Assembly: GCF_014647495.1 (NCBI RefSeq)
Contig: NZ_BMPH01000007.1
Location: 1 to 64,000 of the forward strand
Length of the DNA stretch: 64,000 bases
Direction of reading: 5' to 3'
DNA from: Glutamicibacter protophormiae
Lineage (GTDB): Bacteria > Actinomycetota > Actinomycetes > Actinomycetales > Micrococcaceae
Each line of letters opens with the position of its first letter. Position 1 is the stretch's first letter. Under the pieces are notes generated by a model, which did no database searches, was not told where the DNA came from, and worked only from the letters and a program-made list of their open reading frames with translations. Both the position numbers and the translations under genes were made by a program. Shown here in pieces: positions 1 through 64,000 of this stretch.

Positions 1-308
1 CCAGGGGGTGACTTCGAAATAGTCTTGCTCTACTTCGTATGAGTCGAACATACTTTCATTATATGCCGTTGTTGCGGGGTTGTGAAGAAGTATTTTGACT
101 GGAAAGCGTCCTGCGTGCTAGGGGTGTGGTTAGAAAGTTGGGGCAGAGTGTAGGTCGATGAGGCTGGGGGTGGGGGTGGTTGGTTGCGGGGTGTGGGTAA
201 CCGTGCAGGCCAAGACAAACGCCCGACGGCCCCGTGCTGCAAAAGCAGCCCGGGGCCGTAGGGCGTCCAATGCCAGCCGTCCACAGAAAAGCCAAACGGC
301 AGGTGGGC
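1..308. other. Window start, no gene recognised
   Basis: No reading frame here has recognisable protein character. The first bases could be the last few codons of a plus-strand gene ending in TAG near position 20, but that is too short to support. The only clear structure is the strong hairpin at 220-265, which serves the minus-strand operon to its right. Confidence 0.5.
220..265 (-). terminator. Rho-independent terminator of the mod-moeA-mobA operon
   Basis: Two arms of 21 bases (220-240 and 245-265), nearly fully complementary and very GC-rich, flank an AAAA loop. Read on the minus strand the hairpin is followed by a short T-rich tail. It lies about 45 bases beyond the mobA stop codon, as expected for the end of the minus-strand operon. 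Confidence 0.8.
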
Positions 309-1175
309 TTATTCGTCCGGGTGCTCGTCGGCCCAACGGTGGGCGCGCTCGATGAGCTGGGCGGAGAGCCCGGCGAGGTTGCCCTTGCCGCTGCCGACGG
401 CCAGGCCGAGCAGGAAGGTGCTCAGCGGGGCGGCAGGGCGGGCGACCTCGTGCGCGACGTGCTTGGCGGCGTCGAGCACGGTGGCGATGTCCACGGCGGA
501 ATCGTCGAGCTCAAGTTCCGCGGCGGCGGCGGCGAGCCAGGCCTCCAGGGCCTCGGGCGGCAGGTACTGTCCCATGGTGTTCCTCTCCTTCTGGCGGGCG
601 CGCTCCAGCGCCTGCGGGGTATCGATGTCGCTGCTGGTGTCGTTGTCCACCGGCAGTTGCTGCAGGTCCAAACCGCCCAGCACCCGGCGCACCGGTGCGT
701 TGGCAACCCCCTCCCCCAAGGCGGCGCAGGCCGCGCGCAGGGCCTTAGTGCGGTAGATCCCGGCAAGCCATTGGATGCGGCCGTCCGCATCGCGCAGCAG
801 CACGCCGTCGCCGGCCGCGCCTTCCGCCAGGGCGGCGGCGTGCGCGGCGGCCAGCGCCGAGGCCACGGCGGCTGGGCGCTGCAGGTCGCAGGCCAGCACC
901 ATGGTCCACGGCGCGGTGAGCTCGGGCAGGCCGGCGGCGATGGCTGCCAGCGGTCCGCCGAAGGGCGGGTCCTCGCGCAGCACCGCGTCGGCCAGAGTGC
1001 CGGCGGAATCCGGGCCGATGACCACCACGCGCGAGGCACCGGCGCGGCGGGCGGCGTCCACCACGCGGTCCACCAGGCGGCGCCCGCGCAGCAGCAGGCC
1101 GGCCTTGTCGGCCCCGCCCAGCCGGGAGCCGCGACCGCCGGCCAGCACCAGCGCCTGGAACTGCCCGGCGCTCAT
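309..1175 (-). CDS. mobA: Molybdenum cofactor guanylyltransferase with C-terminal DUF6457-like domain
   Basis: The NTP-transferase domain is about residues 1-190. Its nucleotide-binding start LAGGRGSRLGGADK is at residues 11-24 and a PFGGPLAAI motif follows. MobA-type enzymes attach a nucleotide to molybdopterin, usually GMP. Residues about 200-288 form a helical domain resembling DUF6457, which in actinobacteria is found with MobA. ATG at 1175 overlaps the moeA stop codon (ATGA), so translation is probably coupled. The frame stays open upstream through moeA, but that part is a shadow. An internal ATG at 575, preceded by AAGGAGAGGA, could also give the 88-residue C-terminal domain as a separate protein. 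Family assignment is firm; the domain name is from memory. Confidence 0.85.
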   Translation of the reverse strand: MSAGQFQALVLAGGRGSRLGGADKAGLLLRGRRLVDRVVDAARRAGASRVVVIGPDSAGTLADAVLREDPPFGGPLAAIAAGLPELTAPWTMVLACDLQRPAAVASALAAAHAAALAEGAAGDGVLLRDADGRIQWLAGIYRTKALRAACAALGEGVANAPVRRVLGGLDLQQLPVDNDTSSDIDTPQALERARQKERNTMGQYLPPEALEAWLAAAAAELELDDSAVDIATVLDAAKHVAHEVARPAAPLSTFLLGLAVGSGKGNLAGLSAQLIERAHRWADEHPDE

Positions 1176-2419
1176 GGCTGCAGCCTGAGCACGTCGACGG
1201 TGTCGCCCGGGACGACCGCCGTGGTGTCCGGGCCGATCAGCGCGTAGCCCTGCGCGGCGCCGAAGCCGCCGACCGAGTGGGAGATGCTGGCAGCGTCCAC
1301 GGCCGGGGCGCAGCCGCCGTGCTCGTCGAACACCACCGGCAGCACCTGCAGCCGGCCCGGCGGGGACTTCCACCCGCGCAGCACGGTGCTGCGCAGCACC
1401 GGGCGGCGCGGGTTCGCATGGCCCTGCAGGGCGCGCAGGGCGGGGCGGACGAACAGCTCGAAGCCGACCGCGGCGCTGACCGGGTTGCCGGGCAGCGCGA
1501 ACACCAGCGCGCCGGCGCGCAGCCGGCCCACGCACTGCGGCGCGCCGGGGCGGATGGCCACGCGCACCGCGCGCACCCCCGGTTCCCGCTCCAGCACCTG
1601 GCGCATCACGTCGTATTCGCCCGGACCCACCCCGCCGGTGGAGATGACCGCGTCGTGGCCCACGCCCAGCGCGTCCAGCCGCGCGCGGACCAGCTCCGGG
1701 TCGTCCGGGCTGTGCTCCACGGTGGCCGCGGGCAGGCCGGATTCGGCCAGCAGGCCGGCCAGCAGCAGCGAATTGGATTCCGGGATCTGCCCGCGGGACA
1801 GCGTGCTGCCCGGGGTGCGCAGCTCCGCGCCGGTGATCAGCACCGCGATCTTCGGCGCGGTGCGCACCAGCAGGGATGCGGCCCCGGCGGCGGCCAGCGC
1901 GGAGAGCCGGGCGGCGGTCAACGGGTCCCCGGCCAGCGCGACCGGGGCGCCGGCGGCGCGGTCCTCCCCCGCCCGGCGCACATCTCGCCCCGGGGCGACG
2001 GGCACGTTGATGCGCACGGTGGTCTCGTGGAAGCCGCTGGTGTCCTCCACCCGGACCACCGCATCCGCGCTGCTGGGCAGCGGGGCGCCGGTCATGATGC
2101 GCACGGTCTGCCCGGGACCCAGCACCGGGTCCGCGCCGCTGCCGGCGGGCACCACGCCGAGCACCTGAAGGTCCACCGGGGCGTTGGCGGTGTCCGCGGA
2201 GCGCACCGCATAGCCGTCCATCGCGGAGTTCTCCCACAAAGGCAGCGGGTGCGCGGCGGCGACATCCTGCGCCAGCACCGCGCCGTGCAGCGCGGCGAAG
2301 TTCGCCGGGTCGGCCAGCGAGAGCTGCACCGGCTCCAGCGGGCGGACCAGCCGGAGCACCGAGCGCAGGTGTTCCCCGGGGCTCACGGGCCCGGTACCCG
2401 AAAAGTTGTCAGGCGCCAT
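1172..2419 (-). CDS. moeA: Molybdopterin molybdotransferase MoeA (first copy)
   Basis: MoeA inserts molybdate into adenylylated molybdopterin in the cytoplasm. The protein is 415 residues, normal for the family. It has the ENSAMDGYA motif near the N-terminus, the TGAPLP segment, a GGVGPGEYD loop and the FALPGNPVSA motif of the catalytic domain. I chose ATG at 2419 because AAGGAGG lies six bases before it; a longer start at 2443 is open but would sit deeper in modC. The gene overlaps modC by 11 bases and mobA by four, so modABC-moeA-mobA looks like one translationally coupled operon. A second moeA is at 12288-13520. Two copies are common in actinobacteria; which cofactor form each serves cannot be read from sequence. 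Confidence 0.92.
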   Translation of the reverse strand: MAPDNFSGTGPVSPGEHLRSVLRLVRPLEPVQLSLADPANFAALHGAVLAQDVAAAHPLPLWENSAMDGYAVRSADTANAPVDLQVLGVVPAGSGADPVLGPGQTVRIMTGAPLPSSADAVVRVEDTSGFHETTVRINVPVAPGRDVRRAGEDRAAGAPVALAGDPLTAARLSALAAAGAASLLVRTAPKIAVLITGAELRTPGSTLSRGQIPESNSLLLAGLLAESGLPAATVEHSPDDPELVRARLDALGVGHDAVISTGGVGPGEYDVMRQVLEREPGVRAVRVAIRPGAPQCVGRLRAGALVFALPGNPVSAAVGFELFVRPALRALQGHANPRRPVLRSTVLRGWKSPPGRLQVLPVVFDEHGGCAPAVDAASISHSVGGFGAAQGYALIGPDTTAVVPGDTVDVLRLQP

Positions 2420-3179
2420 CGGCGGCCTCCTTGCACGGTTCAAGCGGGGCGGGCAGCGGTTCGGCGGGCAGCGAAGCGACGACGGCGCGCATGAACCGGG
2501 TGTCCGGGTGCGCGAAAACCTGCGCGACCGGCCCGTGGTGGGTGGGCTCCCCGCGTTCGAGCACCATCAGCTCATCGGCGAGCGCCGTGGTGTCCGCGGC
2601 CGCGTGGGAGACGATGACCGCGCTGATCCCGGTGCGCCGCAGCTGCTCGCGCACCAGCAGGCGCATGTCCGCGGCGGCCTCCACGTCCAGCGAGGCGAAG
2701 GGCTCGTCGATCAGCAGCACCCGCGGCGCGGCGGCCAGCGCGCGGGCCAGGGCGATGCGCTGGCGCTGGCCCCCGGACAGGGCCGCAGGGCGCTGCCCGG
2801 CAATCTCCTCCAGGCCCAGGCGGTGCAGCCAGCGGGCGGCCTCCTTGGCGGCCGCGGTTTTGTCCATGCCGCCGGCGTGCGCCCCGAAGGCGATGTTCCT
2901 CGCCGCGTCCAGGTGCGGGAACAGGTGCGGGTCCTGCCCCAGCAGGCCGATCTGCCGGCGGTGCGGGGGCATGTGGGTGCGCTCGTCGGCCAGCACCGTG
3001 CCGTCCAGCTCGATGCGCCCGGCGGACAGCTTCTGGATCCCGGCCAGCGCGTGCACGATCGTGGACTTGCCGGCGCCGCTGGGACCCATCAGCGCCAGCA
3101 CCGCCCCGGACTCGACGGTGAATTCGGCGCGCACCGTGAAGCCGGAGCGCCGGATCTGCAACCGGGCGTGCAGCGTCAT
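2409..3179 (-). CDS. modC: Molybdate ABC transporter ATP-binding protein
   Basis: This is the ATPase that powers molybdate import. All ABC motifs are intact: Walker A GPSGAGKST (residues 32-40), Q-loop Gln82, signature LSGGQ (134-138), Walker B VLLIDEP (154-160) and switch His192. At 256 residues it is about 100 shorter than the Escherichia coli enzyme and ends soon after the ATPase core, so the molybdate-sensing TOBE/MOP domain is absent. Feedback on transport by bound molybdate is therefore unlikely here (inference). It starts 13 bases after modB and runs into moeA. Confidence 0.9.
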   Translation of the reverse strand: MTLHARLQIRRSGFTVRAEFTVESGAVLALMGPSGAGKSTIVHALAGIQKLSAGRIELDGTVLADERTHMPPHRRQIGLLGQDPHLFPHLDAARNIAFGAHAGGMDKTAAAKEAARWLHRLGLEEIAGQRPAALSGGQRQRIALARALAAAPRVLLIDEPFASLDVEAAADMRLLVREQLRRTGISAVIVSHAAADTTALADELMVLERGEPTHHGPVAQVFAHPDTRFMRAVVASLPAEPLPAPLEPCKEAADGA

Positions 3180-3192
3180 TTCAGCGCCCCGT

Positions 3193-3999
3193 TCACTTCA
3201 GGGCCCCCGGCCGCCAGGCGCGCACGCAGACCAGCACCAGCACCGCGGTGCCCAGCAGCAGCAGGGACAGCGCCACGGCGGCGTCGCGCCCGTCGCCGGC
3301 GCCGTTGAACGCGGTGTAGATGGCCAGCGGCATCGTCTGGGTGATGCCCGGGGCGTTGCCGGCGAACAGCGCGGTCGCGCCGAATTCGCCGATGGCCCGG
3401 GCGAAGCACAGGATCACCCCGGCGACGAGTCCCGGGGCGGCCATGGGCAGGGTGATGCGGGTGAGCACCATCCAGCGCCCGGCGCCCAGGGTTGCGGCGG
3501 CCTGCTCGTACCCGGCGCCCAGGGAGCGCAGCGAGCCCTCCACGGAGAGCACCAGGAAGGGCAGGGCCACGAAGCTCTGCGCGATCACCACCGCGGCGGT
3601 GGAAAAGGGCAGCGTGACACCCCACAGGGAGTCGATCAGCTGGCCGACGGGGCTGGTGCGCCCGAAAAGGTAGAGCAGCGCCACGCCGCCGACCATCGGC
3701 GGCAGCACCAGCGGCACTGCCACCAGCGCGCGCAGCAGCTGCGCCGGCTTCGGCGCGCTGCGCGCCATGAGCACCGCCAGCGGCACCCCCAGCACCACGC
3801 ACACCGCGGTCGCGGCGACCCCGGTGCGCAGCGAAAGCCACAGCGCGTCCAGCGCCTCGGGACTGGTCACGTCCTGCCAGAAGCTGCCCCAGCTGGCCCG
3901 CGCCACCAGCGCCACCAGCGGCATGACCAGCAGGGCGATGCCCAGCAGCGCCGGGGCGACCGCGAAGCCCGGGGCGCGCACGCCGATGTCGCTAGCCAT
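3193..3999 (-). CDS. modB: Molybdate ABC transporter permease
   Basis: This inner-membrane channel subunit has 268 residues with five to six hydrophobic segments. The permease signature is the EAA-type loop around GYEQAAATLGAGRWMVLTRI followed by ITLPMAAPGL. The GEFGATALFAGN segment is typical of ModB/CysT-type permeases. The chosen ATG at 3999 overlaps the modA stop by eight bases (ATGGCTAG). An alternative ATG at 4017 adds six residues. Neighbours modA and modC assign the substrate. Confidence 0.9.
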   Translation of the reverse strand: MASDIGVRAPGFAVAPALLGIALLVMPLVALVARASWGSFWQDVTSPEALDALWLSLRTGVAATAVCVVLGVPLAVLMARSAPKPAQLLRALVAVPLVLPPMVGGVALLYLFGRTSPVGQLIDSLWGVTLPFSTAAVVIAQSFVALPFLVLSVEGSLRSLGAGYEQAAATLGAGRWMVLTRITLPMAAPGLVAGVILCFARAIGEFGATALFAGNAPGITQTMPLAIYTAFNGAGDGRDAAVALSLLLLGTAVLVLVCVRAWRPGALK

Positions 4000-4792
4000 C
4001 GGCGCCCGCCGCGGCATCCCCGAAGCCGTGCTCCTCCAGGATCTGCCGCCCCTTGGGGCCCAGCACGAAGTCCACGAAGTCCTGCGCCCCGGGCTGCTCG
4101 CCCAGCGCGGTGATCGGGTAGGAATTGACGACCTCGGCCGCGCCGGCCGGCACGATGGATTCCACCTTGTCCTGCCCGGCGACGTCGGTGGCGTAGACCA
4201 GGCCGGCGTCGGCCTCCCCGGCGATGACCTTCTGCAGCACCGCGGTGACGTTCTGCTCCTGGCTCGCGGCCTTCACGCTCACGCCCTGGTTCTCCAACAG
4301 CCTGGCGGAGGCCGCGCCGCACGGCACCTGCGGGGCGCACAGCACCGTGGTCGCCCCGGCCAGATCCGCCAGGGACTGAACCTTGCCCGGGTTGCCCGAC
4401 GGCACCGCGATGACCAGGGTGTTGGTCGCGAAGATGACAGGGTCCTGGCCCAGCCCGGCATCGGTCACGACTGCCATGTTCTTCTCGTCCGCGGAGGCGA
4501 AGACGTCCACCGGGGCGCCCTCCACGATCTGGGTGGCCAGCGTGGAGGAGCCGTCGTAGGAGATGGCCTTGATGGCGGTTTCCGGGTGCTCGGCGCTGAA
4601 TTCCTGCGCGATCTCATCGAAGGAGCGCTGCAGCGAGGCGGCCGCGGAGATGGTCAGCGTGCTGGTGGGCGACGCGGATCCCTCGGCTTCCCCCTCCTGC
4701 GCGCCCTGCTGGCCCGCGCACCCGGCCAGGGCCAGCGTTCCGGCGGCGAGCAGGGCGAGGGTGCGAAGTGCTGCGGGTGTCGAACGGCGCAT
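3992..4792 (-). CDS. modA: Molybdate-binding lipoprotein
   Basis: This is the extracellular solute-binding protein that delivers molybdate to ModB. From ATG 4792 it is 266 residues with a lipoprotein signal: Arg-rich n-region, hydrophobic core and lipobox LAGC with the lipidated Cys at residue 25. The mature part has the ModA motifs ISAAASL, the VDVFASADEKNM segment and an ATNTLVIAV strand. ATG at 4792 was chosen because AAGGAG precedes it and the signal peptide begins there; the open frame to 4909 would bury the signal. First gene of modABC-moeA-mobA. Confidence 0.9.
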   Translation of the reverse strand: MRRSTPAALRTLALLAAGTLALAGCAGQQGAQEGEAEGSASPTSTLTISAAASLQRSFDEIAQEFSAEHPETAIKAISYDGSSTLATQIVEGAPVDVFASADEKNMAVVTDAGLGQDPVIFATNTLVIAVPSGNPGKVQSLADLAGATTVLCAPQVPCGAASARLLENQGVSVKAASQEQNVTAVLQKVIAGEADAGLVYATDVAGQDKVESIVPAGAAEVVNSYPITALGEQPGAQDFVDFVLGPKGRQILEEHGFGDAAAGADG

Positions 4793-4899
4793 GGGGCTCC
4801 TTGGATGGGGGCGGTCGGCTGCATGCCTGCTTGCCATGCTACAACCGGACAGGCCGCGCCGGGGTTCTATGACCGCACGCGACGGGCTACGCTGGGAAG
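4793..4899. promoter_or_regulatory. Divergent promoter region modA/moaA
   Basis: The 107 bases between the divergent starts of modA and moaA must hold both promoters. An inverted repeat GCATG-N9-CATGC lies at 4821-4839, close to modA, and could be an operator. No ModE-type site was recognised, and no convincing -35/-10 pair could be assigned by eye. Confidence 0.4.
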
Positions 4900-5940
4900 A
4901 TGAACGCACAACCTGCGGCAGCGCTGAAGGATGCCCGGGGCCGGCCGCTGCACGACCTGCGGATCTCGGTCACCGACCGCTGCAACTTCCGCTGCGTGTA
5001 CTGCATGCCCAAGGAGATCTTCGGCCGGGACTTCGTCTTCCGCGAGCGCTCCGAGCTGCTCAGCTTCGAGGAGATCGAACGCCTGGCCCGCGTCGCGGTG
5101 TCCCTGGGTGTGCACAAGCTGCGGCTGACCGGCGGGGAGCCGCTGCTGCGCCGCGGCATCGTCGACCTGGTGGGCATGCTGTCCCAGCTGAAAACCGCCG
5201 ACGGGAAGCCGGTGGACCTGGCGATGACCACCAATGGCTCGGCGCTGCCGGTGATGGCCCAGCAGCTGAAGGACGCCGGGCTGCGCCGCGTGACCATCTC
5301 GCTGGACTCGCTGGACGATGCGCGCTTCAAGGCGATCAACGATGTGAACTTCCCGGTCTCCCGGGTGCTGCAGGCCATCGACGCGGCCGAGCAGGCCGGA
5401 CTGGGCCCGGTCAAGGTCAATACCGTGCTCAAGCGCGGGGTCAACGACGACGAGATCCTCACGCTGGCCGAGCACTTCCGCGGCACCGGGCAGATCCTGC
5501 GCTTCATCGAGTTCATGGACGTGGGCACCACCAACGGCTGGAAGCTGGATGCGGTGGTCCCCTCCAGCGAGGTCGTCTCCCGCATCAACGAACGCTGGGC
5601 GCTGGAACCGGTGGTCAAGACGGAGCCCGGGGAAACCGCGAACCGCTGGCGCTACGCCGACGGAGCCGGGGAGATCGGCGTGATCTCCAGTGTCACCAAC
5701 GCGTTCTGCGGGAACTGCTCGCGCGCCCGGGTCTCCGCAGAGGGACAACTGTACACCTGCCTGTTCGCCGGCTCCGGGTTCGACCTGCGGGCGCTGCTGC
5801 GCGGCGGGGCCGACGACGAGGAACTGGCCCGGGCGCTGACCGGACGTTGGCGGAAGCGCGACGACAACTACTCGGAGCTGCGCGCCGCGCTCACCCCGGG
5901 CAACCGCAAACGCATCGAGATGTCCTATATCGGCGGGTAG
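4900..5940 (+). CDS. moaA: GTP 3',8-cyclase MoaA
   Basis: This radical-SAM enzyme starts Moco synthesis by rearranging GTP to 3',8-cyclo-7,8-dihydro-GTP. At 346 residues it is full length. The SAM cluster cysteines are C28, C32 and C35 (CNFRCVYC), LTGGEPLLR follows at 76-84, and the second cluster is bound by C270, C273 and C287. The protein ends in Gly-Gly, as MoaA must for activation. It is divergent from the modA operon; its partner moaC lies at 13.5 kb, beyond the accessory insert. Confidence 0.95.
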
Positions 5941-5984
5941 CTAGTTGCCGTGGAAGTTGCCCGCCGCGGGCGCCAAGCAATTCG

Positions 5985-6839
5985 TCAATTGAACGAATCC
6001 TCCGAGCCGGGAAGGCTCGGGTGATAGGCGACCTTGAACCGTTCCGACCAATCGCCGGGACGGTGGGGCCAAGCCTCGACCAGCCATTTCGGCGGCTTGT
6101 CTGCGAAGTCGACGAAGATGCTCTCTGCCCTCAAATCCCATAGTGAGGAGCCGGCGTCGAACAGCCTGATGCCGTTCAAGTACAGGTGCTGAAAAGGACG
6201 AGTCTGCGAAGCTTCGACGAGGCCCTTCACCGAATTGGCCCAGCGGATGCTGACGCTGGGAGGCCATCCGTTTTCCGGTGGGTAGGCCTTGATCGTTCCT
6301 GCCTGATCGATGTTGAGCTCCTGCAGTCCAGAAACTCCGTTCCACGCTGCGGGGCAGTCGGACTTTCGGGTCCGGAGCAGTGTCAGTTCTCGGAGGTCCG
6401 CACGCACGTCGAGCAAAATGTCGATGGTGGAGCCTTCGACTTCCAGGGCATTGAGTCGCGGCGCACCCACCAGGCTCTCGGTCACTCCTGGAAAATACCC
6501 GATGGACAGCCTGCGCAGTCGAAGATCCGAAACTTCAATTCGCTCCGAGATGACGACTTCGCCATGCGGCGTCGCATTCAGGAATTCCAGATTCTCCAGT
6601 ACTTCAAGTCCCGACAGGTCGGCAACGGCTGTTCCGCGGGCATCGGATTCGTCCAACTCCACGGTGAGAGCCCCGGTCTCGGGGCAAGCCGCAGCGAGTT
6701 CCTCGATGAAATGACCGTTTTGGGGAAGCGAGCGGACACGAACATGAACCAGCTTTTTCTTGATGCCCGAGCCCAAAAGAATTTGTTCTTTCTGAGTGTT
6801 CCAAATCAGACCGCTGGCGGATTCGGTTCGGACGGACAT
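5985..6839 (-). CDS. Orphan leucine-rich-repeat-like protein of unknown function
   Basis: I do not recognise a named family. The 284-residue protein has no signal peptide or membrane segment. Its middle (about residues 60-200) has repeating units of the type L..LEVLENLEFLNA and LRLRRLSIG, like an irregular leucine-rich-repeat or beta-solenoid fold. The ATG at 6839 is preceded by GAGGGG; an ATG at 6869 is possible. Base composition is visibly lower in GC than the Moco genes on either side, and it stands alone convergent to moaA. It is probably a recently gained gene. Proteins of this look occur as orphan immunity proteins, but nothing here proves that. Confidence 0.6.
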   Translation of the reverse strand: MSVRTESASGLIWNTQKEQILLGSGIKKKLVHVRVRSLPQNGHFIEELAAACPETGALTVELDESDARGTAVADLSGLEVLENLEFLNATPHGEVVISERIEVSDLRLRRLSIGYFPGVTESLVGAPRLNALEVEGSTIDILLDVRADLRELTLLRTRKSDCPAAWNGVSGLQELNIDQAGTIKAYPPENGWPPSVSIRWANSVKGLVEASQTRPFQHLYLNGIRLFDAGSSLWDLRAESIFVDFADKPPKWLVEAWPHRPGDWSERFKVAYHPSLPGSEDSFN

Positions 6840-6927
6840 TTGGACCCCTCGTGACTTTGGCTCAGCCATGAATGGCCAGAATAGTGCTCAATTATCCTCG
6901 TCCGCTCGCCGAATCGTAAGTACCGTC

Positions 6928-7476
6928 TTAGCCCATGGACTTCTGGCCGTCCAGGGATTCGCGGATGATGTCCGCATGCCCGGCGTGCTGGGTGGTTTCC
7001 GCGATGATGTGCAGCAGCGCGCGACGCACGGACCAGTGGGTGTCCACGAACCACGGGGCCTTGGGCAGCTCGTGCTTGGCGTCCAGGTCGATGTCCGCCA
7101 GCAGCGCATCGGTCGCGGCCGCGATCTCTGCGTAGGAATCCAGCAAGCTCTGCAGCGTTTCTCCGGGCTGCATGCTGAACTCGGCTTCGATGGCTTCCAT
7201 AGCCTCGGGCGGCATGTCGTAGAAGTCCGCATCGCCCCACCCCATGGCGCTCTTGCCGTGCAGCATGAACTGCTGCCACACCTGTTCCACGGAGCGCACG
7301 TGCTTGACCAGTCCGCCGATGGTCAGCTCGCTGACGGTGGTGCGGGTTGATGCCTGCTCGTCGGTCAGGTTCTGGGCGGTGAAGCGCAGGAAGTGGCGGG
7401 CATTGGCCAGGGCCTGGTTCAGGTCGGCGCGCTCTCCGGTGAGCGTGGTTTCGGTGGCCTTCATGGTGGTACTCAT
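6928..7476 (-). CDS. DinB-family (DUF664-like) protein
   Basis: This 182-residue four-helix protein belongs to the DinB/YfiT group. In actinobacteria the group includes metal-dependent mycothiol transferases that conjugate or detoxify electrophiles. The likely metal ligands are H59 in the GGLVKHVRSVE helix and H164/H167 in TTQHAGHAD, near the C-terminus. It is divergent from the WYL-domain regulator at 7566, with 89 bases between the starts, a usual pairing of a small enzyme with its regulator. The exact substrate is unknown. Confidence 0.8.
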   Translation of the reverse strand: MSTTMKATETTLTGERADLNQALANARHFLRFTAQNLTDEQASTRTTVSELTIGGLVKHVRSVEQVWQQFMLHGKSAMGWGDADFYDMPPEAMEAIEAEFSMQPGETLQSLLDSYAEIAAATDALLADIDLDAKHELPKAPWFVDTHWSVRRALLHIIAETTQHAGHADIIRESLDGQKSMG

Positions 7477-7565
7477 GGTCTTGCTCCTCGTTCTTGGTGG
7501 CTGATAAAACCACGATAAGAGCCATAAGTGTCAGTTTCTGGCCTAAATAGGGGCAGAATATTTTT

Positions 7566-8522
7566 ATGAGTACAAGCCAACGTTCCCTGCGTCTGCTCTC
7601 CCTGTTGCAGACCCGGCGCTACTGGTCCGGCGAGGAGCTGGCGCAGCGGCTGGAGGTCTCGCTGCGCACCCTGCGCCGCGACGTGGACAAGCTGCGCGAG
7701 CTGGGCTATCCGGTGCAGGCCGAGCGAGGGGTAGGCGGCGGCTACCAGCTGGCCGCCGGTGCGGCGCTGCCTCCGCTGGTGCTCGACGACGAGGAAGCGG
7801 TGGCACTGATCGTCGGCCTGCAGTCGACCATCCACGGAGGCGAGAATGCGCTGGCCGAGGCAGGGCTGCGGGCACTGTCCAAGGTGGTTCCGGTGCTGCC
7901 GGCCAAGCTGCGGCAGCGGACCCAGGCACTGGCCGCGAGCACCGTCCCTCTGGACTCGCAGCATTCAACGCGGGAACCTGTGGATCCGCAGGTGCTGGTG
8001 GCATTCGCCCAGGGATGTCGCGACCGCGAACGTATTGCCTTCGACTACCGTGATGCCCGGGGCAATGCCAGTTCTCGACGGGTGGAGCCGGCCAAGCTGG
8101 TCAACGTGGGCAACCGCTATTACTTGGTGGCCTACGACCTGGACCGCGCAGATTGGCGCAGCTTTCGGGTCGATCGGGCGGAAAACGCCGAGCCGCGGGC
8201 GCTGCGCTTCGCACGTCGGGAAATCCCGGGCGGCGATGCGGCACAGTTTGTCCGTGCCGGGCTGCGCGGCGCCGGGAACCTGCGCGTCAGCGCCCGGGTG
8301 CATGCCAGCTCGGAAGAACTGGAATCGCGCGTCGGCAGGTGGTTCGAGATTCAACCGATTGATGAGCACAGCTGTTTGGTGCGGACCGAGGACTCGGACC
8401 TGCGCTGGGTGGCGTTCGGGCTGGCGCTATGCGATGCGCAAGTCAGCGACGTGCAGCCTGCGGAACTGTGCGAACTGCTGAATGGTTGGTCCACAAGACT
8501 ACTGCAGGGTTCTGAAACGTAG
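7566..8522 (+). CDS. HTH/WYL-domain transcriptional regulator (YafY type)
   Basis: This 318-residue cytoplasmic regulator has an N-terminal winged helix-turn-helix (about residues 1-60; recognition-helix region LEVSLRTLRRDVDKLRELG) and a WYL domain from about residue 140. The WYL region contains the basic RRVEPAKLV strand and the NRYYLVAYD segment. WYL domains sense small molecules or nucleic acid. It is transcribed away from the DinB gene, so control of that gene and of itself from the shared 89-base gap is likely (inference). Confidence 0.85.
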   Translation: MSTSQRSLRLLSLLQTRRYWSGEELAQRLEVSLRTLRRDVDKLRELGYPVQAERGVGGGYQLAAGAALPPLVLDDEEAVALIVGLQSTIHGGENALAEAGLRALSKVVPVLPAKLRQRTQALAASTVPLDSQHSTREPVDPQVLVAFAQGCRDRERIAFDYRDARGNASSRRVEPAKLVNVGNRYYLVAYDLDRADWRSFRVDRAENAEPRALRFARREIPGGDAAQFVRAGLRGAGNLRVSARVHASSEELESRVGRWFEIQPIDEHSCLVRTEDSDLRWVAFGLALCDAQVSDVQPAELCELLNGWSTRLLQGSET

Positions 8523-8661
8523 ACAGATGTCTTAGTTGACGCCGGTTTCCGGCTGTTGGCGTTGCACGCAATATGCTTGGCATCGTCGTATTTCTGCTCA
8601 GAAGGTCATATCAATCAATATGCCATCCGACCAATTACCTGGATCCACTGCAACATCAATG

Positions 8662-9706
8662 CTATTCGCCTGCCAGATCTCTTTCGACCTCCAACGCGGC
8701 CGCAATCGCTTCAGGAGACGGCAAAGTCGTTTTCTCCTCCTGAGGCAACGCATCATACGTGTAGGAAGAAACCGCTAGCGGCTGTGTCGAACCATCCAAG
8801 GCATACCGTACAGTCCGATCATTCTTGGACCCACAAACTAAGATCCCCACCGTGGGAGCCTGACGGGGAAGCCTCAACATGTCATTGACCGCAGCGACAT
8901 AGAAATTCAACTGCCCCAGATGCTCAGGTTTGAACTTCCCAGCCTTCAGCTCAACGACGACATAACGGTCCGATGGCACGTGATACAACAACAGATCAAC
9001 ATAAAAATCATCGCCATCGACATCGAGATGGTATTGCCTACCGACGAACGCGAAACCAGCACCAAATTCGGCTAAGGTCTGCGACAAACGAAGCGTCATG
9101 GCTTCTTCAATCGCATGCTCTTGTGCCTCTTCTGTGAGCCCCAAGAAATCAAAGATCAGGGGATCTTTGGCCAGCTCCTTCGCCAAGTCGCTGCCCTGGC
9201 TGGGTAAACGAGATTCTAGATTGTTGGGAGCCGCGCCTTCGCGTGTATGTAACCGAGTACGAATTTGGTGCTCAAGAACCGCCACGGACCAACCATGCTG
9301 AACAGCACGGTGCGCATACCACTGACGCAATTCACGGTCACTAATCTTATTCAGAAGCGCCACGTTGTGAGTCCAGCTCAATTGTCCAGTTACCGACTGG
9401 ACAATTGAATCCTCAACACCCCACGCTTCGGCAAACGCCCGCATGTTGTAGAGATTCGTTCTCGAGAACCCCTTCATATGAGGGAACTCAACTCGCAGAT
9501 CCCGCGCGATACTGTCGAATACCTTACTCCCCCAAGGCTGACCAGCCTGACGATCAAGAAATGATTCGCCCGATATTCCAATACAGTTCGACCATGGCCG
9601 TGTTGACCATCCGCTGCGCCCGATGCTGGGCCTCGTGGATCAGCTCTTTCAAGGTCAATAAAGCATCAGAATAGTCAGCAGGAAGATCGCGTTCGATTTG
9701 GGACAT
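8662..9706 (-). pseudogene. YhcG/DUF1016-type PDDEXK nuclease, frameshifted
   Basis: Two adjoining frames together give a normal-length (about 347 residue) YhcG-type protein. The N-terminal part starts at ATG 9706 (MSQIERDLPADYSDALL) and runs into the WNIGRII helix, then meets a stop just after Ser. Deleting one T (A on the plus strand, in the AAGAAA run near 9556-9561) restores SDRQAGQPWG and joins directly to the second frame. The C-terminal part (to 8662) contains the PDDEXK nuclease core with DDFYVDLLLYH and VVVELKAGKF. The family is linked to DNA processing and restriction-like functions. A single-base indel could also be an assembly error. Lower GC than the Moco genes supports recent gain. 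Confidence 0.8.
9371..9407. promoter_or_regulatory. GTCCAG-N7-CTGGAC inverted repeat inside the nuclease gene
   Basis: A perfect inverted repeat with 12-base arms spans 9379-9407. Its core is GTCCAG-N7-CTGGAC (9384-9402), and a further GTCCAG half-site lies at 9371. The same core with the same seven-base spacing recurs at 9747-9765 upstream of the gene. The recurrence suggests a protein-binding site rather than chance coding sequence. Confidence 0.5.
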
Positions 9707-9746
9707 ATATCAACCATAGATGCCGAAGATACAGCTCATCGGAAAA

Positions 9747-9765
9747 GTCCAGCCACCAACTGGAC
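9747..9765. promoter_or_regulatory. GTCCAG-N7-CTGGAC operator-like site upstream of the nuclease gene
   Basis: GTCCAG at 9747-9752 and CTGGAC at 9760-9765 form a perfect inverted repeat with a seven-base spacer. It starts 41 bases before the ATG at 9706, where an operator would sit. It matches the site inside the gene at 9384-9402. No binding protein is identified. Confidence 0.5.
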
Positions 9766-9767
9766 AT

Positions 9768-10010
9768 TTAATGAACCCATCCACGATCTAACACAATGCA
9801 TGCAACATAAGTTGGATGAAAAGGTGACGTTGTGCGCTCATCTTCGATATGGACCAACATCCTAGATGCGGAAGGCTCGACACCAAGAACCCTGGAGATG
9901 TGCGCAACATTCTTCCCTTCGACGCGCGTCTTTATCGCCGCTTCGGCCAGCTTCGCAATCATCACCGAGGTGCGTCCACCGACACGTCCCGGGGCTCGCG
10001 CGTAGACCAT
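9768..10010 (-). pseudogene. Remnant of a serine recombinase (resolvase/invertase) C-terminus
   Basis: The 80-residue frame contains ARAPGRVGGR followed by a helix-turn-helix of the form VEGKNVAHISRVLGVEPSAS. This is the linker and DNA-binding domain at the C-terminus of Tn3-type resolvases and invertases. The catalytic N-terminal domain with its active Ser is missing; upstream codons show no recombinase character beyond a few residues. It marks past mobile-element activity in the insert that splits the Moco cluster. Confidence 0.65.
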
Positions 10011-10408
10011 CTCTTTGGCGGGTGTTTTCTTGAATCCACAAGATGCGAAGCTGAGAAATAGATCTGAACTGAAAGTTCCAGCTCTACCAACCGATCATCC
10101 GTCTAGCGAGATGTCTTACAACTCATGAGTTGTAAGACGTCCCAGTCGGACTCATCCTTTCAAAGGAAAACTGTTAAATACGCTAGCCCGGCTCGTCACA
10201 CCTCCGGAGGACTGCCGGGCCTACTTTCGAAAGCTACTGCCTTCGACGCTTCAATTGTGCCAAGTGGGCTCGAGCTGTGTCCACATGTCGTGCCCACGCG
10301 TACGTCCTGCATATGTCGACCGTGCGCGGGCTATGCCCTTCTTGAATCGACCACCCGAACTAGGTGAAGTACATGATTTTTCGAAGAGCTGCTCAGCTAA
10401 CGGAGCGC
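10011..10408. other. Non-coding gap with decayed sequence
   Basis: No frame here looks like a protein; the open frames at 10125-10443 have no family features. The stretch holds the 26-base palindrome at 10113-10138 and is otherwise featureless. It is probably debris at the right edge of the accessory insert. Confidence 0.5.
10113..10138. repeat. Perfect 26-base palindrome
   Basis: Arms GTCTTACAACTCA and TGAGTTGTAAGAC abut without a spacer and are exactly complementary. This is far longer than expected by chance. It could be a dimeric repressor operator left behind by a lost gene, or a site for the vanished recombinase. It lacks a T-tract on either side, so a terminator is less likely. Confidence 0.6.
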
Positions 10409-10816
10409 CTACAGGCCGACCCACTCGGAAGTACCGGAGGTAAAGTGCTGGCGTTTCCAGATGGGAACCTCGGCCTTGATGCGTTCCACCAAGTTCTCGA
10501 TTGCTTCGAAGGCCTCCTTGCGGTGCGAAGCGGCGCTGGCCGCGATGAGCGCGGCGTCCCCGATGGACAGCGATCCGACCCGGTGCACCGCGGCAAGTCT
10601 CAGGCCGGTGCGTGTTTCTTCTTCGGCAATGATGTTCTCCAGAAACTTCTGCGCTTCAGGATGGTGAGAGTAGTCCAGGGAATTCACCGCTTGGCCGCCG
10701 TCATGGTTGCGGATAATTCCATGGAACATGACCACCGCGCCTGCGGTGTCGCTGAGCACAGCAGCCTGCACGGCAGCTTCATCGATAACGTCCTCGGTGA
10801 TCAGCGCGTAGCTCAA
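10409..10816 (-). CDS. moaE: Molybdopterin synthase catalytic subunit MoaE
   Basis: MoaE transfers sulfur from thiocarboxylated MoaD to cyclic pyranopterin to form molybdopterin. The 135-residue protein has AAVHRVGSLSIGD (residues 75-87) and the C-terminal VPIWKRQHF, with catalytic lysines K114 and K121. The start is TTG at 10816, overlapping the moeB stop (TTGA); no in-frame ATG fits, and AGAGGA precedes it. Coupled to moeB on the minus strand, while moaD is divergent at 12033. Confidence 0.93.
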   Translation of the reverse strand: MSYALITEDVIDEAAVQAAVLSDTAGAVVMFHGIIRNHDGGQAVNSLDYSHHPEAQKFLENIIAEEETRTGLRLAAVHRVGSLSIGDAALIAASAASHRKEAFEAIENLVERIKAEVPIWKRQHFTSGTSEWVGL

Positions 10817-11979
10817 TGCATTCCTCTTTTCGAAACAGTCAGTTCGGGCGCGAGCGCGGCCAACGCCGGCATTCCCCCGGGCACGTAGCGGGTGCTGATG
10901 CCCCGGCGCGCCAGCAGCTGGGCGGCACGGATGGCACGCGGCCCCTTGGCGCAGTATATGGTCAGCTCTTTGGGCAGTTGCGGCAAGTCTTGTCCCGCAT
11001 CCACAGCAGCTTCAAGCTGAGGCAGCGGCAGGAAGATCGAGCCGGGGATGCTCAGTTCGTCGCGCTCGTCCTGGTTGCGCACATCCAGGAGCACTGGAGG
11101 GTTCTGGGAGTGCAGGGCGGCTACCAGGTCTGCGGGAGACATCTGCGCCGGTTCCTGCAGCCCGCCAGCGCAGAACAGTTCGTAGTCGATCAGCCCGGTC
11201 ACGGGTGTCGCGGCAGGATCCCGCGAGTACTCCACTGTGCGGGTGCTCGCGCCCAGCGCGTCGTAGACCAGCACCCTGCCCACCAGCGGAGCGCCGATTC
11301 CGGTGATCAGCTTCAGCGCTTCGGTGGCCAGCAGCGAGCCGATGGTTCCGCAGAGTCCCGGCAGCACCCCTCCGGTGGCGCAGTCGGCCACGGTGCCTGG
11401 GGCCGGAGGAACGGGGAACAAGTCCCGGTAGCCCGGGCCGTGCTCATGCCAAGCGACGGACACCTGCCCGTGGTGCTGCAGGATGGAGCCCCAGACCAGC
11501 GGGATACCGGTCAGCTGGGCTGCGTCATTGCTCAGGTAGCGGGTCGGGAAGTTGTCGCTACCGTCGATCACCAGGTCGTAGCCGGAGAAGATCTCCAACG
11601 CGTTCTGCGAAGTCAGCCTCAGGTTGTGCTCGATGATCCGCACGCCCGGGTCCAGCGCCTGCGCGGCGGCGGCCAGCGAGGCGGTCTTGGGCAGTCCGAT
11701 GTTCGCGGTGGTGTGGGTGATCTGGCGATGCAGGTTGGACAGTTCCACGACGTCGTCATCCACGATGCCCACGGTGCCCACCCCGGCGCCGACCAAGTAC
11801 GGGATGCTGGCGCTGCCCAGTCCTCCGGCGCCGATCACCAGCACGCGGGCGGCGGCCAGTCGGTGCTGGGATTCTAGCCCGAATCCGGGCAGGGCAAGCT
11901 GGCGCTGGGCCCGGGCCAGCTGCTCGTCGTTCAGCGCAGGGGCCGGGTCGACCAGGGGCTCAAACGCACGATCACTCAT
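10813..11979 (-). CDS. moeB: MoeB-type adenylyltransferase with C-terminal rhodanese domain
   Basis: This ThiF/E1-like enzyme adenylates the C-terminus of MoaD. The nucleotide-binding GAGGLG is at residues 50-55, followed by the SNLHRQ motif at 81-86. The rhodanese domain (about 290-388) has an active Cys343 in CAKGPRA, suggesting it also supplies the sulfur, so one protein may both activate and sulfurate MoaD. The paired zinc cysteines of Escherichia coli MoeB are not present: the position before LFP is Asp, and only C200 and C210 remain in that area. Divergent from moaD, coupled to moaE. Confidence 0.9.
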   Translation of the reverse strand: MSDRAFEPLVDPAPALNDEQLARAQRQLALPGFGLESQHRLAAARVLVIGAGGLGSASIPYLVGAGVGTVGIVDDDVVELSNLHRQITHTTANIGLPKTASLAAAAQALDPGVRIIEHNLRLTSQNALEIFSGYDLVIDGSDNFPTRYLSNDAAQLTGIPLVWGSILQHHGQVSVAWHEHGPGYRDLFPVPPAPGTVADCATGGVLPGLCGTIGSLLATEALKLITGIGAPLVGRVLVYDALGASTRTVEYSRDPAATPVTGLIDYELFCAGGLQEPAQMSPADLVAALHSQNPPVLLDVRNQDERDELSIPGSIFLPLPQLEAAVDAGQDLPQLPKELTIYCAKGPRAIRAAQLLARRGISTRYVPGGMPALAALAPELTVSKRGMH

Positions 11980-12032
11980 AGTCGGATCCTACGCGCCCGG
12001 CCGCGCCGGATGATAGGCGATAGCATGAAGTC

Positions 12033-12284
12033 ATGTCGCAGATTACGATACGCTACTTCGCCGCCGCGGCGGCCGCGGCGGGCACCGAACAGGAGAGCTG
12101 GCCGCATGCCCAATCCCTGGCCCAGCTGCGCGCCGAACTCATCGCGGCCTACGGCGATCCCATGGCCCAGGTCCTGCGTGCCGGAAGCTTCCTGATCAAC
12201 GGGGTGGTGAGGCGCGACGACGGTGAGCTGGGCCCGGTTGGCGAGCTGACCGTGGACGTGTTGCCGCCCTTCGCCGGCGGATAA
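12033..12284 (+). CDS. moaD: Molybdopterin synthase sulfur carrier subunit MoaD
   Basis: This 83-residue ubiquitin-fold protein ends in PPFAGG. The terminal Gly-Gly is the site that MoeB adenylates and sulfurates. It starts the plus-strand block moaD-moeA2-moaC-mogA and is divergent from moeB, with 53 bases between starts, so the two halves of the sulfur-transfer system share a promoter region. Confidence 0.9.
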   Translation: MSQITIRYFAAAAAAAGTEQESWPHAQSLAQLRAELIAAYGDPMAQVLRAGSFLINGVVRRDDGELGPVGELTVDVLPPFAGG

Positions 12285-12287
12285 CCC

Positions 12288-13520
12288 ATGGCCTGCAACC
12301 TAGAGGAACACCGCGCGGAAATCGCCGCGTTGCTGGACCCGGTGATCGCGGCACTTGATCACGAAACGCTGCCGGTCGACGCCGCGGATCTGCCCGGGCG
12401 GGTGACCGCCGCCGGGGTGCACGCGCTCCTGCCCATCCCCGCCTTCACTAATTCGCAGATGGACGGTTATGCCGCCCGCAGCGCCGAGCTGTCCAGCGCG
12501 AGCGACGAGCACCCGATCGCCCTGCCGCTGGGTTTCACCGCCGCGGCCGGAGACCGGCAGATCGAGCTGCTGCCCGGCACCGTCTCCCCGGTGATGACCG
12601 GGGCAGTGATCCCCGCCGGGGCGGACACCGTCATCCCCGTGGAAGCCACCACGGAAGGTACCTTCGGGCAGCTGGTGCGCCCCGGCGAAGGTACTCCGAC
12701 GGGCACTGCAACTTTCACCACGCCGTCCGAGCCCGGACGTTTCATCCGCCCCGCCGGGCAGGACCTGCAGGCAGGCGCCCTGGTCGCCGACGCCGGGGCA
12801 CGGCTGACCCCCACGCTGATCGGCGCGCTGGCCGCCAGCGGCGTGCGCGGGGTACCGGTGCGCCGGAAGCTGCGGGTGCTGGTGTGCACCACCGGCAACG
12901 AGCTGATGGGCGGAACCTCGGAAGCCGGCAGGATCCCGGATTCGAATTCGCCCATGCTCGCCGCGGCGCTGCGCGGCTACGGCGCGCAGGTGGACACCCT
13001 GCGGCTGCCGGACGACGCGCAGGCGCTGGGCCTCGCGCTGGAGGCACAGGCCCGGCAGGTGGATCTCATCCTCACCGTGGGCGGCATCAGCGCCGGCGCC
13101 TACGAGGTGGTGCGCGAGGCACTGGCCCCGCGCGGCGGCAGCTTCCACCACGTGGCACTGCAGCCCGGCGGCCCGCAGGGTTTCGCGCAGCTGGACGGCA
13201 CCCCGGCGCTCTGCTTCCCGGGCAACCCGGTCAGCGCGCTGCTCTCGCTGGAACTGTTCCTGGCCCCGGCGCTCCGCCGGCAGGCCGCACTGCCCGAGCC
13301 GGTCGCCGAGCAGTTCGAGCTGGCCGGGGAAGTGCACTCCCCCGCGGGCAAGCACCAAGTCCGCCGGGCGCTGCTGGACGAAGGCACGGTGCAGGTGCTG
13401 GATCCGGGATCGCACCTGATCCACGACCTGGCCCGCGCTGACGCGCTGGTGCACATCCCGGTGGGCATCGAGCACCTTGCCGCCGGAACCATGATCGATG
13501 TTTGGAGAATGAATGTCTGA
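12288..13520 (+). CDS. moeA: Molybdopterin molybdotransferase MoeA (second copy)
   Basis: 410 residues with the same architecture as the copy at 1172-2419: [11 protein letters not shown] near the N-terminus, [16 protein letters not shown], the GGISAGAYE loop and [11 protein letters not shown]. The two copies are clearly diverged, so this is an old paralogue rather than a recent duplication. It begins three bases after moaD and overlaps moaC by eight bases, within an operon for cofactor assembly. Confidence 0.9.
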
Positions 13521-13995
13521 GAAACTCACCCACCTGCGCGAGGACGGCAGCGCCCACATGGTCGACGTCAGCGGCAAGGCCGTGACCAAGCGTGTGGCCA
13601 CCGCGCAGGCGCTGTTCACCACCCGCCCGGAGGTGGTGCAGATGCTGATGACCGGCAACCTGCCCAAGGGCGAGGCGCTGGGCACCGCGCGCATCGCCGG
13701 CATCATGGCCGCCAAGCGCACCTGGGAACTGATCCCGCTGTGCCATCCGCTGCCGATCTCCAAGGTGTCGGTGGACTTCGAGGCGCAGGAGTCCGCGGTG
13801 CTCGTCACCGCGCAGGTCACCACCAAGGGCGTGACCGGGGTGGAGATGGAGGCGCTGACCGCGGCCAGCGTCGCCGCGCTGACCCTCTATGACATGGTCA
13901 AGGCCGTGGACAAGCACGCCGAGGTCACCGAGGTGAAGGTGCTGGCCAAGTCCGGCGGCAAGAGCGGAGACTGGACCCGTGATGCAGGTGAATAG
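13513..13995 (+). CDS. moaC: Cyclic pyranopterin monophosphate synthase MoaC
   Basis: MoaC converts the MoaA product to cyclic pyranopterin monophosphate. At 160 residues it is full length. Visible motifs are LIPLCHPL (73-80), GVEMEALTA (109-117) and YDMVKAVDK (126-134) with the catalytic Lys130. It overlaps moeA2 upstream by eight bases and mogA downstream by 17. Confidence 0.95.
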
Positions 13996-14488
13996 GCGCG
14001 CCTCGGTCATCGTGGCCTCCACCAGCGCCGCGGCCGGACGGGCCCCGGACACCACCGGGCCGGTGCTCGCCGGCTGGCTGGCCGAGCGCGGCTTCACGGT
14101 GACCGGCCCGCTGCTGGTCGCCGACGGGCAACCCGTGCGCTTCGCGGTGGACGCGGAGATCGCCACCGGAACCTCGGTGGTGCTGACCACCGGGGGCACC
14201 GGGGTGTCCCCCGATGACCAGACCCCGGAAATGGTCTCGCCGCTGCTGGACGTACAGCTGCCGGGAATCATCGAGGCGGTCCGCCGCCGCGGCGAAAGCT
14301 CCACGCCCATGGCGGTGATCACCCGCGGGGTGGCAGGATTCGCCGGCAACACGCTGGTGGTGACGCTGCCGGGCTCCTCTGGCGGGGTGAAGGACGGGCT
14401 GGCCGTGCTGGAGCCGATCCTCGAGCACCTGCTCACGCAGCGCTCCGGCGCCCGGACCGCGGATGACGGGCACGATCCGCGCCACTAA
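13979..14488 (+). CDS. mogA: Molybdopterin adenylyltransferase, MogA/MoaB family
   Basis: This enzyme adenylates molybdopterin before MoeA inserts molybdenum. The 169-residue protein has [16 protein letters not shown] (the MPT-binding TGGTG loop) and [19 protein letters not shown] at 13979 has GGAGA at a good distance; ATG at 13982 is an alternative three bases on. Last gene of the operon, followed by a terminator at 14497. MoaB and MogA cannot be told apart by eye. Confidence 0.9.
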
Positions 14489-14496
14489 ATGACAGA

Positions 14497-14530
14497 CAGG
14501 TCCTGGGCTTCCGCCCGGGACCTGCTGCTT
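14497..14530 (+). terminator. Terminator after mogA
   Basis: CAGGTCCTGGGC (14497-14508) pairs with GCCCGGGACCTG (14513-14524) across a four-base loop, followed by a weak CTTTCT tail. It sits between mogA and the convergent phosphodiesterase gene and may work in both directions. Confidence 0.65.
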
Positions 14531-14541
14531 TCTGACCGCTC

Positions 14542-15747
14542 CTAGTTGGCGTAGGTGTCCATCAGCCGTTCCTTGGAGTTCCACAGCGCCAGCGAATCGC
14601 CGCCGTTGTTGAGCACCGCCACGCTGCCGCCCAGATAGACGGCTTGCGAGCTGTTGGTGCCCGGTCCCGGGTAGAGGCGCAGCTGCTGCCCCGGCTCCAA
14701 CTGGTAGCCGGCCGGAATGCGCATCACGTTGTTGGCCGCATCGCGCACCAGGTAGCCCTCCAGGGACAGCGTGCGGTGCCCGGTGTTCTCCAGCACCACG
14801 TGTTCCCCGGTCTGAGGCTGCAGGTCGTTGCCCGGCACGTCGTTCACCGATTCCGCGATCACCAATCCGTCATTGGAAGGGAAGGGCTTGCGCCCGGACA
14901 GGTGACGCGCCACCTGCTGCGGGAAGTCGCCGGTGATGCGCTCGACGCCCAGGTCCAGGGACTGCTCGGCGGCCTCGGCCGAGTTGACCGTGTAGACCCC
15001 GAGCTGAAGCCCGGCATCCTTCACGCGCTGCGCGCCGGCGGCGTCCAGCGTGCGGTAGCTGGTGCCGAAGGAGTCGGCGAACTGCGCGTAGTTTTCCAGG
15101 GTCGCTGCGTCCGGCACGCTGCCGGCCAGCTGCTGCAGCGGCACCCCGGGCGCCAGCTGGGCGAAAGTACGGTTCGAGGCCGCGTCGAAGCCAAGCACCT
15201 CGATACGATCCTTCTCCAGCAGCCGCGACCAACCCTCGCCCTCGGCGAGCGCATCGGCGACCAGCTGCTCCACCCCCGGGGACTTCGCCGGGGACTTGAT
15301 TTCGATGTAGACGCCGGTGGTGCCGGTCAGGACTCCGGGCACGCTGTCGAAGTGCGGGATCTTCTCGCCGGCGAACGCCGCGGAGAAATAGGAACCGGCG
15401 TCGAGCTGCTGCAGCTCCTCCCAGGTGAATGAGGTGATCGGATCGTTTTCCCGGCCAGGGAACACGTCCTTGGCGTTGGTGGTCCGGCTGGGGGTGTCGT
15501 CGTGGAAGATGAACGGCACGCCGTCCTTGCTCAACTGGACATCGATCTCGATGTAGTCGGCGCCCGACTGGCTGCCGGCCTTGATGGCGGACAGGGTGTT
15601 TTCGGGAGCAACGCCGGCCGCCCCTCGGTGGCCGATGAGGGTAGTTTCGTCCGCCGTATTCCCCACCGGGGCCGCCGCTGCCGGAACCGCGATGCCGGCG
15701 GTCAGGCTAAGGGCCAGGGCGCCGAGTGCGAGGGGTCGCAAGGTCAT
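14542..15747 (-). CDS. Secreted glycerophosphodiester phosphodiesterase with C-terminal lamin-tail domain
   Basis: A Sec signal peptide (residues 1-26) marks export. The GDPD catalytic domain follows with IGHRGAAGVAPENT (H40, R41, E49), YIEIDVQ (E67, D69) and HDD (H82). It hydrolyses glycerophosphodiesters to glycerol 3-phosphate and an alcohol. Residues about 290-401 form an Ig-like lamin-tail domain (EHVVLENTG, LVRDAANNVMRIPAG, LNNGGDSLAL), known from many secreted bacterial hydrolases and probably an adhesion or stability module. ATG 15747 was chosen because GGGAGGA precedes it and the signal starts there; the frame remains open to 15816. Confidence 0.88.
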   Translation of the reverse strand: MTLRPLALGALALSLTAGIAVPAAAAPVGNTADETTLIGHRGAAGVAPENTLSAIKAGSQSGADYIEIDVQLSKDGVPFIFHDDTPSRTTNAKDVFPGRENDPITSFTWEELQQLDAGSYFSAAFAGEKIPHFDSVPGVLTGTTGVYIEIKSPAKSPGVEQLVADALAEGEGWSRLLEKDRIEVLGFDAASNRTFAQLAPGVPLQQLAGSVPDAATLENYAQFADSFGTSYRTLDAAGAQRVKDAGLQLGVYTVNSAEAAEQSLDLGVERITGDFPQQVARHLSGRKPFPSNDGLVIAESVNDVPGNDLQPQTGEHVVLENTGHRTLSLEGYLVRDAANNVMRIPAGYQLEPGQQLRLYPGPGTNSSQAVYLGGSVAVLNNGGDSLALWNSKERLMDTYAN

Positions 15748-16102
15748 GGGTTTATTCCTCCCGTACGTTTCATTGATGCCGCCCACTGTGCCTGACGCCG
15801 GCAACGAAGCAGTCACGGAGGAATTAACTGCAGGTGAGAATCGGGGAAATTTTTATACCGGATAACACGAACCAGCACCGGCGCGCTTTCGGGCGGGCTC
15901 GGCCCGGATCCTCGCAGTACCGGCCCGCCCACCGTCAGTTTTTTGAATCATTCAAAAGCAACCCCGCCCACACCCTATGGTGCGGCGCGTCACCTCAGGG
16001 TGTAACTTGACTCACTTCTTCGAAGTTGGCAGGATGTAGCAGACCAACCAGTTGGTTGGTTGAATATCTGTCTTGACGCACTTTCCGGGAGGACCTTTCC
16101 GC
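15748..16102. other. Divergent intergenic region with several palindromes
   Basis: This 355-base gap carries the promoters of the phosphodiesterase (minus) and of the permease operon (plus). It holds a GC-rich hairpin with arms at 15891-15898 and 15923-15930. A palindrome TTTTGAA-TCA-TTCAAAA lies at 15941-15957, and a TetR-type operator at 16043-16060. No protein-like frame was seen. Confidence 0.55.
16043..16060. promoter_or_regulatory. TetR-type operator upstream of the permease operon
   Basis: ACCAACCA and TGGTTGGT, separated by GT, form a perfect 18-base inverted repeat ending 42 bases before the permease start. The shape is typical of TetR-family operators. The TetR gene at 18938, last in the same gene row, is the obvious candidate regulator. 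Confidence 0.65.
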
Positions 16103-17611
16103 ATGACCACCACGCAGCAGACAAGCAGTCCCCCGAAGCTGACCTCCAAGGGCTTGGCGGCAGGAAAACTCGGACTGATGCAGTCGACCGTCATCGGGCT
16201 GGCCTCCACCGCGCCGCTGTACTCGCTGGCCGCGACCCTGGGCTTCATCGTGATGGCCGCCGGGGCGCAGACCCCTGCAGCTCTGATCGTCGCGTTCATC
16301 CCGATGTGCCTGACCGCCTTCGCCTACCGCGAGCTGAACACCGCGATCCCCGACAGCGGCACCGCCTTCACCTGGGCGGCCAAGGCCTTCGGTCCGAAAA
16401 CCGGCTGGATGGCCGGCTGGGCCGTGATGGTCGCCGGCGTGATCGTGATGTCCAGCCAGACCGAGGTCGCCTCCAAGTACCTGCTGCTGCTCATCGGCGA
16501 CGGGTCCATTGCGGATTCCAAGGTGTTGGTCACCGCGTTCGGCGCGCTGATCATCATCTCGATGACCTGGATTTCCTACCGCGACGTGGAGACCGGGGCG
16601 ATCACCCAGTATCTGCTGATGGCGCTGCAGTACGCGGCGATCATCGCCTTCTGCATCGGCTTGTACTTCGCGATCCAGACCATGCCGGAGCTGGGCCTGC
16701 AGTTCTCCTGGGACTGGTTCAACCCGTTCGCCACCGACAACCCGGCCGGGTTCGTGCAGGGCGTACTGATCGCGATCTTCATCTACTGGGGCTGGGACAC
16801 CTGCCTGGCGCTGGCCGAGGAAACCAAGAATCCGCGCACCACCCCGGGCCTGGCCGCGCTGCTGTCCACCGCCATGCTGCTGGTGACCTACATCGGCATC
16901 ACGGTGCTGACCATGATGTTCGCCGGCATCGGCGACACCGGCAAGGGGCTGGGCAACCCGGACGGCGCCGACGACGTGTTCTTCGCGCTGCGCCTGGACG
17001 CCATGGGCTCCTGGGGCTGGCTGCTGGTGCTGGCCGTGGCGGTCTCCGCGCTGGCCACCTGCCAGACCACCATCCTGCCCACCGCCCGCGGCACCCTGTC
17101 CATGGGCGTCTACGGCGCGCTGCCCAAGCGCTTCGGCGTGGTCAACCAGGTCTTCAAGACCCCGGCGTACTCGACGCTGTTCACCGGCTCCGCCTCGCTG
17201 GTGTTCTACGTGGGCATGACCATCATCTCCGGGGACATCCTGGCCGACACCATCGAGAGCACCTCGCTGGCCGTGGCCCTGTACTACGCGATCACCTCCT
17301 TCGCCTGCATCTGGTACTTCCGTTCCACGCTCACGCAGTCCGTGCGCAACCTGTTCTTCCGGCTGCTCATGCCGCTGGTCGGCGGGCTGATGATGTCCGC
17401 GGTGTTCATCTACTCGGCCATCAGCATGCTGGACCCGGAGTACGGCACCACCACCATCCTGGGCATCAGCGGCACCTTCGTGATGGGTGTCGGCTCGCTG
17501 GCCCTGGGCCTGGTGGTCATGGGGCTGTGGGCGCTGCGCCCGGGCTCCCGCGACTACTTCGCCGGCCGCTCGCTGAACCGCGACACCCCGGTGCTGGTTC
17601 CGGAGCACTAG
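16103..17611 (+). CDS. APC-superfamily amino acid permease
   Basis: 502-residue membrane protein with about 12 hydrophobic segments. The N-terminal GLMQSTVIGLASTAPLYSLA segment is the APC substrate/ion-binding start, with AFAYRELNTAIPDSGTAFTW soon after. ATG at 16103 is preceded by GGGAGGA; an ATG at 16073 has no comparable site. It heads a row with a saccharopine-dehydrogenase-like enzyme and a TetR regulator, suggesting import and use of an amino acid or amine. The substrate is unknown. Confidence 0.85.
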   Translation: MTTTQQTSSPPKLTSKGLAAGKLGLMQSTVIGLASTAPLYSLAATLGFIVMAAGAQTPAALIVAFIPMCLTAFAYRELNTAIPDSGTAFTWAAKAFGPKTGWMAGWAVMVAGVIVMSSQTEVASKYLLLLIGDGSIADSKVLVTAFGALIIISMTWISYRDVETGAITQYLLMALQYAAIIAFCIGLYFAIQTMPELGLQFSWDWFNPFATDNPAGFVQGVLIAIFIYWGWDTCLALAEETKNPRTTPGLAALLSTAMLLVTYIGITVLTMMFAGIGDTGKGLGNPDGADDVFFALRLDAMGSWGWLLVLAVAVSALATCQTTILPTARGTLSMGVYGALPKRFGVVNQVFKTPAYSTLFTGSASLVFYVGMTIISGDILADTIESTSLAVALYYAITSFACIWYFRSTLTQSVRNLFFRLLMPLVGGLMMSAVFIYSAISMLDPEYGTTTILGISGTFVMGVGSLALGLVVMGLWALRPGSRDYFAGRSLNRDTPVLVPEH

Positions 17612-17678
17612 GCGCCCGGCACACCGCTCAAGCCATCTTCCCTTTCCACACTGCTACCAGCCCAAAGGACAACCTCCC

Positions 17679-18902
17679 ATGCAGATCCTGATCATCGGCG
17701 CCGGCGGCGTCGGCTCCGCCGCGGCCCGCATCGCCTCCCGCCGCAGCTTCTTCGAGAAGCTCACCATCGCGGACTACGACCCGGCCCGCCCGCAGCAGCT
17801 GATCGAGGCGATCGGCGACGCCCGCTACGCCACCGCCCAGGTCGACGCGTCCAGCGAGGATTCCATCGTGGAACTGATCCGCTCCACCGGGGCCACCCAC
17901 GTGCTCAACGCCGTGGATCCGCGCTTCGTGATGCCGATCTTCACCGCCTGCAAAACCGCCGGGGCCACCTACCTGGACATGGCCATGAGCCTGTCGCAGC
18001 GCCACCCTGAACAGCCGTTCACCCGGACCCACGTCAAGCTGGGCGACGAGCAGTTCGCCGCGGCCGATCACTGGGAACGCGACGGGCAGCTGGCACTGGT
18101 GGGCATCGGCGTGGAGCCGGGCCTGTCCAACGTGCTGGCCCGCTACGCGGCCGACGAGCTCTTTGATGACATCGAGGAGCTCAGCGTGCGCGACGGCGCC
18201 AACCTGAGCGTGGAAGGCTACGAGTTCGCCCCGTCCTTCTCCATCTGGACCACCATCGAGGAATGCCTGAATCCGCCGGTGCTGTACGACAAGGCCAAGG
18301 GCGGCTGGTACACCACCGCGCCGTTCTCCGAGCCGACCGTCTTCGAATTCCCGGAAGGCATCGGCGAGGTCGAATGCGTGAACGTGGAGCACGAGGAAGT
18401 CACCATGATGCCGCGCTGGCTGGACGCGCAGCGCGTGGACTTCAAGTACGGGCTGGGCAACGAGTTCATCGAGGTGCTCAAGACCCTGAACAAGCTGGGC
18501 CTGGATTCCACCGACCCGGTCTCGGTGCGCGGCGTGCAGGTCTCCCCGCGCGACGTCGTCGCCGCCTGCCTGCCCGATCCGGCCACCCTGGGCCCGCTGA
18601 TGAAGGGCAAGACCTGCGCCGGCGTGCTGGTCACCGGCACGCTGAAGGACGGCAGCACCGGCTCGCGCTACCTGTACCACGTGGCGGACAACGAGGACAC
18701 CATGGCGCGCGACAACTCCCAGGCCGTGGTCTGGCAGACCGCGGTGAACCCGGTCATCGCCCTGGAGCTGCTGGCCAACGGCACCTGGTCCGGCGCCGGC
18801 GTGCTGGGCCCGGAGGCCTTCACTGCAGCACCGTTCCTGGACCTGCTGGCCGCGGCCGAACCGGCGGGCTACGGCTCGCCGTGGGGTATCGTCGAAAAGT
18901 AA
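17679..18902 (+). CDS. Saccharopine dehydrogenase-like NAD(P) oxidoreductase
   Basis: 407 residues. A Rossmann fold begins at residue 1 with GAGGVG at 7-12 and an acidic end of strand two (IADYDP), so NAD is a likely cofactor. VNAVDPRFVMPIFTACKTAG-like and GIGVEPGLSNVLARYA segments match the saccharopine dehydrogenase/lysine 6-dehydrogenase/carboxynorspermidine synthase group. It lies 67 bases after the permease and before a TetR gene. A role in oxidising an imported amino acid is likely; the exact substrate cannot be read. Confidence 0.8.
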   Translation: MQILIIGAGGVGSAAARIASRRSFFEKLTIADYDPARPQQLIEAIGDARYATAQVDASSEDSIVELIRSTGATHVLNAVDPRFVMPIFTACKTAGATYLDMAMSLSQRHPEQPFTRTHVKLGDEQFAAADHWERDGQLALVGIGVEPGLSNVLARYAADELFDDIEELSVRDGANLSVEGYEFAPSFSIWTTIEECLNPPVLYDKAKGGWYTTAPFSEPTVFEFPEGIGEVECVNVEHEEVTMMPRWLDAQRVDFKYGLGNEFIEVLKTLNKLGLDSTDPVSVRGVQVSPRDVVAACLPDPATLGPLMKGKTCAGVLVTGTLKDGSTGSRYLYHVADNEDTMARDNSQAVVWQTAVNPVIALELLANGTWSGAGVLGPEAFTAAPFLDLLAAAEPAGYGSPWGIVEK

Positions 18903-18937
18903 ACTGCACACCCCAAGCCCCTGGAGACGCCGCGCCC

Positions 18938-19489
18938 ATGAGCACCGCAACCAAGCAGGAGATCATCCTCGACGCCTATGTGGCGCTGCTCTACGAGCAC
19001 GGCGCCCGCGAGGCGACGATCGATGCCACAGCCAAGCGCAGCGGGCTGTCCAAGGCGGGGCTGCTGCACCACTTCCGCTCGCGCCAGGCGCTGGACACCG
19101 AACTGGTCCGGCGCCTGAACGAGCTGATCGACGCGGACGTGGCGGCGATGGGCGCGGATCCCGCGCAGGCGGTGCACTACTATTTCGCCTCCTCCATGGA
19201 GGAGGACTCGCCGCTGGAGCGCATGGTGGTGGCCGCGACCCGGCTGGCCCAGCGCGGCAACGAGGACGCCTCCGCGGCGCTGCGCCGCGGGCGGGACCTC
19301 TGGTACCGGGTGCTCAACGACGCGCTGGGCGATCCGGTGCTGGCCAAGCTGGCGCTGCTGGCCGGCGACGGGGTCAGCTACCACCTGGACATTTCCCGCG
19401 GGCACCAGGACGGCTTCCTGGATGCCGGCACCGTCCAGCAGCTGGTGGGGCAGCTGCTGGCCTGCAGGCCCCCGGCCGAGACGGCCTGA
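18938..19489 (+). CDS. TetR-family transcriptional regulator
   Basis: 183 residues. The N-terminal helix-turn-helix (about residues 27-47, IDATAKRSGLSKAGLLHHF) is classic TetR, followed by a helical ligand domain of normal size. ATG at 18938 follows GGAG. A longer open frame from 18263 is a shadow of the dehydrogenase. It is the third gene of the row and probably binds the operator at 16043, giving feedback control of the permease and enzyme. Confidence 0.88.
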   Translation: MSTATKQEIILDAYVALLYEHGAREATIDATAKRSGLSKAGLLHHFRSRQALDTELVRRLNELIDADVAAMGADPAQAVHYYFASSMEEDSPLERMVVAATRLAQRGNEDASAALRRGRDLWYRVLNDALGDPVLAKLALLAGDGVSYHLDISRGHQDGFLDAGTVQQLVGQLLACRPPAETA

Positions 19490-19513
19490 GCACGGGCCTG
19501 CTTTCCCCGGGGC

Positions 19514-20271
19514 CTACTTTGCCGCGGGCCCGCCGCTGCTCCAGTCGTAGCCGGAGCCGGTGACGATGGTTTTCCACGGACCGTCGGGCACGTCCACGTC
19601 GTCCACGAAGCGCCAGGACACCCCGGTCTGGGTGCCGTTCAGCTCGGTGAAGCCCAGGCAGCCGACCACCGCCGGGGAGACGTCCATCCCGGCGCCGTTG
19701 AACCTGGTGCTCTTCGGCCCGGTGTTCCCGTCGCCGAACACGTAGTCGACGTCGTCGTATTCCGCCGGGCCGGCGTCCTGGATCTGCGCGTAGCAGGTGC
19801 TGCCCTTGTACTGCAGCTGCACCCAGCGGTTCTTCATGTAGGAGAACTCCCGGTTCTCCAGATTCCCGGCGTACCCCGGGTCGTCGGCCCAGGGGATCCG
19901 GCCGCGCTGCGCGAACGCGGCGTCGTTGTTCACGTCGTCGAAGGGCAGGTCCAGGTAGAACGGGTTCTGCTTCGGGGTCATGGACGTCGGGAAGAAGCCG
20001 TTCTCCGCGGTGCGCGGTTCGGTCTGGCACACGCCGTCCTCGATCACCCCGTCGCAGCCGCCGAAGCGCTCGTACCACCAGCCGTCGTAGGCGCTGATGA
20101 CCTGCGAGCCGTCCGCGGCGGCGGGGTCGTAGATCTCCCCACCCAGAAGGTCGTCGCCACCAGGCACAGGTGCCAGGGGTACTTCCGCCCGCGCAGGGCC
20201 CCGCCCCTGGACACCGAATCCCACAGCTGGCGTCCGACCGCCTCCACCTTGCACAGGGTGTCTTCGAACAT
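19514..20271 (-). pseudogene. Conserved actinobacterial hypothetical protein, frameshifted
   Basis: The start at ATG 20271 has AGGAG before it and reads MFEDTLCKVEAVGRQLW, then KYPWHLCLVATTFWVG. The frame then breaks. The downstream frame continues with EIYDPAAADGSQVISAYDGW and later KNRWVQLQY and GAGMDVSPAVVGCLGF, to 19514. One missing base in the GGG-T-GGGG tract (plus-strand 20137-20143) would rejoin WVG and GEIYDP into one protein of about 250 residues. I recall this YPWHL...FWVGEI family from secreted or hypothetical actinobacterial proteins of unknown function. A homopolymer sequencing error is a real alternative. It lies ten bases after pcaR. Confidence 0.65.
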
Positions 20272-20281
20272 GGTGCGACTC

Positions 20282-21064
20282 CTATTTCCGGGCGGCCAGC
20301 GCCTGTTCCATCTGGGCCGCGGCCGCCTGCAGCCGCGGCAGGATGGCCTGCGCGGCGTCCAGGGCCTCGGCCGGGCCGGCCGGGCCCACGCTCATGGACA
20401 CGTTCATGGCCGCGGCCACCGTGCCGTCCGGGCGGTGCACCGGCACCGCCACCGAGCGCAGGCCCACCGACAGTTCCTGGTCCACCACGGCGAAGCCCCG
20501 CGCGCGGACCTGCGCCAGCTCGGCGCACAGCGCGGTCGGATCGGTGATGGTGTTCGGGGCCAGCGGCCCTTGGATGCCGGCCAGCGCTGCCTCGATGGCG
20601 GCTTCGCCGGCGTGCGCCAGCAGCACGCGCCCCATGGAGGTGTGGATGGCGGGGAACCGGGTGCCCACCGAGATGCCCACCCGCATGATGGAGCGGGTAT
20701 GCACGCGGGCCACGTACATGATCTCGGTGCCTTCCAGCACCGCGGCGGAAGCGGATTCGCCCACGGCGGCGGACAGGCTTTCGAGCACCGGCTCGATCAG
20801 CTGCGGCAGCGTGGCGCTGGACAGGTAGGCGTAACCCAGCTGCAGGACCTTGTGGGTCAGCTCGAAGTACTTCCCGTCCGAGCGGACGTAGCCCAGCTCC
20901 TTCAAGGTGAGCAGGAAACGCCGCGCGGTGGCCCGCGAGAGGCCGGTGCGCGCGGCGACCTCGGACAGCGTCATGGAGGGGTGCTCCGCGTCGAAGCTGC
21001 TGATTACCTGCAGGCCGCGGGCCAGGGACTGCACCGGTGCGGTGCCCGTGCTCTGCTCGCTCAT
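20282..21064 (-). CDS. pcaR: IclR-family regulator, PcaR/PobR type
   Basis: 260 residues: winged helix at about 12-70 (SEVAARTGLSRATARRFLLTL) and an IclR effector domain with TRSIMRVGISVGTRFP and HTSMGRVLLA. Regulators of this type activate beta-ketoadipate genes in response to a pathway acid. It lies just downstream of pcaFIJ on the same strand, behind a terminator, and is the best candidate for binding the GTTCAC/GTGAAC sites upstream of pcaF. Start at 21064 follows AAAGGA. The symbol is by context and family, not proven. Confidence 0.8.
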   Translation of the reverse strand: MSEQSTGTAPVQSLARGLQVISSFDAEHPSMTLSEVAARTGLSRATARRFLLTLKELGYVRSDGKYFELTHKVLQLGYAYLSSATLPQLIEPVLESLSAAVGESASAAVLEGTEIMYVARVHTRSIMRVGISVGTRFPAIHTSMGRVLLAHAGEAAIEAALAGIQGPLAPNTITDPTALCAELAQVRARGFAVVDQELSVGLRSVAVPVHRPDGTVAAAMNVSMSVGPAGPAEALDAAQAILPRLQAAAAQMEQALAARK

Positions 21065-21095
21065 CGGCCATCCTTTGAAATTCGTCGAAAATACC

Positions 21096-21126
21096 AGTGG
21101 GGGCGCCCGCACAGGGCGCCCCCACT
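21096..21126 (-). terminator. Terminator of the pcaFIJ operon
   Basis: Thirteen-base perfect arms AGTGGGGGCGCCC (21096-21108) and GGGCGCCCCCACT (21114-21126) enclose a five-base loop. On the minus strand a GGTATTTTCG tail follows. It separates pcaJ from pcaR. Confidence 0.8.
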
Positions 21127-21157
21127 AATCTACTTGGTCGGGCAGGAGCCGATCCGC

Positions 21158-21808
21158 TTAGGCGCGCTCCAGCGCCACCGGGATGCGGGAGGCGAGGTCC
21201 TCGAAGCTGATGCCGTGGGTGGAGCGGACGAACACGGTGGAATCGCGCAGCTCGAACACCGCCGACTCGGTGTAGATCCGCGAGACGCAGCCCAGGCCGG
21301 TGACCGGATAGCTCAGCTCCTTGACCAGCTTGGATTCGCCGGCCTTGGTGAACAGGCTCATCATGACCCAGGTCTGCTTGGCGCCGATGGCCAGGTCCAT
21401 GGCGCCGCCCACCGCCGGGATGGCGCCCTCGGCGCCGGTGTGCCAGTTGGCCAGGTCCCCGGCTTCGGAGATCTGGAAGGCGCCGAGCACGCAGACGTCC
21501 AGGTGCCCGCCGCGCATCATCGCGAAGGAGTCCGCGTGGTGGAAGAAGCTGGCGCCGGGCAGCTCGGTGACCGGGATCTTGCCGGCGTTGATCAGGTCCT
21601 CGTCGATGTCCTCGCCGGTGGCGACCGGGCCCATGCCCAGCATGCCGTTCTCGGTGTGCAGGGTGACGCCCTGGTCCGCGGTGAGGAAGTTCGAGACATT
21701 GGTCGGCTGGCCGATGCCCAGGTTCACGAAGGCGCCGGCCGGGATGTCCGCGGCCACCTGCTGCGCCATCTCATCGCGGGTGAGTTTCTCTGGCGTGTAC
21801 GTAGTCAT
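21158..21808 (-). CDS. pcaJ: 3-oxoadipate CoA-transferase subunit B
   Basis: Beta subunit of the enzyme that moves CoA from succinyl-CoA to 3-oxoadipate. 216 residues, with the catalytic Glu53 in the HTENGMLGMG motif and the GLGCVSRIYTE segment. Its start overlaps the pcaI stop by one base (TAATG). Acetoacetate CoA-transferases look similar, but the adjoining pcaF and regulator favour the 3-oxoadipate role. Confidence 0.88.
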   Translation of the reverse strand: MTTYTPEKLTRDEMAQQVAADIPAGAFVNLGIGQPTNVSNFLTADQGVTLHTENGMLGMGPVATGEDIDEDLINAGKIPVTELPGASFFHHADSFAMMRGGHLDVCVLGAFQISEAGDLANWHTGAEGAIPAVGGAMDLAIGAKQTWVMMSLFTKAGESKLVKELSYPVTGLGCVSRIYTESAVFELRDSTVFVRSTHGISFEDLASRIPVALERA

Positions 21809-22479
21809 TAGTTGCTGCCTCCCAGCGCCACCACGGTGTCGACGTAGATTCCCGGGGTGATCACGTTTTCCGGATCGATGCCGCCCACCGGCACGACCTC
21901 GTCCACCTGGACGATGGCCTGCGCGGCCGCGGTGGCCATGATGGGGCCGAAGTTGCGTGCGGTCTTGCGGTAGACCAGGTTGCCGTGCGTGTCCGCGCGC
22001 AGCGCCTTGATCAGCGCGAAATCCGCGTGGATCGGCGATTCCAGCACGTAGCCGCGCCCGTCGATGATGCGGGTTTCCTTGCCCTCGGCCAGCAGCGTGC
22101 CGTAGCCGGTCGGGGTGAAGAAGCCGCCGATGCCGGCGCCGGCGGCGCGGATGCGCTCGGCCAGGTTGCCCTGCGGGACCAGCTCCAGCTCGATCTCCCC
22201 GGCACGGTAGGCCTCATCGAAGTGCCAGGAGTCGGACTGGCGCGGGAAGGAGCAGATGATCTTCTTGACCCGGCGCTCCTTGATCAGCAATGCCAGGCCG
22301 GCGTCGGCCTGGCCTGCGTTGTTGTTGACCACCGTCAGGTCGGTGGCGCCGCACTGCATGAGCGCGTCGATCAGTTCCATGGGCTGCCCGGCGTTGCCGA
22401 AGCCGCCGATCAGGACGGTGGAGCCGTCGGTGATCTGCGCGACCGCGTCGGCCGCCGAAGTGGCGATGCGTGGTGCCAT
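21808..22479 (-). CDS. pcaI: 3-oxoadipate CoA-transferase subunit A
   Basis: Alpha subunit of the 223-residue type. The CoA-binding glycine motif LIGGFGNAGQP is at about residues 23-33, and GVGGFFTPTGYGT-like sequence (GIGGFFTPTGYGT) follows. It forms the active transferase with PcaJ. It lies 30 bases after pcaF in the minus-strand operon pcaF-pcaI-pcaJ. Confidence 0.88.
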   Translation of the reverse strand: MAPRIATSAADAVAQITDGSTVLIGGFGNAGQPMELIDALMQCGATDLTVVNNNAGQADAGLALLIKERRVKKIICSFPRQSDSWHFDEAYRAGEIELELVPQGNLAERIRAAGAGIGGFFTPTGYGTLLAEGKETRIIDGRGYVLESPIHADFALIKALRADTHGNLVYRKTARNFGPIMATAAAQAIVQVDEVVPVGGIDPENVITPGIYVDTVVALGGSN

Positions 22480-22509
22480 TGCTGGTGTTCTCCGAATTCT
22501 CTGGTGGTG

Positions 22510-23715
22510 TTAGGCGCTGGTGTTTTCCAGGACCACGGCAAGGCCCTGGCCCACGCCGATGCAGATGGCGGCCACCCCGTAGCGCTGGCCGGATTCGGCC
22601 AGGCGGCGGGCCAGGGTGCCCAGGATGCGCAGGCCCGAGGCTCCCAGCGGGTGGCCGATGGCGATCGCGCCGCCCCAGGCGTTGACGATGGATTCGTCGA
22701 TCTCCCAGGCCCGCACGCAGGCCAGCGACTGGGCGGCAAACGCCTCATTCAGCTCGACCGCGGCGATGTCTTTCCAGGTCAGTCCGGCCTTGGCGACGGC
22801 CTTGTTGGCGGCTTGAACCGGGGCGAAGCCGAAGAACTGCGGATCCAGCGCGAAGGCTCCGTTGGAGACGATGCGGGCGATGGGCTTGGCGCCCAGCAGC
22901 TGGCCGCCGCGCTCGGAGCCGATGAAGGCGGCCGAGGCGCCGTCGGACATCGGCGAGGCGTTGCCGGCGGTGACGGTGGCGTTCTCGCCGGTGCGGAACA
23001 CGGTGCGCAGCCCGGCCAGGGTCTGCGCGGTGGAGTCCGCGCGGATGGTCTCATCCCTGGTCGTTTCCGTCCCGCGCTTGTTCGCCGGCGGCACCGGGAC
23101 CACCAGGTCCTGGTACTTGCCCGCGTCCCAGGCCGCGGCGGCCTGCTGGTGGGAGCGGGCGGAGAATTCGTCCTGGTCCTCGCGGGTGATCTGGTGGCGT
23201 TCGCGCAGCTGCTCGGTGGCCTCGCCCAGCGAGACGGTCCATTCGCCCGGCATCGCCGGGTTGACCAGGCGCCAACCCAGGGTGGTGTTGGACAGCTCGA
23301 GGTTGCTCATCGGGAAGGGGCGCTCGGTCTTGGGCAGCACCCAGGGCGCACGGCTCATCGACTCGACGCCGCCGACCAGCACCAGGTCGGCGTCCCCGGT
23401 GGCGACCTGTCGGGAGGCGGCGATGGCAGCGTCCAGCGAGGAGCCGCACAGCCGGTTCATCGTGGTGCCGGGGAGGGTGGTGGGCAGGCCAGCCAGCAGG
23501 GTGGCCATGCGGGCGACGTTGCGGTTTTCCTCGCCGGCGCCGTTGGCATTGCCGAAGATCGACTCGTCGATGGTTGCCGGATCCAGCGCGGACGAGCGGG
23601 CCACCAGCTCGCGGACCACGTGGGCGGCCAGGTCGTCGGGGCGATGCCCGGACAGCGTGCCGCCGATCTTGCCGAAGGGCGTGCGGATTGCGTCGTATAG
23701 ATAAGCCTGCTGCAT
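22510..23715 (-). CDS. pcaF: 3-oxoadipyl-CoA thiolase
   Basis: Last step of the pathway: cleaves 3-oxoadipyl-CoA to succinyl-CoA and acetyl-CoA. 401 residues, full length. The catalytic triad is visible: Cys90 in NRLCGSS, His355 in IGHPLGASG and Cys385 in AICIGVGQG. ATG 23715 (MQQAYLYDAIRTPFG) has GGAG before it and gives the usual family start; ATG 23730 is five codons longer. First gene of the minus-strand operon, divergent from pcaK. Confidence 0.92.
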   Translation of the reverse strand: MQQAYLYDAIRTPFGKIGGTLSGHRPDDLAAHVVRELVARSSALDPATIDESIFGNANGAGEENRNVARMATLLAGLPTTLPGTTMNRLCGSSLDAAIAASRQVATGDADLVLVGGVESMSRAPWVLPKTERPFPMSNLELSNTTLGWRLVNPAMPGEWTVSLGEATEQLRERHQITREDQDEFSARSHQQAAAAWDAGKYQDLVVPVPPANKRGTETTRDETIRADSTAQTLAGLRTVFRTGENATVTAGNASPMSDGASAAFIGSERGGQLLGAKPIARIVSNGAFALDPQFFGFAPVQAANKAVAKAGLTWKDIAAVELNEAFAAQSLACVRAWEIDESIVNAWGGAIAIGHPLGASGLRILGTLARRLAESGQRYGVAAICIGVGQGLAVVLENTSA

Positions 23716-23740
23716 CAGTCGGTGCTCCATCGCTCAAAAA

Positions 23741-23774
23741 GTTCACTGTGTGAACTTAAGTTCACAATAAGAAC
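23741..23774. promoter_or_regulatory. Tandem IclR-type operators before pcaF
   Basis: GTTCAC-N3-GTGAAC occurs perfectly at 23741-23755. A second, weaker copy GTTCAC-N3-AGAAC follows at 23760-23774, and the overlap forms a further palindrome around TTAA. They lie 26-59 bases before the pcaF start. Confidence 0.75.
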
Positions 23775-23831
23775 TTTACCAGCCCTTCACCCGGAACCTC
23801 AAGGGCTCGTGCGGAAATATCCGCCCCAAAA

Positions 23832-23846
23832 GTTCACATTGTGAAC
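23832..23846. promoter_or_regulatory. IclR-type operator on the pcaK side
   Basis: A perfect GTTCAC-ATT-GTGAAC palindrome of the same design as the sites at 23741-23774, about 91 bases away and facing pcaK. Shared sites on both sides of the divergent region imply common control of pcaFIJ and pcaK by one dimeric regulator, probably the IclR protein at 20282. Confidence 0.75.
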
Positions 23847-23906
23847 ATTTGTGCGTTTTACGAATGAGGTGCTAATCTCACTAGGTCATGATGAGGATCA
23901 CCATCT

Positions 23907-25130
23907 ATGGCGAGTAGTTTTCGAAAGGACCTCCCCTTGGCCACGACACCCGCCGGCACCACACCAGTCAAACTCGGTGGCTGGATTGCCGCCCTCTGCT
24001 TCTTCATCGTGGTCTTCGAGGGCTACGACATCGTTGCCCTGGGCGCGACCATCCCCATGCTCACCGACCCTGGGGTCGGCGGCTTCAGCGTCGACCAAAT
24101 GAACTGGGTCAACACCTTCTCGCTGATCGGCGTGGGTGTGGGCGCGGCCTTCATGGGGCGGCTGGCCGACCGTTTCGGCCGGCGTCGTCCGCTGCTGCTC
24201 GCGGTACTCGTCTTCTCGATCTTCACCCTCGTCTTCCCGCTCATGCCCTCGGCCGCCCTGATGGGCCTGGTGCGCTTCATCGCGGGCCTCGGCCTGGGCG
24301 GCTGCATGCCGGTCGCGCTGGCGCTGATGCAGGAAAACGCTCCGGTGGGACGCCGCGCGCTGGCCAACAACCTGCCGATGGTCGGCTACCACCTCGGTGC
24401 GGTATTGGCCTCGCTGGCGGGCAAGGCCGCCGGAATCCACTGGTCGATCCTCTACTACCTGGGCGGCGGCCTGGGCCTGGCGCTGCTGGCGCTGCTGTGG
24501 TTCAAGCTGCCCGAAAGCGACGTCACCCCGTCCGGCGAGCGCACCTCCATCATGGACGTGCTCAAGCCCAAGTATCTGCGCAGCTCCATCGGCCTGTGGA
24601 TCGCGGCCTTCATGGGCCTGGTGCTGGTCTACGGCTTGAACGCCTGGCTGCCGAAGATCATGGGCGCGGCCGGCTACCCGGTGGCCGACTCGCTGACCAT
24701 GCTCTTCGTGCTGAACCTCGGCGCGATCGCCGGGCTCATCATCAGCGCCTACGCCGCCGATGCCAAGGGCATCAAGCTCGTCTCGCTGCTCTGGTTCGCC
24801 GCATCGGCGGTGTTCCTGGTCCTGCTGGCCGTGCCCTTCGGCAGCCAGGCGCTGCTGACCGCGGTATTGTTCGTGACCGGCGTCTTCGTCTTCAGCTCGC
24901 AGTGCCTGATGTACGTCTACGCGGGCCATGTGTACCCGCGGGACATGGTGGCCACCGGCATCGGCCTGGCCTCGGGCATCGGCCGCTTCGGCGCGATCAT
25001 CGGCCCCTACGTCACCGGCCTGATGGTCGCCGCCGGCACCGCCTACCCGGGCGCGTTCTTCCTCTACGGCGGCGCGGCGCTGATCGCGGTCCTGGTCATC
25101 GCACAGATCCCCAAGCCCAAGAGCTCCTAG
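23907..25130 (+). CDS. pcaK: Aromatic acid:H+ symporter, PcaK-type MFS transporter
   Basis: Imports 4-hydroxybenzoate or protocatechuate with protons. 407 residues, 12 membrane segments. The first segment carries the FEGYD motif (residues 38-41 region), the acidic signature of the AAHS family, and GRLADRFGRRRPL between segments 2 and 3 is the MFS loop motif. The ATG at 23907 has GAGGAT about ten bases before it. A TTG at 23937 has a better AAGGA site, so the real protein may be ten residues shorter. Divergent from pcaF. Confidence 0.85.
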   Translation: MASSFRKDLPLATTPAGTTPVKLGGWIAALCFFIVVFEGYDIVALGATIPMLTDPGVGGFSVDQMNWVNTFSLIGVGVGAAFMGRLADRFGRRRPLLLAVLVFSIFTLVFPLMPSAALMGLVRFIAGLGLGGCMPVALALMQENAPVGRRALANNLPMVGYHLGAVLASLAGKAAGIHWSILYYLGGGLGLALLALLWFKLPESDVTPSGERTSIMDVLKPKYLRSSIGLWIAAFMGLVLVYGLNAWLPKIMGAAGYPVADSLTMLFVLNLGAIAGLIISAYAADAKGIKLVSLLWFAASAVFLVLLAVPFGSQALLTAVLFVTGVFVFSSQCLMYVYAGHVYPRDMVATGIGLASGIGRFGAIIGPYVTGLMVAAGTAYPGAFFLYGGAALIAVLVIAQIPKPKSS

Positions 25131-25160
25131 CGGCGCACCCCGTCCCCTCGATTCGAGCAA

Positions 25161-25192
25161 CGCCGGATCCCCTTCCGGGGTCCGGCGTTCTT
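25161..25192 (+). terminator. Terminator after pcaK
   Basis: CGCCGGA-T-CCCC pairs with GGGG-TCCGGCG around a TTCC loop, with one bulged base, followed by TTCTTC. It ends the pcaK transcript before the next IclR gene. Confidence 0.75.
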
Positions 25193-25233
25193 CATCCGGC
25201 CGCCTGCCGGATCGTGCAGTTAGAGTAGGTTCC

Positions 25234-25983
25234 ATGGCCAATTCGCCCAGTGGGGATTCGATGCTGGACCGGCTGGTCCGCATCCTTGACGCGTTCGACC
25301 AGCACACGCCGTCGATGAGCGTGCTGGCGCTGGCCCGGCGCGCGCAGATTCCCACCGCGACCATGTACCGGCTGCTCGACGAGATGGTGTCCCACGGCCT
25401 GCTCTCCCGCGGCAAGGACGGCCAGGTGACCCTGGGCCTGCGCCTGTGGGAACTGGCGAACCGCAGCGCCGCGACCCAGGACCTGCGCACGGCGGCCCTG
25501 CCATTCATGGAGGACATCAACCAGCTGCTGGGGCAGAACACCCAGCTGTCAATGCTGCACGAGGACGAGGTGCTGATCATCGAGCGGCTCTCCCGCCCGG
25601 GATCGGTGGTCAACCAGGCCAGCGTGGCCGGGCGCATGCCCGTGCACCGCACCTCCATGGGCATGGCGCTGCTGGCCTTCTCCCGGCCGGAGGCCATCCA
25701 CGGGTTCCTTGAACGCCACCGCGAGCTGATGCTGGCCACCCACCCGAACTTCCGCGCCGAAATGGCGGAGATCCGGCGCAACGGCTTCGCCTCCATGGAC
25801 GGCTACATCGACGAGGAGACCACCGGCGTGGCCGCGCCGATCCTGGACCTGCAGGGCTACGCGCTGGCGGTGCTGTCCGTGGTGGTGCCGCGCGGTTCCG
25901 CGACGCTGCCCGCCGCCGCGCTGGCGTTGCGCACCGCGGCCCGCGGCATCTCCCGCGCGCTGGGCTACGCGGCGGAGAGCTAG
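25234..25983 (+). CDS. IclR-family transcriptional regulator
   Basis: 249 residues. N-terminal winged helix with VLALARRAQIPTATMYRLLDEM (residues about 28-50), then the IclR ligand domain with GRMPVHRTSMGMALLAF. It stands alone on the plus strand between pcaK and a convergent aspartate-dehydrogenase-like gene, overlapping the latter's 3' end by four bases (shared CTAG). Position suggests control of pobA, pcaHGBDC or the aspartate-dehydrogenase-like gene; no operator could be tied to it. Confidence 0.85.
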   Translation: MANSPSGDSMLDRLVRILDAFDQHTPSMSVLALARRAQIPTATMYRLLDEMVSHGLLSRGKDGQVTLGLRLWELANRSAATQDLRTAALPFMEDINQLLGQNTQLSMLHEDEVLIIERLSRPGSVVNQASVAGRMPVHRTSMGMALLAFSRPEAIHGFLERHRELMLATHPNFRAEMAEIRRNGFASMDGYIDEETTGVAAPILDLQGYALAVLSVVVPRGSATLPAAALALRTAARGISRALGYAAES

Positions 25984-26783
25984 ATCAGCCCGCCGCGCGC
26001 TCCGAGCGCGGCTTCCAGCGAGCGCAGCACCGCCCAGGGCACCACGCCGCTGGTGCGGGGATTGCGTGCCGAGGGGTGGTTCTTGATGGAAAAGCAGCAG
26101 TCGCCGCTGGCGCCGCGGGCTTCGATCGTATGCTCGGTCAGCTCGGCCAGGGGGTCGGCCAGCAGGCGCACGGAAACCACGTCCCAGTTCCCGACCGCCA
26201 GCGCCACCGCCGCCGCGACATTCAGTGATTTGGGGAACTGCTGCGCCGCCTGCCGGGCCGGCCCGGCAAAGACCTCGACGGGCGCGGCGGCGGATTCCAG
26301 CCCTGCGCGCCGGGCTTGGCTCATCCACGGCTGGACCAGCGTTGAGGGGAGTTTGCGGGTGGTGATGCGGATCTCGGAGAACGTGCCCATGCGGGCGCCG
26401 GAGGCCAGCAGGTCCAGGCCTCCCACCGCGCCCGAGCTGAAGAACAGCCGGCCCGGGCCGGCGTGGGCCAGGCGTTCGGCGAGGTCCCGGTCCGCCAGCG
26501 CGCCCAGGGAGATCAGCAGCAAGTCGACCCCGGCGTCGAGGATTTTCACCGCGTGCTCGCGCACTGCCTGCTGCCCGGCGCATTCGACGATCAGGTCGCA
26601 GCGCTCCAGCTCGTCATCCAGCGAGAACTGCGCATAGGGCAGGTCCTGCCTGCGGCGCAGGATGATGCCTTCCAGCACGCCCCCTGCCACGCGGCCGGCC
26701 GCGAGCTCGGCGGCCACCAGGGAGCCGATGGCCCCATGCCCCAGGACTCCAATACGCTGTGCGGTGCCCGGTGCCATGACCAT
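25980..26783 (-). CDS. Aspartate dehydrogenase-like oxidoreductase
   Basis: 267 residues from ATG 26783. The Rossmann motif GVLGHGAIG is at the N-terminus, followed by an ECAGQQAVREHA segment. Near the C-terminus the DUF108 region contains IKNHPSARNPRTS, where His and Asn are expected to be catalytic. The family oxidises L-aspartate to iminoaspartate or oxaloacetate with NAD(P). TTG at 26810 and ATG at 26777 are alternative starts. The reason for its place in an aromatic-degradation region is unclear; related enzymes may act on other amino acids. Confidence 0.75.
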   Translation of the reverse strand: MVMAPGTAQRIGVLGHGAIGSLVAAELAAGRVAGGVLEGIILRRRQDLPYAQFSLDDELERCDLIVECAGQQAVREHAVKILDAGVDLLLISLGALADRDLAERLAHAGPGRLFFSSGAVGGLDLLASGARMGTFSEIRITTRKLPSTLVQPWMSQARRAGLESAAAPVEVFAGPARQAAQQFPKSLNVAAAVALAVGNWDVVSVRLLADPLAELTEHTIEARGASGDCCFSIKNHPSARNPRTSGVVPWAVLRSLEAALGARGGLI

Positions 26784-26883
26784 CCATTCAGTAGAGCGGC
26801 AAGTTTCCAATCCGCCAGGCAGGTGGCGGGTTACCGCCAGCTTAGGCCAGCGTGGAGGTTATGCCTAAGCCGGCCGGATCCTG

Positions 26884-29181
26884 TCACCTTCGATCCTCCG
26901 GCGGATCGCCCGGGGTGCCCTCGTCCGGCTCATCGGCCGCCTCGTTGTCCACCACCGGGATCGTGCCGGTGGGAGGCGGCGGCGGGGTGAGCACCGAGGC
27001 GTAGTCCTTTTCGCTGGAGTACTGCAGGAATCCCAGGTGCGACTCGAAGCGGTCCAGCACGTCGTTGATGATCTGCTGGCGACTCAGCCCCATCAGGTCG
27101 TACCCCTCGGAGCCGGTGTGCGTGAAGACTTCCAGCCGGTAGTACACGTCGATCTGGCGCGACATGGCGCGGCCGCCGAAGGCCGGCACCGGCGCCTGCA
27201 CCGCGGCGGTGCGGTACTGGAAGCTGCGGTGGCCCTCGATGTTGACCTGCAGCGTGTACTCGGTGATCCCGCTGTCCGCGCCGGCCAGCGAGGACAGCTG
27301 CGCGTCGTAGCCCAGCTGCGTGAATTCCGCGGCCACGTCCTTCAGCGCGGGATGCAGGGTCTCGCGCACATACTGGCCGACCGCGCGGTCCGAAGGGTAG
27401 GCGCGCAGTCCGGCCAGCCGTTGGCGCCAGGTCTTCTCCGGGGCGGTGCCGCCGTCCGCCGCGGTCGAGCGACGGCGCAGCACCTGGCCTTCGCGTTCCG
27501 CGCGTTCCATGCGCAGCACCTTGAAGAAGGAGGCCATCACCAGGTAGGCGATAATGGTCACCGGCAGCGCGAAGATCAGGGTCGCGTATTCCATGGTGGT
27601 CACCCCGCCGGCGATCAGCATGGCGATGGTGAGCAGCGCGGTGACCAGCGCCCAGAAGATGCGCATCCACTTGGCGCCGTCCTGGCTCGGGTCCTTGATG
27701 GTGGAGGAGAAGTTCGACATCACCATGGCCCCGGAGTTGGCGCTGGTCAGGTAGAACAGCAGGCCCGACAGCGTGGCCAGGCCGATCAGGAAGGGCGCTC
27801 CGGGGAATTTCGAGAGCAGCTCGTACCAGCCCTGCTCCGGGTTCGCCATGGCCAGTTCGGCGAACCCGCGGTTCCCGTTAAACACCTCCCAGAGCGCCGA
27901 GTTGCCGAAGGTGCAGACGATGAAGAAGTCGCACAGCACCGGCGCGGTGATCGCGGCGATCACGAATTCGCGCAGCGTGCGGCCCCGGGAAATCCGGGCC
28001 AGGAACAATCCGACGAACGGGCCCCAGGCCAGCCAGAAGGCCCAGAAGAACAGCGTCCAGCTGCCCATCCATTCGGCTCCCCCATCCTGGTAGGCGAAGG
28101 TCTGCAGCGTGCGTTCGGGCAGGGTGACGATGAACCGGCCGATGTTCTCCACGAAGGAGTTGAGCAGGAAGGAGGTATGGCCGGTGATAAGGATGTAGAG
28201 CACCATGGCACCGGCCGCCCACATGTTCAGCTCGGAGATCAGCCTGATGCCCTTGTCCATGCCCGAGGTGCACGCCACGATGGTCATCAGCACCGCCACC
28301 AGCACCAGCGCGATCTGCAGCGCCAGCCCTTCGGGCAGCCCGAAGATCATCGAGAAGCCCACGTTCAGCAGCACCACGCCGATGCCCATCGACGTTGCCA
28401 CGCCGAAGACGGTTCCCACCAGCGCGAAGATGTCGATGACGTCTCCGGCCGCGCCGCGCACGCGCTTGCCCAGCAGCGGGTAGAGCACCGCGCGGATCGA
28501 CAGCGGCATGCCCCAGCGGTAGGCGAAGTAGCCCATGGCCATGCCCAGCAGCGAATACATGGACCAGCCGGCGATGCCGTAGTGGAACATCGTCCACACC
28601 ACCGCGTCCTGCGCTGCCGCCGCCGACTCGGGGTCAGCCGCCGGCGGGGCGAGGTACTGGGTGATCGGTCCGGTGACCGAGTAAAAGAGCATGTCGATGC
28701 CCACGCCCGCCGCGAAGAGCATCGCCACCCAGGTCACCAGCTTGTACTGGGGCCGCGAATGATCCGGCCCCAGGCGCACGCTGCCCTCCTTGGAGAAGGC
28801 GACCCACAGCACGAAGGCCACCACCAGGGTGACGGTGATGACGTAGAACCAGCCCAGGTTCTCCGCGATCCAGGACACCATGCTGTGCATCGTGGAGGCC
28901 GCGTGCCCCGGGGCGAACATGGCCCACAGGGAGAAGGCGACGATGACCGCAGCGGCGATGGCGAAGACCCGCCAGTTGACCTTCGGCCCGGGATCCTCGC
29001 CCAGGTCCTTCGGACCCCGGCTGATCTCCGCACTGGAAATCGGGGCCTTGAGCTCGTCGAGGCCCGCTTCCCGGGGCTTCCTGCTCACCCCGAACAATTC
29101 CCTCTCGATGACGACGTTGTCCTCCCCGCCCTTCGCGAACGGCTGCCTTCCCGGATCAGACATTTTTTCTGGATCAGACAT
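26884..29181 (-). CDS. BCCT-family transporter, choline/betaine type
   Basis: 765 residues. A hydrophilic N-terminus of about 70 residues precedes about 12 membrane segments (to about residue 560). The BCCT core is clear, with FHYGIAGWSMYSLLGMAMGY, the FWAFWLAWGPFVGLFLARISRGR stretch and LTSANSGAMVM. A cytoplasmic C-terminal domain of about 200 residues follows (YVRETLHPALKDVAAEFTQLG), as in BetT-type choline transporters, where it senses osmolarity. GAGGAG lies just before ATG 29181. The first 12 residues are an imperfect repeat (MSDPEK then MSDPGR), giving two tandem starts. Substrate is inferred. Confidence 0.85.
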   Translation of the reverse strand: MSDPEKMSDPGRQPFAKGGEDNVVIERELFGVSRKPREAGLDELKAPISSAEISRGPKDLGEDPGPKVNWRVFAIAAAVIVAFSLWAMFAPGHAASTMHSMVSWIAENLGWFYVITVTLVVAFVLWVAFSKEGSVRLGPDHSRPQYKLVTWVAMLFAAGVGIDMLFYSVTGPITQYLAPPAADPESAAAAQDAVVWTMFHYGIAGWSMYSLLGMAMGYFAYRWGMPLSIRAVLYPLLGKRVRGAAGDVIDIFALVGTVFGVATSMGIGVVLLNVGFSMIFGLPEGLALQIALVLVAVLMTIVACTSGMDKGIRLISELNMWAAGAMVLYILITGHTSFLLNSFVENIGRFIVTLPERTLQTFAYQDGGAEWMGSWTLFFWAFWLAWGPFVGLFLARISRGRTLREFVIAAITAPVLCDFFIVCTFGNSALWEVFNGNRGFAELAMANPEQGWYELLSKFPGAPFLIGLATLSGLLFYLTSANSGAMVMSNFSSTIKDPSQDGAKWMRIFWALVTALLTIAMLIAGGVTTMEYATLIFALPVTIIAYLVMASFFKVLRMERAEREGQVLRRRSTAADGGTAPEKTWRQRLAGLRAYPSDRAVGQYVRETLHPALKDVAAEFTQLGYDAQLSSLAGADSGITEYTLQVNIEGHRSFQYRTAAVQAPVPAFGGRAMSRQIDVYYRLEVFTHTGSEGYDLMGLSRQQIINDVLDRFESHLGFLQYSSEKDYASVLTPPPPPTGTIPVVDNEAADEPDEGTPGDPPEDRR

Positions 29182-29452
29182 TGGTGCTCCTCAGAATCAT
29201 CAGCGAAGCGGTGCGGTAGGCCCGGCATCCTGTAGCGAAAGTACCACCGCGGCTACCGGGTCCACCACGGCGCCTTGCAGATTGCCAGCCGCGCGGAAAC
29301 CCCATTTTTCTCATTCATTGGGAAGGGAGGGGAAGTGTGAGGCACGGCACCGTCATGCTGTAGAAGATTCATCGTCGACGTCCATGTTGACGACGCGGCC
29401 GCGCAGGCCGGTCATCTCCCACAACACATGGCAGTACACACAAAGGAACCCC

Positions 29453-30649
29453 ATGGCGCAGGCAGCCCGTATCCTGAAAACCAAGGTCGGCATCATCGGC
29501 GGCGGCCCCGCCGGCTTGATGCTCTCCCACCTGCTCTCCAAGTCCGGCATCGAGAACATCGTTATCGAGATGCGCGACCACGAAACCATCAGCAACACCC
29601 ACCGCGCAGGCATCCTGGAGGCCCAGGCGGTCTCCATGCTCACCGATTCCGGCGTCGAGGGCCGCGTGCTGACCCACGGCGACGAGCACGCCGGCATCGA
29701 CCTGCGCTTCAACGGCGAATCCCACCCGCTGGACTTCCGCGAGCTGGTGGACGCCACCGTCACCCTGTACGCCCAGAACGAGGTGTTCGTGGACCTGGCC
29801 GCGGCCCGTGCACGCGACAACGGCGACGTGCGCTTCAACTGCGAGGTCACCGAGATCCTGGACGTGGAAACCAGCACCCCGAAGTTCCGCTTCACCGACG
29901 CCGAGGGCACGCTGTTCGAGGTGCACGCGGACGTGATCGTCGGCGCCGACGGCTCGCGCTCCTTCGCCCGCCGCCAGATGCCTGATTCCGTGAAGCAGGA
30001 TTTCAAGGTCACCTACCCCTTCGCCTGGTTCGGGATCCTCACCGAAGCCCCGAAGTCCTCCCCGGAGCTGATCTACGCGAACTCCCCGCACGGCTTCGCG
30101 CTGATCTCGCAGCGCAGCGAAACCGTGCAGCGCATGTACTTCCAGTGCGACCCGAACGAGAACGTGGACGACTGGAGCGAGGACCGCATCTGGAGCGAGC
30201 TGAACCAGCGCGTGGCCGGGCCGGACGGCTTCGAGCTGAAGACCGGGCCGATCTTCGACAAGACCGTGCTGGGCTTCCGCTCCTTCGTGCGCCAGCCGCT
30301 GTCGCACGGACGCATGTTCCTGATCGGCGACGCCGGCCATACCGTGCCGCCCACCGGGGCCAAGGGCCTGAACCTGGCCTTCGCCGATGTGAAGGTGCTT
30401 TTCGAAGCACTCGACTCGTTCTTCTCCACGGGCAGCGGCAAGCTGCTGGGAGGCTACTCCGACCTCGCCCTGAAGCGGGTCTGGAAGGCCCAGAACTTCT
30501 CCTACTGGATGACCTCCATGCTGCACACGCCGGTGGACGCCGATCCGTTCATGGCCCAGCGTGCCCTGGGAGAACTAGAGACCGTGACCTCCTCGCGGTA
30601 CGGGCAGCAGTACCTGGCCGAGTCCTACACCGGCTGGCCGCACTCCTAA
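29453..30649 (+). CDS. pobA: 4-hydroxybenzoate 3-monooxygenase
   Basis: FAD-dependent enzyme that hydroxylates 4-hydroxybenzoate to protocatechuate with NAD(P)H and oxygen. 398 residues, family length. The FAD motif GGGPAG is at residues 16-21, VGADGSRSFARR is the DG motif, and IGDAGHTVPPTGAKGLNLA is the GD motif. ATG 29453 follows AAAGGA; the longer frame from 28880 is a shadow of the transporter. It is 50 bases before pcaH, so the operon runs from 4-hydroxybenzoate down to 3-oxoadipate. Confidence 0.95.
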   Translation: MAQAARILKTKVGIIGGGPAGLMLSHLLSKSGIENIVIEMRDHETISNTHRAGILEAQAVSMLTDSGVEGRVLTHGDEHAGIDLRFNGESHPLDFRELVDATVTLYAQNEVFVDLAAARARDNGDVRFNCEVTEILDVETSTPKFRFTDAEGTLFEVHADVIVGADGSRSFARRQMPDSVKQDFKVTYPFAWFGILTEAPKSSPELIYANSPHGFALISQRSETVQRMYFQCDPNENVDDWSEDRIWSELNQRVAGPDGFELKTGPIFDKTVLGFRSFVRQPLSHGRMFLIGDAGHTVPPTGAKGLNLAFADVKVLFEALDSFFSTGSGKLLGGYSDLALKRVWKAQNFSYWMTSMLHTPVDADPFMAQRALGELETVTSSRYGQQYLAESYTGWPHS

Positions 30650-30699
30650 CTCCCGATTCCAGAACCACACCGCCCACCAAACCCGAAAGGAGCCCACCG

Positions 30700-31533
30700 A
30701 TGAGCACCCAGACCGCACCGGACGAGTCCTTCGAGAACGCCCATGTCCTGGATCCCGCCGCGTCCACCGCGTCGCAGGAGGACATCAGCACCGAAATCCG
30801 CGACATCCACGAGGCCTACCGCCAGCAGGTGCTGGCCGGGGCCAAGGAGGAAACCCAGCCGCGGGTCGACTTCGCGCCCTACCGTTCCTCGCTGCTGCGC
30901 CACCCGACCAAGAACCTGCACCACACCGACCCGGAAACCATCGAGTTGCACTCCCCGGCCTTCGGCCAGCGCGACGTGCACATCCTGGAATCGGACCTGA
31001 CCATCCAGCACAACGGCGAACCGATCGGCGAGCGCATCGTCGTGGCCGGCCGGGTGCTGGACGGCGACGGCCGCCCGGTGGCGGGCCAGCTGATCGAGGT
31101 CTGGCAGGCCAACGCCGCCGGCCGCTACGTGCACAAGCGCGACCAGCACCCGGCCCCGATCGACCCGAACTTCACCGGCGTGGGCCGCGCGATCACCGGA
31201 CCGAACGGCGAATACTCCTTCACCACCATCAAGCCGGCCCCGTACCCGTGGAAGAACCACCACAACGCCTGGCGCCCGGCGCACATCCACTTCTCGCTGT
31301 TCGGCACCGACTTCACCCAGCGCATGATCACCCAGATGTACTTCCCGGGCGATCCGCTGTTCGCCCTGGACCCGATCTACCAGGCGATCACCGACCAGAA
31401 GGCCCGAGACCGCCTGGTCGCGACCTACGACCACTCGATCACGAGCCACGAATGGGCCACCGGCTACAACTGGGACATCGTGCTCACCGGCAGCAACCGC
31501 ACCTGGATGGAAGACGAAGAGGGGGACCACTAA
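30700..31533 (+). CDS. pcaH: Protocatechuate 3,4-dioxygenase beta subunit
   Basis: Catalytic subunit of the Fe(III) intradiol dioxygenase that cleaves protocatechuate to 3-carboxy-cis,cis-muconate. 277 residues. The iron ligands by alignment from memory are Tyr143 (GRYVHKRD), Tyr182 (PYPWKN), His195 and His197 (WRPAHIHFS), with Arg192 nearby. The N-terminus of about 50 residues is longer than in proteobacterial enzymes. AAAGGAG precedes ATG 30700. The pcaG start follows the stop codon directly. Confidence 0.95.
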   Translation: MSTQTAPDESFENAHVLDPAASTASQEDISTEIRDIHEAYRQQVLAGAKEETQPRVDFAPYRSSLLRHPTKNLHHTDPETIELHSPAFGQRDVHILESDLTIQHNGEPIGERIVVAGRVLDGDGRPVAGQLIEVWQANAAGRYVHKRDQHPAPIDPNFTGVGRAITGPNGEYSFTTIKPAPYPWKNHHNAWRPAHIHFSLFGTDFTQRMITQMYFPGDPLFALDPIYQAITDQKARDRLVATYDHSITSHEWATGYNWDIVLTGSNRTWMEDEEGDH

Positions 31534-32112
31534 ATGGCACAGGCACCTGAACTGAAGCTCGTCCCGACCCCGGGACAGACCATCGGCCCGTTCTACGGCT
31601 ACGCGCTGCCCTTCGAGAAGGGCAACGAGCTGGTCAACCAGGCCCACCCGGCCGCGGTGCGCCTGCACGGCGTGGTCTACGACGGCAACGGCGAGGTCAT
31701 TCCGGACTCGATGCTGGAAATCTGGCAGGCTGACGAGCACGGCAATGTGGCCTCGGCCGACGGTTCGCTGGTCCGCGACGGCTACACCTTCACCGGCTTC
31801 GGCCGCGTGCCGGTGGACAACGTGGGCCACTACACCTTCACCACGGTGAATCCGGGCCCGACCGAGGAGGGCAAGGCCCCGTTCATCATGCTGACAGTCT
31901 TCGCCCGCGGCCTGCTCAACCGCCTGTTCACCCGCATCTACCTGCCGGAGGACACCGAGGCCCTGGCCAATGACCCGCTGCTGGCCTCGCTGCCCGAGGA
32001 CCGCCGCAAGACGCTGATCGCCGCCCGCGAGGAGGACGGCTCGCTGCGTTTCGACATCCGCCTGCAGGGCGAGGACGAGACCGTGTTCCTGTCTTACCCG
32101 CGCGAAAGCTGA
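31534..32112 (+). CDS. pcaG: Protocatechuate 3,4-dioxygenase alpha subunit
   Basis: 192-residue non-catalytic partner of PcaH. It has the same fold (TPGQTIGPFYGYALPF, EIWQADEHG, FTGFGRVPVD) and forms part of the substrate pocket, but lacks the full set of iron ligands. Its ATG abuts the pcaH stop codon with no gap, so the two subunits are probably made in equal amounts by coupled translation. Confidence 0.93.
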   Translation: MAQAPELKLVPTPGQTIGPFYGYALPFEKGNELVNQAHPAAVRLHGVVYDGNGEVIPDSMLEIWQADEHGNVASADGSLVRDGYTFTGFGRVPVDNVGHYTFTTVNPGPTEEGKAPFIMLTVFARGLLNRLFTRIYLPEDTEALANDPLLASLPEDRRKTLIAAREEDGSLRFDIRLQGEDETVFLSYPRES

Positions 32113-32130
32113 ATACAAGAAGGCCATGTG

Positions 32131-32188
32131 CCCCGCTAGGGTGGAAGCTGCAGGTGCCCGCGCACCGCGGCCTTCCACCCCGGCGGGG
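32131..32188 (+). promoter_or_regulatory. Long stem-loop between pcaG and pcaB
   Basis: Seventeen-base arms (32131-32147 and 32172-32188) pair almost fully: CCCCGC-TA-GGGTGGAAG against CTTCCACCC-CG-GCGGGG. A smaller GGTGC-CCGC-GCACC hairpin nests in the loop. No T-tract follows, so a complete stop is unlikely. It could be an mRNA processing or partial termination element that lowers pcaB and downstream expression relative to pcaHG. Confidence 0.6.
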
Positions 32189-32221
32189 TATTGGACGTAC
32201 TGCCACAAGTGAGGTTTTGCC

Positions 32222-33625
32222 ATGATGAATGCCGACTACGGGGTGCTGAACCCGGTGTGGGCCGGCGGGGCCGGCGCCCGGCTGGCCGATGACGCGGCCT
32301 TCGTGCAGGCGATGCTGGATGTCGAGGCCGCCTGGGTGCGCGTGCAGGCGGCCGCCGGGTTGTGCACCGCCGCGCAGTCTGCCGCCGTGGAGGCGGTAGC
32401 CGACGTTGGGCGCTACGACCTGGCCGAGCTGGCCGCTCTGACCCCCGACGGGGCCAACGCGCTGATCCCGCTGCGGGGCATGATGCGCACCCGGCTGGTC
32501 GACGACGGCGCTCCGGCCGGTTCAGGCACTGCGCTGCACCGCGGCGCCACCAGCCAGGACATCATCGACACCGCGCTGATGCTGCTGCTGTCCCGCGGCA
32601 TCCGCGAGCTGCTCCCCCGGCTGCGCTCGGCGGCCTCCGGGCTGGCGGCGCTGGCCGAAGAATACGACGACACCCCGTGCATCGCCCGGTCACTGACCCA
32701 GCATGCGCTGCCCACCACCTTCGGCTGGAAGGCCGCCTCCTGGCTGTCGGCGGTGCTCGCCGCCGGACGCCAGCTGGAATCGGTTGCCGCCGGACTGCCG
32801 CTGCAGTGGGGCGGCGCGGTGGGCACCCTCGCCTCGCTGGACCAGTTCCTCTCGACCTCGGACAGCGCCGCGGACAGCGCGCAGCTGGCCGCGCAACTGG
32901 CCAATCAGCTGCAGCTGACCGACCCGCAGATCCCCTGGCACACCAACCGCGTGCCGCTGCTGCAGGCAGGCTCCGCCTTGGGCGCGGTGATCGCCGCGCT
33001 GGGAACCTTCGGCACCGACGTGCTCACCGCCTCCCGCCCGGAAATCGGCGAGCTGGCCGAACCGCGAGAGGCAGGCAAGGGCGGCTCCTCGGCCATGCCG
33101 CAGAAGCAGAACCCCGTGCATTCGCTGCTGCTGCGCACCGCCGCGCTGGGCGCCCCGGGCCTGGTCTCCACGCTTTACACCGCCGCCGGCACCGCGGCGG
33201 ACGAGCGCCCGGACGGCGGCTGGCATGCCGAATGGCCGGCGCTGCGCGAGCTGCTGCGCCTGGCCGTTGGCGCCGCCGAGCACGCGGATGTGCTGGCCAA
33301 TGGGCTGAGCGTGAACAAGCCGGCGCTGGCCCGCAATCTCGCCCTGGGCGGGGACGCGGTGCTCTCCGAGCGCATCGCTACCGTGCTGGCCCCGGTCATC
33401 GCCGGCGGCAAGCCCGCCATCCAGAAACTTGTGCTGCGTTCGCTCACCGAGCCGGTCGGGCTGCGCCAGCTGCTGCGCCTGGAGGTTTCCCACACGGACC
33501 TCTCCGACGCCCAGCTCGACGCGCTGCTGGATCCCGCCGGATACCTGGGCAGCGCCGCACGCTTCACCCATACCGTTCTTGCCGACTATGCCCTGTGGAA
33601 GGAATCATGGCTGTCCCACAACTAA
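32222..33625 (+). CDS. pcaB: 3-carboxy-cis,cis-muconate cycloisomerase
   Basis: Lyase-superfamily enzyme that converts 3-carboxymuconate to 4-carboxymuconolactone. 467 residues. The superfamily signature GSSAMPQKQNPV is intact, and LHRGATSQDIIDTALML marks the first conserved region. ATG at 32222 starts 33 bases after the stem-loop. It overlaps pcaD by 19 bases. Confidence 0.93.
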   Translation: MMNADYGVLNPVWAGGAGARLADDAAFVQAMLDVEAAWVRVQAAAGLCTAAQSAAVEAVADVGRYDLAELAALTPDGANALIPLRGMMRTRLVDDGAPAGSGTALHRGATSQDIIDTALMLLLSRGIRELLPRLRSAASGLAALAEEYDDTPCIARSLTQHALPTTFGWKAASWLSAVLAAGRQLESVAAGLPLQWGGAVGTLASLDQFLSTSDSAADSAQLAAQLANQLQLTDPQIPWHTNRVPLLQAGSALGAVIAALGTFGTDVLTASRPEIGELAEPREAGKGGSSAMPQKQNPVHSLLLRTAALGAPGLVSTLYTAAGTAADERPDGGWHAEWPALRELLRLAVGAAEHADVLANGLSVNKPALARNLALGGDAVLSERIATVLAPVIAGGKPAIQKLVLRSLTEPVGLRQLLRLEVSHTDLSDAQLDALLDPAGYLGSAARFTHTVLADYALWKESWLSHN

Positions 33626-34404
33626 CCCCCTCGCTGCTGAACCTCGATACCTCGCTGCCGACGCTGATCCTGGGACCCTCGCTGGGCACCTCCTCGCTGC
33701 ACCTGTGGGGACCGGCAGTGCCCTTCCTCAAGGACCACTTCCAGCTCATCGCCTGGGACCTGCCCGGCCACGGCGAAAGCAAGCCGTCCGCCGAACCGTT
33801 CACCATGGCCGAGCTGGCCCAGGGCGTCACGGACGCCATCGACGCGCTGCGCGGCGACGGGGTCATCGCCCAGGACGCGGCGCTGTACTACGCCGGAGTC
33901 TCGGTGGGCGGCGCCATCGCCCTGCAGCTGGCCAACGACCATGCAGGCGTCTTCAAGGCTCTGTCCGTGGTGTGCTCCGCGGCGAAGATCGGCACCCCGG
34001 AAGCCTGGACCGAACGCGCCGAACTGGTCGCCCAGGCCGGCACCCCGACCATGGTGGTCGGCTCCGCGCAGCGCTGGTTCGCCCCCGGCTTCATCGAAAA
34101 GGACGCTGTCACCTCCACCAACCTGCTGCACAACCTGCAGGATGCCGACCGCTTCTCCTACGCCCACGTCTGCGGCGCGCTGGCCGGGTTCGACCTGCGC
34201 GAGCAGCTGGCGGCCATGACCGATCCGATCCTGGGCCTGAACGGCGCCCACGACCAGGTCTGCCCGCCAAGCGACGCGCAGTTCATCGCCGAGCACGCCC
34301 CGAAGGGAGCCTTCGCCGTCATCGACACCGTGGCCCATCTGGCCCCGGCCGAGGACCCGGCCGCGACCGCACGAGAACTGATCAACTTCTTCACCGCCAA
34401 CTAG
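33607..34404 (+). CDS. pcaD: 3-oxoadipate enol-lactonase
   Basis: Alpha/beta hydrolase that opens the enol-lactone to 3-oxoadipate. 265 residues. The nucleophile is Ser99 in GVSVGG, with Asp216 (NGAHDQV) and His244 (VAHLAP). The oxyanion region is GPSLGTSS at 23-30. ATG 33607 lies inside the end of pcaB. It is a separate gene, not fused to pcaC as in the pcaL type common in actinobacteria. Confidence 0.9.
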   Translation: MAVPQLTPSLLNLDTSLPTLILGPSLGTSSLHLWGPAVPFLKDHFQLIAWDLPGHGESKPSAEPFTMAELAQGVTDAIDALRGDGVIAQDAALYYAGVSVGGAIALQLANDHAGVFKALSVVCSAAKIGTPEAWTERAELVAQAGTPTMVVGSAQRWFAPGFIEKDAVTSTNLLHNLQDADRFSYAHVCGALAGFDLREQLAAMTDPILGLNGAHDQVCPPSDAQFIAEHAPKGAFAVIDTVAHLAPAEDPAATARELINFFTAN

Positions 34405-34419
34405 CAAAGGCCTAGCTAC

Positions 34420-34818
34420 ATGACTGACTCCCAGCGCCTGCCCGGCGACACCTACGACGCCGGCATGGTGGTGCGCCGCGAAGTGCTCGGCGGCGAGCAC
34501 GTCGACCGCGCCACCAGCACCTCGAACGACTTCACCGACGAGTTCCAGGAGATGATCACCCGCTACGCTTGGGGCACCATCTGGACCCGCGACGGCCTGC
34601 CGCGCACCACCCGCAGCGCCATCACCCTGACCGCCATGATCGCCGGCGGCTACTGGGAAGAACTGGAAATGCACGTGCACGCGGCCCTGCGCAACGGCAT
34701 GACCCCTGATGAAATCAAGGAAGTTTTCCTCCAGAGCGCCATCTACTGCTCGGTGCCCGCGGCCAACGTCGCGTTCAAGATCGGCAAGAAAGTTTTGGCC
34801 GAGTACGAGGCCTCCTAG
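34420..34818 (+). CDS. pcaC: 4-carboxymuconolactone decarboxylase
   Basis: 132-residue AhpD-fold enzyme that decarboxylates 4-carboxymuconolactone to the enol-lactone. Conserved ITLTAMIAGGYWEELEMHVHAAL and QSAIYCSVPAANVAFK are present. It is 15 bases after pcaD and the last gene of pobA-pcaHGBDC. A decayed IS481 transposase begins a few bases after its stop codon, so any native terminator has been displaced. Confidence 0.92.
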   Translation: MTDSQRLPGDTYDAGMVVRREVLGGEHVDRATSTSNDFTDEFQEMITRYAWGTIWTRDGLPRTTRSAITLTAMIAGGYWEELEMHVHAALRNGMTPDEIKEVFLQSAIYCSVPAANVAFKIGKKVLAEYEAS

Positions 34819-34819
34819 C

Positions 34820-35150
34820 TGTGTTGCCTAGGTTGAGAACACTGTCGGTCGGTACTCGGGCCTTCAGCGAAGCTTGCCCTCGACGGTAGTTCTCATAACC
34901 TAGCCACCCCTGCAAAGCAGCAACCGGCTCAGCCACCGCGCGGTACCGGATCGCGTACGCCCACTGCTCCAGCATCGTCCGGTTGAACCGCTGCACCTTG
35001 CTCTTGGTCTGCGGCCGGCACAGACGCGAATGCCGATGCTTCTTCGCTGGCCCCCGCGTCCGTGAATGCGTGGGGCCGGCGGAACAGCCCGTTGTCGTTC
35101 GGCACCCAGCGCACCTTTAACTTTGGCGCTATTACACCTGGCATTCGAAC
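34820..35150 (-). pseudogene. IS481-family transposase remnant
   Basis: Minus-strand translation gives the C-terminal half of an IS481 transposase (rve-type, DDE) in two frames. VPNDNGLFRRPHAFTD is in one frame; CRPQTKSKVQRFNRTMLEQW, then AYAIRYRAVAEP and GWLGYENYRRGQASL, are in another, with the shift near 35045-35060. The N-terminal DNA-binding domain and most of the catalytic core are gone. The outer end begins about two bases after the pcaC stop, at TGTGTTGCCTAGGTTGAGAA, which resembles an IS end. It marks the left edge of the accessory cassette that follows. Confidence 0.75.
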
Positions 35151-35784
35151 CAACGCTGAAAATCTTTGAGGCCACGGCACCGCGCGAGTTGCTTCTGCAA
35201 CCGCCATCGCGTGCCGCGCACGGGCCACGTTTCGAATCGGCCGGGTCATCTGCTACTCATTCATTGCCTGTCGGCGAACGATCTGACGGAAGCCACAAGG
35301 CAGTCGCGTACGCATCTGTTGCCGCACAGGCAAAAGCAAGTTCCGACCTTAAATACCTTTTTCGGAAGTGCCGCTAGGCCGCGCCCGAACGGACGGACTG
35401 CGCAACCCATCAGAAAGCAGTTCAAAACACTAACAGATAGTGTTTTGTGTCGCCAACCGCGAACTGCGCCAATCCCCCAAATGCAACAGGCGGTCGAACA
35501 GGGGCCAAACACGCACCGCATCTACAAGCATTCAGAATGATCTCAAGACAAAAATAGGTCATCTTACTTGCTAATACTTGACAACTTAGCGTGAATGAAT
35601 TGGGGTTTAGTCAACTTAGGGCAATATAACATGACTCTGCCGCCAAACCGCTACAGGATATCCGAACGCACCACGCTTGTCTTAACATTTTGTCGTATTG
35701 GACATAAATGCGATGGATTTATATACATTAGTCTCGGATCCTGCAGGACCATCATCATTCACAAGAGAGACAAAGGAACTCGAA
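35151..35784. other. AT-rich non-coding stretch before the peptide gene
   Basis: No protein-like frame. GC falls visibly below both flanks from about 35.4 kb. It contains a hairpin CAAAACACT-N7-AGTGTTTTG at 35423-35447, an isolated TTGACA at 35578, and a candidate promoter at 35682-35710. It looks like horizontally gained DNA carrying the control region of the peptide gene. Confidence 0.55.
35682..35710 (+). promoter_or_regulatory. Candidate promoter of the peptide gene
   Basis: TTAACA at 35682 and TAAATG at 35705 are separated by 17 bases, a good sigma-70-type spacing. The predicted start would leave a leader of about 70 bases before ATG 35785. Found by eye only. Confidence 0.35.
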
Positions 35785-36249
35785 ATGAGTCAAGCTCGAA
35801 AGACGACGCCATCGGCCAATCCGATCAAGCGTCGCACCCTGGCTGCGGCACTCTGTGGCGCCCTGCTGTTTGCGCCAGTTACCGGAGCCGCTAGCGCCAT
35901 TGCCCAGCCCTCAATCTCGTCCGTCCAAACTGTCGCATCGTCGGCGAGCACCGTATCGTCCGGATCCATTGCTGCGGATAGCGGCACGCGCAGCGTCGCC
36001 TCCCCGGATCTCGGAACAGCTTCGGCCTCCGACGCGCAGAAGAGAATCAGCATCAAGCCAGTCATTGACTGGATCAAGAAAAATGCTCCTCAAATCTGGA
36101 ACAGCATGAAGTCCGCCGTCAAAAAAGGATGGAACGCGTTTAAGAAATGGTGGAATAGCCTCGCTTCGTGGATCCGCTGGGGAATCGACTTCGTTGCCTC
36201 GGGTGGCCTCTGGGAGCTCTTCGACGCTCTCTGGCACTACTTCTTCTAG
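35785..36249 (+). CDS. Sec-exported precursor with Trp/Lys-rich C-terminus, candidate bacteriocin
   Basis: I recognise no named family. The 154-residue product has an n-region with KRR (15-17), a hydrophobic core and a likely signal cleavage at ASA-38 or AIA-40. A Ser/Ala/Thr-rich spacer follows (about 41-85), then Lys-Arg at 86-87 and a 67-residue tail. That tail holds nine Trp, eight Lys and one Arg against four acids, in amphipathic helical runs (IKKNAPQIWNSMKSAVKKGW, AFKKWWNSLASWIRWG), and ends in a hydrophobic LWHYFF. This resembles membrane-active peptides of the aureocin A53 kind in composition, but with a signal and pro-region. AAGGA precedes ATG 35785; the frame upstream is not coding. 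Membrane protease and ABC genes follow. Confidence 0.7.
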   Translation: MSQARKTTPSANPIKRRTLAAALCGALLFAPVTGAASAIAQPSISSVQTVASSASTVSSGSIAADSGTRSVASPDLGTASASDAQKRISIKPVIDWIKKNAPQIWNSMKSAVKKGWNAFKKWWNSLASWIRWGIDFVASGGLWELFDALWHYFF

Positions 36250-36257
36250 CATCTAGC

Positions 36258-36286
36258 GGGTCGCCCGCGAGCAACGCGGGCGACCC
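36258..36286 (+). terminator. Hairpin after the peptide gene
   Basis: GGGTCGCCCGC and GCGGGCGACCC form a perfect 11-base stem with a seven-base loop, nine bases after the peptide stop codon. There is no T-tract, so partial termination or mRNA 3'-end protection is more likely than a full stop. This would give much peptide mRNA and less of the downstream genes. Confidence 0.6.
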
Positions 36287-36304
36287 TGTAGAACCCAATT
36301 CGAA

Positions 36305-36982
36305 ATGACAAGACTTCTTGCATATGTGGCCATCAGCGCCATGCTAACTCTCGCTAGCCTGGCGCTAGCATGGGATCACCTCGTGGCGAGCGAATGGTTT
36401 GGCGCGCTCGTTATGGCAACCGCGGCCACGGCCGCCTACCTGATCTGCCACAACCCTGAAAAATATCCAGAAGCCGGAAGCCCGTCTACCGGAAAATTCA
36501 TAGGCGTGGTCGCCGTCCTATTCGCCTTGATCGCGGGAGTCGCCCAGTGGACGTCTCCCGCAGTGCTCATCGGGCTGGCCCTCGCCTCATGTGCCGAAGA
36601 GCTTGCCTTCAGGTACTTTCCCTGGAGGATGCGCAAGCATCTTCGTCCACGCCATCGATGGATGATCCCAGCTGCCGCGACTGTTGGATTCTGCCTAGCC
36701 CACCCGATCAGCAACCCCTGGCTAGTTGCTGATCGAGCATTGTTTTCCTTGGCGGCATTCGCCATATGTGCGCTGACTGGCTCATGGATTGCCTCTGCAG
36801 CCACTCACTTGATCGCCAATCTCATGGTTATATCCCTTTCGGAAACAGCCAGCGAGTTGTTGGTAGGTCCCGTGATTCTCGGCATGGATATTGCGCTGGT
36901 CCTTGCGGTCAGCTGGCTACTGCTCCTTGGTAACGCAAAGCGACCTTCATTGACTTCCTTTGTAGATCGGATTACGATCTAG
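36305..36982 (+). CDS. CPBP-family intramembrane metalloprotease
   Basis: 225 residues with about six to eight membrane segments. All three CPBP (Abi/CAAX-protease-like) motifs are intact: E98-E99 and R103 in EELAFRYF, F129-H133 in FCLAH, and H168-N172 in HLIAN. Such proteins act as membrane proteases; next to bacteriocin genes they serve in maturation or self-immunity. It follows the peptide gene by 55 bases, after the hairpin, and its stop codon lies inside the inverted repeat upstream of padR. Confidence 0.8.
   Translation: MTRLLAYVAISAMLTLASLALAWDHLVASEWFGALVMATAATAAYLICHNPEKYPEAGSPSTGKFIGVVAVLFALIAGVAQWTSPAVLIGLALASCAEELAFRYFPWRMRKHLRPRHRWMIPAAATVGFCLAHPISNPWLVADRALFSLAAFAICALTGSWIASAATHLIANLMVISLSETASELLVGPVILGMDIALVLAVSWLLLLGNAKRPSLTSFVDRITI
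36963..36981. promoter_or_regulatory. Probable PadR operator
   Basis: TAGATCG-GATTA-CGATCTA is a perfect seven-base inverted repeat with a five-base spacer. It covers the end of the protease gene and lies four bases before the padR start. The position fits autoregulation of the padR-ABC part by PadR. Confidence 0.55.
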
Positions 36983-36984
36983 TT

Positions 36985-37329
36985 ATGAATCAAGCGGAGA
37001 AATGGCCCAGCGGGTGGCTCAAGGCTTCCTTGACGCTATGTGTGCTGAGGACCATCCATCGCCACAGCGGAACGTACGGGCATGAAGTTATCGGATTGTT
37101 GGCGGGCTACGGCCTCGGGAATGTTGGCGGAGGTACCCTGTATCCGCTCCTCCGACGCCTCGTCGACGACGAATTGGTCGAGACTGAATGGGTAGAAGGG
37201 GAGCACGGCCCAAGCCGCAAGACATATCGAATCACCGCCGCCGGCCTTGTTGCTCTGAAAACGGAGACCAAAATGTGGCGTGAGTTCACTGCGGTCACCA
37301 ATCAATTACTAGACGAAGAGAAGCACTGA
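36985..37329 (+). CDS. PadR-family transcriptional regulator
   Basis: 114 residues, the small single-domain PadR type. The winged helix contains YGHEVIGLLAGYGLGNVGGGTLYPLLRRLVDDELVETEW, of which GTLYPLLRRL is the family hallmark. No strong ribosome site precedes ATG 36985, only two bases after the protease stop, so translation is probably coupled. PadR proteins often repress neighbouring ABC transporters and are released by membrane-active compounds, which fits this locus. Confidence 0.88.
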   Translation: MNQAEKWPSGWLKASLTLCVLRTIHRHSGTYGHEVIGLLAGYGLGNVGGGTLYPLLRRLVDDELVETEWVEGEHGPSRKTYRITAAGLVALKTETKMWREFTAVTNQLLDEEKH

Positions 37330-37330
37330 C

Positions 37331-37720
37331 ATGATGAACGACGAATACTTCAAGAACCTGGCCTATCAGCTTCGCTGGCGCCGCATGCCGGAGTCCGTCG
37401 TCGCACAAACCCTCCGGGAAGTCCGCGCGGAATCCGAGGCGGCTCAAAGCACCCCATTGGAACTTTTCGGTCCGGAGAAAAGTTTCGCCGAAACGTTCAC
37501 CAAGGGGAAAGCCACATCGAAGGGTTTTTGGATCATCACCGTTGCTGTTGCCGTCGCCGTACTAGTGGTCCTCGGCCGGGTGGTTACCTCGTTTGCCACA
37601 GCCGGGGAGTCCAACCCGCTGATCAGCGTTCTGACCCTCGTCGGCGCGCTGGCCATAGCTTTCATCGGCTCGATCATTGGCGCAATGGTAGATCATCGAA
37701 TCCCAAAGGGCGTTGAATAA
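37331..37720 (+). CDS. Small HAAS-like membrane protein
   Basis: 129 residues. A soluble helical N-terminus (about 1-60: YFKNLAYQLRWRRMPESVV, LREVRAESEA, PLELFGPEKSFAETF) looks like the HAAS/DUF1700 domain often found beside PadR genes. Two membrane segments follow (about 67-90 and 97-120). Its start is one base after the padR stop codon. The PadR-HAAS-ABC order is a known actinobacterial and firmicute arrangement; here it is likely a sensor or partner of the ABC system. Confidence 0.65.
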   Translation: MMNDEYFKNLAYQLRWRRMPESVVAQTLREVRAESEAAQSTPLELFGPEKSFAETFTKGKATSKGFWIITVAVAVAVLVVLGRVVTSFATAGESNPLISVLTLVGALAIAFIGSIIGAMVDHRIPKGVE

Positions 37721-37722
37721 GC

Positions 37723-38634
37723 ATGCATATCCAAGTTTCTTCGGTATCCAAGCATTACGGGAAGGCGCATATCCTCAAGGAGATATCGTGCTCGATACCT
37801 GCAGGACAAATCACCGGCCTTTTGGGCCCTAACGGTTCCGGAAAATCTACGCTGATGCGAATGGTGCTGGGTCTGGGCACCCCCGATTCAGGCTCCATTC
37901 TTTACGACGGGGTCAGGTATTCCGACCTGCCGAACCCGGGAGCGGCAGTCGGTTCGCTGCTGGACGCAGCCGCTCGGCATCCAGGACGAAATGTTCGCGA
38001 CAGCTTCAGCCTTGCAGCAGGCATGCTCGGGATCAGCAACAGCCGCCGCGACGAAGTTATTGAGCAAATGGGATTGGAATCTGTTGCCAAACGACGATTC
38101 AAGTCCCTCTCTCTCGGGATGCGCCAGCGCGTCGGGCTTGGAATTGCAATCCTGGGGCGTCCTCGGTGCCTGATCCTGGATGAGCCCGTCAACGGGCTGG
38201 ACATCGAAGCCATCAGCTGGCTGCGCGGCTTGTTGACAGGGTTCGCCCAGGACGGGGGAAGCGTTTTGGTTTCCAGCCATCTCCTGCAGGAGCTGCAATC
38301 CTACGCTCATCGCGTGGTCATCATCGACCGCGGCAGCGTCGCGACGGAATCCACGCTGTCGGATCTCAGCAACCCGGATTCACAAGTCAGCGTCGAAGCC
38401 GACGAGCCGGAGAAACTCGCCAAGTTGCTGCTGGCTCATGGATTTGCCGTCTCGGACCATGCCGTCCCTGGTTGGCTCAAGGTCCAGGCCAGCAATCGAC
38501 AGGTGGCGCAGATTGCCATGGAGCACAGAATACTGATCACCTCGCTGGGATCGCAACAGGAGCACCAGCTGGAGGAAGCCTACCTGCGCCTTACACAGGG
38601 TGAATACAGTGTTCACCGGACGGAAGTACTTTGA
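37723..38634 (+). CDS. ABC transporter ATP-binding protein
   Basis: 303 residues, of the exporter/immunity class. Walker A GPNGSGKST at 35-43, signature LSLGMRQRVG, Walker B CLILDEPVNGLD and switch SSHLLQEL are intact. A C-terminal extension of about 80 residues carries a DrrA/CcmA-type domain. It starts two bases after the HAAS-like gene and overlaps the permease region. With the permease it probably removes or excludes the peptide from the membrane (inference). Confidence 0.88.
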   Translation: MHIQVSSVSKHYGKAHILKEISCSIPAGQITGLLGPNGSGKSTLMRMVLGLGTPDSGSILYDGVRYSDLPNPGAAVGSLLDAAARHPGRNVRDSFSLAAGMLGISNSRRDEVIEQMGLESVAKRRFKSLSLGMRQRVGLGIAILGRPRCLILDEPVNGLDIEAISWLRGLLTGFAQDGGSVLVSSHLLQELQSYAHRVVIIDRGSVATESTLSDLSNPDSQVSVEADEPEKLAKLLLAHGFAVSDHAVPGWLKVQASNRQVAQIAMEHRILITSLGSQQEHQLEEAYLRLTQGEYSVHRTEVL

Positions 38635-38636
38635 CT

Positions 38637-39407
38637 ATGAAAACCATTGATACACCAGAACGGCAACCGCTTGTTGGATCCCGGCCCACACTGGGCCGCT
38701 TGGTGGGGCTGGAATTTCGGAAACTGACAACGGTTCGTTCCGGGCAGTCAGTGCTGTGGAGCATGCTTGGGCTTGGGCTCTTGCTGTCCTTCGGAGTGTG
38801 CTGGGTGCTAATTGCCCAGGAGGAAGCCGAGCTGTCCTTCTCAGTCATCATGATGGCGTTTACCGTATGTGCTGCCTTGGGAACCCCAATTCTTGGAATT
38901 CTGGTCTATACGATGGATTGGCAGCATCGGGACATACTGATGATTCTGGCGTTGGAACCACGTCGCCACCGTGTTTTCCTGGCGAAACTGGTGACCTCCG
39001 TGCTCATCGGCGTCGCTCTTTGCGCGGCGTTCATCGCGACCGGCCTGGCAGTTAGTTTCGGGCTGGCCAGCGCCTTTGGGATGGCCTGGACTGCCCAAGG
39101 TTCGCTGGAGGTCCTCGGCATGCTAATTGTGTTGTCGTTTGCCGGTTCGCTGAGCGGTGCGGCATTGGGCTCCGCGTTGCTGTCGACGCCGCTTTCGGTG
39201 GTGATAGTGATCATCCAAGTGCTGCTCATCGACAATCTGCTGTTGTTGCTGCCCGGTGGCATCGGACCTTTCCTGCAAACCGCCTCGATGTCCAATTCCT
39301 TGATCGGCGACGGAAGTATAGGCACTGCGTTGTCCTCATTTGCCCTATGGGTTCTCCTGCCGTTTGCGGTGGGATTCATCCGCATGCGGCGCGCCGAACC
39401 GCATTAG
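38637..39407 (+). CDS. ABC-2-type permease
   Basis: 256 residues with six hydrophobic segments; an N-terminal cytoplasmic LVGLEFRKLTTVRSG lead is typical of ABC-2 permeases. ATG 38637 has GGAAG ten bases before it; a TTG at 38631 would overlap the ATPase stop. Last gene of the cassette. No terminator could be recognised in the 130 bases that follow. Confidence 0.82.
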   Translation: MKTIDTPERQPLVGSRPTLGRLVGLEFRKLTTVRSGQSVLWSMLGLGLLLSFGVCWVLIAQEEAELSFSVIMMAFTVCAALGTPILGILVYTMDWQHRDILMILALEPRRHRVFLAKLVTSVLIGVALCAAFIATGLAVSFGLASAFGMAWTAQGSLEVLGMLIVLSFAGSLSGAALGSALLSTPLSVVIVIIQVLLIDNLLLLLPGGIGPFLQTASMSNSLIGDGSIGTALSSFALWVLLPFAVGFIRMRRAEPH

Positions 39408-39537
39408 CCGCCACGATGTCGCGCATTGGCGCTAAAAAATCTGCGGGGCGGCTTGCACCCGAACAGCTTGGAGCTGCGCGAGTGCGGACCGTCCCGCTGG
39501 AGTGTCCTGAATGCCGGGTCCATGCGCACCGCAAAGG

Positions 39538-40663
39538 CTATCTTCGCAACCAAACATCGCGCCCACCCGCATCACTGATTCCCCACGTACGCACCTCGTC
39601 CACCGGTTGCACGGCATCGGTGAACCAGTAGGTCTCATCGGGGTTCCATCCGGCGATGACGCTGGCGCGCCGGGCATCCACCGCGATGATCTCCCCCGCT
39701 CCGGCCAGATAGGCGCCAAGGCCCAGATGCACCCCGTCGTAGTCCTCGGCCACGGCCTGCCAGTCCGGCTGGACCCAGAGCCCGTCGCGCCCGGTCGTTT
39801 CAAACCAGTTGCGCCGCATCGTTGCGCTGACTTCCAGCGGGTAGCGGCGGCACAAATCGGCCCAGTGCCTTGGCTCGGTGATGTGGAATACCGGCTTCCG
39901 GCATTCGATCTGCAGGCGCCGCACCAGCGCCGAGCTCCATCCCATGCCGTCCTCCACACAAGCCAGGCCGATGAGCTCCTCAAGCTCGAAGGTTCCGAAG
40001 CTGCGGTACAGCCCGCCCGGCGGATTCGACCACCAGTGCCCGCTGGCCAGCTGGTCCATCTTTTCCCGCAGGTCTGCCTTGCTGGTGCGCTCCTGCTCCA
40101 CGAGATCGTGGTTCCATGCCTTGAGCTGGGATTGCGCAGGTTCAAGTCCCGGTTCCCACTGGCCTTCGGCGCCTTCGCCCGTCCAGGTGATCATCCACTG
40201 GTTCGTCTGTGTGGATGCGGCCATCCACCCCTGGATGATGCCGGTTGACGCGACATGCTCGGCAACCCGCCCCAGTGCTTCAACGAGTCGAGGATCCTCG
40301 AACAAGGTGTCCTCGGCATCCGGCGGCTGCCAGTACATGGCGCAATCGACGCTGTCCGCCAGCGCTGAGCGGATCGCTTCGGGTGTTGCCTCGGGCAGGG
40401 GCACGGTGCCGGATCATCTGCGCAATCTCGGCAATCGACGCCACCGTTTCATCCGCGGCGGATTCCTGCGGTTCCCCGCTGTCCTCGTCGGCGACCATGG
40501 TGAAGCGCACAACCCCATCGCCGCGCCGCCGCCCCAATTCATAGGAAGCGTCGAACACCGAACGCATCAGGTGCTGCGCTTCGGGAGCGGTCCCGGACAG
40601 CGCGATACCGCTGAGCAGCCGGCGGCCGCGGCGCCCGGCGAGCAGCGATTGTTTCAAGTCCAT
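39538..40663 (-). pseudogene. Hypothetical protein, probably one frameshifted gene
   Basis: The family is unknown to me. The first part starts at ATG 40663, preceded by AAGGGA, and reads well to IAEIAQMI. Then the frame loses protein character (Arg/Gly-rich) until its stop at 40280. At the same point another frame begins to read well (VPLPEATPEAIRSALADSV) and continues to 39538. A one-base change near 40403-40412 would join them into about 375 residues. The protein is soluble and acidic, with many Trp in GHWWSNPPGG and FTDAVQPVDEVRTW segments. If not a frameshift, the 288-residue part could start at GTG 40404. Confidence 0.55.
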
Positions 40664-40776
40664 GGATGTTCCCTTCACCCGGAAGTTTGCACCCAGTCTG
40701 CCAGAATGCTTGCTGGCCAGTGGACATCAGGGAAAGACTCTCGTTTCCCGGCACCGGTGGTGCTTAGTATTGAGCC

Positions 40777-41748
40777 ATGCGAATTGCCGTCCTCGACGAT
40801 TACCACGATATCTCCCGCACGCTCGCCGATTTCCAGTCCCTGGCCCAGGAGCTGGACGCCGAGCTGAGCGTCTTCACCGAATTCCTGGGGCATGACGACG
40901 CCACCGTGATCGCGGCGCTTCAGCCCTTCGACGTCATCGTCGCGATGCGCGAACGCACGCCGTTTCCGCGCGCCCGGCTGCAGGCCCTGCCGAACCTGAA
41001 GCTGCTGGTGACCACCGGACGGCGCAACGGCTCCATCGACCTCGAAACGGTCGCGGAGCACGGCGTGGTGGTCAGCCATACCGGCTACATCGCCACCGAC
41101 GCCGCCGAGCACACCTGGGCGCTGATCCTCGCCGCGGCCCGGCGCCTGGATGTGGAGATCTTCTCCGCGCAGCGCCCGCTGGAGCACTCCACAGGGTGGC
41201 AGAGCACCATGGGCATCGGCTTGTCGGGCAAGACCCTGGGCGTCTACGGGCTGGGAAACCTCGGCTCCCGCGTGGCGAAGATCGGGCTGGCTTTCGGCAT
41301 GCACGTGATCGCCTACAGCCAGAACCTGACCGCGGAGCGCGCCGCCCAGGTCGGCGTGCGCAAGGTCAGCGAGCACGAGCTGTTCGCCACCAGCGACGTG
41401 CTGACCATCCACCTCAAGCTCTCCGAGCGCAGCACCGAGGTGGTGGGCTCCAAGCAGCTGGCCTGGATGAAGCCCGACGCGATCCTGGTGAACACCTCGC
41501 GCAGCCGCATCGTGCAGACCGACGCGCTGATCCAGGCGCTGGAAAACGAGCAGCTCTACCTGGCCGCGGTGGACGTCTTCGACGTGGAACCGCTGCCGGA
41601 AGGCGACCGCTTGGCGGCAACCCGCGGGGTCATCGCCACCCCGCACATCGGCTACGTGACGGTGGAGCAATTCGCGATGTTCTACCAGGACGCGGCCGCG
41701 GACATCCGGGCCTGGGCCAAGGGCAAACCGGTGCGGGTGCTGAATTAA
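40777..41748 (+). CDS. D-2-hydroxyacid dehydrogenase family protein
   Basis: 323 residues. The NAD-binding domain is in the middle, with GVYGLGNLGSRVAKIGLAF. The catalytic triad of the family is visible as Arg in NTSRSRIV, Glu in DVFDVEPLP and His in TPHIGYVT. It is close to the PdxB/SerA/glyoxylate reductase branch. The substrate cannot be told. Single gene ended by the hairpin at 41767. Confidence 0.85.
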   Translation: MRIAVLDDYHDISRTLADFQSLAQELDAELSVFTEFLGHDDATVIAALQPFDVIVAMRERTPFPRARLQALPNLKLLVTTGRRNGSIDLETVAEHGVVVSHTGYIATDAAEHTWALILAAARRLDVEIFSAQRPLEHSTGWQSTMGIGLSGKTLGVYGLGNLGSRVAKIGLAFGMHVIAYSQNLTAERAAQVGVRKVSEHELFATSDVLTIHLKLSERSTEVVGSKQLAWMKPDAILVNTSRSRIVQTDALIQALENEQLYLAAVDVFDVEPLPEGDRLAATRGVIATPHIGYVTVEQFAMFYQDAAADIRAWAKGKPVRVLN

Positions 41749-41766
41749 TCCCGTGCAGACAGCAGT

Positions 41767-41802
41767 GCCCTCGGAGCATCGATTTCTCGATGCGCCGAGG
41801 GC
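41767..41802 (+). terminator. Terminator between the dehydrogenase and gltS
   Basis: GCCCTCGG-A-GCATCGA pairs with TCGATGC-G-CCGAGGGC around a TTTC loop, followed by GCTGTTGTT. It sits between two convergent genes and may act on both. Confidence 0.75.
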
Positions 41803-41819
41803 GCTGTTGTTGGGCGGAT

Positions 41820-43106
41820 TTAACCGGCTACCAGGTTCATGCACCATACGATCCAGGGCAGCGCCACCAGATCGATGAGCACCGCGCCCGCCAGCGGCAC
41901 GATCAGGAACGCCTTCTCCGAGCGCACTCCGTACTTGGCGTTGAAGGAGTCCATGTTGGCCAGGGCGTTGGGGGTCGCGCCCAGGCCGTGGCCCATGAAG
42001 CCGGCGACCATGGTGGCGGCGTCGTAGTTCTTGCCCATGATGCGGAAGACCACGATCGCGCTGAACAGGGTGATGAACACCAGCTGCACCAGCAGGATGA
42101 TGGACAGTGGACCGGCGAGGTTCGCCAGTTCCCAGATCTTCAGGCTCATCATGGCCTGGGTCAGGAAAAAGCCGAGGGTCAGCTGGGAAATCAGGTTGAC
42201 CGAGTCGTCGTTGATCTTCACCCAGCTGAACTTGTCGTTCAGGTTGCGGAAGATCACTGCGGCGATCATGGCGCCCACGTAGGCGGGCAGCGAGAAGCCG
42301 GTCATCTGCGCGATCCAGTCGCCCAGCAGCATGCCCAGCACCATGATGATGCCGATGATGGTGGAAGTGGACAGGATCGAGGAGTAGTTGCTGATCTCGT
42401 CGCCCGGCTGTTTGATGGCCTCGTCGAGGTCCTCGCCGGTGGCAGGACCACCGGCGAAACCGCCGCCGCCGGCAAGCTTCTTCACCCCGTAGCCGGCAAT
42501 GGCCTTTTCAGCGAGGGTCTGCGCCTTGGCTGGAACCTGGATCTTGTGGCGGTGCACCAGGAAACTGGCGAGCATGCCGCCGATCAGGCTGCCTGCCACC
42601 AGGCCGAAGGTCGCCGAGGCGATGGCCACGGTGGTGGCGCCTTCCACGCCCATGGACTCGGCGGTCGGGCCGAAGGCCGCCGCTCCGCCGTGGCCGCCTT
42701 CGAGGCTGACCGCTCCGGCCATGATGCCCAGCATCGGATCCACGCCCAGCACCTTGGCCATGCCCATGCCGATGATGTTCTGCGCGAAGGCCAGCGTCCA
42801 GCAGGCCACCAGGTAGACCAGAAGGAGCTTGCCGCCCTTCTTGATGGTGGCCAGCGAACCGGCCAGGCCGATGGTGGTGAAGAACGCGATCATCGCCGGG
42901 GTCTGCAAGGTGGTGTCAAGCGAGATTTCAACGGTCCCGGTCTGGCGCAGGACCAGCACCAGCAGGGCGAAAAGGAAACCGCCGACGACGGGTGCGGGGA
43001 TGCAGAACTTCTCCAGGAAGGCCACGCGGCGGCGCGCGAATTCGCCGAAGACCAGCAGGATCAGCGCCAGGGCCGCGGTCTGAACCAAGGACAACTGTAA
43101 TTCCAT
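41820..43106 (-). CDS. gltS: Sodium/glutamate symporter
   Basis: 428-residue membrane protein with about ten segments. GltS features are the hinge GAVSLEGGHGGAAAFGP region in the middle and GFMGHGLGATPNALANM near the C-terminus, the two symmetric glycine loops that bind Na+ and glutamate. It starts five bases after hutG in an iclR-hutG-gltS operon. Glutamate is the product of HutG, so a role in glutamate movement during histidine or formiminoglutamate use is consistent. Confidence 0.9.
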   Translation of the reverse strand: MELQLSLVQTAALALILLVFGEFARRRVAFLEKFCIPAPVVGGFLFALLVLVLRQTGTVEISLDTTLQTPAMIAFFTTIGLAGSLATIKKGGKLLLVYLVACWTLAFAQNIIGMGMAKVLGVDPMLGIMAGAVSLEGGHGGAAAFGPTAESMGVEGATTVAIASATFGLVAGSLIGGMLASFLVHRHKIQVPAKAQTLAEKAIAGYGVKKLAGGGGFAGGPATGEDLDEAIKQPGDEISNYSSILSTSTIIGIIMVLGMLLGDWIAQMTGFSLPAYVGAMIAAVIFRNLNDKFSWVKINDDSVNLISQLTLGFFLTQAMMSLKIWELANLAGPLSIILLVQLVFITLFSAIVVFRIMGKNYDAATMVAGFMGHGLGATPNALANMDSFNAKYGVRSEKAFLIVPLAGAVLIDLVALPWIVWCMNLVAG

Positions 43107-43111
43107 ATATC

Positions 43112-44050
43112 TTAACCTCGGTTCAAGATCAGGTCATTGAGCAGGCGTGCGCCGGTGCGGGCAGTGCGCTGATCGATGTCAAAGAGAGGGTTGAGCTCCG
43201 CAATGTCTGCGTGCTTGAGCTTGCCGCTGCGGGCGGCGGCCAGGATGATCTCGCGGACCACTTCCAGGCTCACGCCGAAGCCGGCTGGGGCGCTGACGCC
43301 CGGGGCCACGTTGGCGGGCAGCGCGTCCAGGTCGATGGTCAGGTACAGGTGGTCCACCGAACCCGCAAAGTTCGCGATGAACTCGTGCACCGCAGGCAGG
43401 TTGCCCCAATGGCATTCGGTATCCAGCAGCACCTCGACACCCAGCTCGGCGGCGCGGTCGAAAAGCACCTTGGTGTTGGCCGCCTCGCTGATGCCCACGG
43501 CGGCATAGCGGAAGGGGCGTCCGGCGGCGGCCTGGGCCTTGGCGATCTGCGCAAAACCGGTGCCGGAACTCGGCAGCGGAGCCTCGCGCAGGTCGAAGTG
43601 CGCGTCGATGTTCATGATGCCCAGGCTCCAGCTGGAGTCCTCGCCCAGGGCGCGGGCCAGTCCGGCGTAGCTGGCGAAGGTGATTTCGTGGCCACCGCCG
43701 AGACCCACGGTGAAGTGTCCCTCGCGCAGCAGCCGGGCCAGCACATCCGCGAACGCGTCCTGGCCGGCTTCCAGATCCTCGCCGTCAACCTCGATGTCGC
43801 CGGCGTCGTAAAGCCTGATCGGTTCGTGCAGCGCGATCGAGGACAGCGCGGCGCGCAGGGCCTGCGCCCCGTCGCGCGCACCCACCCGACCCTTGTTGCG
43901 GCGTACTCCTTCGTCGCTGGCGAAGCCCAGCAGCACAGCCCCGGGCTCGGCTCCGTCGGTCCAAGCCTGGATGGTGTTGTGCCAGCGGGCATGCTCCGGA
44001 CCAGGTCCATCGTTGCGTCCGGTCCAGCCGGTTGCCTGTTTCCAGGTCAT
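43112..44050 (-). CDS. hutG: Formimidoylglutamase, ureohydrolase family
   Basis: 312 residues from ATG 44050, preceded by GGAGGA. It hydrolyses N-formimidoyl-glutamate to glutamate and formamide. The Mn-binding residues of the arginase superfamily are present: His121 (GGGHE), Asp149, His151 and Asp153 (NIDAHFD), Asp240 and Asp242 (TIDLDALP). The frame open to 44407 is a shadow. Agmatinase and other ureohydrolases look alike; the hut role is favoured by length, GFGVSLEVV-type sequence and the gltS neighbour. Confidence 0.82.
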   Translation of the reverse strand: MTWKQATGWTGRNDGPGPEHARWHNTIQAWTDGAEPGAVLLGFASDEGVRRNKGRVGARDGAQALRAALSSIALHEPIRLYDAGDIEVDGEDLEAGQDAFADVLARLLREGHFTVGLGGGHEITFASYAGLARALGEDSSWSLGIMNIDAHFDLREAPLPSSGTGFAQIAKAQAAAGRPFRYAAVGISEAANTKVLFDRAAELGVEVLLDTECHWGNLPAVHEFIANFAGSVDHLYLTIDLDALPANVAPGVSAPAGFGVSLEVVREIILAAARSGKLKHADIAELNPLFDIDQRTARTGARLLNDLILNRG

Positions 44051-44781
44051 TTGATTCCTCCACTCAGGCTCAGTGCGGTTTTGCAGGTTTGTTGGATCAG
44101 TTCGGCTTGCCGTTCCAAGCTGCGGTGGGCCGGAGCCATCAGGCTCACCACCCCTTGCACGTCTCCGTCGATGTCGGTCACCGGAGCGCTGACAGTCCAG
44201 ACGCCCTCTTCGACCTGGGAGAGGCTGACCGCATAGCCGGAGGCTCGGGCCGTGGCGCAGGCGCTGTTGACGTATTGGCGGGTCGCGTCGTCCACCTCGT
44301 GGAAGTCGAGGACCGCAGCCCGCTGCTCGGCCGACATATAGGTCAGCAGCATCGTCGCCGAGGCGCCGAGGGTCAACGGCTGGGTGGTTCCGACCGTGTA
44401 GCTGCACCGCAGCAGCTGCGATGAATCAATCGATTCAACACACACCGATTCGGCCCCGTGGGCCACGATGAATGCGGCGAGCTCACCGGTGTCCTGGGCC
44501 AGCTGGCGCAGGTAGGGAGTGACGGTTCCGGAGTCCAGGCTGGAGTCCCAGTAGCGTTCGGCAAGCTGCACCGCTGCGGCTCCCGCGCCGTAGTGCCCGG
44601 AGGAGGTCTTGTGCACGAATCCGGAGAACACCAGGTGGTCCAGCAGGCGGTACACCGAGCTCACCGGAATACCCGTTTCCGTGGACAATTCGCGCACACT
44701 TGCCTGCGGAACCTTCGCCAATGCAGAGAGAATCCACAAAACCCGTGCGGTCTGCGATTCAGCCTCTTTCCTTACGTTCAT
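44047..44781 (-). CDS. IclR-family regulator of the hutG-gltS operon
   Basis: 244 residues. Winged helix with VRELSTETGIPVSSVYRLLDHL, then an IclR effector domain with a SVCVESIDSSQLL strand. It overlaps hutG by four bases (ATGA), so regulator, enzyme and transporter are co-translated. ATG 44781 follows GAAGG; the frame is open to 44880. The palindrome at 44905-44921 is the likely self-operator. Confidence 0.85.
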   Translation of the reverse strand: MNVRKEAESQTARVLWILSALAKVPQASVRELSTETGIPVSSVYRLLDHLVFSGFVHKTSSGHYGAGAAAVQLAERYWDSSLDSGTVTPYLRQLAQDTGELAAFIVAHGAESVCVESIDSSQLLRCSYTVGTTQPLTLGASATMLLTYMSAEQRAAVLDFHEVDDATRQYVNSACATARASGYAVSLSQVEEGVWTVSAPVTDIDGDVQGVVSLMAPAHRSLERQAELIQQTCKTALSLSGGIK

Positions 44782-44904
44782 GACACCTTCATCGAGAGGC
44801 CGGAGACGGCCGCGAACAACTTCTTGGGTGCGATTCCGCCAACGGGCGGAAGCAGGCACAATGAACCATTGTTCGGTCATGCCCGCGATGAGGACAAATC
44901 GGAA

Positions 44905-44921
44905 TTCTCACCGAATGAGAA
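44905..44921. promoter_or_regulatory. IclR-type operator
   Basis: TTCTCA-CCGAA-TGAGAA is a perfect six-base inverted repeat with five-base spacer, 124 bases before the regulator start. A further TTCTCA half-site lies at about 44956. The regulator encoded next to it is the likely ligand. Confidence 0.55.
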
Positions 44922-45004
44922 AGAAGCTCGGCAAATTCTCAGTCGCTGGAACAGGCAGGGGCACGCCTGCTGGCCCCCGCACCCATGGCTCGATTCTCCA
45001 TTGG

Positions 45005-45017
45005 ATTGTTGAACAAT
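45005..45017. promoter_or_regulatory. Second palindrome upstream of the iclR operon
   Basis: ATTGTT-G-AACAAT is a perfect 13-base palindrome of the form seen in GntR- and IclR-type operators. It may be a second control site for the iclR-hutG-gltS operon. Confidence 0.4.
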
Positions 45018-45114
45018 ATATTGCGTCCCGGGGATCCGCGGACTGACGTGCATGAAGGCGCCGCCCCGGAACCATGAAGGTGCGGAACATCGAGCACCCC
45101 GCTCCACGACAGGG

Positions 45115-45144
45115 CATCGCGGGCCAAACTCTTGGCCCGCGATG
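45115..45144 (-). terminator. Hairpin downstream of the PAP2 phosphatase
   Basis: CATCGCGGGCC and GGCCCGCGATG form an 11-base perfect stem with an eight-base loop, 53 bases after the phosphatase stop. No clear T-tract follows on either strand, so efficiency is uncertain. Confidence 0.55.
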
Positions 45145-45196
45145 TCAGAAGCATGTTTGAAGTTAATGTCACATCTGCACGAAGATGTTCAATGAT

Positions 45197-45892
45197 CTAT
45201 GAATATTGGCGAATCCTCTTCGTTGGAACGAAGAAGTAGTGCAGTATGGCCACGACAGCGGCCCAGCCAGCGCCGATCAGCAACCCGACAAGGACATCGG
45301 ATAGCCAATGGTGGGAAATGTAGATACGAGATGCTCCCATGGCCGCAACAAAGAGCACCGCAATGCCACCCAGCAGGTAGGCGTAGCGCCTCAACCCGTA
45401 GACGATGGCCAAGTAGGCAGCAATGCCGATTAAGGCCGCTGCGTTGAGGGTGTGGCCGCTCGGGAATGAATAGGAGTCCGGAGGCGCAGGTCCCCCGGGA
45501 ACCCCGGCTGGGCGGGCAACCTGCAGTGCCGATTTGAGCACGATGGTCAGCAGCACCGAGCCCAGGGCGGTAAAGGCCACGGTCGCCAACGGCCACCAGC
45601 TGCGCGACCAGAAACAAATGATGGCAGTCAGGACAACCATGGTCAGGGTCATGCCGGGCGTGGACCCCCAGAGATACAGTCCATAGGCAATCGAATGCCA
45701 CACGGGGTCCTGGTGCGCCAGCACCCATTGCTCAACCGGCAGGTCAACGTCCGTGGACCAGCCCCCGATCCTGAGTGAGAGCAGCATCCGCCGGGTGAAA
45801 TAAAACAGCGCCACGATGAGCCCAAAGGCGATCCACAACGCCTGCACGCCGCGTGATCGCTGGCCTGGGCGGAAAAACCATGAAGATCGCAT
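45197..45892 (-). CDS. PAP2-family membrane phosphatase
   Basis: 231 residues with about six membrane segments. The three phosphatase motifs are KSALQVARP, PSGH (in SYSFPSGHTLNAAAL) and SRIYISHHWLSDV, the last two with the catalytic histidines facing outward. It dephosphorylates a lipid phosphate such as phosphatidic acid or undecaprenyl diphosphate. ATG 45892 has GGAG; longer starts at 45901 and 45964 are possible. Divergent from rlmH. Confidence 0.85.
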   Translation of the reverse strand: MRSSWFFRPGQRSRGVQALWIAFGLIVALFYFTRRMLLSLRIGGWSTDVDLPVEQWVLAHQDPVWHSIAYGLYLWGSTPGMTLTMVVLTAIICFWSRSWWPLATVAFTALGSVLLTIVLKSALQVARPAGVPGGPAPPDSYSFPSGHTLNAAALIGIAAYLAIVYGLRRYAYLLGGIAVLFVAAMGASRIYISHHWLSDVLVGLLIGAGWAAVVAILHYFFVPTKRIRQYS

Positions 45893-45957
45893 GGTCTCCA
45901 TCGTATCCACAGATCCCTTGCATTCGCTGTCCGTCGGCCATGCGGAAGAATGGAACC

Positions 45958-46416
45958 ATGACAATCAAGGTGTTGGCCGTCGGCAAAAAGCATGAGTCTT
46001 GGGTGGACGAGGGAATCTCCCGCTATGAGAAGCGATTGAAGAAACCCTTCGACCTCTCATGGCAGCTGCTCTCCCACTCTGCGCGGGAAAACGATGCGGC
46101 GCGCACCGAGGAGTCGGCCCGCATCCTGGCCAAGATCGATGACCGCGACTTCGTCGTGCTGCTCGACGAGCGCGGGAAGAACGTCGACTCCCCCGCGCTG
46201 GCCAATACCCTGCGCGCGCCTATCGATTCCTCCCGCAATGTCGTGATCATCATCGGCGGCGCCTACGGCGTGGACCCGACCGTCCACGCGCGGGCGAACT
46301 TCACGTGGTCATTGTCCAAGCTGGTGTTCCCGCACCAACTGGTGCGCTTGATCCTCACCGAGCAGCTGTACCGCGCGCAGGACATCTTGGCCGGCGGAAA
46401 GTACCACCACGTTTAA
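45958..46416 (+). CDS. rlmH: 23S rRNA (pseudouridine1915-N3)-methyltransferase
   Basis: SPOUT-class methyltransferase of the ribosome's helix 69, using SAM. 152 residues. The knot region IIGGAYGVD and the C-terminal HQLVRLILTEQLYRAQDILAGGKYHH are diagnostic. ATG 45958 begins MTIKVLAVGK; the longer frame from 45853 is spurious. Stands alone on the plus strand. Confidence 0.93.
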   Translation: MTIKVLAVGKKHESWVDEGISRYEKRLKKPFDLSWQLLSHSARENDAARTEESARILAKIDDRDFVVLLDERGKNVDSPALANTLRAPIDSSRNVVIIIGGAYGVDPTVHARANFTWSLSKLVFPHQLVRLILTEQLYRAQDILAGGKYHHV

Positions 46417-46434
46417 ATTTCCACATCCTCTTGA

Positions 46435-46474
46435 CTTTCCATCTTGGAAAGACAAGACTTTCCGCAACGGAAAG
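46435..46474. promoter_or_regulatory. Two tandem CTTTCC-N5-GGAAAG operators
   Basis: Perfect repeats at 46435-46451 (CTTTCC-ATCTT-GGAAAG) and 46458-46474 (CTTTCC-GCAAC-GGAAAG), with centres 23 bases apart, about two helical turns. A TTGACT -35-like element overlaps the first. They end ten bases before the membrane protein start, so binding would block transcription. The regulator at 46935 is the likely ligand. Confidence 0.7.
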
Positions 46475-46483
46475 TGAGGGAGA

Positions 46484-46951
46484 ATGAACCCGCAAGAACG
46501 CGCGAACCTGACCAAGCACGAGGCCGCCGACCTGCTTGCCGACGCACAGGCTGCCTCTCATAAGATGATTCAAAGCAGCAACTCTCCGCGCGGATTCACC
46601 ACCTGTGCAGTCCTGCTGGTCAGTGCGCTGACAAGTATCGACGGTCTCGTTCCAGACCAGGTTCTGTATTCGCTTTTCGCGTTATTCATTCCGTTGATTA
46701 TTTGGTTGGCTGTCTTTCTACGCAAACGTGCCAAGCAGCGGCCACTGCCCGGCAACTCGACAGCATTTGGCGGCTACCTGTTGGTGTGCATTCTGACCAC
46801 GATGTTCCTGCAGATGTGGGAGGCATCTACTTGGTTCGAAGCCGTTGGAAAGATGGTTGTCTGCTGTGCAATCCTCGGGGCCCTAGCCCGCAAAATGCGT
46901 GCTTCGCTGGCACAGGAACGCGTGGAGGACGGCAGTGAGCAAGCCTGCTGA
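46484..46951 (+). CDS. Small membrane protein paired with a regulator
   Basis: 155 residues, unknown family. After a soluble N-terminus of about 35 residues come four membrane segments (around 40-58, 62-80, 95-113 and 118-135). It overlaps the next gene by 17 bases. Tandem operators directly upstream and a winged-helix partner suggest an autoregulated two-gene unit. Its function is unknown. Confidence 0.7.
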   Translation: MNPQERANLTKHEAADLLADAQAASHKMIQSSNSPRGFTTCAVLLVSALTSIDGLVPDQVLYSLFALFIPLIIWLAVFLRKRAKQRPLPGNSTAFGGYLLVCILTTMFLQMWEASTWFEAVGKMVVCCAILGALARKMRASLAQERVEDGSEQAC

Positions 46952-47234
46952 ACCTCGCTTTGATGAACTGATTCACGCTCCGTTGCGCCTGCGGATCTGC
47001 GCGAGCCTCGCACCAGTCCAATGGGCCGAGTTCGCGCACCTCAAGGAAAATTTGAACGTTGCCGTTTCAGTGCTGAGCAAACATCTGAAACAGCTCGCAG
47101 ACGCCGGATACGTCGAAATAGAACGCTTCGCCAAGTTGGGCCGCAGTCATGTTCGCGTCTCATTGACCGTTAAGGGGCGCACAGCCTACGTGCAACATGT
47201 TGCGGCGCTGCGCAAAATCACCGAGGGCGAATAA
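46935..47234 (+). CDS. Winged-helix transcriptional regulator, small MarR/ArsR-like type
   Basis: 99 residues from GTG 46935, with GGAGGA five bases before it; the longer ATG frame at 46899 lies inside the previous gene. The core contains RFDELIHAPLRLRICASL, NVAVSVLSKHLKQLADAGYV and a wing with GRSHVRVSLTVKGR. This is the single-domain HTH type often paired with a small membrane protein. It likely represses the pair through the CTTTCC/GGAAAG sites. Confidence 0.8.
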   Translation: MSKPAEPRFDELIHAPLRLRICASLAPVQWAEFAHLKENLNVAVSVLSKHLKQLADAGYVEIERFAKLGRSHVRVSLTVKGRTAYVQHVAALRKITEGE

Positions 47235-47272
47235 CCCTCCAGCTGTCCGTCCCAGAACGTAGGATCGATTCC

Positions 47273-50200
47273 ATGAGCGATGTCCTTACCCGCTTCGGCG
47301 CGGCCACCCGGAAGTGGTTCACCGACGTGTTCACCGAGCCGACCACCGCACAGGTCGGCGCCTGGACATCCATCTCCGAGGGAAACCACACCTTGGTCAT
47401 CGCCCCCACCGGTTCCGGCAAGACCCTGGCGGCCTTCCTCTGGGCGCTGGACAGGCTGCACCACGCGGAACTGGACGCCCCGGCCCTGCCCGGAATGGAC
47501 CAGGACAGCGACCATCCGGCGGGCAGCAGCACCAAGGTGCTCTATATTTCGCCGCTCAAGGCCCTGGGCGTGGACGTGGAGCGCAACCTGCGCTCCCCGC
47601 TGGCCGGCATCCGCGCCACCGCCCACGAGCTGGGGCTCTCCCAGCCCTCGGTTTCGGTGGGCGTGCGCTCGGGCGACACCCCCGCCGCCGAGCGCCGGCA
47701 GCTGCTGCGCAATCCACCGGACATCCTGATCACCACCCCCGAGTCGCTGTACCTCATGCTGACCAGCAAGGCGCGCACCACGCTGTCCCAGGTGCATACG
47801 GTCATCATCGACGAGATCCACGCGATCGCCAGCTCCAAACGCGGCACCCATCTGGCGCTGTCGCTGGAACGGCTGGATGCCCTGCTCGCCGCCCCGGCGC
47901 AGCGCATCGGCCTGTCCGCCACCGTCGAGCCGCCCGAGGAGGTCGCGCGCTTCCTGGCCGGATCCGCCCCGGTGCACACCGTGCGGCCGGAATCCACCAA
48001 GCAGTGGGAGCTTGAGGTGCGGGTTCCGGTCCAGGACATGACCGATCTGCCCTCCGCGGCGGCCGCCCACGACCTGGGCCCCGGGTCCTCGCCCGCCGCC
48101 GCGGCCAGCATCTGGCCGCATGTGGAGAACCAGCTGGTGGACCTTGTGCTGGCGAACCACTCGACCATCATCTTCGCCAACTCCCGGCGGCTGGCCGAAC
48201 GGCTGACCGGCCGGCTGAATGAAATCTATGCCGAACGCGAGGGCTTCGCGGTTCAAAACCCGCTGTCCTCCTCCCCCGCGGTGATGATGGCCCAGGCCGG
48301 CTCCACCGCGGCTGCGGATCCCGAGGCGCCGCTGCTGGCCCGCGCCCACCACGGCTCGGTGTCCAAGGACGCCCGCGCGGCGATCGAGGAGGATTTGAAG
48401 CTCGGCCGGCTGCGCGCGGTGGTCGCCACCAGCTCGCTGGAACTGGGCATCGACATGGGGCTGGTCGACCTGGTGATCCAGGTCGAATCGCCCAATTCCG
48501 TCTCCTCCGGGCTGCAGCGCGTGGGCCGCGCCGGGCACCAGGTCGGATCCGTCTCCCAGGGCGTTTTCTTCCCCAAGCACCGCGCCGACCTGCTCTCCAC
48601 CGCGCTGGTGGTCACCCGCATGCGCGACGGCAAGATCGAGAAGATGGCCATCCCGGCCAACCCGCTGGACGTGCTGGCGCAGCAGACCCTGGCGGCGGTG
48701 GCCATGGAGGACCTGGAAGTGGAGGCCTGGTTCGACACGGTCCGGCGCGCCGCCCCGTACCAGCAGCTGCCGCGCAGCGTGTACCTGGCCACGCTGGACA
48801 TGCTGACCGGCAAATACCCCTCGGACGAGTTCGCCACGCTCAAGCCGCGCATTGTCTGGGACCGGGATGCCGGGGTGCTCTCCGCCCGCCCCGGAGCCCA
48901 GCGGCTGGCGGTGATCTCCGGCGGCACCATCCCGGACCGCGGGCTGTTCGGCGTCTTCCTGGCGGGGTCCGAGGACGACAAGGCCCCCAAGCGCGTGGGC
49001 GAGCTGGACGAGGAGATGGTCTACGAATCCCGGGTGGGCGATATCTTCGCGCTGGGCGCCACCAGCTGGCGCATCGAGGACATCACCCACGACCGGGTGC
49101 TGGTCACCCCGGCCTTCGGCCAGCCCGGCAAGCTGCCCTTCTGGCACGGCGACGGGCTGGGACGCCCGGTGGAGCTGGGCGCGGCGCTGGGCGAATTCAC
49201 CACCGACCTGCTGGCCCGCGATCGCCCAGAGGCCGCCGCGGTCCTGGGCGCCGGCGGGCTGGATCCCTTCGCGGCGCAGAACCTGCTGAACTACCTGGGC
49301 GAGCAGCGCGAGGCCACCGGGCAGGTGCCCAACCACCAGACCTTCGTGGTGGAGCGCTTCCACGACGAGCTGGGCGACTGGCGGGTCATCCTGCATTCGC
49401 CTTTCGGCCTGGCGGTGCACGCCCCGTGGGCGCTGGCCGTCGGCGCGCGGGTGCGCGAACGCTGGGGGCTGGACGCCTCCGCGATGGCCGCCGACGACGG
49501 GATCGTGCTGCGCATCCCGGCCATGGACGACGAGCCGCCCGGGGCGGAGCTGTTCGCCTTCGAGGCCGACGAGATCGTGGACGTGGTCACCGGGCAGGTA
49601 GCCAACTCGGCGCTGTTCGCTGCGCGCTTCCGCGAATGCGCGGCCCGCGCGCTGCTGCTGCCGCGCATCAACCCGACCAAGCGCACCCCCTTGTGGCAGC
49701 AGCGCCAGCGCGCCAGCCAGCTGCTGGATGTGGCCCGCAACTACCCGGATTTCCCGATCATCCTGGAAACCGTGCGCGAATGCCTCAACGACGTGTACGA
49801 CCTGCCGGCGCTCACCGGGATCCTCTCCCGGGTGTCCTCGCGCGCCATCCGGCTGGTGGAGGTCACCACGCAGCTGCCCTCGCCCTTCGCGCAGTCGCTG
49901 CTCTTCGGCTACGTGGCGCAGTTCCTCTACGAATCCGACGCTCCGCTGGCTGAACGCCGGGCCGCGGCGCTGAGCCTGGACCCGGTGCTGCTGGGCGAGC
50001 TGCTGGGCCGCAACGACGTGCGCGAGATCCTTGATTCGCAGGTCATCGCGCAGCTGACCGCCCAATTGCAGCATCTGGACCCGAAGCGGCGGCTGAGCGG
50101 CATGGAAGGGGCCGCGGACCTGCTGCGCCTGCTGGGCCCGCTGACCGCCGCGCAGCTGGCGCAGCGCCTGCGCGACCCCGCCGATGACCAGGCACCGCTG

Positions 50201-51937
50201 GCCGAGGCTGCGGCCCGCGCGCACGCCGAATCCCTGGTCGCCACCCGGCGCGCGTTCGCCCTGCGCCTCGGCGGGCAGCTGGCCTACGCGGGCATCGAGG
50301 ACGCCGCCAAGCTGCGCGACGCGCTGGGCACCCCGCTGCCCACCGGCATCCCGGCCGCCTTCCTGGAACCCGCCGCCGGGCCCATCGAGGACCTGGTTTC
50401 GCGCTACGCCCGCACCCACGCCCCGTTCACGCTCACCGAGATCTCCGGGGCGCTGGGCCTGGGCGTGGCGGTGCTTCGCCCGGTGCTGGATGCCATGACA
50501 GCCGCCGGACGGCTCGCGCTGGGCGCCTTCCGCCCGGTGGAGCTGATCCCCGAAGGCGTGGGCGGGGACGAGTACTGCGACGTGCAGGTGCTGCGCACCA
50601 TCCGCACCCGTTCGCTGGCGGCCCTGCGCGCCGAGGTGGAGCCGGTGGACCAGCCGGCCTTCGCACGCTTCCTGCCGGCCTGGCAGCAGGTCGGCTCCCG
50701 GCTGGAGGGCAGCGAGGGGGTCTACGAGGCGGCGATGCAGCTGGCCGGGGCAGAGATCCCGGCCTCCGCGCTGGAGTCCTTCGTGCTGCCCGCCCGGCTG
50801 CCCGGCTACCAGAGCGCCTGGCTGGACGAGCTGACCAGTTCCGGGGACGTGCTGATCTGCGGCGCCGGCGCGGCCGGAGGCAAGGACGGCTGGCTCTCGC
50901 TGCACACCGCCGAGCATGCCCCGCTGAGCCTGCCGGTCCCGGACCCCGCGCCGCTGGATGCGCTGGCCCGCAGGGTGCTCGAATCCTTCGACCCGACCGG
51001 GGCGTACTTCGTGCAGGAGATCGCCGCCCGCATCCATCCCGGCGAGGGGCGCCCGCCGGGCGAGCAGGAGATCACCGAGGCCTGCTGGCAGCTGTTCTGG
51101 GCCGGGTTCATCTCCCCGGACACCCTGGCGCCGGTGCGCGGCTACCTGGCCGGCGGGAGCACCGCGCACAAGATCGCCAAACCCGCCCCGCGGGCCCGTG
51201 CCGCGAGGCTGAACCGGCTCTCCGGGCTGACGCGCATGGCCCGCGAACAGGGCGGCGTGCCTGCGCGCAGCACCCGGGGCTCCGCGCGCTGGGCCCGCCT
51301 GCCCGAGCCGGTGCAGGACCCGACCATCGCCGCGCACGCCACCGCGGAGATCATGCTTGAACGCTACGGGGTGCTGACCCGCGGCTCGGTGGCCGCCGAG
51401 GCGGTGCCCGGGGGCTTCGGGGCGCTGTACCGGGTGCTGTCCAAGCTGGAGGAGGCCGGGCATGCACGTCGCGGCTACTTCATCGAAAAGCTGGGCGCCG
51501 CACAGTTCTCCACCTCCAACACCATCGACCGGCTGCGCGGCTTCGTGCTGCCCGATGACCCGCGCCGCCAGCCCGAAGCCGTGGTGCTGGCCGCTACCGA
51601 CCCGGCCAACCCCTACGGCGCGGCGCTGCCGTGGCCGGCCACGCAGACCGGGCACCGCCCAGGGCGCAAGGCCGGGGCCATCGTGGGAATGCTGGATGGC
51701 GAACTAGTGCTGTACCTTGAACGCGGCGGGCGCACCGTGCTGGCCTTCGGCGAACCCGGTGAGCAGGCCTGGGCGCTGCTGGCGGCCCGGCTGGTCACGG
51801 CGCTGCGCCGGGCCACGGTGGACAAGATCGCCATCGCCACGGTCAACGGCGATCCGGTGCAGGAGCACCCGGCGGCCGCGGCGTTGCTGGGCGCCGGCTT
51901 CTACTCGACCCCGCAGGGCATCCGCTTCCGGCGGTAG
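47273..51937 (+). CDS. lhr: Lhr-family ATP-dependent DNA helicase, long form
   Basis: 1554 residues, the full Lhr architecture found in actinobacteria. The helicase core has Walker A APTGSGKT (44-51), DEIH (180-183) and SAT (215-217), then a second RecA domain with HHGSVSK and VATSSLELGID, ending QRVGRAGHQVG. Winged-helix and Lhr-specific domains follow, with a long C-terminal extension of about 650 residues. It unwinds DNA and DNA-RNA hybrids and is tied to DNA repair. It is followed 54 bases later by a Nei-type glycosylase, a frequent actinobacterial pairing. Confidence 0.92.
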   Translation: MSDVLTRFGAATRKWFTDVFTEPTTAQVGAWTSISEGNHTLVIAPTGSGKTLAAFLWALDRLHHAELDAPALPGMDQDSDHPAGSSTKVLYISPLKALGVDVERNLRSPLAGIRATAHELGLSQPSVSVGVRSGDTPAAERRQLLRNPPDILITTPESLYLMLTSKARTTLSQVHTVIIDEIHAIASSKRGTHLALSLERLDALLAAPAQRIGLSATVEPPEEVARFLAGSAPVHTVRPESTKQWELEVRVPVQDMTDLPSAAAAHDLGPGSSPAAAASIWPHVENQLVDLVLANHSTIIFANSRRLAERLTGRLNEIYAEREGFAVQNPLSSSPAVMMAQAGSTAAADPEAPLLARAHHGSVSKDARAAIEEDLKLGRLRAVVATSSLELGIDMGLVDLVIQVESPNSVSSGLQRVGRAGHQVGSVSQGVFFPKHRADLLSTALVVTRMRDGKIEKMAIPANPLDVLAQQTLAAVAMEDLEVEAWFDTVRRAAPYQQLPRSVYLATLDMLTGKYPSDEFATLKPRIVWDRDAGVLSARPGAQRLAVISGGTIPDRGLFGVFLAGSEDDKAPKRVGELDEEMVYESRVGDIFALGATSWRIEDITHDRVLVTPAFGQPGKLPFWHGDGLGRPVELGAALGEFTTDLLARDRPEAAAVLGAGGLDPFAAQNLLNYLGEQREATGQVPNHQTFVVERFHDELGDWRVILHSPFGLAVHAPWALAVGARVRERWGLDASAMAADDGIVLRIPAMDDEPPGAELFAFEADEIVDVVTGQVANSALFAARFRECAARALLLPRINPTKRTPLWQQRQRASQLLDVARNYPDFPIILETVRECLNDVYDLPALTGILSRVSSRAIRLVEVTTQLPSPFAQSLLFGYVAQFLYESDAPLAERRAAALSLDPVLLGELLGRNDVREILDSQVIAQLTAQLQHLDPKRRLSGMEGAADLLRLLGPLTAAQLAQRLRDPADDQAPLAEAAARAHAESLVATRRAFALRLGGQLAYAGIEDAAKLRDALGTPLPTGIPAAFLEPAAGPIEDLVSRYARTHAPFTLTEISGALGLGVAVLRPVLDAMTAAGRLALGAFRPVELIPEGVGGDEYCDVQVLRTIRTRSLAALRAEVEPVDQPAFARFLPAWQQVGSRLEGSEGVYEAAMQLAGAEIPASALESFVLPARLPGYQSAWLDELTSSGDVLICGAGAAGGKDGWLSLHTAEHAPLSLPVPDPAPLDALARRVLESFDPTGAYFVQEIAARIHPGEGRPPGEQEITEACWQLFWAGFISPDTLAPVRGYLAGGSTAHKIAKPAPRARAARLNRLSGLTRMAREQGGVPARSTRGSARWARLPEPVQDPTIAAHATAEIMLERYGVLTRGSVAAEAVPGGFGALYRVLSKLEEAGHARRGYFIEKLGAAQFSTSNTIDRLRGFVLPDDPRRQPEAVVLAATDPANPYGAALPWPATQTGHRPGRKAGAIVGMLDGELVLYLERGGRTVLAFGEPGEQAWALLAARLVTALRRATVDKIAIATVNGDPVQEHPAAAALLGAGFYSTPQGIRFRR

Positions 51938-51991
51938 CCTGGACACCCTGGTGCCTTCCCCGGCGTCCGGCAACAGCAAAGGAGCTCCATC

Positions 51992-52822
51992 ATGCCGGAA
52001 GGCGATACCGTCTACCGGGCCACCGCAAGACTGCACCGCGCGCTGGCCGGGAAAAGCATCCTGCGCTCGGACTTCCGGGTCCCGTCGCTGTCCACGGTGG
52101 ACCTGGCCGGGTACGCGGTGGCCGAGGTGGTCCCTCGGGGCAAGCACCTGCTCATGCACTTGCAACCGCCTGCCACGGCGGATCCGGAGTTCAACCAGCC
52201 GCCGCTGACCCTGCACTCGCACCTGCTCATGGAGGGGCGCTGGGATCTCTACGGGCAGGGTGAACGCTTCCGGCGGCCGGCGCACACCGCCCGGGTTGTG
52301 CTTTCCTTCGACGGCGTCACCGCCGTCGGCTTCGACATCGCCCAGGTCAAGCTCGTGCCCACCGCCGAGGAAACGCAGCTGGTCGGCCATCTGGGCCCGG
52401 ACCTGCTCGGTACGGACTGGGATGCGCCACTGGCGATCGAGAATTTCCGGGCGCACCCGCACCGCGGGATCGGCGAGGCGCTGCTGGACCAGCGGCTGAT
52501 GGCGGGGGTCGGCAACGTCTACCGCTGCGAAGTCCTGTTCCTCACCCGGCTGCACCCGCTGACGCCGATCGGACAGGTCGTGAACCTCGGGAAGGTCATC
52601 GAGATGTCGCAGCGCCTGCTGGAAGTCAACAAGGACCGTCCGCGCCGGGTCACCACCGGGGTGGCGCGGACCCGCGAGCCCTACTGGGTGTATCGGCGCG
52701 CCGGCAGTCCCTGCCTGCGCTGCGGCGAGAAAATCCTGCTGCTGAAAATCGCGGCCGAGGATTCGGGCCTGGAACGCGACTGCTACTTCTGTCCGTCCTG
52801 CCAGCCCGCCCGGAACACCTGA
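51992..52822 (+). CDS. Fpg/Nei-family DNA glycosylase
   Basis: 276 residues. It starts MPEGDTV, giving the catalytic N-terminal Pro2 and Glu3 after Met removal. The conserved Lys51 is in PRGKHLL, and RLMAGVGNVYRCE is the helix-two-turn-helix. The zinc finger uses C241, C244, C267 and C270 (CLRCG, CPSC), with an extra Cys264. PEGDTV marks the Nei/Nei2 branch, which removes oxidised bases. Adjacent to lhr, so a shared repair role is plausible. Confidence 0.88.
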   Translation: MPEGDTVYRATARLHRALAGKSILRSDFRVPSLSTVDLAGYAVAEVVPRGKHLLMHLQPPATADPEFNQPPLTLHSHLLMEGRWDLYGQGERFRRPAHTARVVLSFDGVTAVGFDIAQVKLVPTAEETQLVGHLGPDLLGTDWDAPLAIENFRAHPHRGIGEALLDQRLMAGVGNVYRCEVLFLTRLHPLTPIGQVVNLGKVIEMSQRLLEVNKDRPRRVTTGVARTREPYWVYRRAGSPCLRCGEKILLLKIAAEDSGLERDCYFCPSCQPARNT

Positions 52823-52852
52823 GGACAGCGGCCTTCCGGCAAAGGTGAAAGA

Positions 52853-53881
52853 ATGGGAGCCATGGCCATGGCTTCTCCCCTCCCCGTCCGCAACGGCGTC
52901 AACGCCACCCGTCTGCACCTGCCGAGCACCGGTTCGTGGGACACTGTGTCGCAGTATCTGCTCGAACGCTTCGGGCACGTGGACCCCGAGGGCATCCTGC
53001 GCCGCTTTGACGAGGGCGAGATCGTGGGCCTGGGCGGGGTGCCGCTGAACCGGCAGACCCCGATGGGCGAGCACGAGTTCATCTGGTACTACCGCTCGCT
53101 GCCGGTGGAGACCCCGATCCCCTTCGACGCGAGAATCCTGCACCAGGACGAGCACCTGCTCGTCGTGGACAAGCCGCATTTCCTGCCGACCACCCCGGGC
53201 GGGAAGTTCATCCAGGAATCCGCGCTGGTGCGGCTGCGCAACCAGACCGGCATCGACGACCTGGTGCCGATGCACCGGCTGGACCGGGCGACCGCTGGGG
53301 TGATCCTCTTCGCCGTGAACCCGGAAACCCGCGGTGCCTACCAGATGCTCTTCGAGCGCCGCGAGATCGCCAAGCGCTACAAGGCGGTGGTGGCACTGGC
53401 CCCCGGCGAGGGCCTGGAGACCGGCGTGGTGCTGCAGGCCAACGGGGAGCACAACCAGGTGCGCACCGCCGAAGAACTGCGCGCCCTGCTGGCCGGCATG
53501 CCGATGACCTATGAGAACCGCATGTCCAAGGTCAAGGGCCAGCTGCGCTCGATCGTCGAGGACGGCGAACCCAACGCGCAGACGCTGATCAATGTCCAGG
53601 CCATCGGCCGCAGCGCCGGCTTCCACGCGGGCACCGAGGTGGCGCTGATGGACCTGGAACCGCACTCGGGCAAGACCCACCAGCTGCGCATCCATCTGGC
53701 TTCGCTGGGCCTGGGCATCGTCAACGACGCCTTCTACCCGCGGCTGTGGGACCTGGCTCCGGACGACTACGACCGGCCCCTGCAGCTGCTGGCGCACACC
53801 ATTTCCTTCATCGATCCGCTCACCGGGACCCCGCGCAGCTTCAGTTCCGCGCAGCGCCTGCGCGAAGCTCCGGCCGCATAG
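52853..53881 (+). CDS. RluA-family RNA pseudouridine synthase
   Basis: 342 residues. Catalytic Asp144 lies in the hallmark MHRLDRATAG, with VVDKPHFLPTTPGG upstream and HSGKTHQLRIHLA downstream. The N-terminal segment (ERFGHVDPEGILRRF) takes the place of an S4-like domain. The rRNA or tRNA target cannot be told. It starts 30 bases after the glycosylase. Confidence 0.88.
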   Translation: MGAMAMASPLPVRNGVNATRLHLPSTGSWDTVSQYLLERFGHVDPEGILRRFDEGEIVGLGGVPLNRQTPMGEHEFIWYYRSLPVETPIPFDARILHQDEHLLVVDKPHFLPTTPGGKFIQESALVRLRNQTGIDDLVPMHRLDRATAGVILFAVNPETRGAYQMLFERREIAKRYKAVVALAPGEGLETGVVLQANGEHNQVRTAEELRALLAGMPMTYENRMSKVKGQLRSIVEDGEPNAQTLINVQAIGRSAGFHAGTEVALMDLEPHSGKTHQLRIHLASLGLGIVNDAFYPRLWDLAPDDYDRPLQLLAHTISFIDPLTGTPRSFSSAQRLREAPAA

Positions 53882-53957
53882 CGCCCCTTCTCACTTCGGC
53901 GTATTTATCCTAGGCTGTTGCACACCCATGCACGGGCCAGACGAAGGACGGTATGCC

Positions 53958-54857
53958 ATGGCCGAGCCACAGCCCAATATGCAGCTGCGCACCTTGGTGG
54001 GCTCCGCCCAGCGGGCTATCACCGAATCCGCGCGCAGGCCCGCCTTCGAGCTGCCCTACACGCCCCCGGACCTGCGGCCCAACCCCGCGGTGGAACCCTT
54101 CGACAAGGCCCGCGCCGGGCTGTTCGCGCTGTCCGGGATGCTGCTGCTGGCCACCGCGCTGGCCTTCGGCGCCGGGATGGACGGCCGCAGCCAGGCCAGC
54201 CTGCTGGATACCGGGCTGGTGCATGCGGTAATCTGGCCGGTCATCGGGATCACGCTGATCGGCAGCGCGGTCTTCAGCGCGCTGCCCGCCCAGCTGTCCT
54301 CGCGCCGGCAGCGCGCCTCCGGCATCTACGCGCTGAGCGCCGCGGCCCTGATGGCTTGCGCGCTGACGCTCGCTTCCGGCTTCCTGCCCTGGACCGCCGC
54401 GTCCGTCTCCGGCGCTGCCACCGGGATCGCGCTGTACGGGGTGCACCAGCTGAACCGGCATACCGCCCGCAACCGGGCGGAGCGCATCGCCACGGACATG
54501 CCGCTGGGCTTCTTCGCCGGGTTCGCCCTGGTCTACACGCTGCAGCTGGTCTTCGCCGCCGCCGGCTGGAACGGGCAAGGCCATGCGCTGGCGGTGTCGC
54601 TCGTCGCGGTGGCCGCCGCGGTGCCGGCGGCGGTGTTCGCCCATTCGGAACGCGGACGGCATGCGTTCGCCAGCGGTTTCGGCCTGACCATGGCTGCGGC
54701 CGCCATCCAGGGCTGGCTGCGGAGCGCCACCCCGCTGTGGGTCTGCATGCTGTGGGTGTTCCTGGCGGTGGTGGTGTTCGTCTGCGCAGAGAACCGGCGT
54801 TTCCAGGTCAGCCACGCAGAGCACCGGGTGCAGGCGGGCAGGATGCTGGATTTCTAA
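53958..54857 (+). CDS. Multi-pass membrane protein of unknown function
   Basis: 299 residues from ATG 53958, preceded by GAAGGACGG. A 70-residue soluble N-terminus (FELPYTPPDLRPNPAVEPF) leads into seven to eight hydrophobic segments rich in Ala and Gly. No motif I know. Convergent with the SDR gene that follows; no terminator seen in the short gap. Confidence 0.7.
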   Translation: MAEPQPNMQLRTLVGSAQRAITESARRPAFELPYTPPDLRPNPAVEPFDKARAGLFALSGMLLLATALAFGAGMDGRSQASLLDTGLVHAVIWPVIGITLIGSAVFSALPAQLSSRRQRASGIYALSAAALMACALTLASGFLPWTAASVSGAATGIALYGVHQLNRHTARNRAERIATDMPLGFFAGFALVYTLQLVFAAAGWNGQGHALAVSLVAVAAAVPAAVFAHSERGRHAFASGFGLTMAAAAIQGWLRSATPLWVCMLWVFLAVVVFVCAENRRFQVSHAEHRVQAGRMLDF

Positions 54858-54881
54858 GTCCGGCCCGCCCGCGCCGCGGGT

Positions 54882-55658
54882 TTAGCGCGGCGCCATGCGG
54901 ATGGCGCCGTCCAGCCGGATCGTCTCCCCGTTGAGCATCGGGTTGGCCACGATGTGCTCCACCAGCGCGGCGTATTCCTCCGGGCGTCCCAGCCGCGAAG
55001 GGTGCGGCACCTGCGCGCCGAGCGAATCCTGCGCCGCCTGCGGCAGCCCGGCCATCATCGGCGTCTGGAAGATCCCCGGGGCGATGGTCATGACGCGGAT
55101 CTGGTGCTGCGCCAGCTCGCGGGCCAGCGGCAGCGTCATCGCGGCGACGGCGCCCTTGGATGCGGCGTAGGCCGGCTGCCCGATCTGCCCGTCGAAGGCC
55201 GCCACCGAGGCGGTGTTGACAATGACCCCGCGCTCGGCGGTGCCCTGCGCATCGACCAGCGATTCGCTGTGCGCCATCAGCTCGGCGCCGAGGCGGATCA
55301 CGTTGAAGGTGCCGTTGACATTGATGTCCAGCACCTTGGCGAACTTCTCCAGCGGCAGCACGCCCTCGCGCCCCAGCACCTTGCCCGGGGTGGCGACCCC
55401 GGCGCAGTTGACCAGCACGCGCAGCTGGCCCAGTTCGCGTACGCGTTCCATCACGTCGGCCACGTCGTCGGGGCTGGTGACGTCCGCCGGGGCGTAGCGC
55501 ACGTTCGCCCCGATCGCGGCGGCTGTTTCATCCCCGTCCTCGCGCGGCAGGTCCAGCACCACCACGTGCTTGGCCTGCGCGGCCAGTTTCAAGGCCGTGG
55601 CCCGTCCCAATCCGGACAGTCCGCCGGTCACCAGTGCGACCGAATCCTGCAGCTGCAT
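54882..55658 (-). CDS. SDR-family dehydrogenase, 3-hydroxyacyl-CoA dehydrogenase type II-like
   Basis: 258 residues. NAD motif TGGLSGLGRA at 11-20 and DLPRED after strand two favour NAD. The catalytic Ser is in VNTASVAAFDG and Tyr-Lys in PAYAASKGA. The gap between strands and the LEKFAKVLDINVNGTFNVIR stretch resemble HSD10-type 3-hydroxy-2-methylbutyryl-CoA dehydrogenases. The substrate is inferred only. Confidence 0.82.
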   Translation of the reverse strand: MQLQDSVALVTGGLSGLGRATALKLAAQAKHVVVLDLPREDGDETAAAIGANVRYAPADVTSPDDVADVMERVRELGQLRVLVNCAGVATPGKVLGREGVLPLEKFAKVLDINVNGTFNVIRLGAELMAHSESLVDAQGTAERGVIVNTASVAAFDGQIGQPAYAASKGAVAAMTLPLARELAQHQIRVMTIAPGIFQTPMMAGLPQAAQDSLGAQVPHPSRLGRPEEYAALVEHIVANPMLNGETIRLDGAIRMAPR

Positions 55659-55761
55659 GCAAACCCCTTTTATAGTCGTGAATCTCCGGTCAGCCTATCG
55701 CCCGAGCGAACAAAGGTGAAGATCCGGATCCCGGTCCCCGGGAGCCTGCAGGCACGCAAAA

Positions 55762-55786
55762 GCCCGGCACCACAGGGGTGCCGGGC
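55762..55786 (-). terminator. Terminator of the MFS transporter gene
   Basis: GCCCGGCACC (55762-55771) pairs with GGTGCCGGGC (55777-55786). Read on the minus strand it is followed by TTTTGCG. It sits 33 bases after the transporter stop. Confidence 0.8.
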
Positions 55787-55818
55787 CGCGCGGCGAAGCC
55801 GGAAGAAATCCGGTCGGG

Positions 55819-57267
55819 CTAGCGGGTTGCCACCGGAGCCTGATCGGAAGGCTGCTGGGCCTGCTGCTTCTTGCCGCCCAGCAGGATCCCGATGACCAGG
55901 ATGCCGATGCTGCACGCGGCGCCCACCAGGAAGCCGGGCTTGAAGCCCTCCACCGTCGCGGTGGCGACATCGCTTCCGGCGGCGATCTTGGAGGCGGTGG
56001 TCGCGGCCACCACACCGACGATCAGCGCGGTGCCCATGGCACCGGCCAGCTGCTGCAGGGTGGAGAGCAGCGCGGAACCGTGGGAGTGCAGGTGGTGCGG
56101 CAGCGGGTTCAGCGCGGTGGTGAACGCCGGGGTGAAGATGAACGCCAGGCCCAGGCTCATGACCAGGTGCATGAGCACCAGCAGCCAGATCGGGGTGGCG
56201 GCGTCCAGGATCAGCGCATAGCTGAACAGCGATACCAGCAGGATGATCGAGCCCGGAACGATCAGCGGGCGGGCGCCGACCTTGTCGTAGAGCTTGCCGA
56301 CCAGCGGGGCCAGCAGGCCCATCAGCAGGCCTCCGGGCAGCATGATCAAGCCGGTGGTCAGCGTCTCGATGCCCAGCACCGTGGTGAAGAACAGCGGCAG
56401 CAGGATGATCACGCCGAACAGGGAAATCATGGCGCACATCATCAGCGCCAGCGACAGCGTGAAGTCGCGGTAGGTCAGCGAGCGCAGGTCCAGCAGGGCC
56501 TTGTCCCCCTGCTGCAGCTTGAGCTGCAGCAGCACGAAGGCGGTCAGGCACAGCACCGACACCACGAGGATTCCGATGCCCAGCGGCGTGATGCCGGCCG
56601 ACAAGCCGCTCAGGCCGTAGACCAGGCCGCCGAAGCCCGGCACGGCCAGGATCAGCGATGGGATGGACAGCGGAGCGGAATTGTCGCCCGGTTCGTTGGA
56701 CAGGCGCGGGGTGCCGATCAGCAGCGCCGCCACGGCGATCGGGATGATCACGATGAACATGAACCGCCAGGACAGGTACTGCAGGATGATGCCGGACAGG
56801 GTCGGGCCGATGGCCGGGGCCACCGAGATCACGATCGACACGTTGCCCATCAGCACGCCGCGTCGAGCCGGCGGCACCAGGTCGAGGATCGTGGTCATCA
56901 GCAGCGGCATCATGATCGCGGTGCCGCTGGCCTGGATGACGCGGGCGACCAGCAGCACGGAGAAGCCGGGCGACACCGCGGCCAGCACGGTGCCCAGGGT
57001 GAACAGGCCGATGGCCAGCACGAAGACCTTGCGGGTGCTCAGGCGCTGCAGCAGGAAGCCGGTGGTCGGGATGACCACGGCCATGGTCAGCATGAAGATC
57101 GTGGCGAGCCACTGGATGGCATCGGCGGTGACGTTGAATTCCTCCATCAGCACGGGCAGTGCCACGTTCATGATGGTTTCGTTCAGGATGACAACGAAGC
57201 TGGAGACGATCAGCACGGCGATCGTCGTGAAGTTCTGTTTGCTCAAACGGTCCGGAGCGTGTGACAC
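55819..57267 (-). CDS. MFS multidrug exporter, EmrB/QacA (DHA2) family
   Basis: 482 residues with about 14 membrane segments, typical for DHA2 proton-antiport drug exporters. Motif A-like LGTVLAAVSPGFSVLLVARVIQ and the antiporter motif C-like GPTLSGIIL are present. The start is GTG 57267 with GGAAG before it. Single gene with its own terminator; its substrate is not predictable. Confidence 0.87.
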   Translation of the reverse strand: MSHAPDRLSKQNFTTIAVLIVSSFVVILNETIMNVALPVLMEEFNVTADAIQWLATIFMLTMAVVIPTTGFLLQRLSTRKVFVLAIGLFTLGTVLAAVSPGFSVLLVARVIQASGTAIMMPLLMTTILDLVPPARRGVLMGNVSIVISVAPAIGPTLSGIILQYLSWRFMFIVIIPIAVAALLIGTPRLSNEPGDNSAPLSIPSLILAVPGFGGLVYGLSGLSAGITPLGIGILVVSVLCLTAFVLLQLKLQQGDKALLDLRSLTYRDFTLSLALMMCAMISLFGVIILLPLFFTTVLGIETLTTGLIMLPGGLLMGLLAPLVGKLYDKVGARPLIVPGSIILLVSLFSYALILDAATPIWLLVLMHLVMSLGLAFIFTPAFTTALNPLPHHLHSHGSALLSTLQQLAGAMGTALIVGVVAATTASKIAAGSDVATATVEGFKPGFLVGAACSIGILVIGILLGGKKQQAQQPSDQAPVATR

Positions 57268-57464
57268 AGCAGGTCTGCTTCCAAGAGAAGTGTGGGAAAG
57301 GGCGGCCGGTTCCCAGGCTCAGGATCATTCTGGTTGGGATAGCCCAATCAATTTTACAGAGCACCCCCGCCAGGCGCTAGGGTGCGCCCGCAACAGATTG
57401 GTGAGTTGCGCAACACGGATAGAGATTCATGGCATGAGAGGTGTTTGTGTACCAAGATGGAACC

Positions 57465-58004
57465 ATGAACGTGCGTACGCCTGATCCCTACCCTGGATGG
57501 CTCTCTGACGAAGATCTCTACGAGGCCCGCCAGCGCCTCCCCATGCTGTACGTCGAGGCCATTCCGGTGCGCCTGGACCCGCTGGGATACGTCAACGAGG
57601 TCGGCCTGCTGCTGACCGCTGACAACGACGGGCGCATGCTACGCACCTTCGTCTCCGGGCGCGTCATGTACCGCGAGACGATCCGCGCCGCATTGATCCG
57701 GCACATCGAGAAGGACCTGGGCACCATGGTGCTGCCGCAGCTTCCGGCCTCCCCGGTGCCGTTCACGGTGGCCGAGTACTTCCCTGCACCCAGCGAAACC
57801 GGCCTGACCGACGACCGCCAGCATGCGGTGTCCATGTGCTATATCGTGCCGGTGCGCGGCGAGTCCTCGCCGCGCCAGGACGCGCTGGAGCTGACCTGGC
57901 TCACCCCTGCCGAAGCGCTGAGCAGCGACATCCAGGGCGAGTTCGCCGGCGGTCGCGAAAATATTCTCCGACAGGCATTAGCCCATGTCGGAGTGAATAT
58001 CTAG
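57465..58004 (+). CDS. NUDIX-like protein (DUF4916 type)
   Basis: 179 residues from ATG 57465. PGWLSDEDLYEARQRLPMLY and VNEVGLLL, with a C-terminal ELTWLTPAEALS, match the actinobacterial DUF4916 group of NUDIX fold. The classic GX5EX7REUXEEXGU box is not recognisable, so hydrolase activity is doubtful. A GTG at 57441 would add eight residues. It overlaps the end of the convergent FUSC gene by four bases. Confidence 0.7.
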   Translation: MNVRTPDPYPGWLSDEDLYEARQRLPMLYVEAIPVRLDPLGYVNEVGLLLTADNDGRMLRTFVSGRVMYRETIRAALIRHIEKDLGTMVLPQLPASPVPFTVAEYFPAPSETGLTDDRQHAVSMCYIVPVRGESSPRQDALELTWLTPAEALSSDIQGEFAGGRENILRQALAHVGVNI

Positions 58005-59101
58005 CGCTCCTTCCCCCGGTTTGGCGGGTCGATCCCGGCCCGGCGCCGCATGATTCCGCCAAACCAGCTTCCAAGGAGCACCCCGAAGATGCCGACCAGG
58101 GAGCCGATCACGGTTTCCACCATGCGGTCGTAGAGCAGCGCGGTTGAGAGCCCCGACATCACGGACACTCCCACCAGCGCCAGCGGGGTGACGAAGATCT
58201 GCGCCATGAAGTAGTTGCGCATGACCAGCATCTCGGCCATGAACTGGAAGAAGCCGATCAGCGCCAGCAGCAGCCACAGCGGCGGGTTCAGCACGATCAG
58301 CAGCGCCATGAGGACCAACCCGACCAGGGTTCCCAGCACACGATGGACGCCGCGGTGGAGCCGGAGCTTGGTGGTGTGCCCGACCAGCGGCACTACCGCG
58401 GCCACCATGGCCCAGTAGTTGTGCCCGGCCTCCAGCCGGCTGCCCACGATGTTGGCCAGGGCCCCGGCGATGCCCGCGGTCAGGATGTAGAACAGCCCTT
58501 CCCACCAGATCGCGGAGCGGACATTGTCCGGCAGCGGCGGCAGCGGGGTGCGCTGCCACAGGCTCGACCACTGGCCCAATGCTCCGGCCGCACCGATCAC
58601 CAGTGCCAGCGCCATGGTCAGCACCGCCACCAGCAGCCCTTGCCAAGCCGGGACCGGGTTGGAAATGGAGGCAATCGCGGCGAATGCGAAGATGTGGAAC
58701 AGCGAGCCGGCCGGGCGCAGCCGCAAGAACCCGGCGAGCACCGAACAGATGCCCGCCACCAGCGTGGTGGCGCCGACAATCTGCCACTGCTTCAGCTCCG
58801 GCTGGTCGTGGGCGATCCACAGGTGGGAGGCGGCCAGCGCCGAAGCGATGACGCCGAACAGCAGCATGCTCGAACGGACCTGCATGCGCAGGCGGTTCCA
58901 GTATCCGTCCACCCGGCCGTAGACGCCGGCAAAGGCGCCGAAGACCGCGAACACCACGAGATCCAGGCGGTCGACGGCCAGCAGGAAGATCAAGGGAGCA
59001 AAAACGCCGACGGCGGTGCGCAAGCCGATCCAGTGATCCTTCCGGGCAGGGCCCAGGGTGATCAATGACTTCGCGGATTCTTTCAATTGCTCCAGGCCCA
59101 C
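58001..59101 (-). CDS. FUSC-family membrane protein
   Basis: 366 residues from GTG 59101, preceded by AAGGAA. About ten membrane segments in two blocks, the second with the FUSC signature region HNYWAMVAAVVPLVGHTTKLRLHRGVHRVLGTLVGLVL. The family includes fusaric acid and aromatic acid efflux proteins. A TTG at 59131 would extend it by ten residues. Confidence 0.8.
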   Translation of the reverse strand: MGLEQLKESAKSLITLGPARKDHWIGLRTAVGVFAPLIFLLAVDRLDLVVFAVFGAFAGVYGRVDGYWNRLRMQVRSSMLLFGVIASALAASHLWIAHDQPELKQWQIVGATTLVAGICSVLAGFLRLRPAGSLFHIFAFAAIASISNPVPAWQGLLVAVLTMALALVIGAAGALGQWSSLWQRTPLPPLPDNVRSAIWWEGLFYILTAGIAGALANIVGSRLEAGHNYWAMVAAVVPLVGHTTKLRLHRGVHRVLGTLVGLVLMALLIVLNPPLWLLLALIGFFQFMAEMLVMRNYFMAQIFVTPLALVGVSVMSGLSTALLYDRMVETVIGSLVGIFGVLLGSWFGGIMRRRAGIDPPNRGKER

Positions 59102-59236
59102 AGTTTCCTTCCGTCGCGTTGCACACAACAAGACAGCCTCTATTATTCGCTCTTTCCCATGTGAAAGCCCGGGTTTCGGTGCCTGATCACACTGTCGTTT
59201 TACTCACCGGCTGTTTAATACGGCAAACTTGGGTAC

Positions 59237-60544
59237 GTGCCCGATATGAACTTTGATCCCAGTGCCCCCCATCCGCGCCAGCAAGAATTCGGTTTCGCAG
59301 TCGGGACCCGGCTCACCGCTGACGACGGAACCCCGATGCTCGGACGCACCGGCGTGATCCGCACGCCGCATGGCGAGGTGAAAACCCCCGCGTTCATCGC
59401 CGTGGGCACCAAGGCGACGGTCAAGGCGCTGACCCCCGAGCACGTCAAGCAGCTCGGAGCCCAAGCTGTGCTGTCCAACGCCTACCACCTGTACCTGCAG
59501 CCGGGCGCCGACATCCTGGACGCGGCCGGAGGCCTGGGCAAGTTCATGGGCTGGGAAGGCCCGACCTTCACCGACTCCGGCGGATTCCAGGTGATGAGCC
59601 TGGGATCGGGGTTCAAGAAGGTCATCGACATGAAGTCCGTGGACCAGTCCGGCCCCGACGACGCGGTGGCTCCGGGCAAGGAACGCTTGGCCAACGTGGA
59701 CGAAGACGGCGTCTGGTTCAAGTCTCATCTGGACGGCAACCGCCACCGCTTCTCCCCCGAGATTTCCATGGGCGTGCAGCACCAGATCGGCGCCGACGTC
59801 ATGTTCGCCTTCGACGAGCTGACCACGCTGCAGAACTCGCGCGGCTACCAGGTCGAGTCCCTGGAGCGCACCCGCCGATGGGCAGAGCGCTGCATCGCCG
59901 AGCACTTTTCGCTGACCGATTCCCGCGAAGGCAAGGACTACCAGGCGTTGTTCGGCGTCATCCAGGGCGCGCAGTACGAAGACCTGCGCCGCAAGGCCTG
60001 CCAGGATCTGGGTGCCATGGCCTTCGACGGCTTCGGCATCGGCGGCGCTCTGGAGAAGGAGAACCTGGGAACCATTGTCGGCTGGTGCGCAGAGGAGCTG
60101 CCCGAGGACAAGCCGCGGCACCTGCTGGGCATTTCCGAGCCGGACGACATCTTCACCGCGATCGAGAACGGCGCGGACACCTTCGACTGCGTTTCCCCGA
60201 CCCGAGTCGCACGCAACTCCGCGTTCTACACCCCGTGGGGCCGCTTCAACCTGTCTGGGGCGCGCTACAAGCGCGACTTCACCCCGCTGGTGGACGGCTG
60301 CGAATGCTACGCCTGCCAGAACTTCTCCCGCGCCTACATCCACCACCTGTACAAGGCCAAGGAGCTGCTCAGCCACACGCTGATCTCGATCCACAACGAG
60401 CACTTCACCGTGGGCCTGGTCGACTCCGCCCGCCAGGCGATCGAGGACGGAACGTTCTTCCAGCTCAAGGAGCAGGTGCTGTCCAGCTACTACGCCGGCG
60501 CGCCTGACCCGCAGGGCCAGCCGGTCTCGCAGCCTGCCAAGTAG
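59237..60544 (+). CDS. tgt: tRNA-guanine transglycosylase
   Basis: Exchanges guanine 34 of GUN-anticodon tRNAs for a 7-deazaguanine (queuine or preQ1). 435 residues. Asp113 in TDSGGFQVMSL is in the active site, with FDELTTL and the KENLGTIVGWC region. Zinc is held by C355, C357, C360 (CECYAC) and His386. GTG 59237 or ATG 59246 may be the start. It has an insert around residues 135-160 compared with the Escherichia coli enzyme. The YhhQ-type transporter is 2.4 kb away, which points to salvage. Confidence 0.92.
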   Translation: MPDMNFDPSAPHPRQQEFGFAVGTRLTADDGTPMLGRTGVIRTPHGEVKTPAFIAVGTKATVKALTPEHVKQLGAQAVLSNAYHLYLQPGADILDAAGGLGKFMGWEGPTFTDSGGFQVMSLGSGFKKVIDMKSVDQSGPDDAVAPGKERLANVDEDGVWFKSHLDGNRHRFSPEISMGVQHQIGADVMFAFDELTTLQNSRGYQVESLERTRRWAERCIAEHFSLTDSREGKDYQALFGVIQGAQYEDLRRKACQDLGAMAFDGFGIGGALEKENLGTIVGWCAEELPEDKPRHLLGISEPDDIFTAIENGADTFDCVSPTRVARNSAFYTPWGRFNLSGARYKRDFTPLVDGCECYACQNFSRAYIHHLYKAKELLSHTLISIHNEHFTVGLVDSARQAIEDGTFFQLKEQVLSSYYAGAPDPQGQPVSQPAK

Positions 60545-60560
60545 GGGGCACGCACTGCCC

Positions 60561-60613
60561 GCCGGATAGCGAACTTCGGACGGATCCGAGGTCCGCTATC
60601 CGGCGAGCTTTTT
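60561..60613 (+). terminator. Terminator after tgt
   Basis: GCCGGATAGCG (60561-60571) pairs with CGCTATCCGGC (60594-60604), with an inner TCGGA/TCCGA stem, followed by GAGCTTTTT. The right arm overlaps the end of the convergent permease gene. Confidence 0.8.
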
Positions 60614-62164
60614 AAGCGCCGGAGCGGCGCCGAGCAGGCACACCGCCCAGATCCCCCACGGCACCGCGGCGACCGGGGCCAAAACCTGGAAATACAGCGC
60701 AGCGCCGGAAGCCGCCGCGCGCAGCAGCGTCCAGGCCTGCTGGATGAGCACCGCCGCAATGGACATCTCGTTCGAGGCCCCGGCGAAGATTTCTTCCCAA
60801 TCGCGCTCCGCTCGCCGCGCGTGCGCCAAAGCCACCGAGGCCAGACCCAGCGCGGCGAGCAACACGGCCGCGACCCAGGACCACCAGGGCACTGGGGCCA
60901 GCGCCCCGATGCCCCACAACCCGAGAGTCCAGACGCCCAGTACCAGCAGCGACAGACCCGCGGCGACGGCGGTCATGGCCCGCTCCCTCTGGCTACGGGC
61001 CAGCCCGAGCATCAGCCCGAGCTCCGGCTGGGTGGCGGCGGGTCGAAGCACCTCGGCGAGACTGGCACCCAGGACGACCAACAAGATTGCCAGGACCCCG
61101 GCCAATGCCAGAGGGTTCGCAGCGGTGCGGACGCTGAGCAGCAGTACCAGGGCCGCCGCGCTGAACCCCAGCGCCGGCTTCCAATGGCCTCCGCGCACGC
61201 AACGCAGGGCAAGAATTCCCACGGACACCGGCAGGGCGCGGACAAGCCGGCCGCCGGTGCGGTTCCGTTTGCGTGCGGCACCAAGATGCACACCACGCGC
61301 ATCGGCCTGCATGATGGCTCCGGCAAGCTGCTGCTGGTGCAGCCCGCCCTCGCGCAACGCGGCACCGGATACTCCCGCAAGCCGCCGCGACGCCAGGACA
61401 ATGCATGGCACGGCGACGGCCAGCGCACCGCAGCACAGAACCATCCAGGGCCCGACCTCCAGCAGCGCCTGCTCCCAGGCCACCAACCGGGCATCGAGGG
61501 TTCCCATCCCCACCAGCTGCGCCGTCCACAGCAGCACATAACCGGCGGCGAGCACCCGCAGCCCCGCGGAGCAAAATCTCTGGGCGGCGTGCTGGCGCCC
61601 TGCCGCTTGAAGCGCTCCGGCCGCAGCCGCAGAACCGAGCCCGGCCAGGGCGAAAAAGCCCACAACCGACAGCAGCAGCGCCGGGGACCAGGTACCTGCC
61701 AGTGCGAAGAGGGCTAGCGCCCACAGCAGCCCGAGGAAAACACCGGCCGCGCTGCCCAGGCCCAGCGCCCTGCGCCAGGCCGGGCGCAGCAGCACCCGGC
61801 GGTCCACCGGCAGCGGCAGCCACCAGTCGGCCTGCTCGGGTCCCACGGCGTTGGGACCGAGATAGAGCATGAGCCGGAAGACCAACAGCAGCAGCATCGG
61901 CAGCAGGAACAATGCCACCGCATCCAGGCTCCAGCGCGCGCTGGCCAGCTCAAGGTGCGGCACCCCTTCGCCCAGCAGCACGAAGATCGCGCCGTAGAGG
62001 GCGCTGGCCAGATAGGCCAGCGCCACCACGGCGGCGAGCACCCAGACGTAAATCTCGGAGAACGAGTCGAAGCGTTCGGAAAAACTGCGCGCCGAGCGCA
62101 CGCGGCGAAGGATGTCGCGCGGATCGTAACCGCTGGCCGCCGAGGTATCTGGACTAGCGCTCAA
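60596..62164 (-). CDS. Large membrane protein of an ABC system (DUF6297-like)
   Basis: 522 residues from TTG 62164, with GGAG nine bases before it and an 11-base overlap with the ATPase gene. It has about 12 membrane segments. The family looks like DUF6297, actinobacterial membrane partners of an ABC ATPase. Function unknown. It pairs with the ATPase at 62154-62849 and lies between tgt and the queuine-type transporter. Confidence 0.7.
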   Translation of the reverse strand: MSASPDTSAASGYDPRDILRRVRSARSFSERFDSFSEIYVWVLAAVVALAYLASALYGAIFVLLGEGVPHLELASARWSLDAVALFLLPMLLLLVFRLMLYLGPNAVGPEQADWWLPLPVDRRVLLRPAWRRALGLGSAAGVFLGLLWALALFALAGTWSPALLLSVVGFFALAGLGSAAAAGALQAAGRQHAAQRFCSAGLRVLAAGYVLLWTAQLVGMGTLDARLVAWEQALLEVGPWMVLCCGALAVAVPCIVLASRRLAGVSGAALREGGLHQQQLAGAIMQADARGVHLGAARKRNRTGGRLVRALPVSVGILALRCVRGGHWKPALGFSAAALVLLLSVRTAANPLALAGVLAILLVVLGASLAEVLRPAATQPELGLMLGLARSQRERAMTAVAAGLSLLVLGVWTLGLWGIGALAPVPWWSWVAAVLLAALGLASVALAHARRAERDWEEIFAGASNEMSIAAVLIQQAWTLLRAAASGAALYFQVLAPVAAVPWGIWAVCLLGAAPALKKLAG

Positions 62165-62849
62165 GCCACTGCGCTCCGTCTTCGGACTCCACGTATTCCC
62201 CGGCGTCGCCATCCAGCAGGAGCGCCCTATCCAGGCAAAGCCGCAGCATGGCCGGATCGTGCGTCACCGCCAGGATGCTGACCATGTCGCGGCGCAGCCC
62301 TGCCAGCCGTTCATAAAACTTCTGCCGGATCCTCAAGTCCAGCCGCTGCTCGGGCTCATCGAAGATCAGGAGCCCGGCCGGGCGGATCAGCGTCGCGGCC
62401 AGCAGCAGTTTGCGCCGCTGCCCCGAGGAGAGTTCCCCGGGCAGGTGGTCGGCGACCGCGGTGAGCTCGAAGAACTCCAGCTCGCTCTCGACTTTCGCTT
62501 CCCATTCGGGCACTCCGTGCCCCCGTGCCACCATTTCCAGGTGCTCGGCGACGCTCAGTTCTTCGAAGAATGCACCGTCGCTGACCTGCACGGCAACGGT
62601 CCGCCGGAAGTCCAGCGAATCCTCGTCCAGCGGCAGGCCCCGAAATGCCGTTTCACCGGACTGGGCCGGGATCCGGCCGAGCAGCGTTGCCAGCAGCGTG
62701 GATTTGCCGCTGCCGTTGGAACCGATGATTCCCAGCCCGTCGCCGGTGCCGATCCGCAGGTCGATGGGGCCGCAGATCGTCTGTTCCGGATAGCCGATGA
62801 CCAGCCCGTGGGCTTCCAGGTGCGTCCGGTGCTCTGATTCTGTCGCCAT
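62154..62849 (-). CDS. ABC transporter ATP-binding protein
   Basis: 231 residues. Walker A GSNGSGKST at 43-51, signature LSSGQRRKL, Walker B LLIFDEPEQRLD and switch His in VTHDPAM are intact. The unusual GEQ in DEPEQRLD (instead of DEPTSGLD) is seen in this class. It forms a two-gene unit with the DUF6297-like protein. Confidence 0.85.
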   Translation of the reverse strand: MATESEHRTHLEAHGLVIGYPEQTICGPIDLRIGTGDGLGIIGSNGSGKSTLLATLLGRIPAQSGETAFRGLPLDEDSLDFRRTVAVQVSDGAFFEELSVAEHLEMVARGHGVPEWEAKVESELEFFELTAVADHLPGELSSGQRRKLLLAATLIRPAGLLIFDEPEQRLDLRIRQKFYERLAGLRRDMVSILAVTHDPAMLRLCLDRALLLDGDAGEYVESEDGAQWLER

Positions 62850-62909
62850 CTGCCCAGCGTATCGAGGGCGGCGACGGCGGGGAGTCGCTCGAAATGATGA
62901 CTTGGAGGA

Positions 62910-63623
62910 TTAACCTCGCCCGGCCGCCAGCTGCCCGTAGCCCGGCTCGCGCTTCTTGAACCAGCGGATCACCAGCGAGGTGACCGGGACGAAAATAATC
63001 TCCACCGCGGTCTTGTAGAGGAAGCCGACCACCACGTAGTTGATGAACGTGGGAGCGTCGGCGATGCCGATGACCGGAGCTGCGATGGCGCAGAAGATGA
63101 TGGTGTCCAGCAGTTCGCCGACGCCGCTGGACCCGATCAAGCGCGCGGCCAGCCCGCGTTCGCCGGTGCGCTCCTTGAGCTTGACCAGCACCCACGAGTT
63201 GGCCAGCTGGCCGACCAGGAAACCGGCGGCCGAGGCGACGACGATCTGCCAAATCGGTCCGAGCGTGCGTTCAAGGGCTTCCTGGCCGTCGTAGAAGTCG
63301 GCGGCGGGCAGCTGGATCATGATCCAGAAGCAGGCTACGGCGAAGAATGCGAGCACGAAGGTGGTGATGATCGATCGCCGCGCCGCTTTCAGCCCATATA
63401 CCTCGGAGATGACGTCGCCGAGGATGTAGGCCAGCGGAAACAGGAAGAACCCGCCGTCGGTCACGAGCGGTCCCAGGGTGACTCCCTTGGAAGCGCCGAT
63501 GTTCGAGAGGATGACCACCGCGCCCATCAGGGTCAGAACGGTGGAGAAGTACGGTGAGCCCGCAGCAGCGAAAACCGCTTTCGATGATGCGGGCAGAGTG
63601 GTTCTGGCGTTGGATTCGCCCAT
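62910..63623 (-). CDS. yhhQ: Queuosine precursor transporter, YhhQ family
   Basis: 237 residues from ATG 63623, preceded by AAGGA. Six to seven membrane segments with family marks FFLFPLAYILGDVISEVYG, RRSIITTF, GQLANSWVLVKLKER and LDTIIFCAIA. It imports preQ0/preQ1 or queuine. With tgt nearby and no queuosine synthesis genes in the window, the organism appears to salvage the base. The frame open to 63767 is unlikely as the signal-like start at 63623 fits the family. Confidence 0.85.
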   Translation of the reverse strand: MGESNARTTLPASSKAVFAAAGSPYFSTVLTLMGAVVILSNIGASKGVTLGPLVTDGGFFLFPLAYILGDVISEVYGLKAARRSIITTFVLAFFAVACFWIMIQLPAADFYDGQEALERTLGPIWQIVVASAAGFLVGQLANSWVLVKLKERTGERGLAARLIGSSGVGELLDTIIFCAIAAPVIGIADAPTFINYVVVGFLYKTAVEIIFVPVTSLVIRWFKKREPGYGQLAAGRG

Positions 63624-63959
63624 GATTTTTTCCTTGTCAAAGTGGTTCGCCAGGAGAGCCATTGCCCGACGCCGCCTCGCCACGGTGCGTGGTTCGCGAG
63701 GCGTTGGGCGTTTGGCATGCTGTCCCGCTGTATTAGCACTTACCCAGCAAGTATCCCACGCGCCCAAACGACCCGCTAAGTGACCTACTTCATAGTAACA
63801 ATGATTCTTGGACTCAAGGTTCGAGAAAGAGACATCTCACTTGAACTTCTTTGGAACATGCAATCGAGGTACGAAGGAGCAGGGTGATGGGCCTCCCCTA
63901 CTTCCGCATGAACTCGAGACATTTTTGAACGCGTTCAAAAAGCTCGGTAGAATCGCCCC
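63624..63959. other. Divergent region with a structured leader
   Basis: No protein-like frame. Upstream of yhhQ the minus strand can fold GCCTCGC against GCGAGGC (bases 63672-63702) with flanking GCCC/GGGC pairing, giving a GC-rich leader hairpin. I considered a preQ1 riboswitch but found no recognisable core. The right part holds the palindrome at 63922. Confidence 0.45.
63922..63941. promoter_or_regulatory. TetR-type palindrome before the last gene
   Basis: A perfect 20-base palindrome of TTTTTGAACG and its complement, 18 bases before the ATG at 63960. TTGAAC-GC-GTTCAA is a common TetR operator shape, and the position would block transcription of the following gene. Confidence 0.6.
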
Positions 63960-64000
63960 ATGACCATTCAGCCGCGCACGCTCAAGGGGCAGGAAACCCA
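63960..64000 (+). CDS. Start of a gene cut by the window end, possibly a TetR regulator
   Basis: Only 13 codons are present: MTIQPRTLKGQET. This resembles the N-terminal arm of TetR-family proteins, and a TetR-type palindrome lies just upstream, which would suit autoregulation. The reading is an inference from very little sequence. Confidence 0.35.
   Translation, partial: MTIQPRTLKGQET

Follow-up and report, generated by a model that had tools for sequence, protein, structure and literature searches.

A cassette of six genes in a soil actinobacterium, Glutamicibacter protophormiae, probably encodes a bacteriocin that is secreted, activated by a protease and active on membranes, together with linked protection of the producer. 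Here 'the window' refers to the whole stretch of 64,000 nucleotides that was analysed. An ORF check of the window found six ORFs at 35785-39407, all on the same strand (+), with the precursor as the initial annotation had described it in place and composition. The features are the following.

35785..36249, + strand: gene of the 154-aa precursor, with a signal peptide at about 1-40, a pro-region rich in Ser, Ala and Thr at about 41-87 and the tail at 88-154
36046..36246, + strand: 67-aa tail immediately following K86-R87, conserved, cationic, amphipathic and rich in Trp, presumed to be the mature peptide (family alignments, dN/dS)
36258..36286, + strand: intercistronic hairpin, 12 perfect bp, no T run, just 3' of the precursor stop (folding)
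36305..36982, + strand: CPBP (Rce1-like) membrane protein (PF02517 and EExxxR, FxxxH and HxxxN motifs)
36985..37329, + strand: PadR-family regulator (Pfam PF03551, 1.8e-15)
37331..37720, + strand: HAAS-like protein, likely PadR partner, two hydrophobic segments (segment count; L035 homologue near the PF22564 cut-off)
37723..38634, + strand: ABC transporter ATPase (Pfam PF00005, ABC_tran, 3.7e-29)
38631..39407, + strand: ABC-2-like permease with six hydrophobic segments (segment count; own-profile matches)

The tight spacing reported initially holds between most of these genes, which lie 1-2 nt apart or overlap by 4 nt, but not after the peptide gene, where the gap is 55 nt.

The precursor ATG is preceded by AAAGGA, and residues 19-35 form a hydrophobic segment followed by AxA sites. 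The tail contains 9 Trp, 8 Lys, 1 Arg, 3 Asp and 1 Glu (net charge +5), and it is more amphipathic than shuffled versions of itself by 5.4 sd. No family was matched by the precursor in Pfam or NCBIfam, or by the tail in Pfam, NCBIfam or PDB, which bears out the proposal that the tail lies outside known families. When PDB sequences were searched with family profiles, the best match (0.036) was a designed repeat protein, and no bacteriocin was among the matches. Weak PHROGs matches, the best of them (0.0056) to a tape-measure family, were taken as amphipathic-helix noise.

Profile searches did find relatives of the tail, as scattered actinobacterial members. The peptide family is sparse: within the window's family 15 of 395 genomes have a relative, and relatives also occur in 6 of 200 Streptomyces-like genomes (G545, G759 and others, so called from genome size and class) and in seven Microbacteriaceae genomes (pooled from two profile searches; G1045, G803 and G1000 were placed there by membership in the family of a Curtobacterium genome). 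L025/L044 (G167) was counted as a match without cassette. The dropped rows include the weak matches L005-L008 and two false matches, L049 with a long tape-measure-like frame and L054 with stops and no secreted ORF. Viral contigs and plasmids yielded no relatives, and no description of the family was recognised in the literature searched, which left out supplements and most subscription papers.

Members share the layout of signal, pro-region and tail. Of 26 ORFs, 25 have a hydrophobic segment at the N terminus, and tails measure 58-70 aa. Net charge is +2 to +12 in all 21 tails compared, Trp number 2-11, and 20 of the 21 are without Cys. These statistics include L059, whose precursor meets an in-frame stop right behind its signal part, and leave out the broken peptides of L027/L045 and L038, a second, partial copy in L011 and four Streptomyces-like peptides; tail starts were placed by hand from alignments. 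One tail column is invariant over 12 rows and none over 19 rows. In three comparisons, dN/dS was 0.06-0.23 for the tail versus 0.28-0.58 for the signal and pro-region, so constraint is stronger on the tail than on the pro-region and changes at QKR. The Lys-Arg reported at 86-87 is present in the window precursor but is not universal: QKR marks the Micrococcaceae type-I clades, most others have a single Arg, L030 has Gly and L040 has Lys.

The locus is more than chance because the gene set recurs beside relatives, the tail is conserved and its amphipathicity exceeds that of shuffles. Peptide genes are broken in three relatives, as would be expected if the peptide gene were a decaying or spurious ORF among neighbours collected by chance. 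Such an origin is nevertheless extremely improbable, for cassettes recur in several genera and the tail is constrained, and for the family it is already contradicted.

Most peptide relatives are adjoined by cassette genes, most commonly by the ABC pair. The absence of the cassette beside homologues, which the initial annotation had named as a refutation, was thus looked for in the relatives and not found overall. The ABC pair lies next to the peptide gene in 7 of the 15 matches of the window's family and in all seven Microbacteriaceae genomes, the pair of G003 being judged from a 98.8% DNA match. HAAS-PadR without the ABC pair stands beside 6 of the 15. PadR recurs in L035 and six type-II loci, and some loci have a HAAS-like gene without PadR. 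On the other hand, some peptide loci are without any protection gene, which counts against a bacteriocin with self-protection, as does a test of peptide-transporter co-divergence that gave no support.

The best NCBIfam model for the ATPase is TIGR03740 (lantibiotic protection ABC), but its 176.3 bits fall below the cut-off of 309.75, and membership was rejected. The permease matched nothing in Pfam or NCBIfam. Of 245 family genomes searched with its own profile, 6 gave matches of E<1e-95, and all of these permeases adjoin a peptide gene or remnant. Of 17 more distant permease loci, 10 were checked upstream and showed no such peptide ORF; the other seven, L090 among them, lay outside this check.

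The window CPBP matches PF02517 (1.7e-7; 31.8 bits against a cut-off of 22.4) and carries EELAFR, FCLAH and HLIAN. The EExxxR, FxxxH and HxxxN motifs are present in all five cassette CPBPs examined, as had been stated for the window protein. However, a profile search of peptide loci confined CPBP to the window and L035-L038, none being found at the Microbacteriaceae loci. Therefore CPBP is not a general partner and not an obligatory processing protease, as had been one suggestion.

The HAAS-like protein of the window has no Pfam match; when five cassette homologues were scanned with PF22564 (HAAS), that of L035 reached 26.9 bits against a cut-off of 27 (6.4e-6); of the other four, two matched weakly (0.001 and 0.015) and two not at all. 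One form of PadR operator is ATGT-N8-ACAT, for which the window gave 0 matches versus 0.27 expected. PadR with a two-TM protein fits the published HAAS-PadR membrane-stress dyad, which is described as a membrane-signal sensor (PMC11237479). Conceivably, the peptide is a signal or self-stress ligand that is sensed via HAAS-PadR and sets the expression of membrane-protection genes, killing being incidental. In the six type-II loci, HAAS-PadR is the only conserved partner found and no dedicated immunity gene was seen. We consider this unlikely, since tails of 58-70 aa, cationic and mostly Trp-rich, are large for a pheromone, since the seven Microbacteriaceae genomes have the ABC pair with no PadR found, and since the hairpin after the peptide gene suits a product made in bulk.

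The window hairpin, with its 12 bp in the 55-nt gap, folds at -33 kcal/mol (z -6.1). Of 15 operons folded, 10 have a strong hairpin (z -2.7 or below) behind the peptide stop, L058a being left out as its stretch after the peptide contains N. Such a hairpin 3' of the peptide stop suggests an excess of peptide mRNA. A promoter and terminator scan gave one promoter-like and three terminator-like sites, not above shuffles, the latter three on the minus strand.

The cassette is an insertion, polymorphic among Glutamicibacter. A congener has 35 bp at the cassette site, and at five of 15 other Glutamicibacter sites with both flanks the gaps are 0.6-1.3 kb by coordinates, too short for the cassette. 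At three loci a peptide gene broken by an in-frame stop (G215, G1000) or reduced to a fragment (G182) lies beside an open ABC pair, which we count in favour of the bacteriocin interpretation given initially.

Alternatively, the peptide could be a component of the producer's own cell envelope, for instance a surface-active or membrane-bending protein, exported or processed by the ABC pair or CPBP. CPBP proteins can process rather than immunise, as is argued for SilX. Yet the precursor carries its own export signal, CPBP occurs in few loci, peptide genes are broken beside open transporter genes, and presence is sporadic (the 15 of 395 genomes) with insertion polymorphism, all of which makes an envelope role very improbable.

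For the bacteriocin we propose the following course. The first gene would yield a Sec-exported pre-pro-protein, from which signal peptidase would take off about 40 residues. An extracytoplasmic protease would then cleave the product at the site that is basic in most members (QKR in the window's clade) or close to it, freeing the 67-residue cationic Trp-rich peptide, predicted to be helical. The freed peptide, a putative antimicrobial, may insert into and permeabilise the membranes of nearby Gram-positive competitors. The hairpin could let peptide mRNA exceed that of the remaining genes. Meanwhile, the ABC ATPase and permease would clear peptide from the producer's membrane once it has partitioned there, and self-immunity may be added by the CPBP protein. 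HAAS-PadR would sense membrane disturbance and relieve PadR repression, so that protection follows peptide pressure.

Helices that are cationic and rich in Trp lack specificity for bacterial membranes, and the tail could act as a secreted membrane-active toxin against eukaryotes such as amoebae, nematodes or fungi rather than bacteria. However, the peptide gene is linked to genes for bacterial self-protection, which implies bacterial membranes as a target, and a toxin aimed at eukaryotes is quite unlikely.

More broadly, though tentatively, the family may represent an unrecognised class of membrane peptides in Actinomycetota that are rich in Trp and Lys, exported by Sec and masked by a pro-region, and whose cassettes, with ABC pairs that can be interchanged, are traded. 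HAAS-PadR instead of a two-component system might read the membrane damage of the own peptide, and peptide and pump genes might reassort between lineages. A 2024 mining study calls Actinomycetota under-explored for bacteriocins; its MGnify screen was limited to proteins under 100 residues and would have passed over these precursors, while its nr search may have lacked this limit (PMC11580447). The family offers defined, synthesizable candidates of 58-70 residues from several genera, the loci with broken peptide and open pump are natural material for immunity tests, and it becomes testable whether the HAAS-PadR sensor is linked to a secreted peptide.

Among known systems, aureocin A53 and lacticin Q are likewise small cationic Trp-containing helical peptides with ABC machinery nearby. 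Their fold is a compact saposin-like bundle of three or four helices. They are, however, leaderless and about 50-53 aa long, whereas here a 154-aa precursor has a signal segment. A lacticin Q-type identity was rejected, as none of the peptide loci in 13 genomes was matched by PF11758 (sub-cut-off matches appeared in 5 of 14 control genomes) and hhalign profile comparison gave 3% probability. The single PF11758 match in the 13 genomes is a true lacticin Q relative on another contig of G799, a Curtobacterium genome of the family; it lies beside an ABC ATPase homologue and is counted in favour of the bacteriocin. Circular bacteriocins, which are closed head to tail, have a similar mature size and ABC immunity (PMC10598978), but a signal peptide is found here. 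This identity was also rejected; with E up to 1 allowed, PF09221 gave matches in 4 of 13 genomes, never at peptide loci, and its sole over-cut-off match is on another contig of G225.

Of the partners, PadR next to a HAAS-like two-TM protein recalls HAAS-PadR systems, which are tied to PspC/Toastrack/Lia parts, in contrast to a secreted peptide here (PMC11237479). The Rce1-like protein, whose motifs are intact and whose neighbour is a bacteriocin-like gene, resembles CPBP/CAAX proteins of bacteriocin loci such as SilX.

The initial annotation knew no described family combining a Sec signal, a long pro-region and such a tail, but the architecture of Sec signal, long pro-region and active C-terminal part is known. 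The precursor family has the signal peptide, pro-region and C-terminal peptide unit of the Sec-exported, protease-activated kind, with no closticin-named family among its Pfam and NCBIfam matches. PAMP of Propionibacterium jensenii, per the passages available, is a 198-aa pro-protein with a 27-aa signal peptide, and extracellular proteolysis yields its active C-terminal fragment of 6383 Da; compared by description alone, it shares actinomycetotal origin, signal peptide and C-terminal fragment, but those passages mention no CPBP/HAAS-PadR/ABC cassette (PMC5756557). Closticin 574 has a general signal peptide, a long pro-part and an 82-aa C-terminal peptide freed after secretion (PMC10888436). 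It and closticin-like peptides, likened by description alone, have the same general architecture but come from Clostridium. By analogy, the bacteriocin logic here would be akin to that of PAMP and closticin 574; the general Sec/pro-region architecture was already described, and what is new is the tail family and its cassette.

ORF calls and a Pfam scan recovered the six co-directional genes at 35785–39407 as initially annotated: a peptide precursor (PEP), CPBP, PadR, a HAAS-like two-TM protein, an ABC ATPase and an ABC permease, with intergenic gaps of 55, 2, 1 and 2 nt and then a 4-nt overlap. The claim that the precursor tail has no known family also held, as Pfam and NCBIfam scans of 12 tails gave nothing above noise.

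With the precursor alone as query, 58 genomes yielded clear relatives in G027 and G010 (two copies) besides a near-identical copy, and four further weak matches. The sole near-identical peptide copy found is in genome G003, 98.8% identical with the window across a 6.17-kb stretch around the cassette. A tail profile built from four rows had hits in 15 of the 395 genomes searched in the window's family, and a pattern search of named genomes picked up G. soli, four Curtobacterium and Galactobacter caseinivorans. In the Curtobacterium family, a nine-row profile hit 5 of 349 genomes, including a false hit (G814); in the class it hit 4 of 394, namely the window, G545 and G759 plus one false hit. With a 19-row profile, hits came from 6 of 200 genomes in the Streptomyces-like family; across the phylum, the only hit among 198 genomes was the window. 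From these counts, the peptide family is real but sparse.

Tandem copy in G010
L011, 11682–11879, minus strand: second, partial peptide copy near the contig end

Precursors share a hydrophobic N-terminal segment (25 of 26 ORFs), a small-residue spacer and a cationic tail; in the exception, L059, an in-frame stop follows the hydrophobic segment.

Tail types
Type I: window, G336, G243, G225, Curtobacterium and others; cores like WWN-LASWIR
Type II: G010, G027, G118, G007, G092, G065; ends like ALYDALLW or VFEVIRW
Type III: two proteins, in G267 and G167, without a cassette gene nearby; that of G267 begins with a twin-arginine-like signal

The tail is preceded by QKR in the Micrococcaceae type-I clades, by DR or GR in most type I of Microbacteriaceae, by Arg in five of six type II (Lys in L040) and by G in L030. 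Because these residues vary, the Lys-Arg initially noted before the tail generalizes to a basic site that is usual, not absolute. A weak fold model points to helicity only.

dN/dS is lower in the tail than before it in all three comparisons: 0.06 and 0.28 (L035 and L036), 0.23 and 0.58 (window and L035), and 0.12 and 0.47 (L037 and L036), rough values given synonymous distances of at least 1.4 in these comparisons. From this contrast we read the tail as the constrained unit of the precursor. For whole precursors of close pairs, dN/dS is 0.18 (L041/L042) and 0.99 (L031/L032, with few changes).

Among the 15 family genomes, the ABC pair adjoins the peptide in seven (G000, G003, G336, G243, G225, G215 and G182; G003 was scored from its DNA match to the window), HAAS-PadR without the ABC pair in six, and neither in two. 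The ABC pair is present in all seven Microbacteriaceae genomes (four Curtobacterium, G1045, G803 and G1000), twice in G803, each time with a different peptide. The expectation of the same gene set elsewhere was thus borne out in that partners recur beside most relatives, but the order varies and two of the 15 have neither ABC pair nor HAAS-PadR.

Gene orders
Window: PEP-CPBP-PadR-HAAS-ABC-ABC
L035: PEP-CPBP-ABC-ABC-PadR-HAAS
L036–L038: PEP-CPBP-ABC-ABC-HAAS
Curtobacterium: PEP-ABC-ABC

Successive peptide-ATPase-permease cassettes in one genome (identity: permeases 58%, ATPases 52%, tails 27%)
L058, 6277–8603: first cassette
L058, 11204–13378: second cassette

In the reverse search, a permease profile matched 23 of 245 family genomes. 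The window's permease type goes with the peptide, because the six permeases with E below 1e-95 all adjoin it or its remnant (next E, 3e-33) and, of the other 17 loci, the 10 checked (11 fetched) have no such peptide ORF upstream. Distances between tails and between permeases are uncorrelated, which counts against tight pairing; we read this as cassette reassortment, and a broad-specificity transporter also fits.

In three genomes the peptide is broken beside open transporter genes. In G215 the tail is interrupted by an in-frame stop, with CPBP, ATPase, permease and HAAS-like frames open; G182 retains only a short peptide fragment, next to an ABC pair and a HAAS-like gene that are open; G1000 has a stop after the signal part, with an open ABC pair. 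Compared with those of the intact G225 locus, the G215 and G182 transporter genes (ATPase and permease) give dN/dS of 0.23–0.32. These few cases look like immune non-producers.

Being the commonest partner and open where the peptide is broken, the ABC pair may serve self-protection; PMC10598978 describes ABC immunity for saposin-like enterocins. CPBP, with motifs intact in all five loci where it was found (window and L035–L038), was not found in L045. It had been proposed as protease or immunity factor; we favor added immunity over processing, because CPBP was not found beside Microbacteriaceae peptide genes. HAAS-PadR may act as a membrane sensor. Small proteins at four loci, the first two beside Streptomyces-like peptides, are possible immunity candidates.

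Small proteins
L112, 5393–5689: 98 aa, directly after the peptide gene, two or three hydrophobic segments
L114, 5701–5979: 92 aa, likewise
L031: 94 aa, after the permease
L033: 82 aa, after the permease

Directly 3′ of the window's peptide stop lies a perfect, GC-rich 12-bp stem. Perfect stems of at least 11 bp occur within 90 nt after the stop at 9 of 25 loci, against 0–1.6% of 90-nt placements across those loci. A co-directional downstream gene is present at 16 loci, of which 15 were folded (L058a contains N); z is −2.7 or lower in ten (window, L030, L031, L032, L033, L035, L036, L056, L057 and L058b), and five have no strong hairpin (L037, L038, L059, L112 and L114; z −1.6 to +1.4). The structure recurs though sequences differ. 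Some type-II stems probably serve as ordinary terminators for convergent gene pairs. The operon hairpin is most simply read as a partial terminator or 3′ stabilizer that would raise peptide mRNA over downstream mRNA. In lantibiotic operons, peptide mRNA exceeds downstream mRNA in this way.

Of 18 genomes of the genus, 17, among them the window's own, were found to have both cassette-flanking genes. The site is variable and the cassette an insertion there, because the flanks lie 35 bp apart in G009 and the cassette is absent at all nine further flank-matched sites inspected by eye, which hold short gaps or unrelated genes. G+C is 0.57–0.61 over 34–40 kb and mostly 0.62–0.74 in 2-kb steps elsewhere, with other dips at 8–10 kb (0.55) and 44–46 kb (0.61).

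Window ORFs
34775–34996, minus strand: short ORF upstream of the cassette, no Pfam match; presumably the end of an IS481-type transposase
8662–9477, minus strand: ORF inside the 8–10 kb dip, putatively a DUF1016-type nuclease protein

Should the IS481 label hold, the cassette has an insertion-sequence remnant at its border.

As for known bacteriocin kinds, neither PF11758 (aureocin A53/lacticin Q type) nor PF09221 (circular bacteriocins) matches any peptide locus in 13 genomes. Both match elsewhere; in Curtobacterium genome G799, which also carries a member of the new family, PF11758 finds a lacticin Q relative (2e-20) with an ABC ATPase homologue adjacent.

Matches to known families
L115 (G799), 5736–5894, plus strand: 53-aa leaderless bacteriocin, adjoined by a divergent ABC ATPase and a permease-like gene
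G225, contig C51, 62714–62887: PF09221 above cut-off (25.6 bits), on another contig than the peptide cassette

The peptide family is genuine and recurrent and, as far as our Pfam, NCBIfam and literature searches reach, undescribed, and gene logic argues strongly for a putative bacteriocin. The precursor is similar in kind to PAMP and closticin 574, both described as secreted proteins with a C-terminal part that turns active on proteolysis. The kind of system is already known; novelty, as far as seen, lies in the peptide family and in its link with HAAS-PadR.
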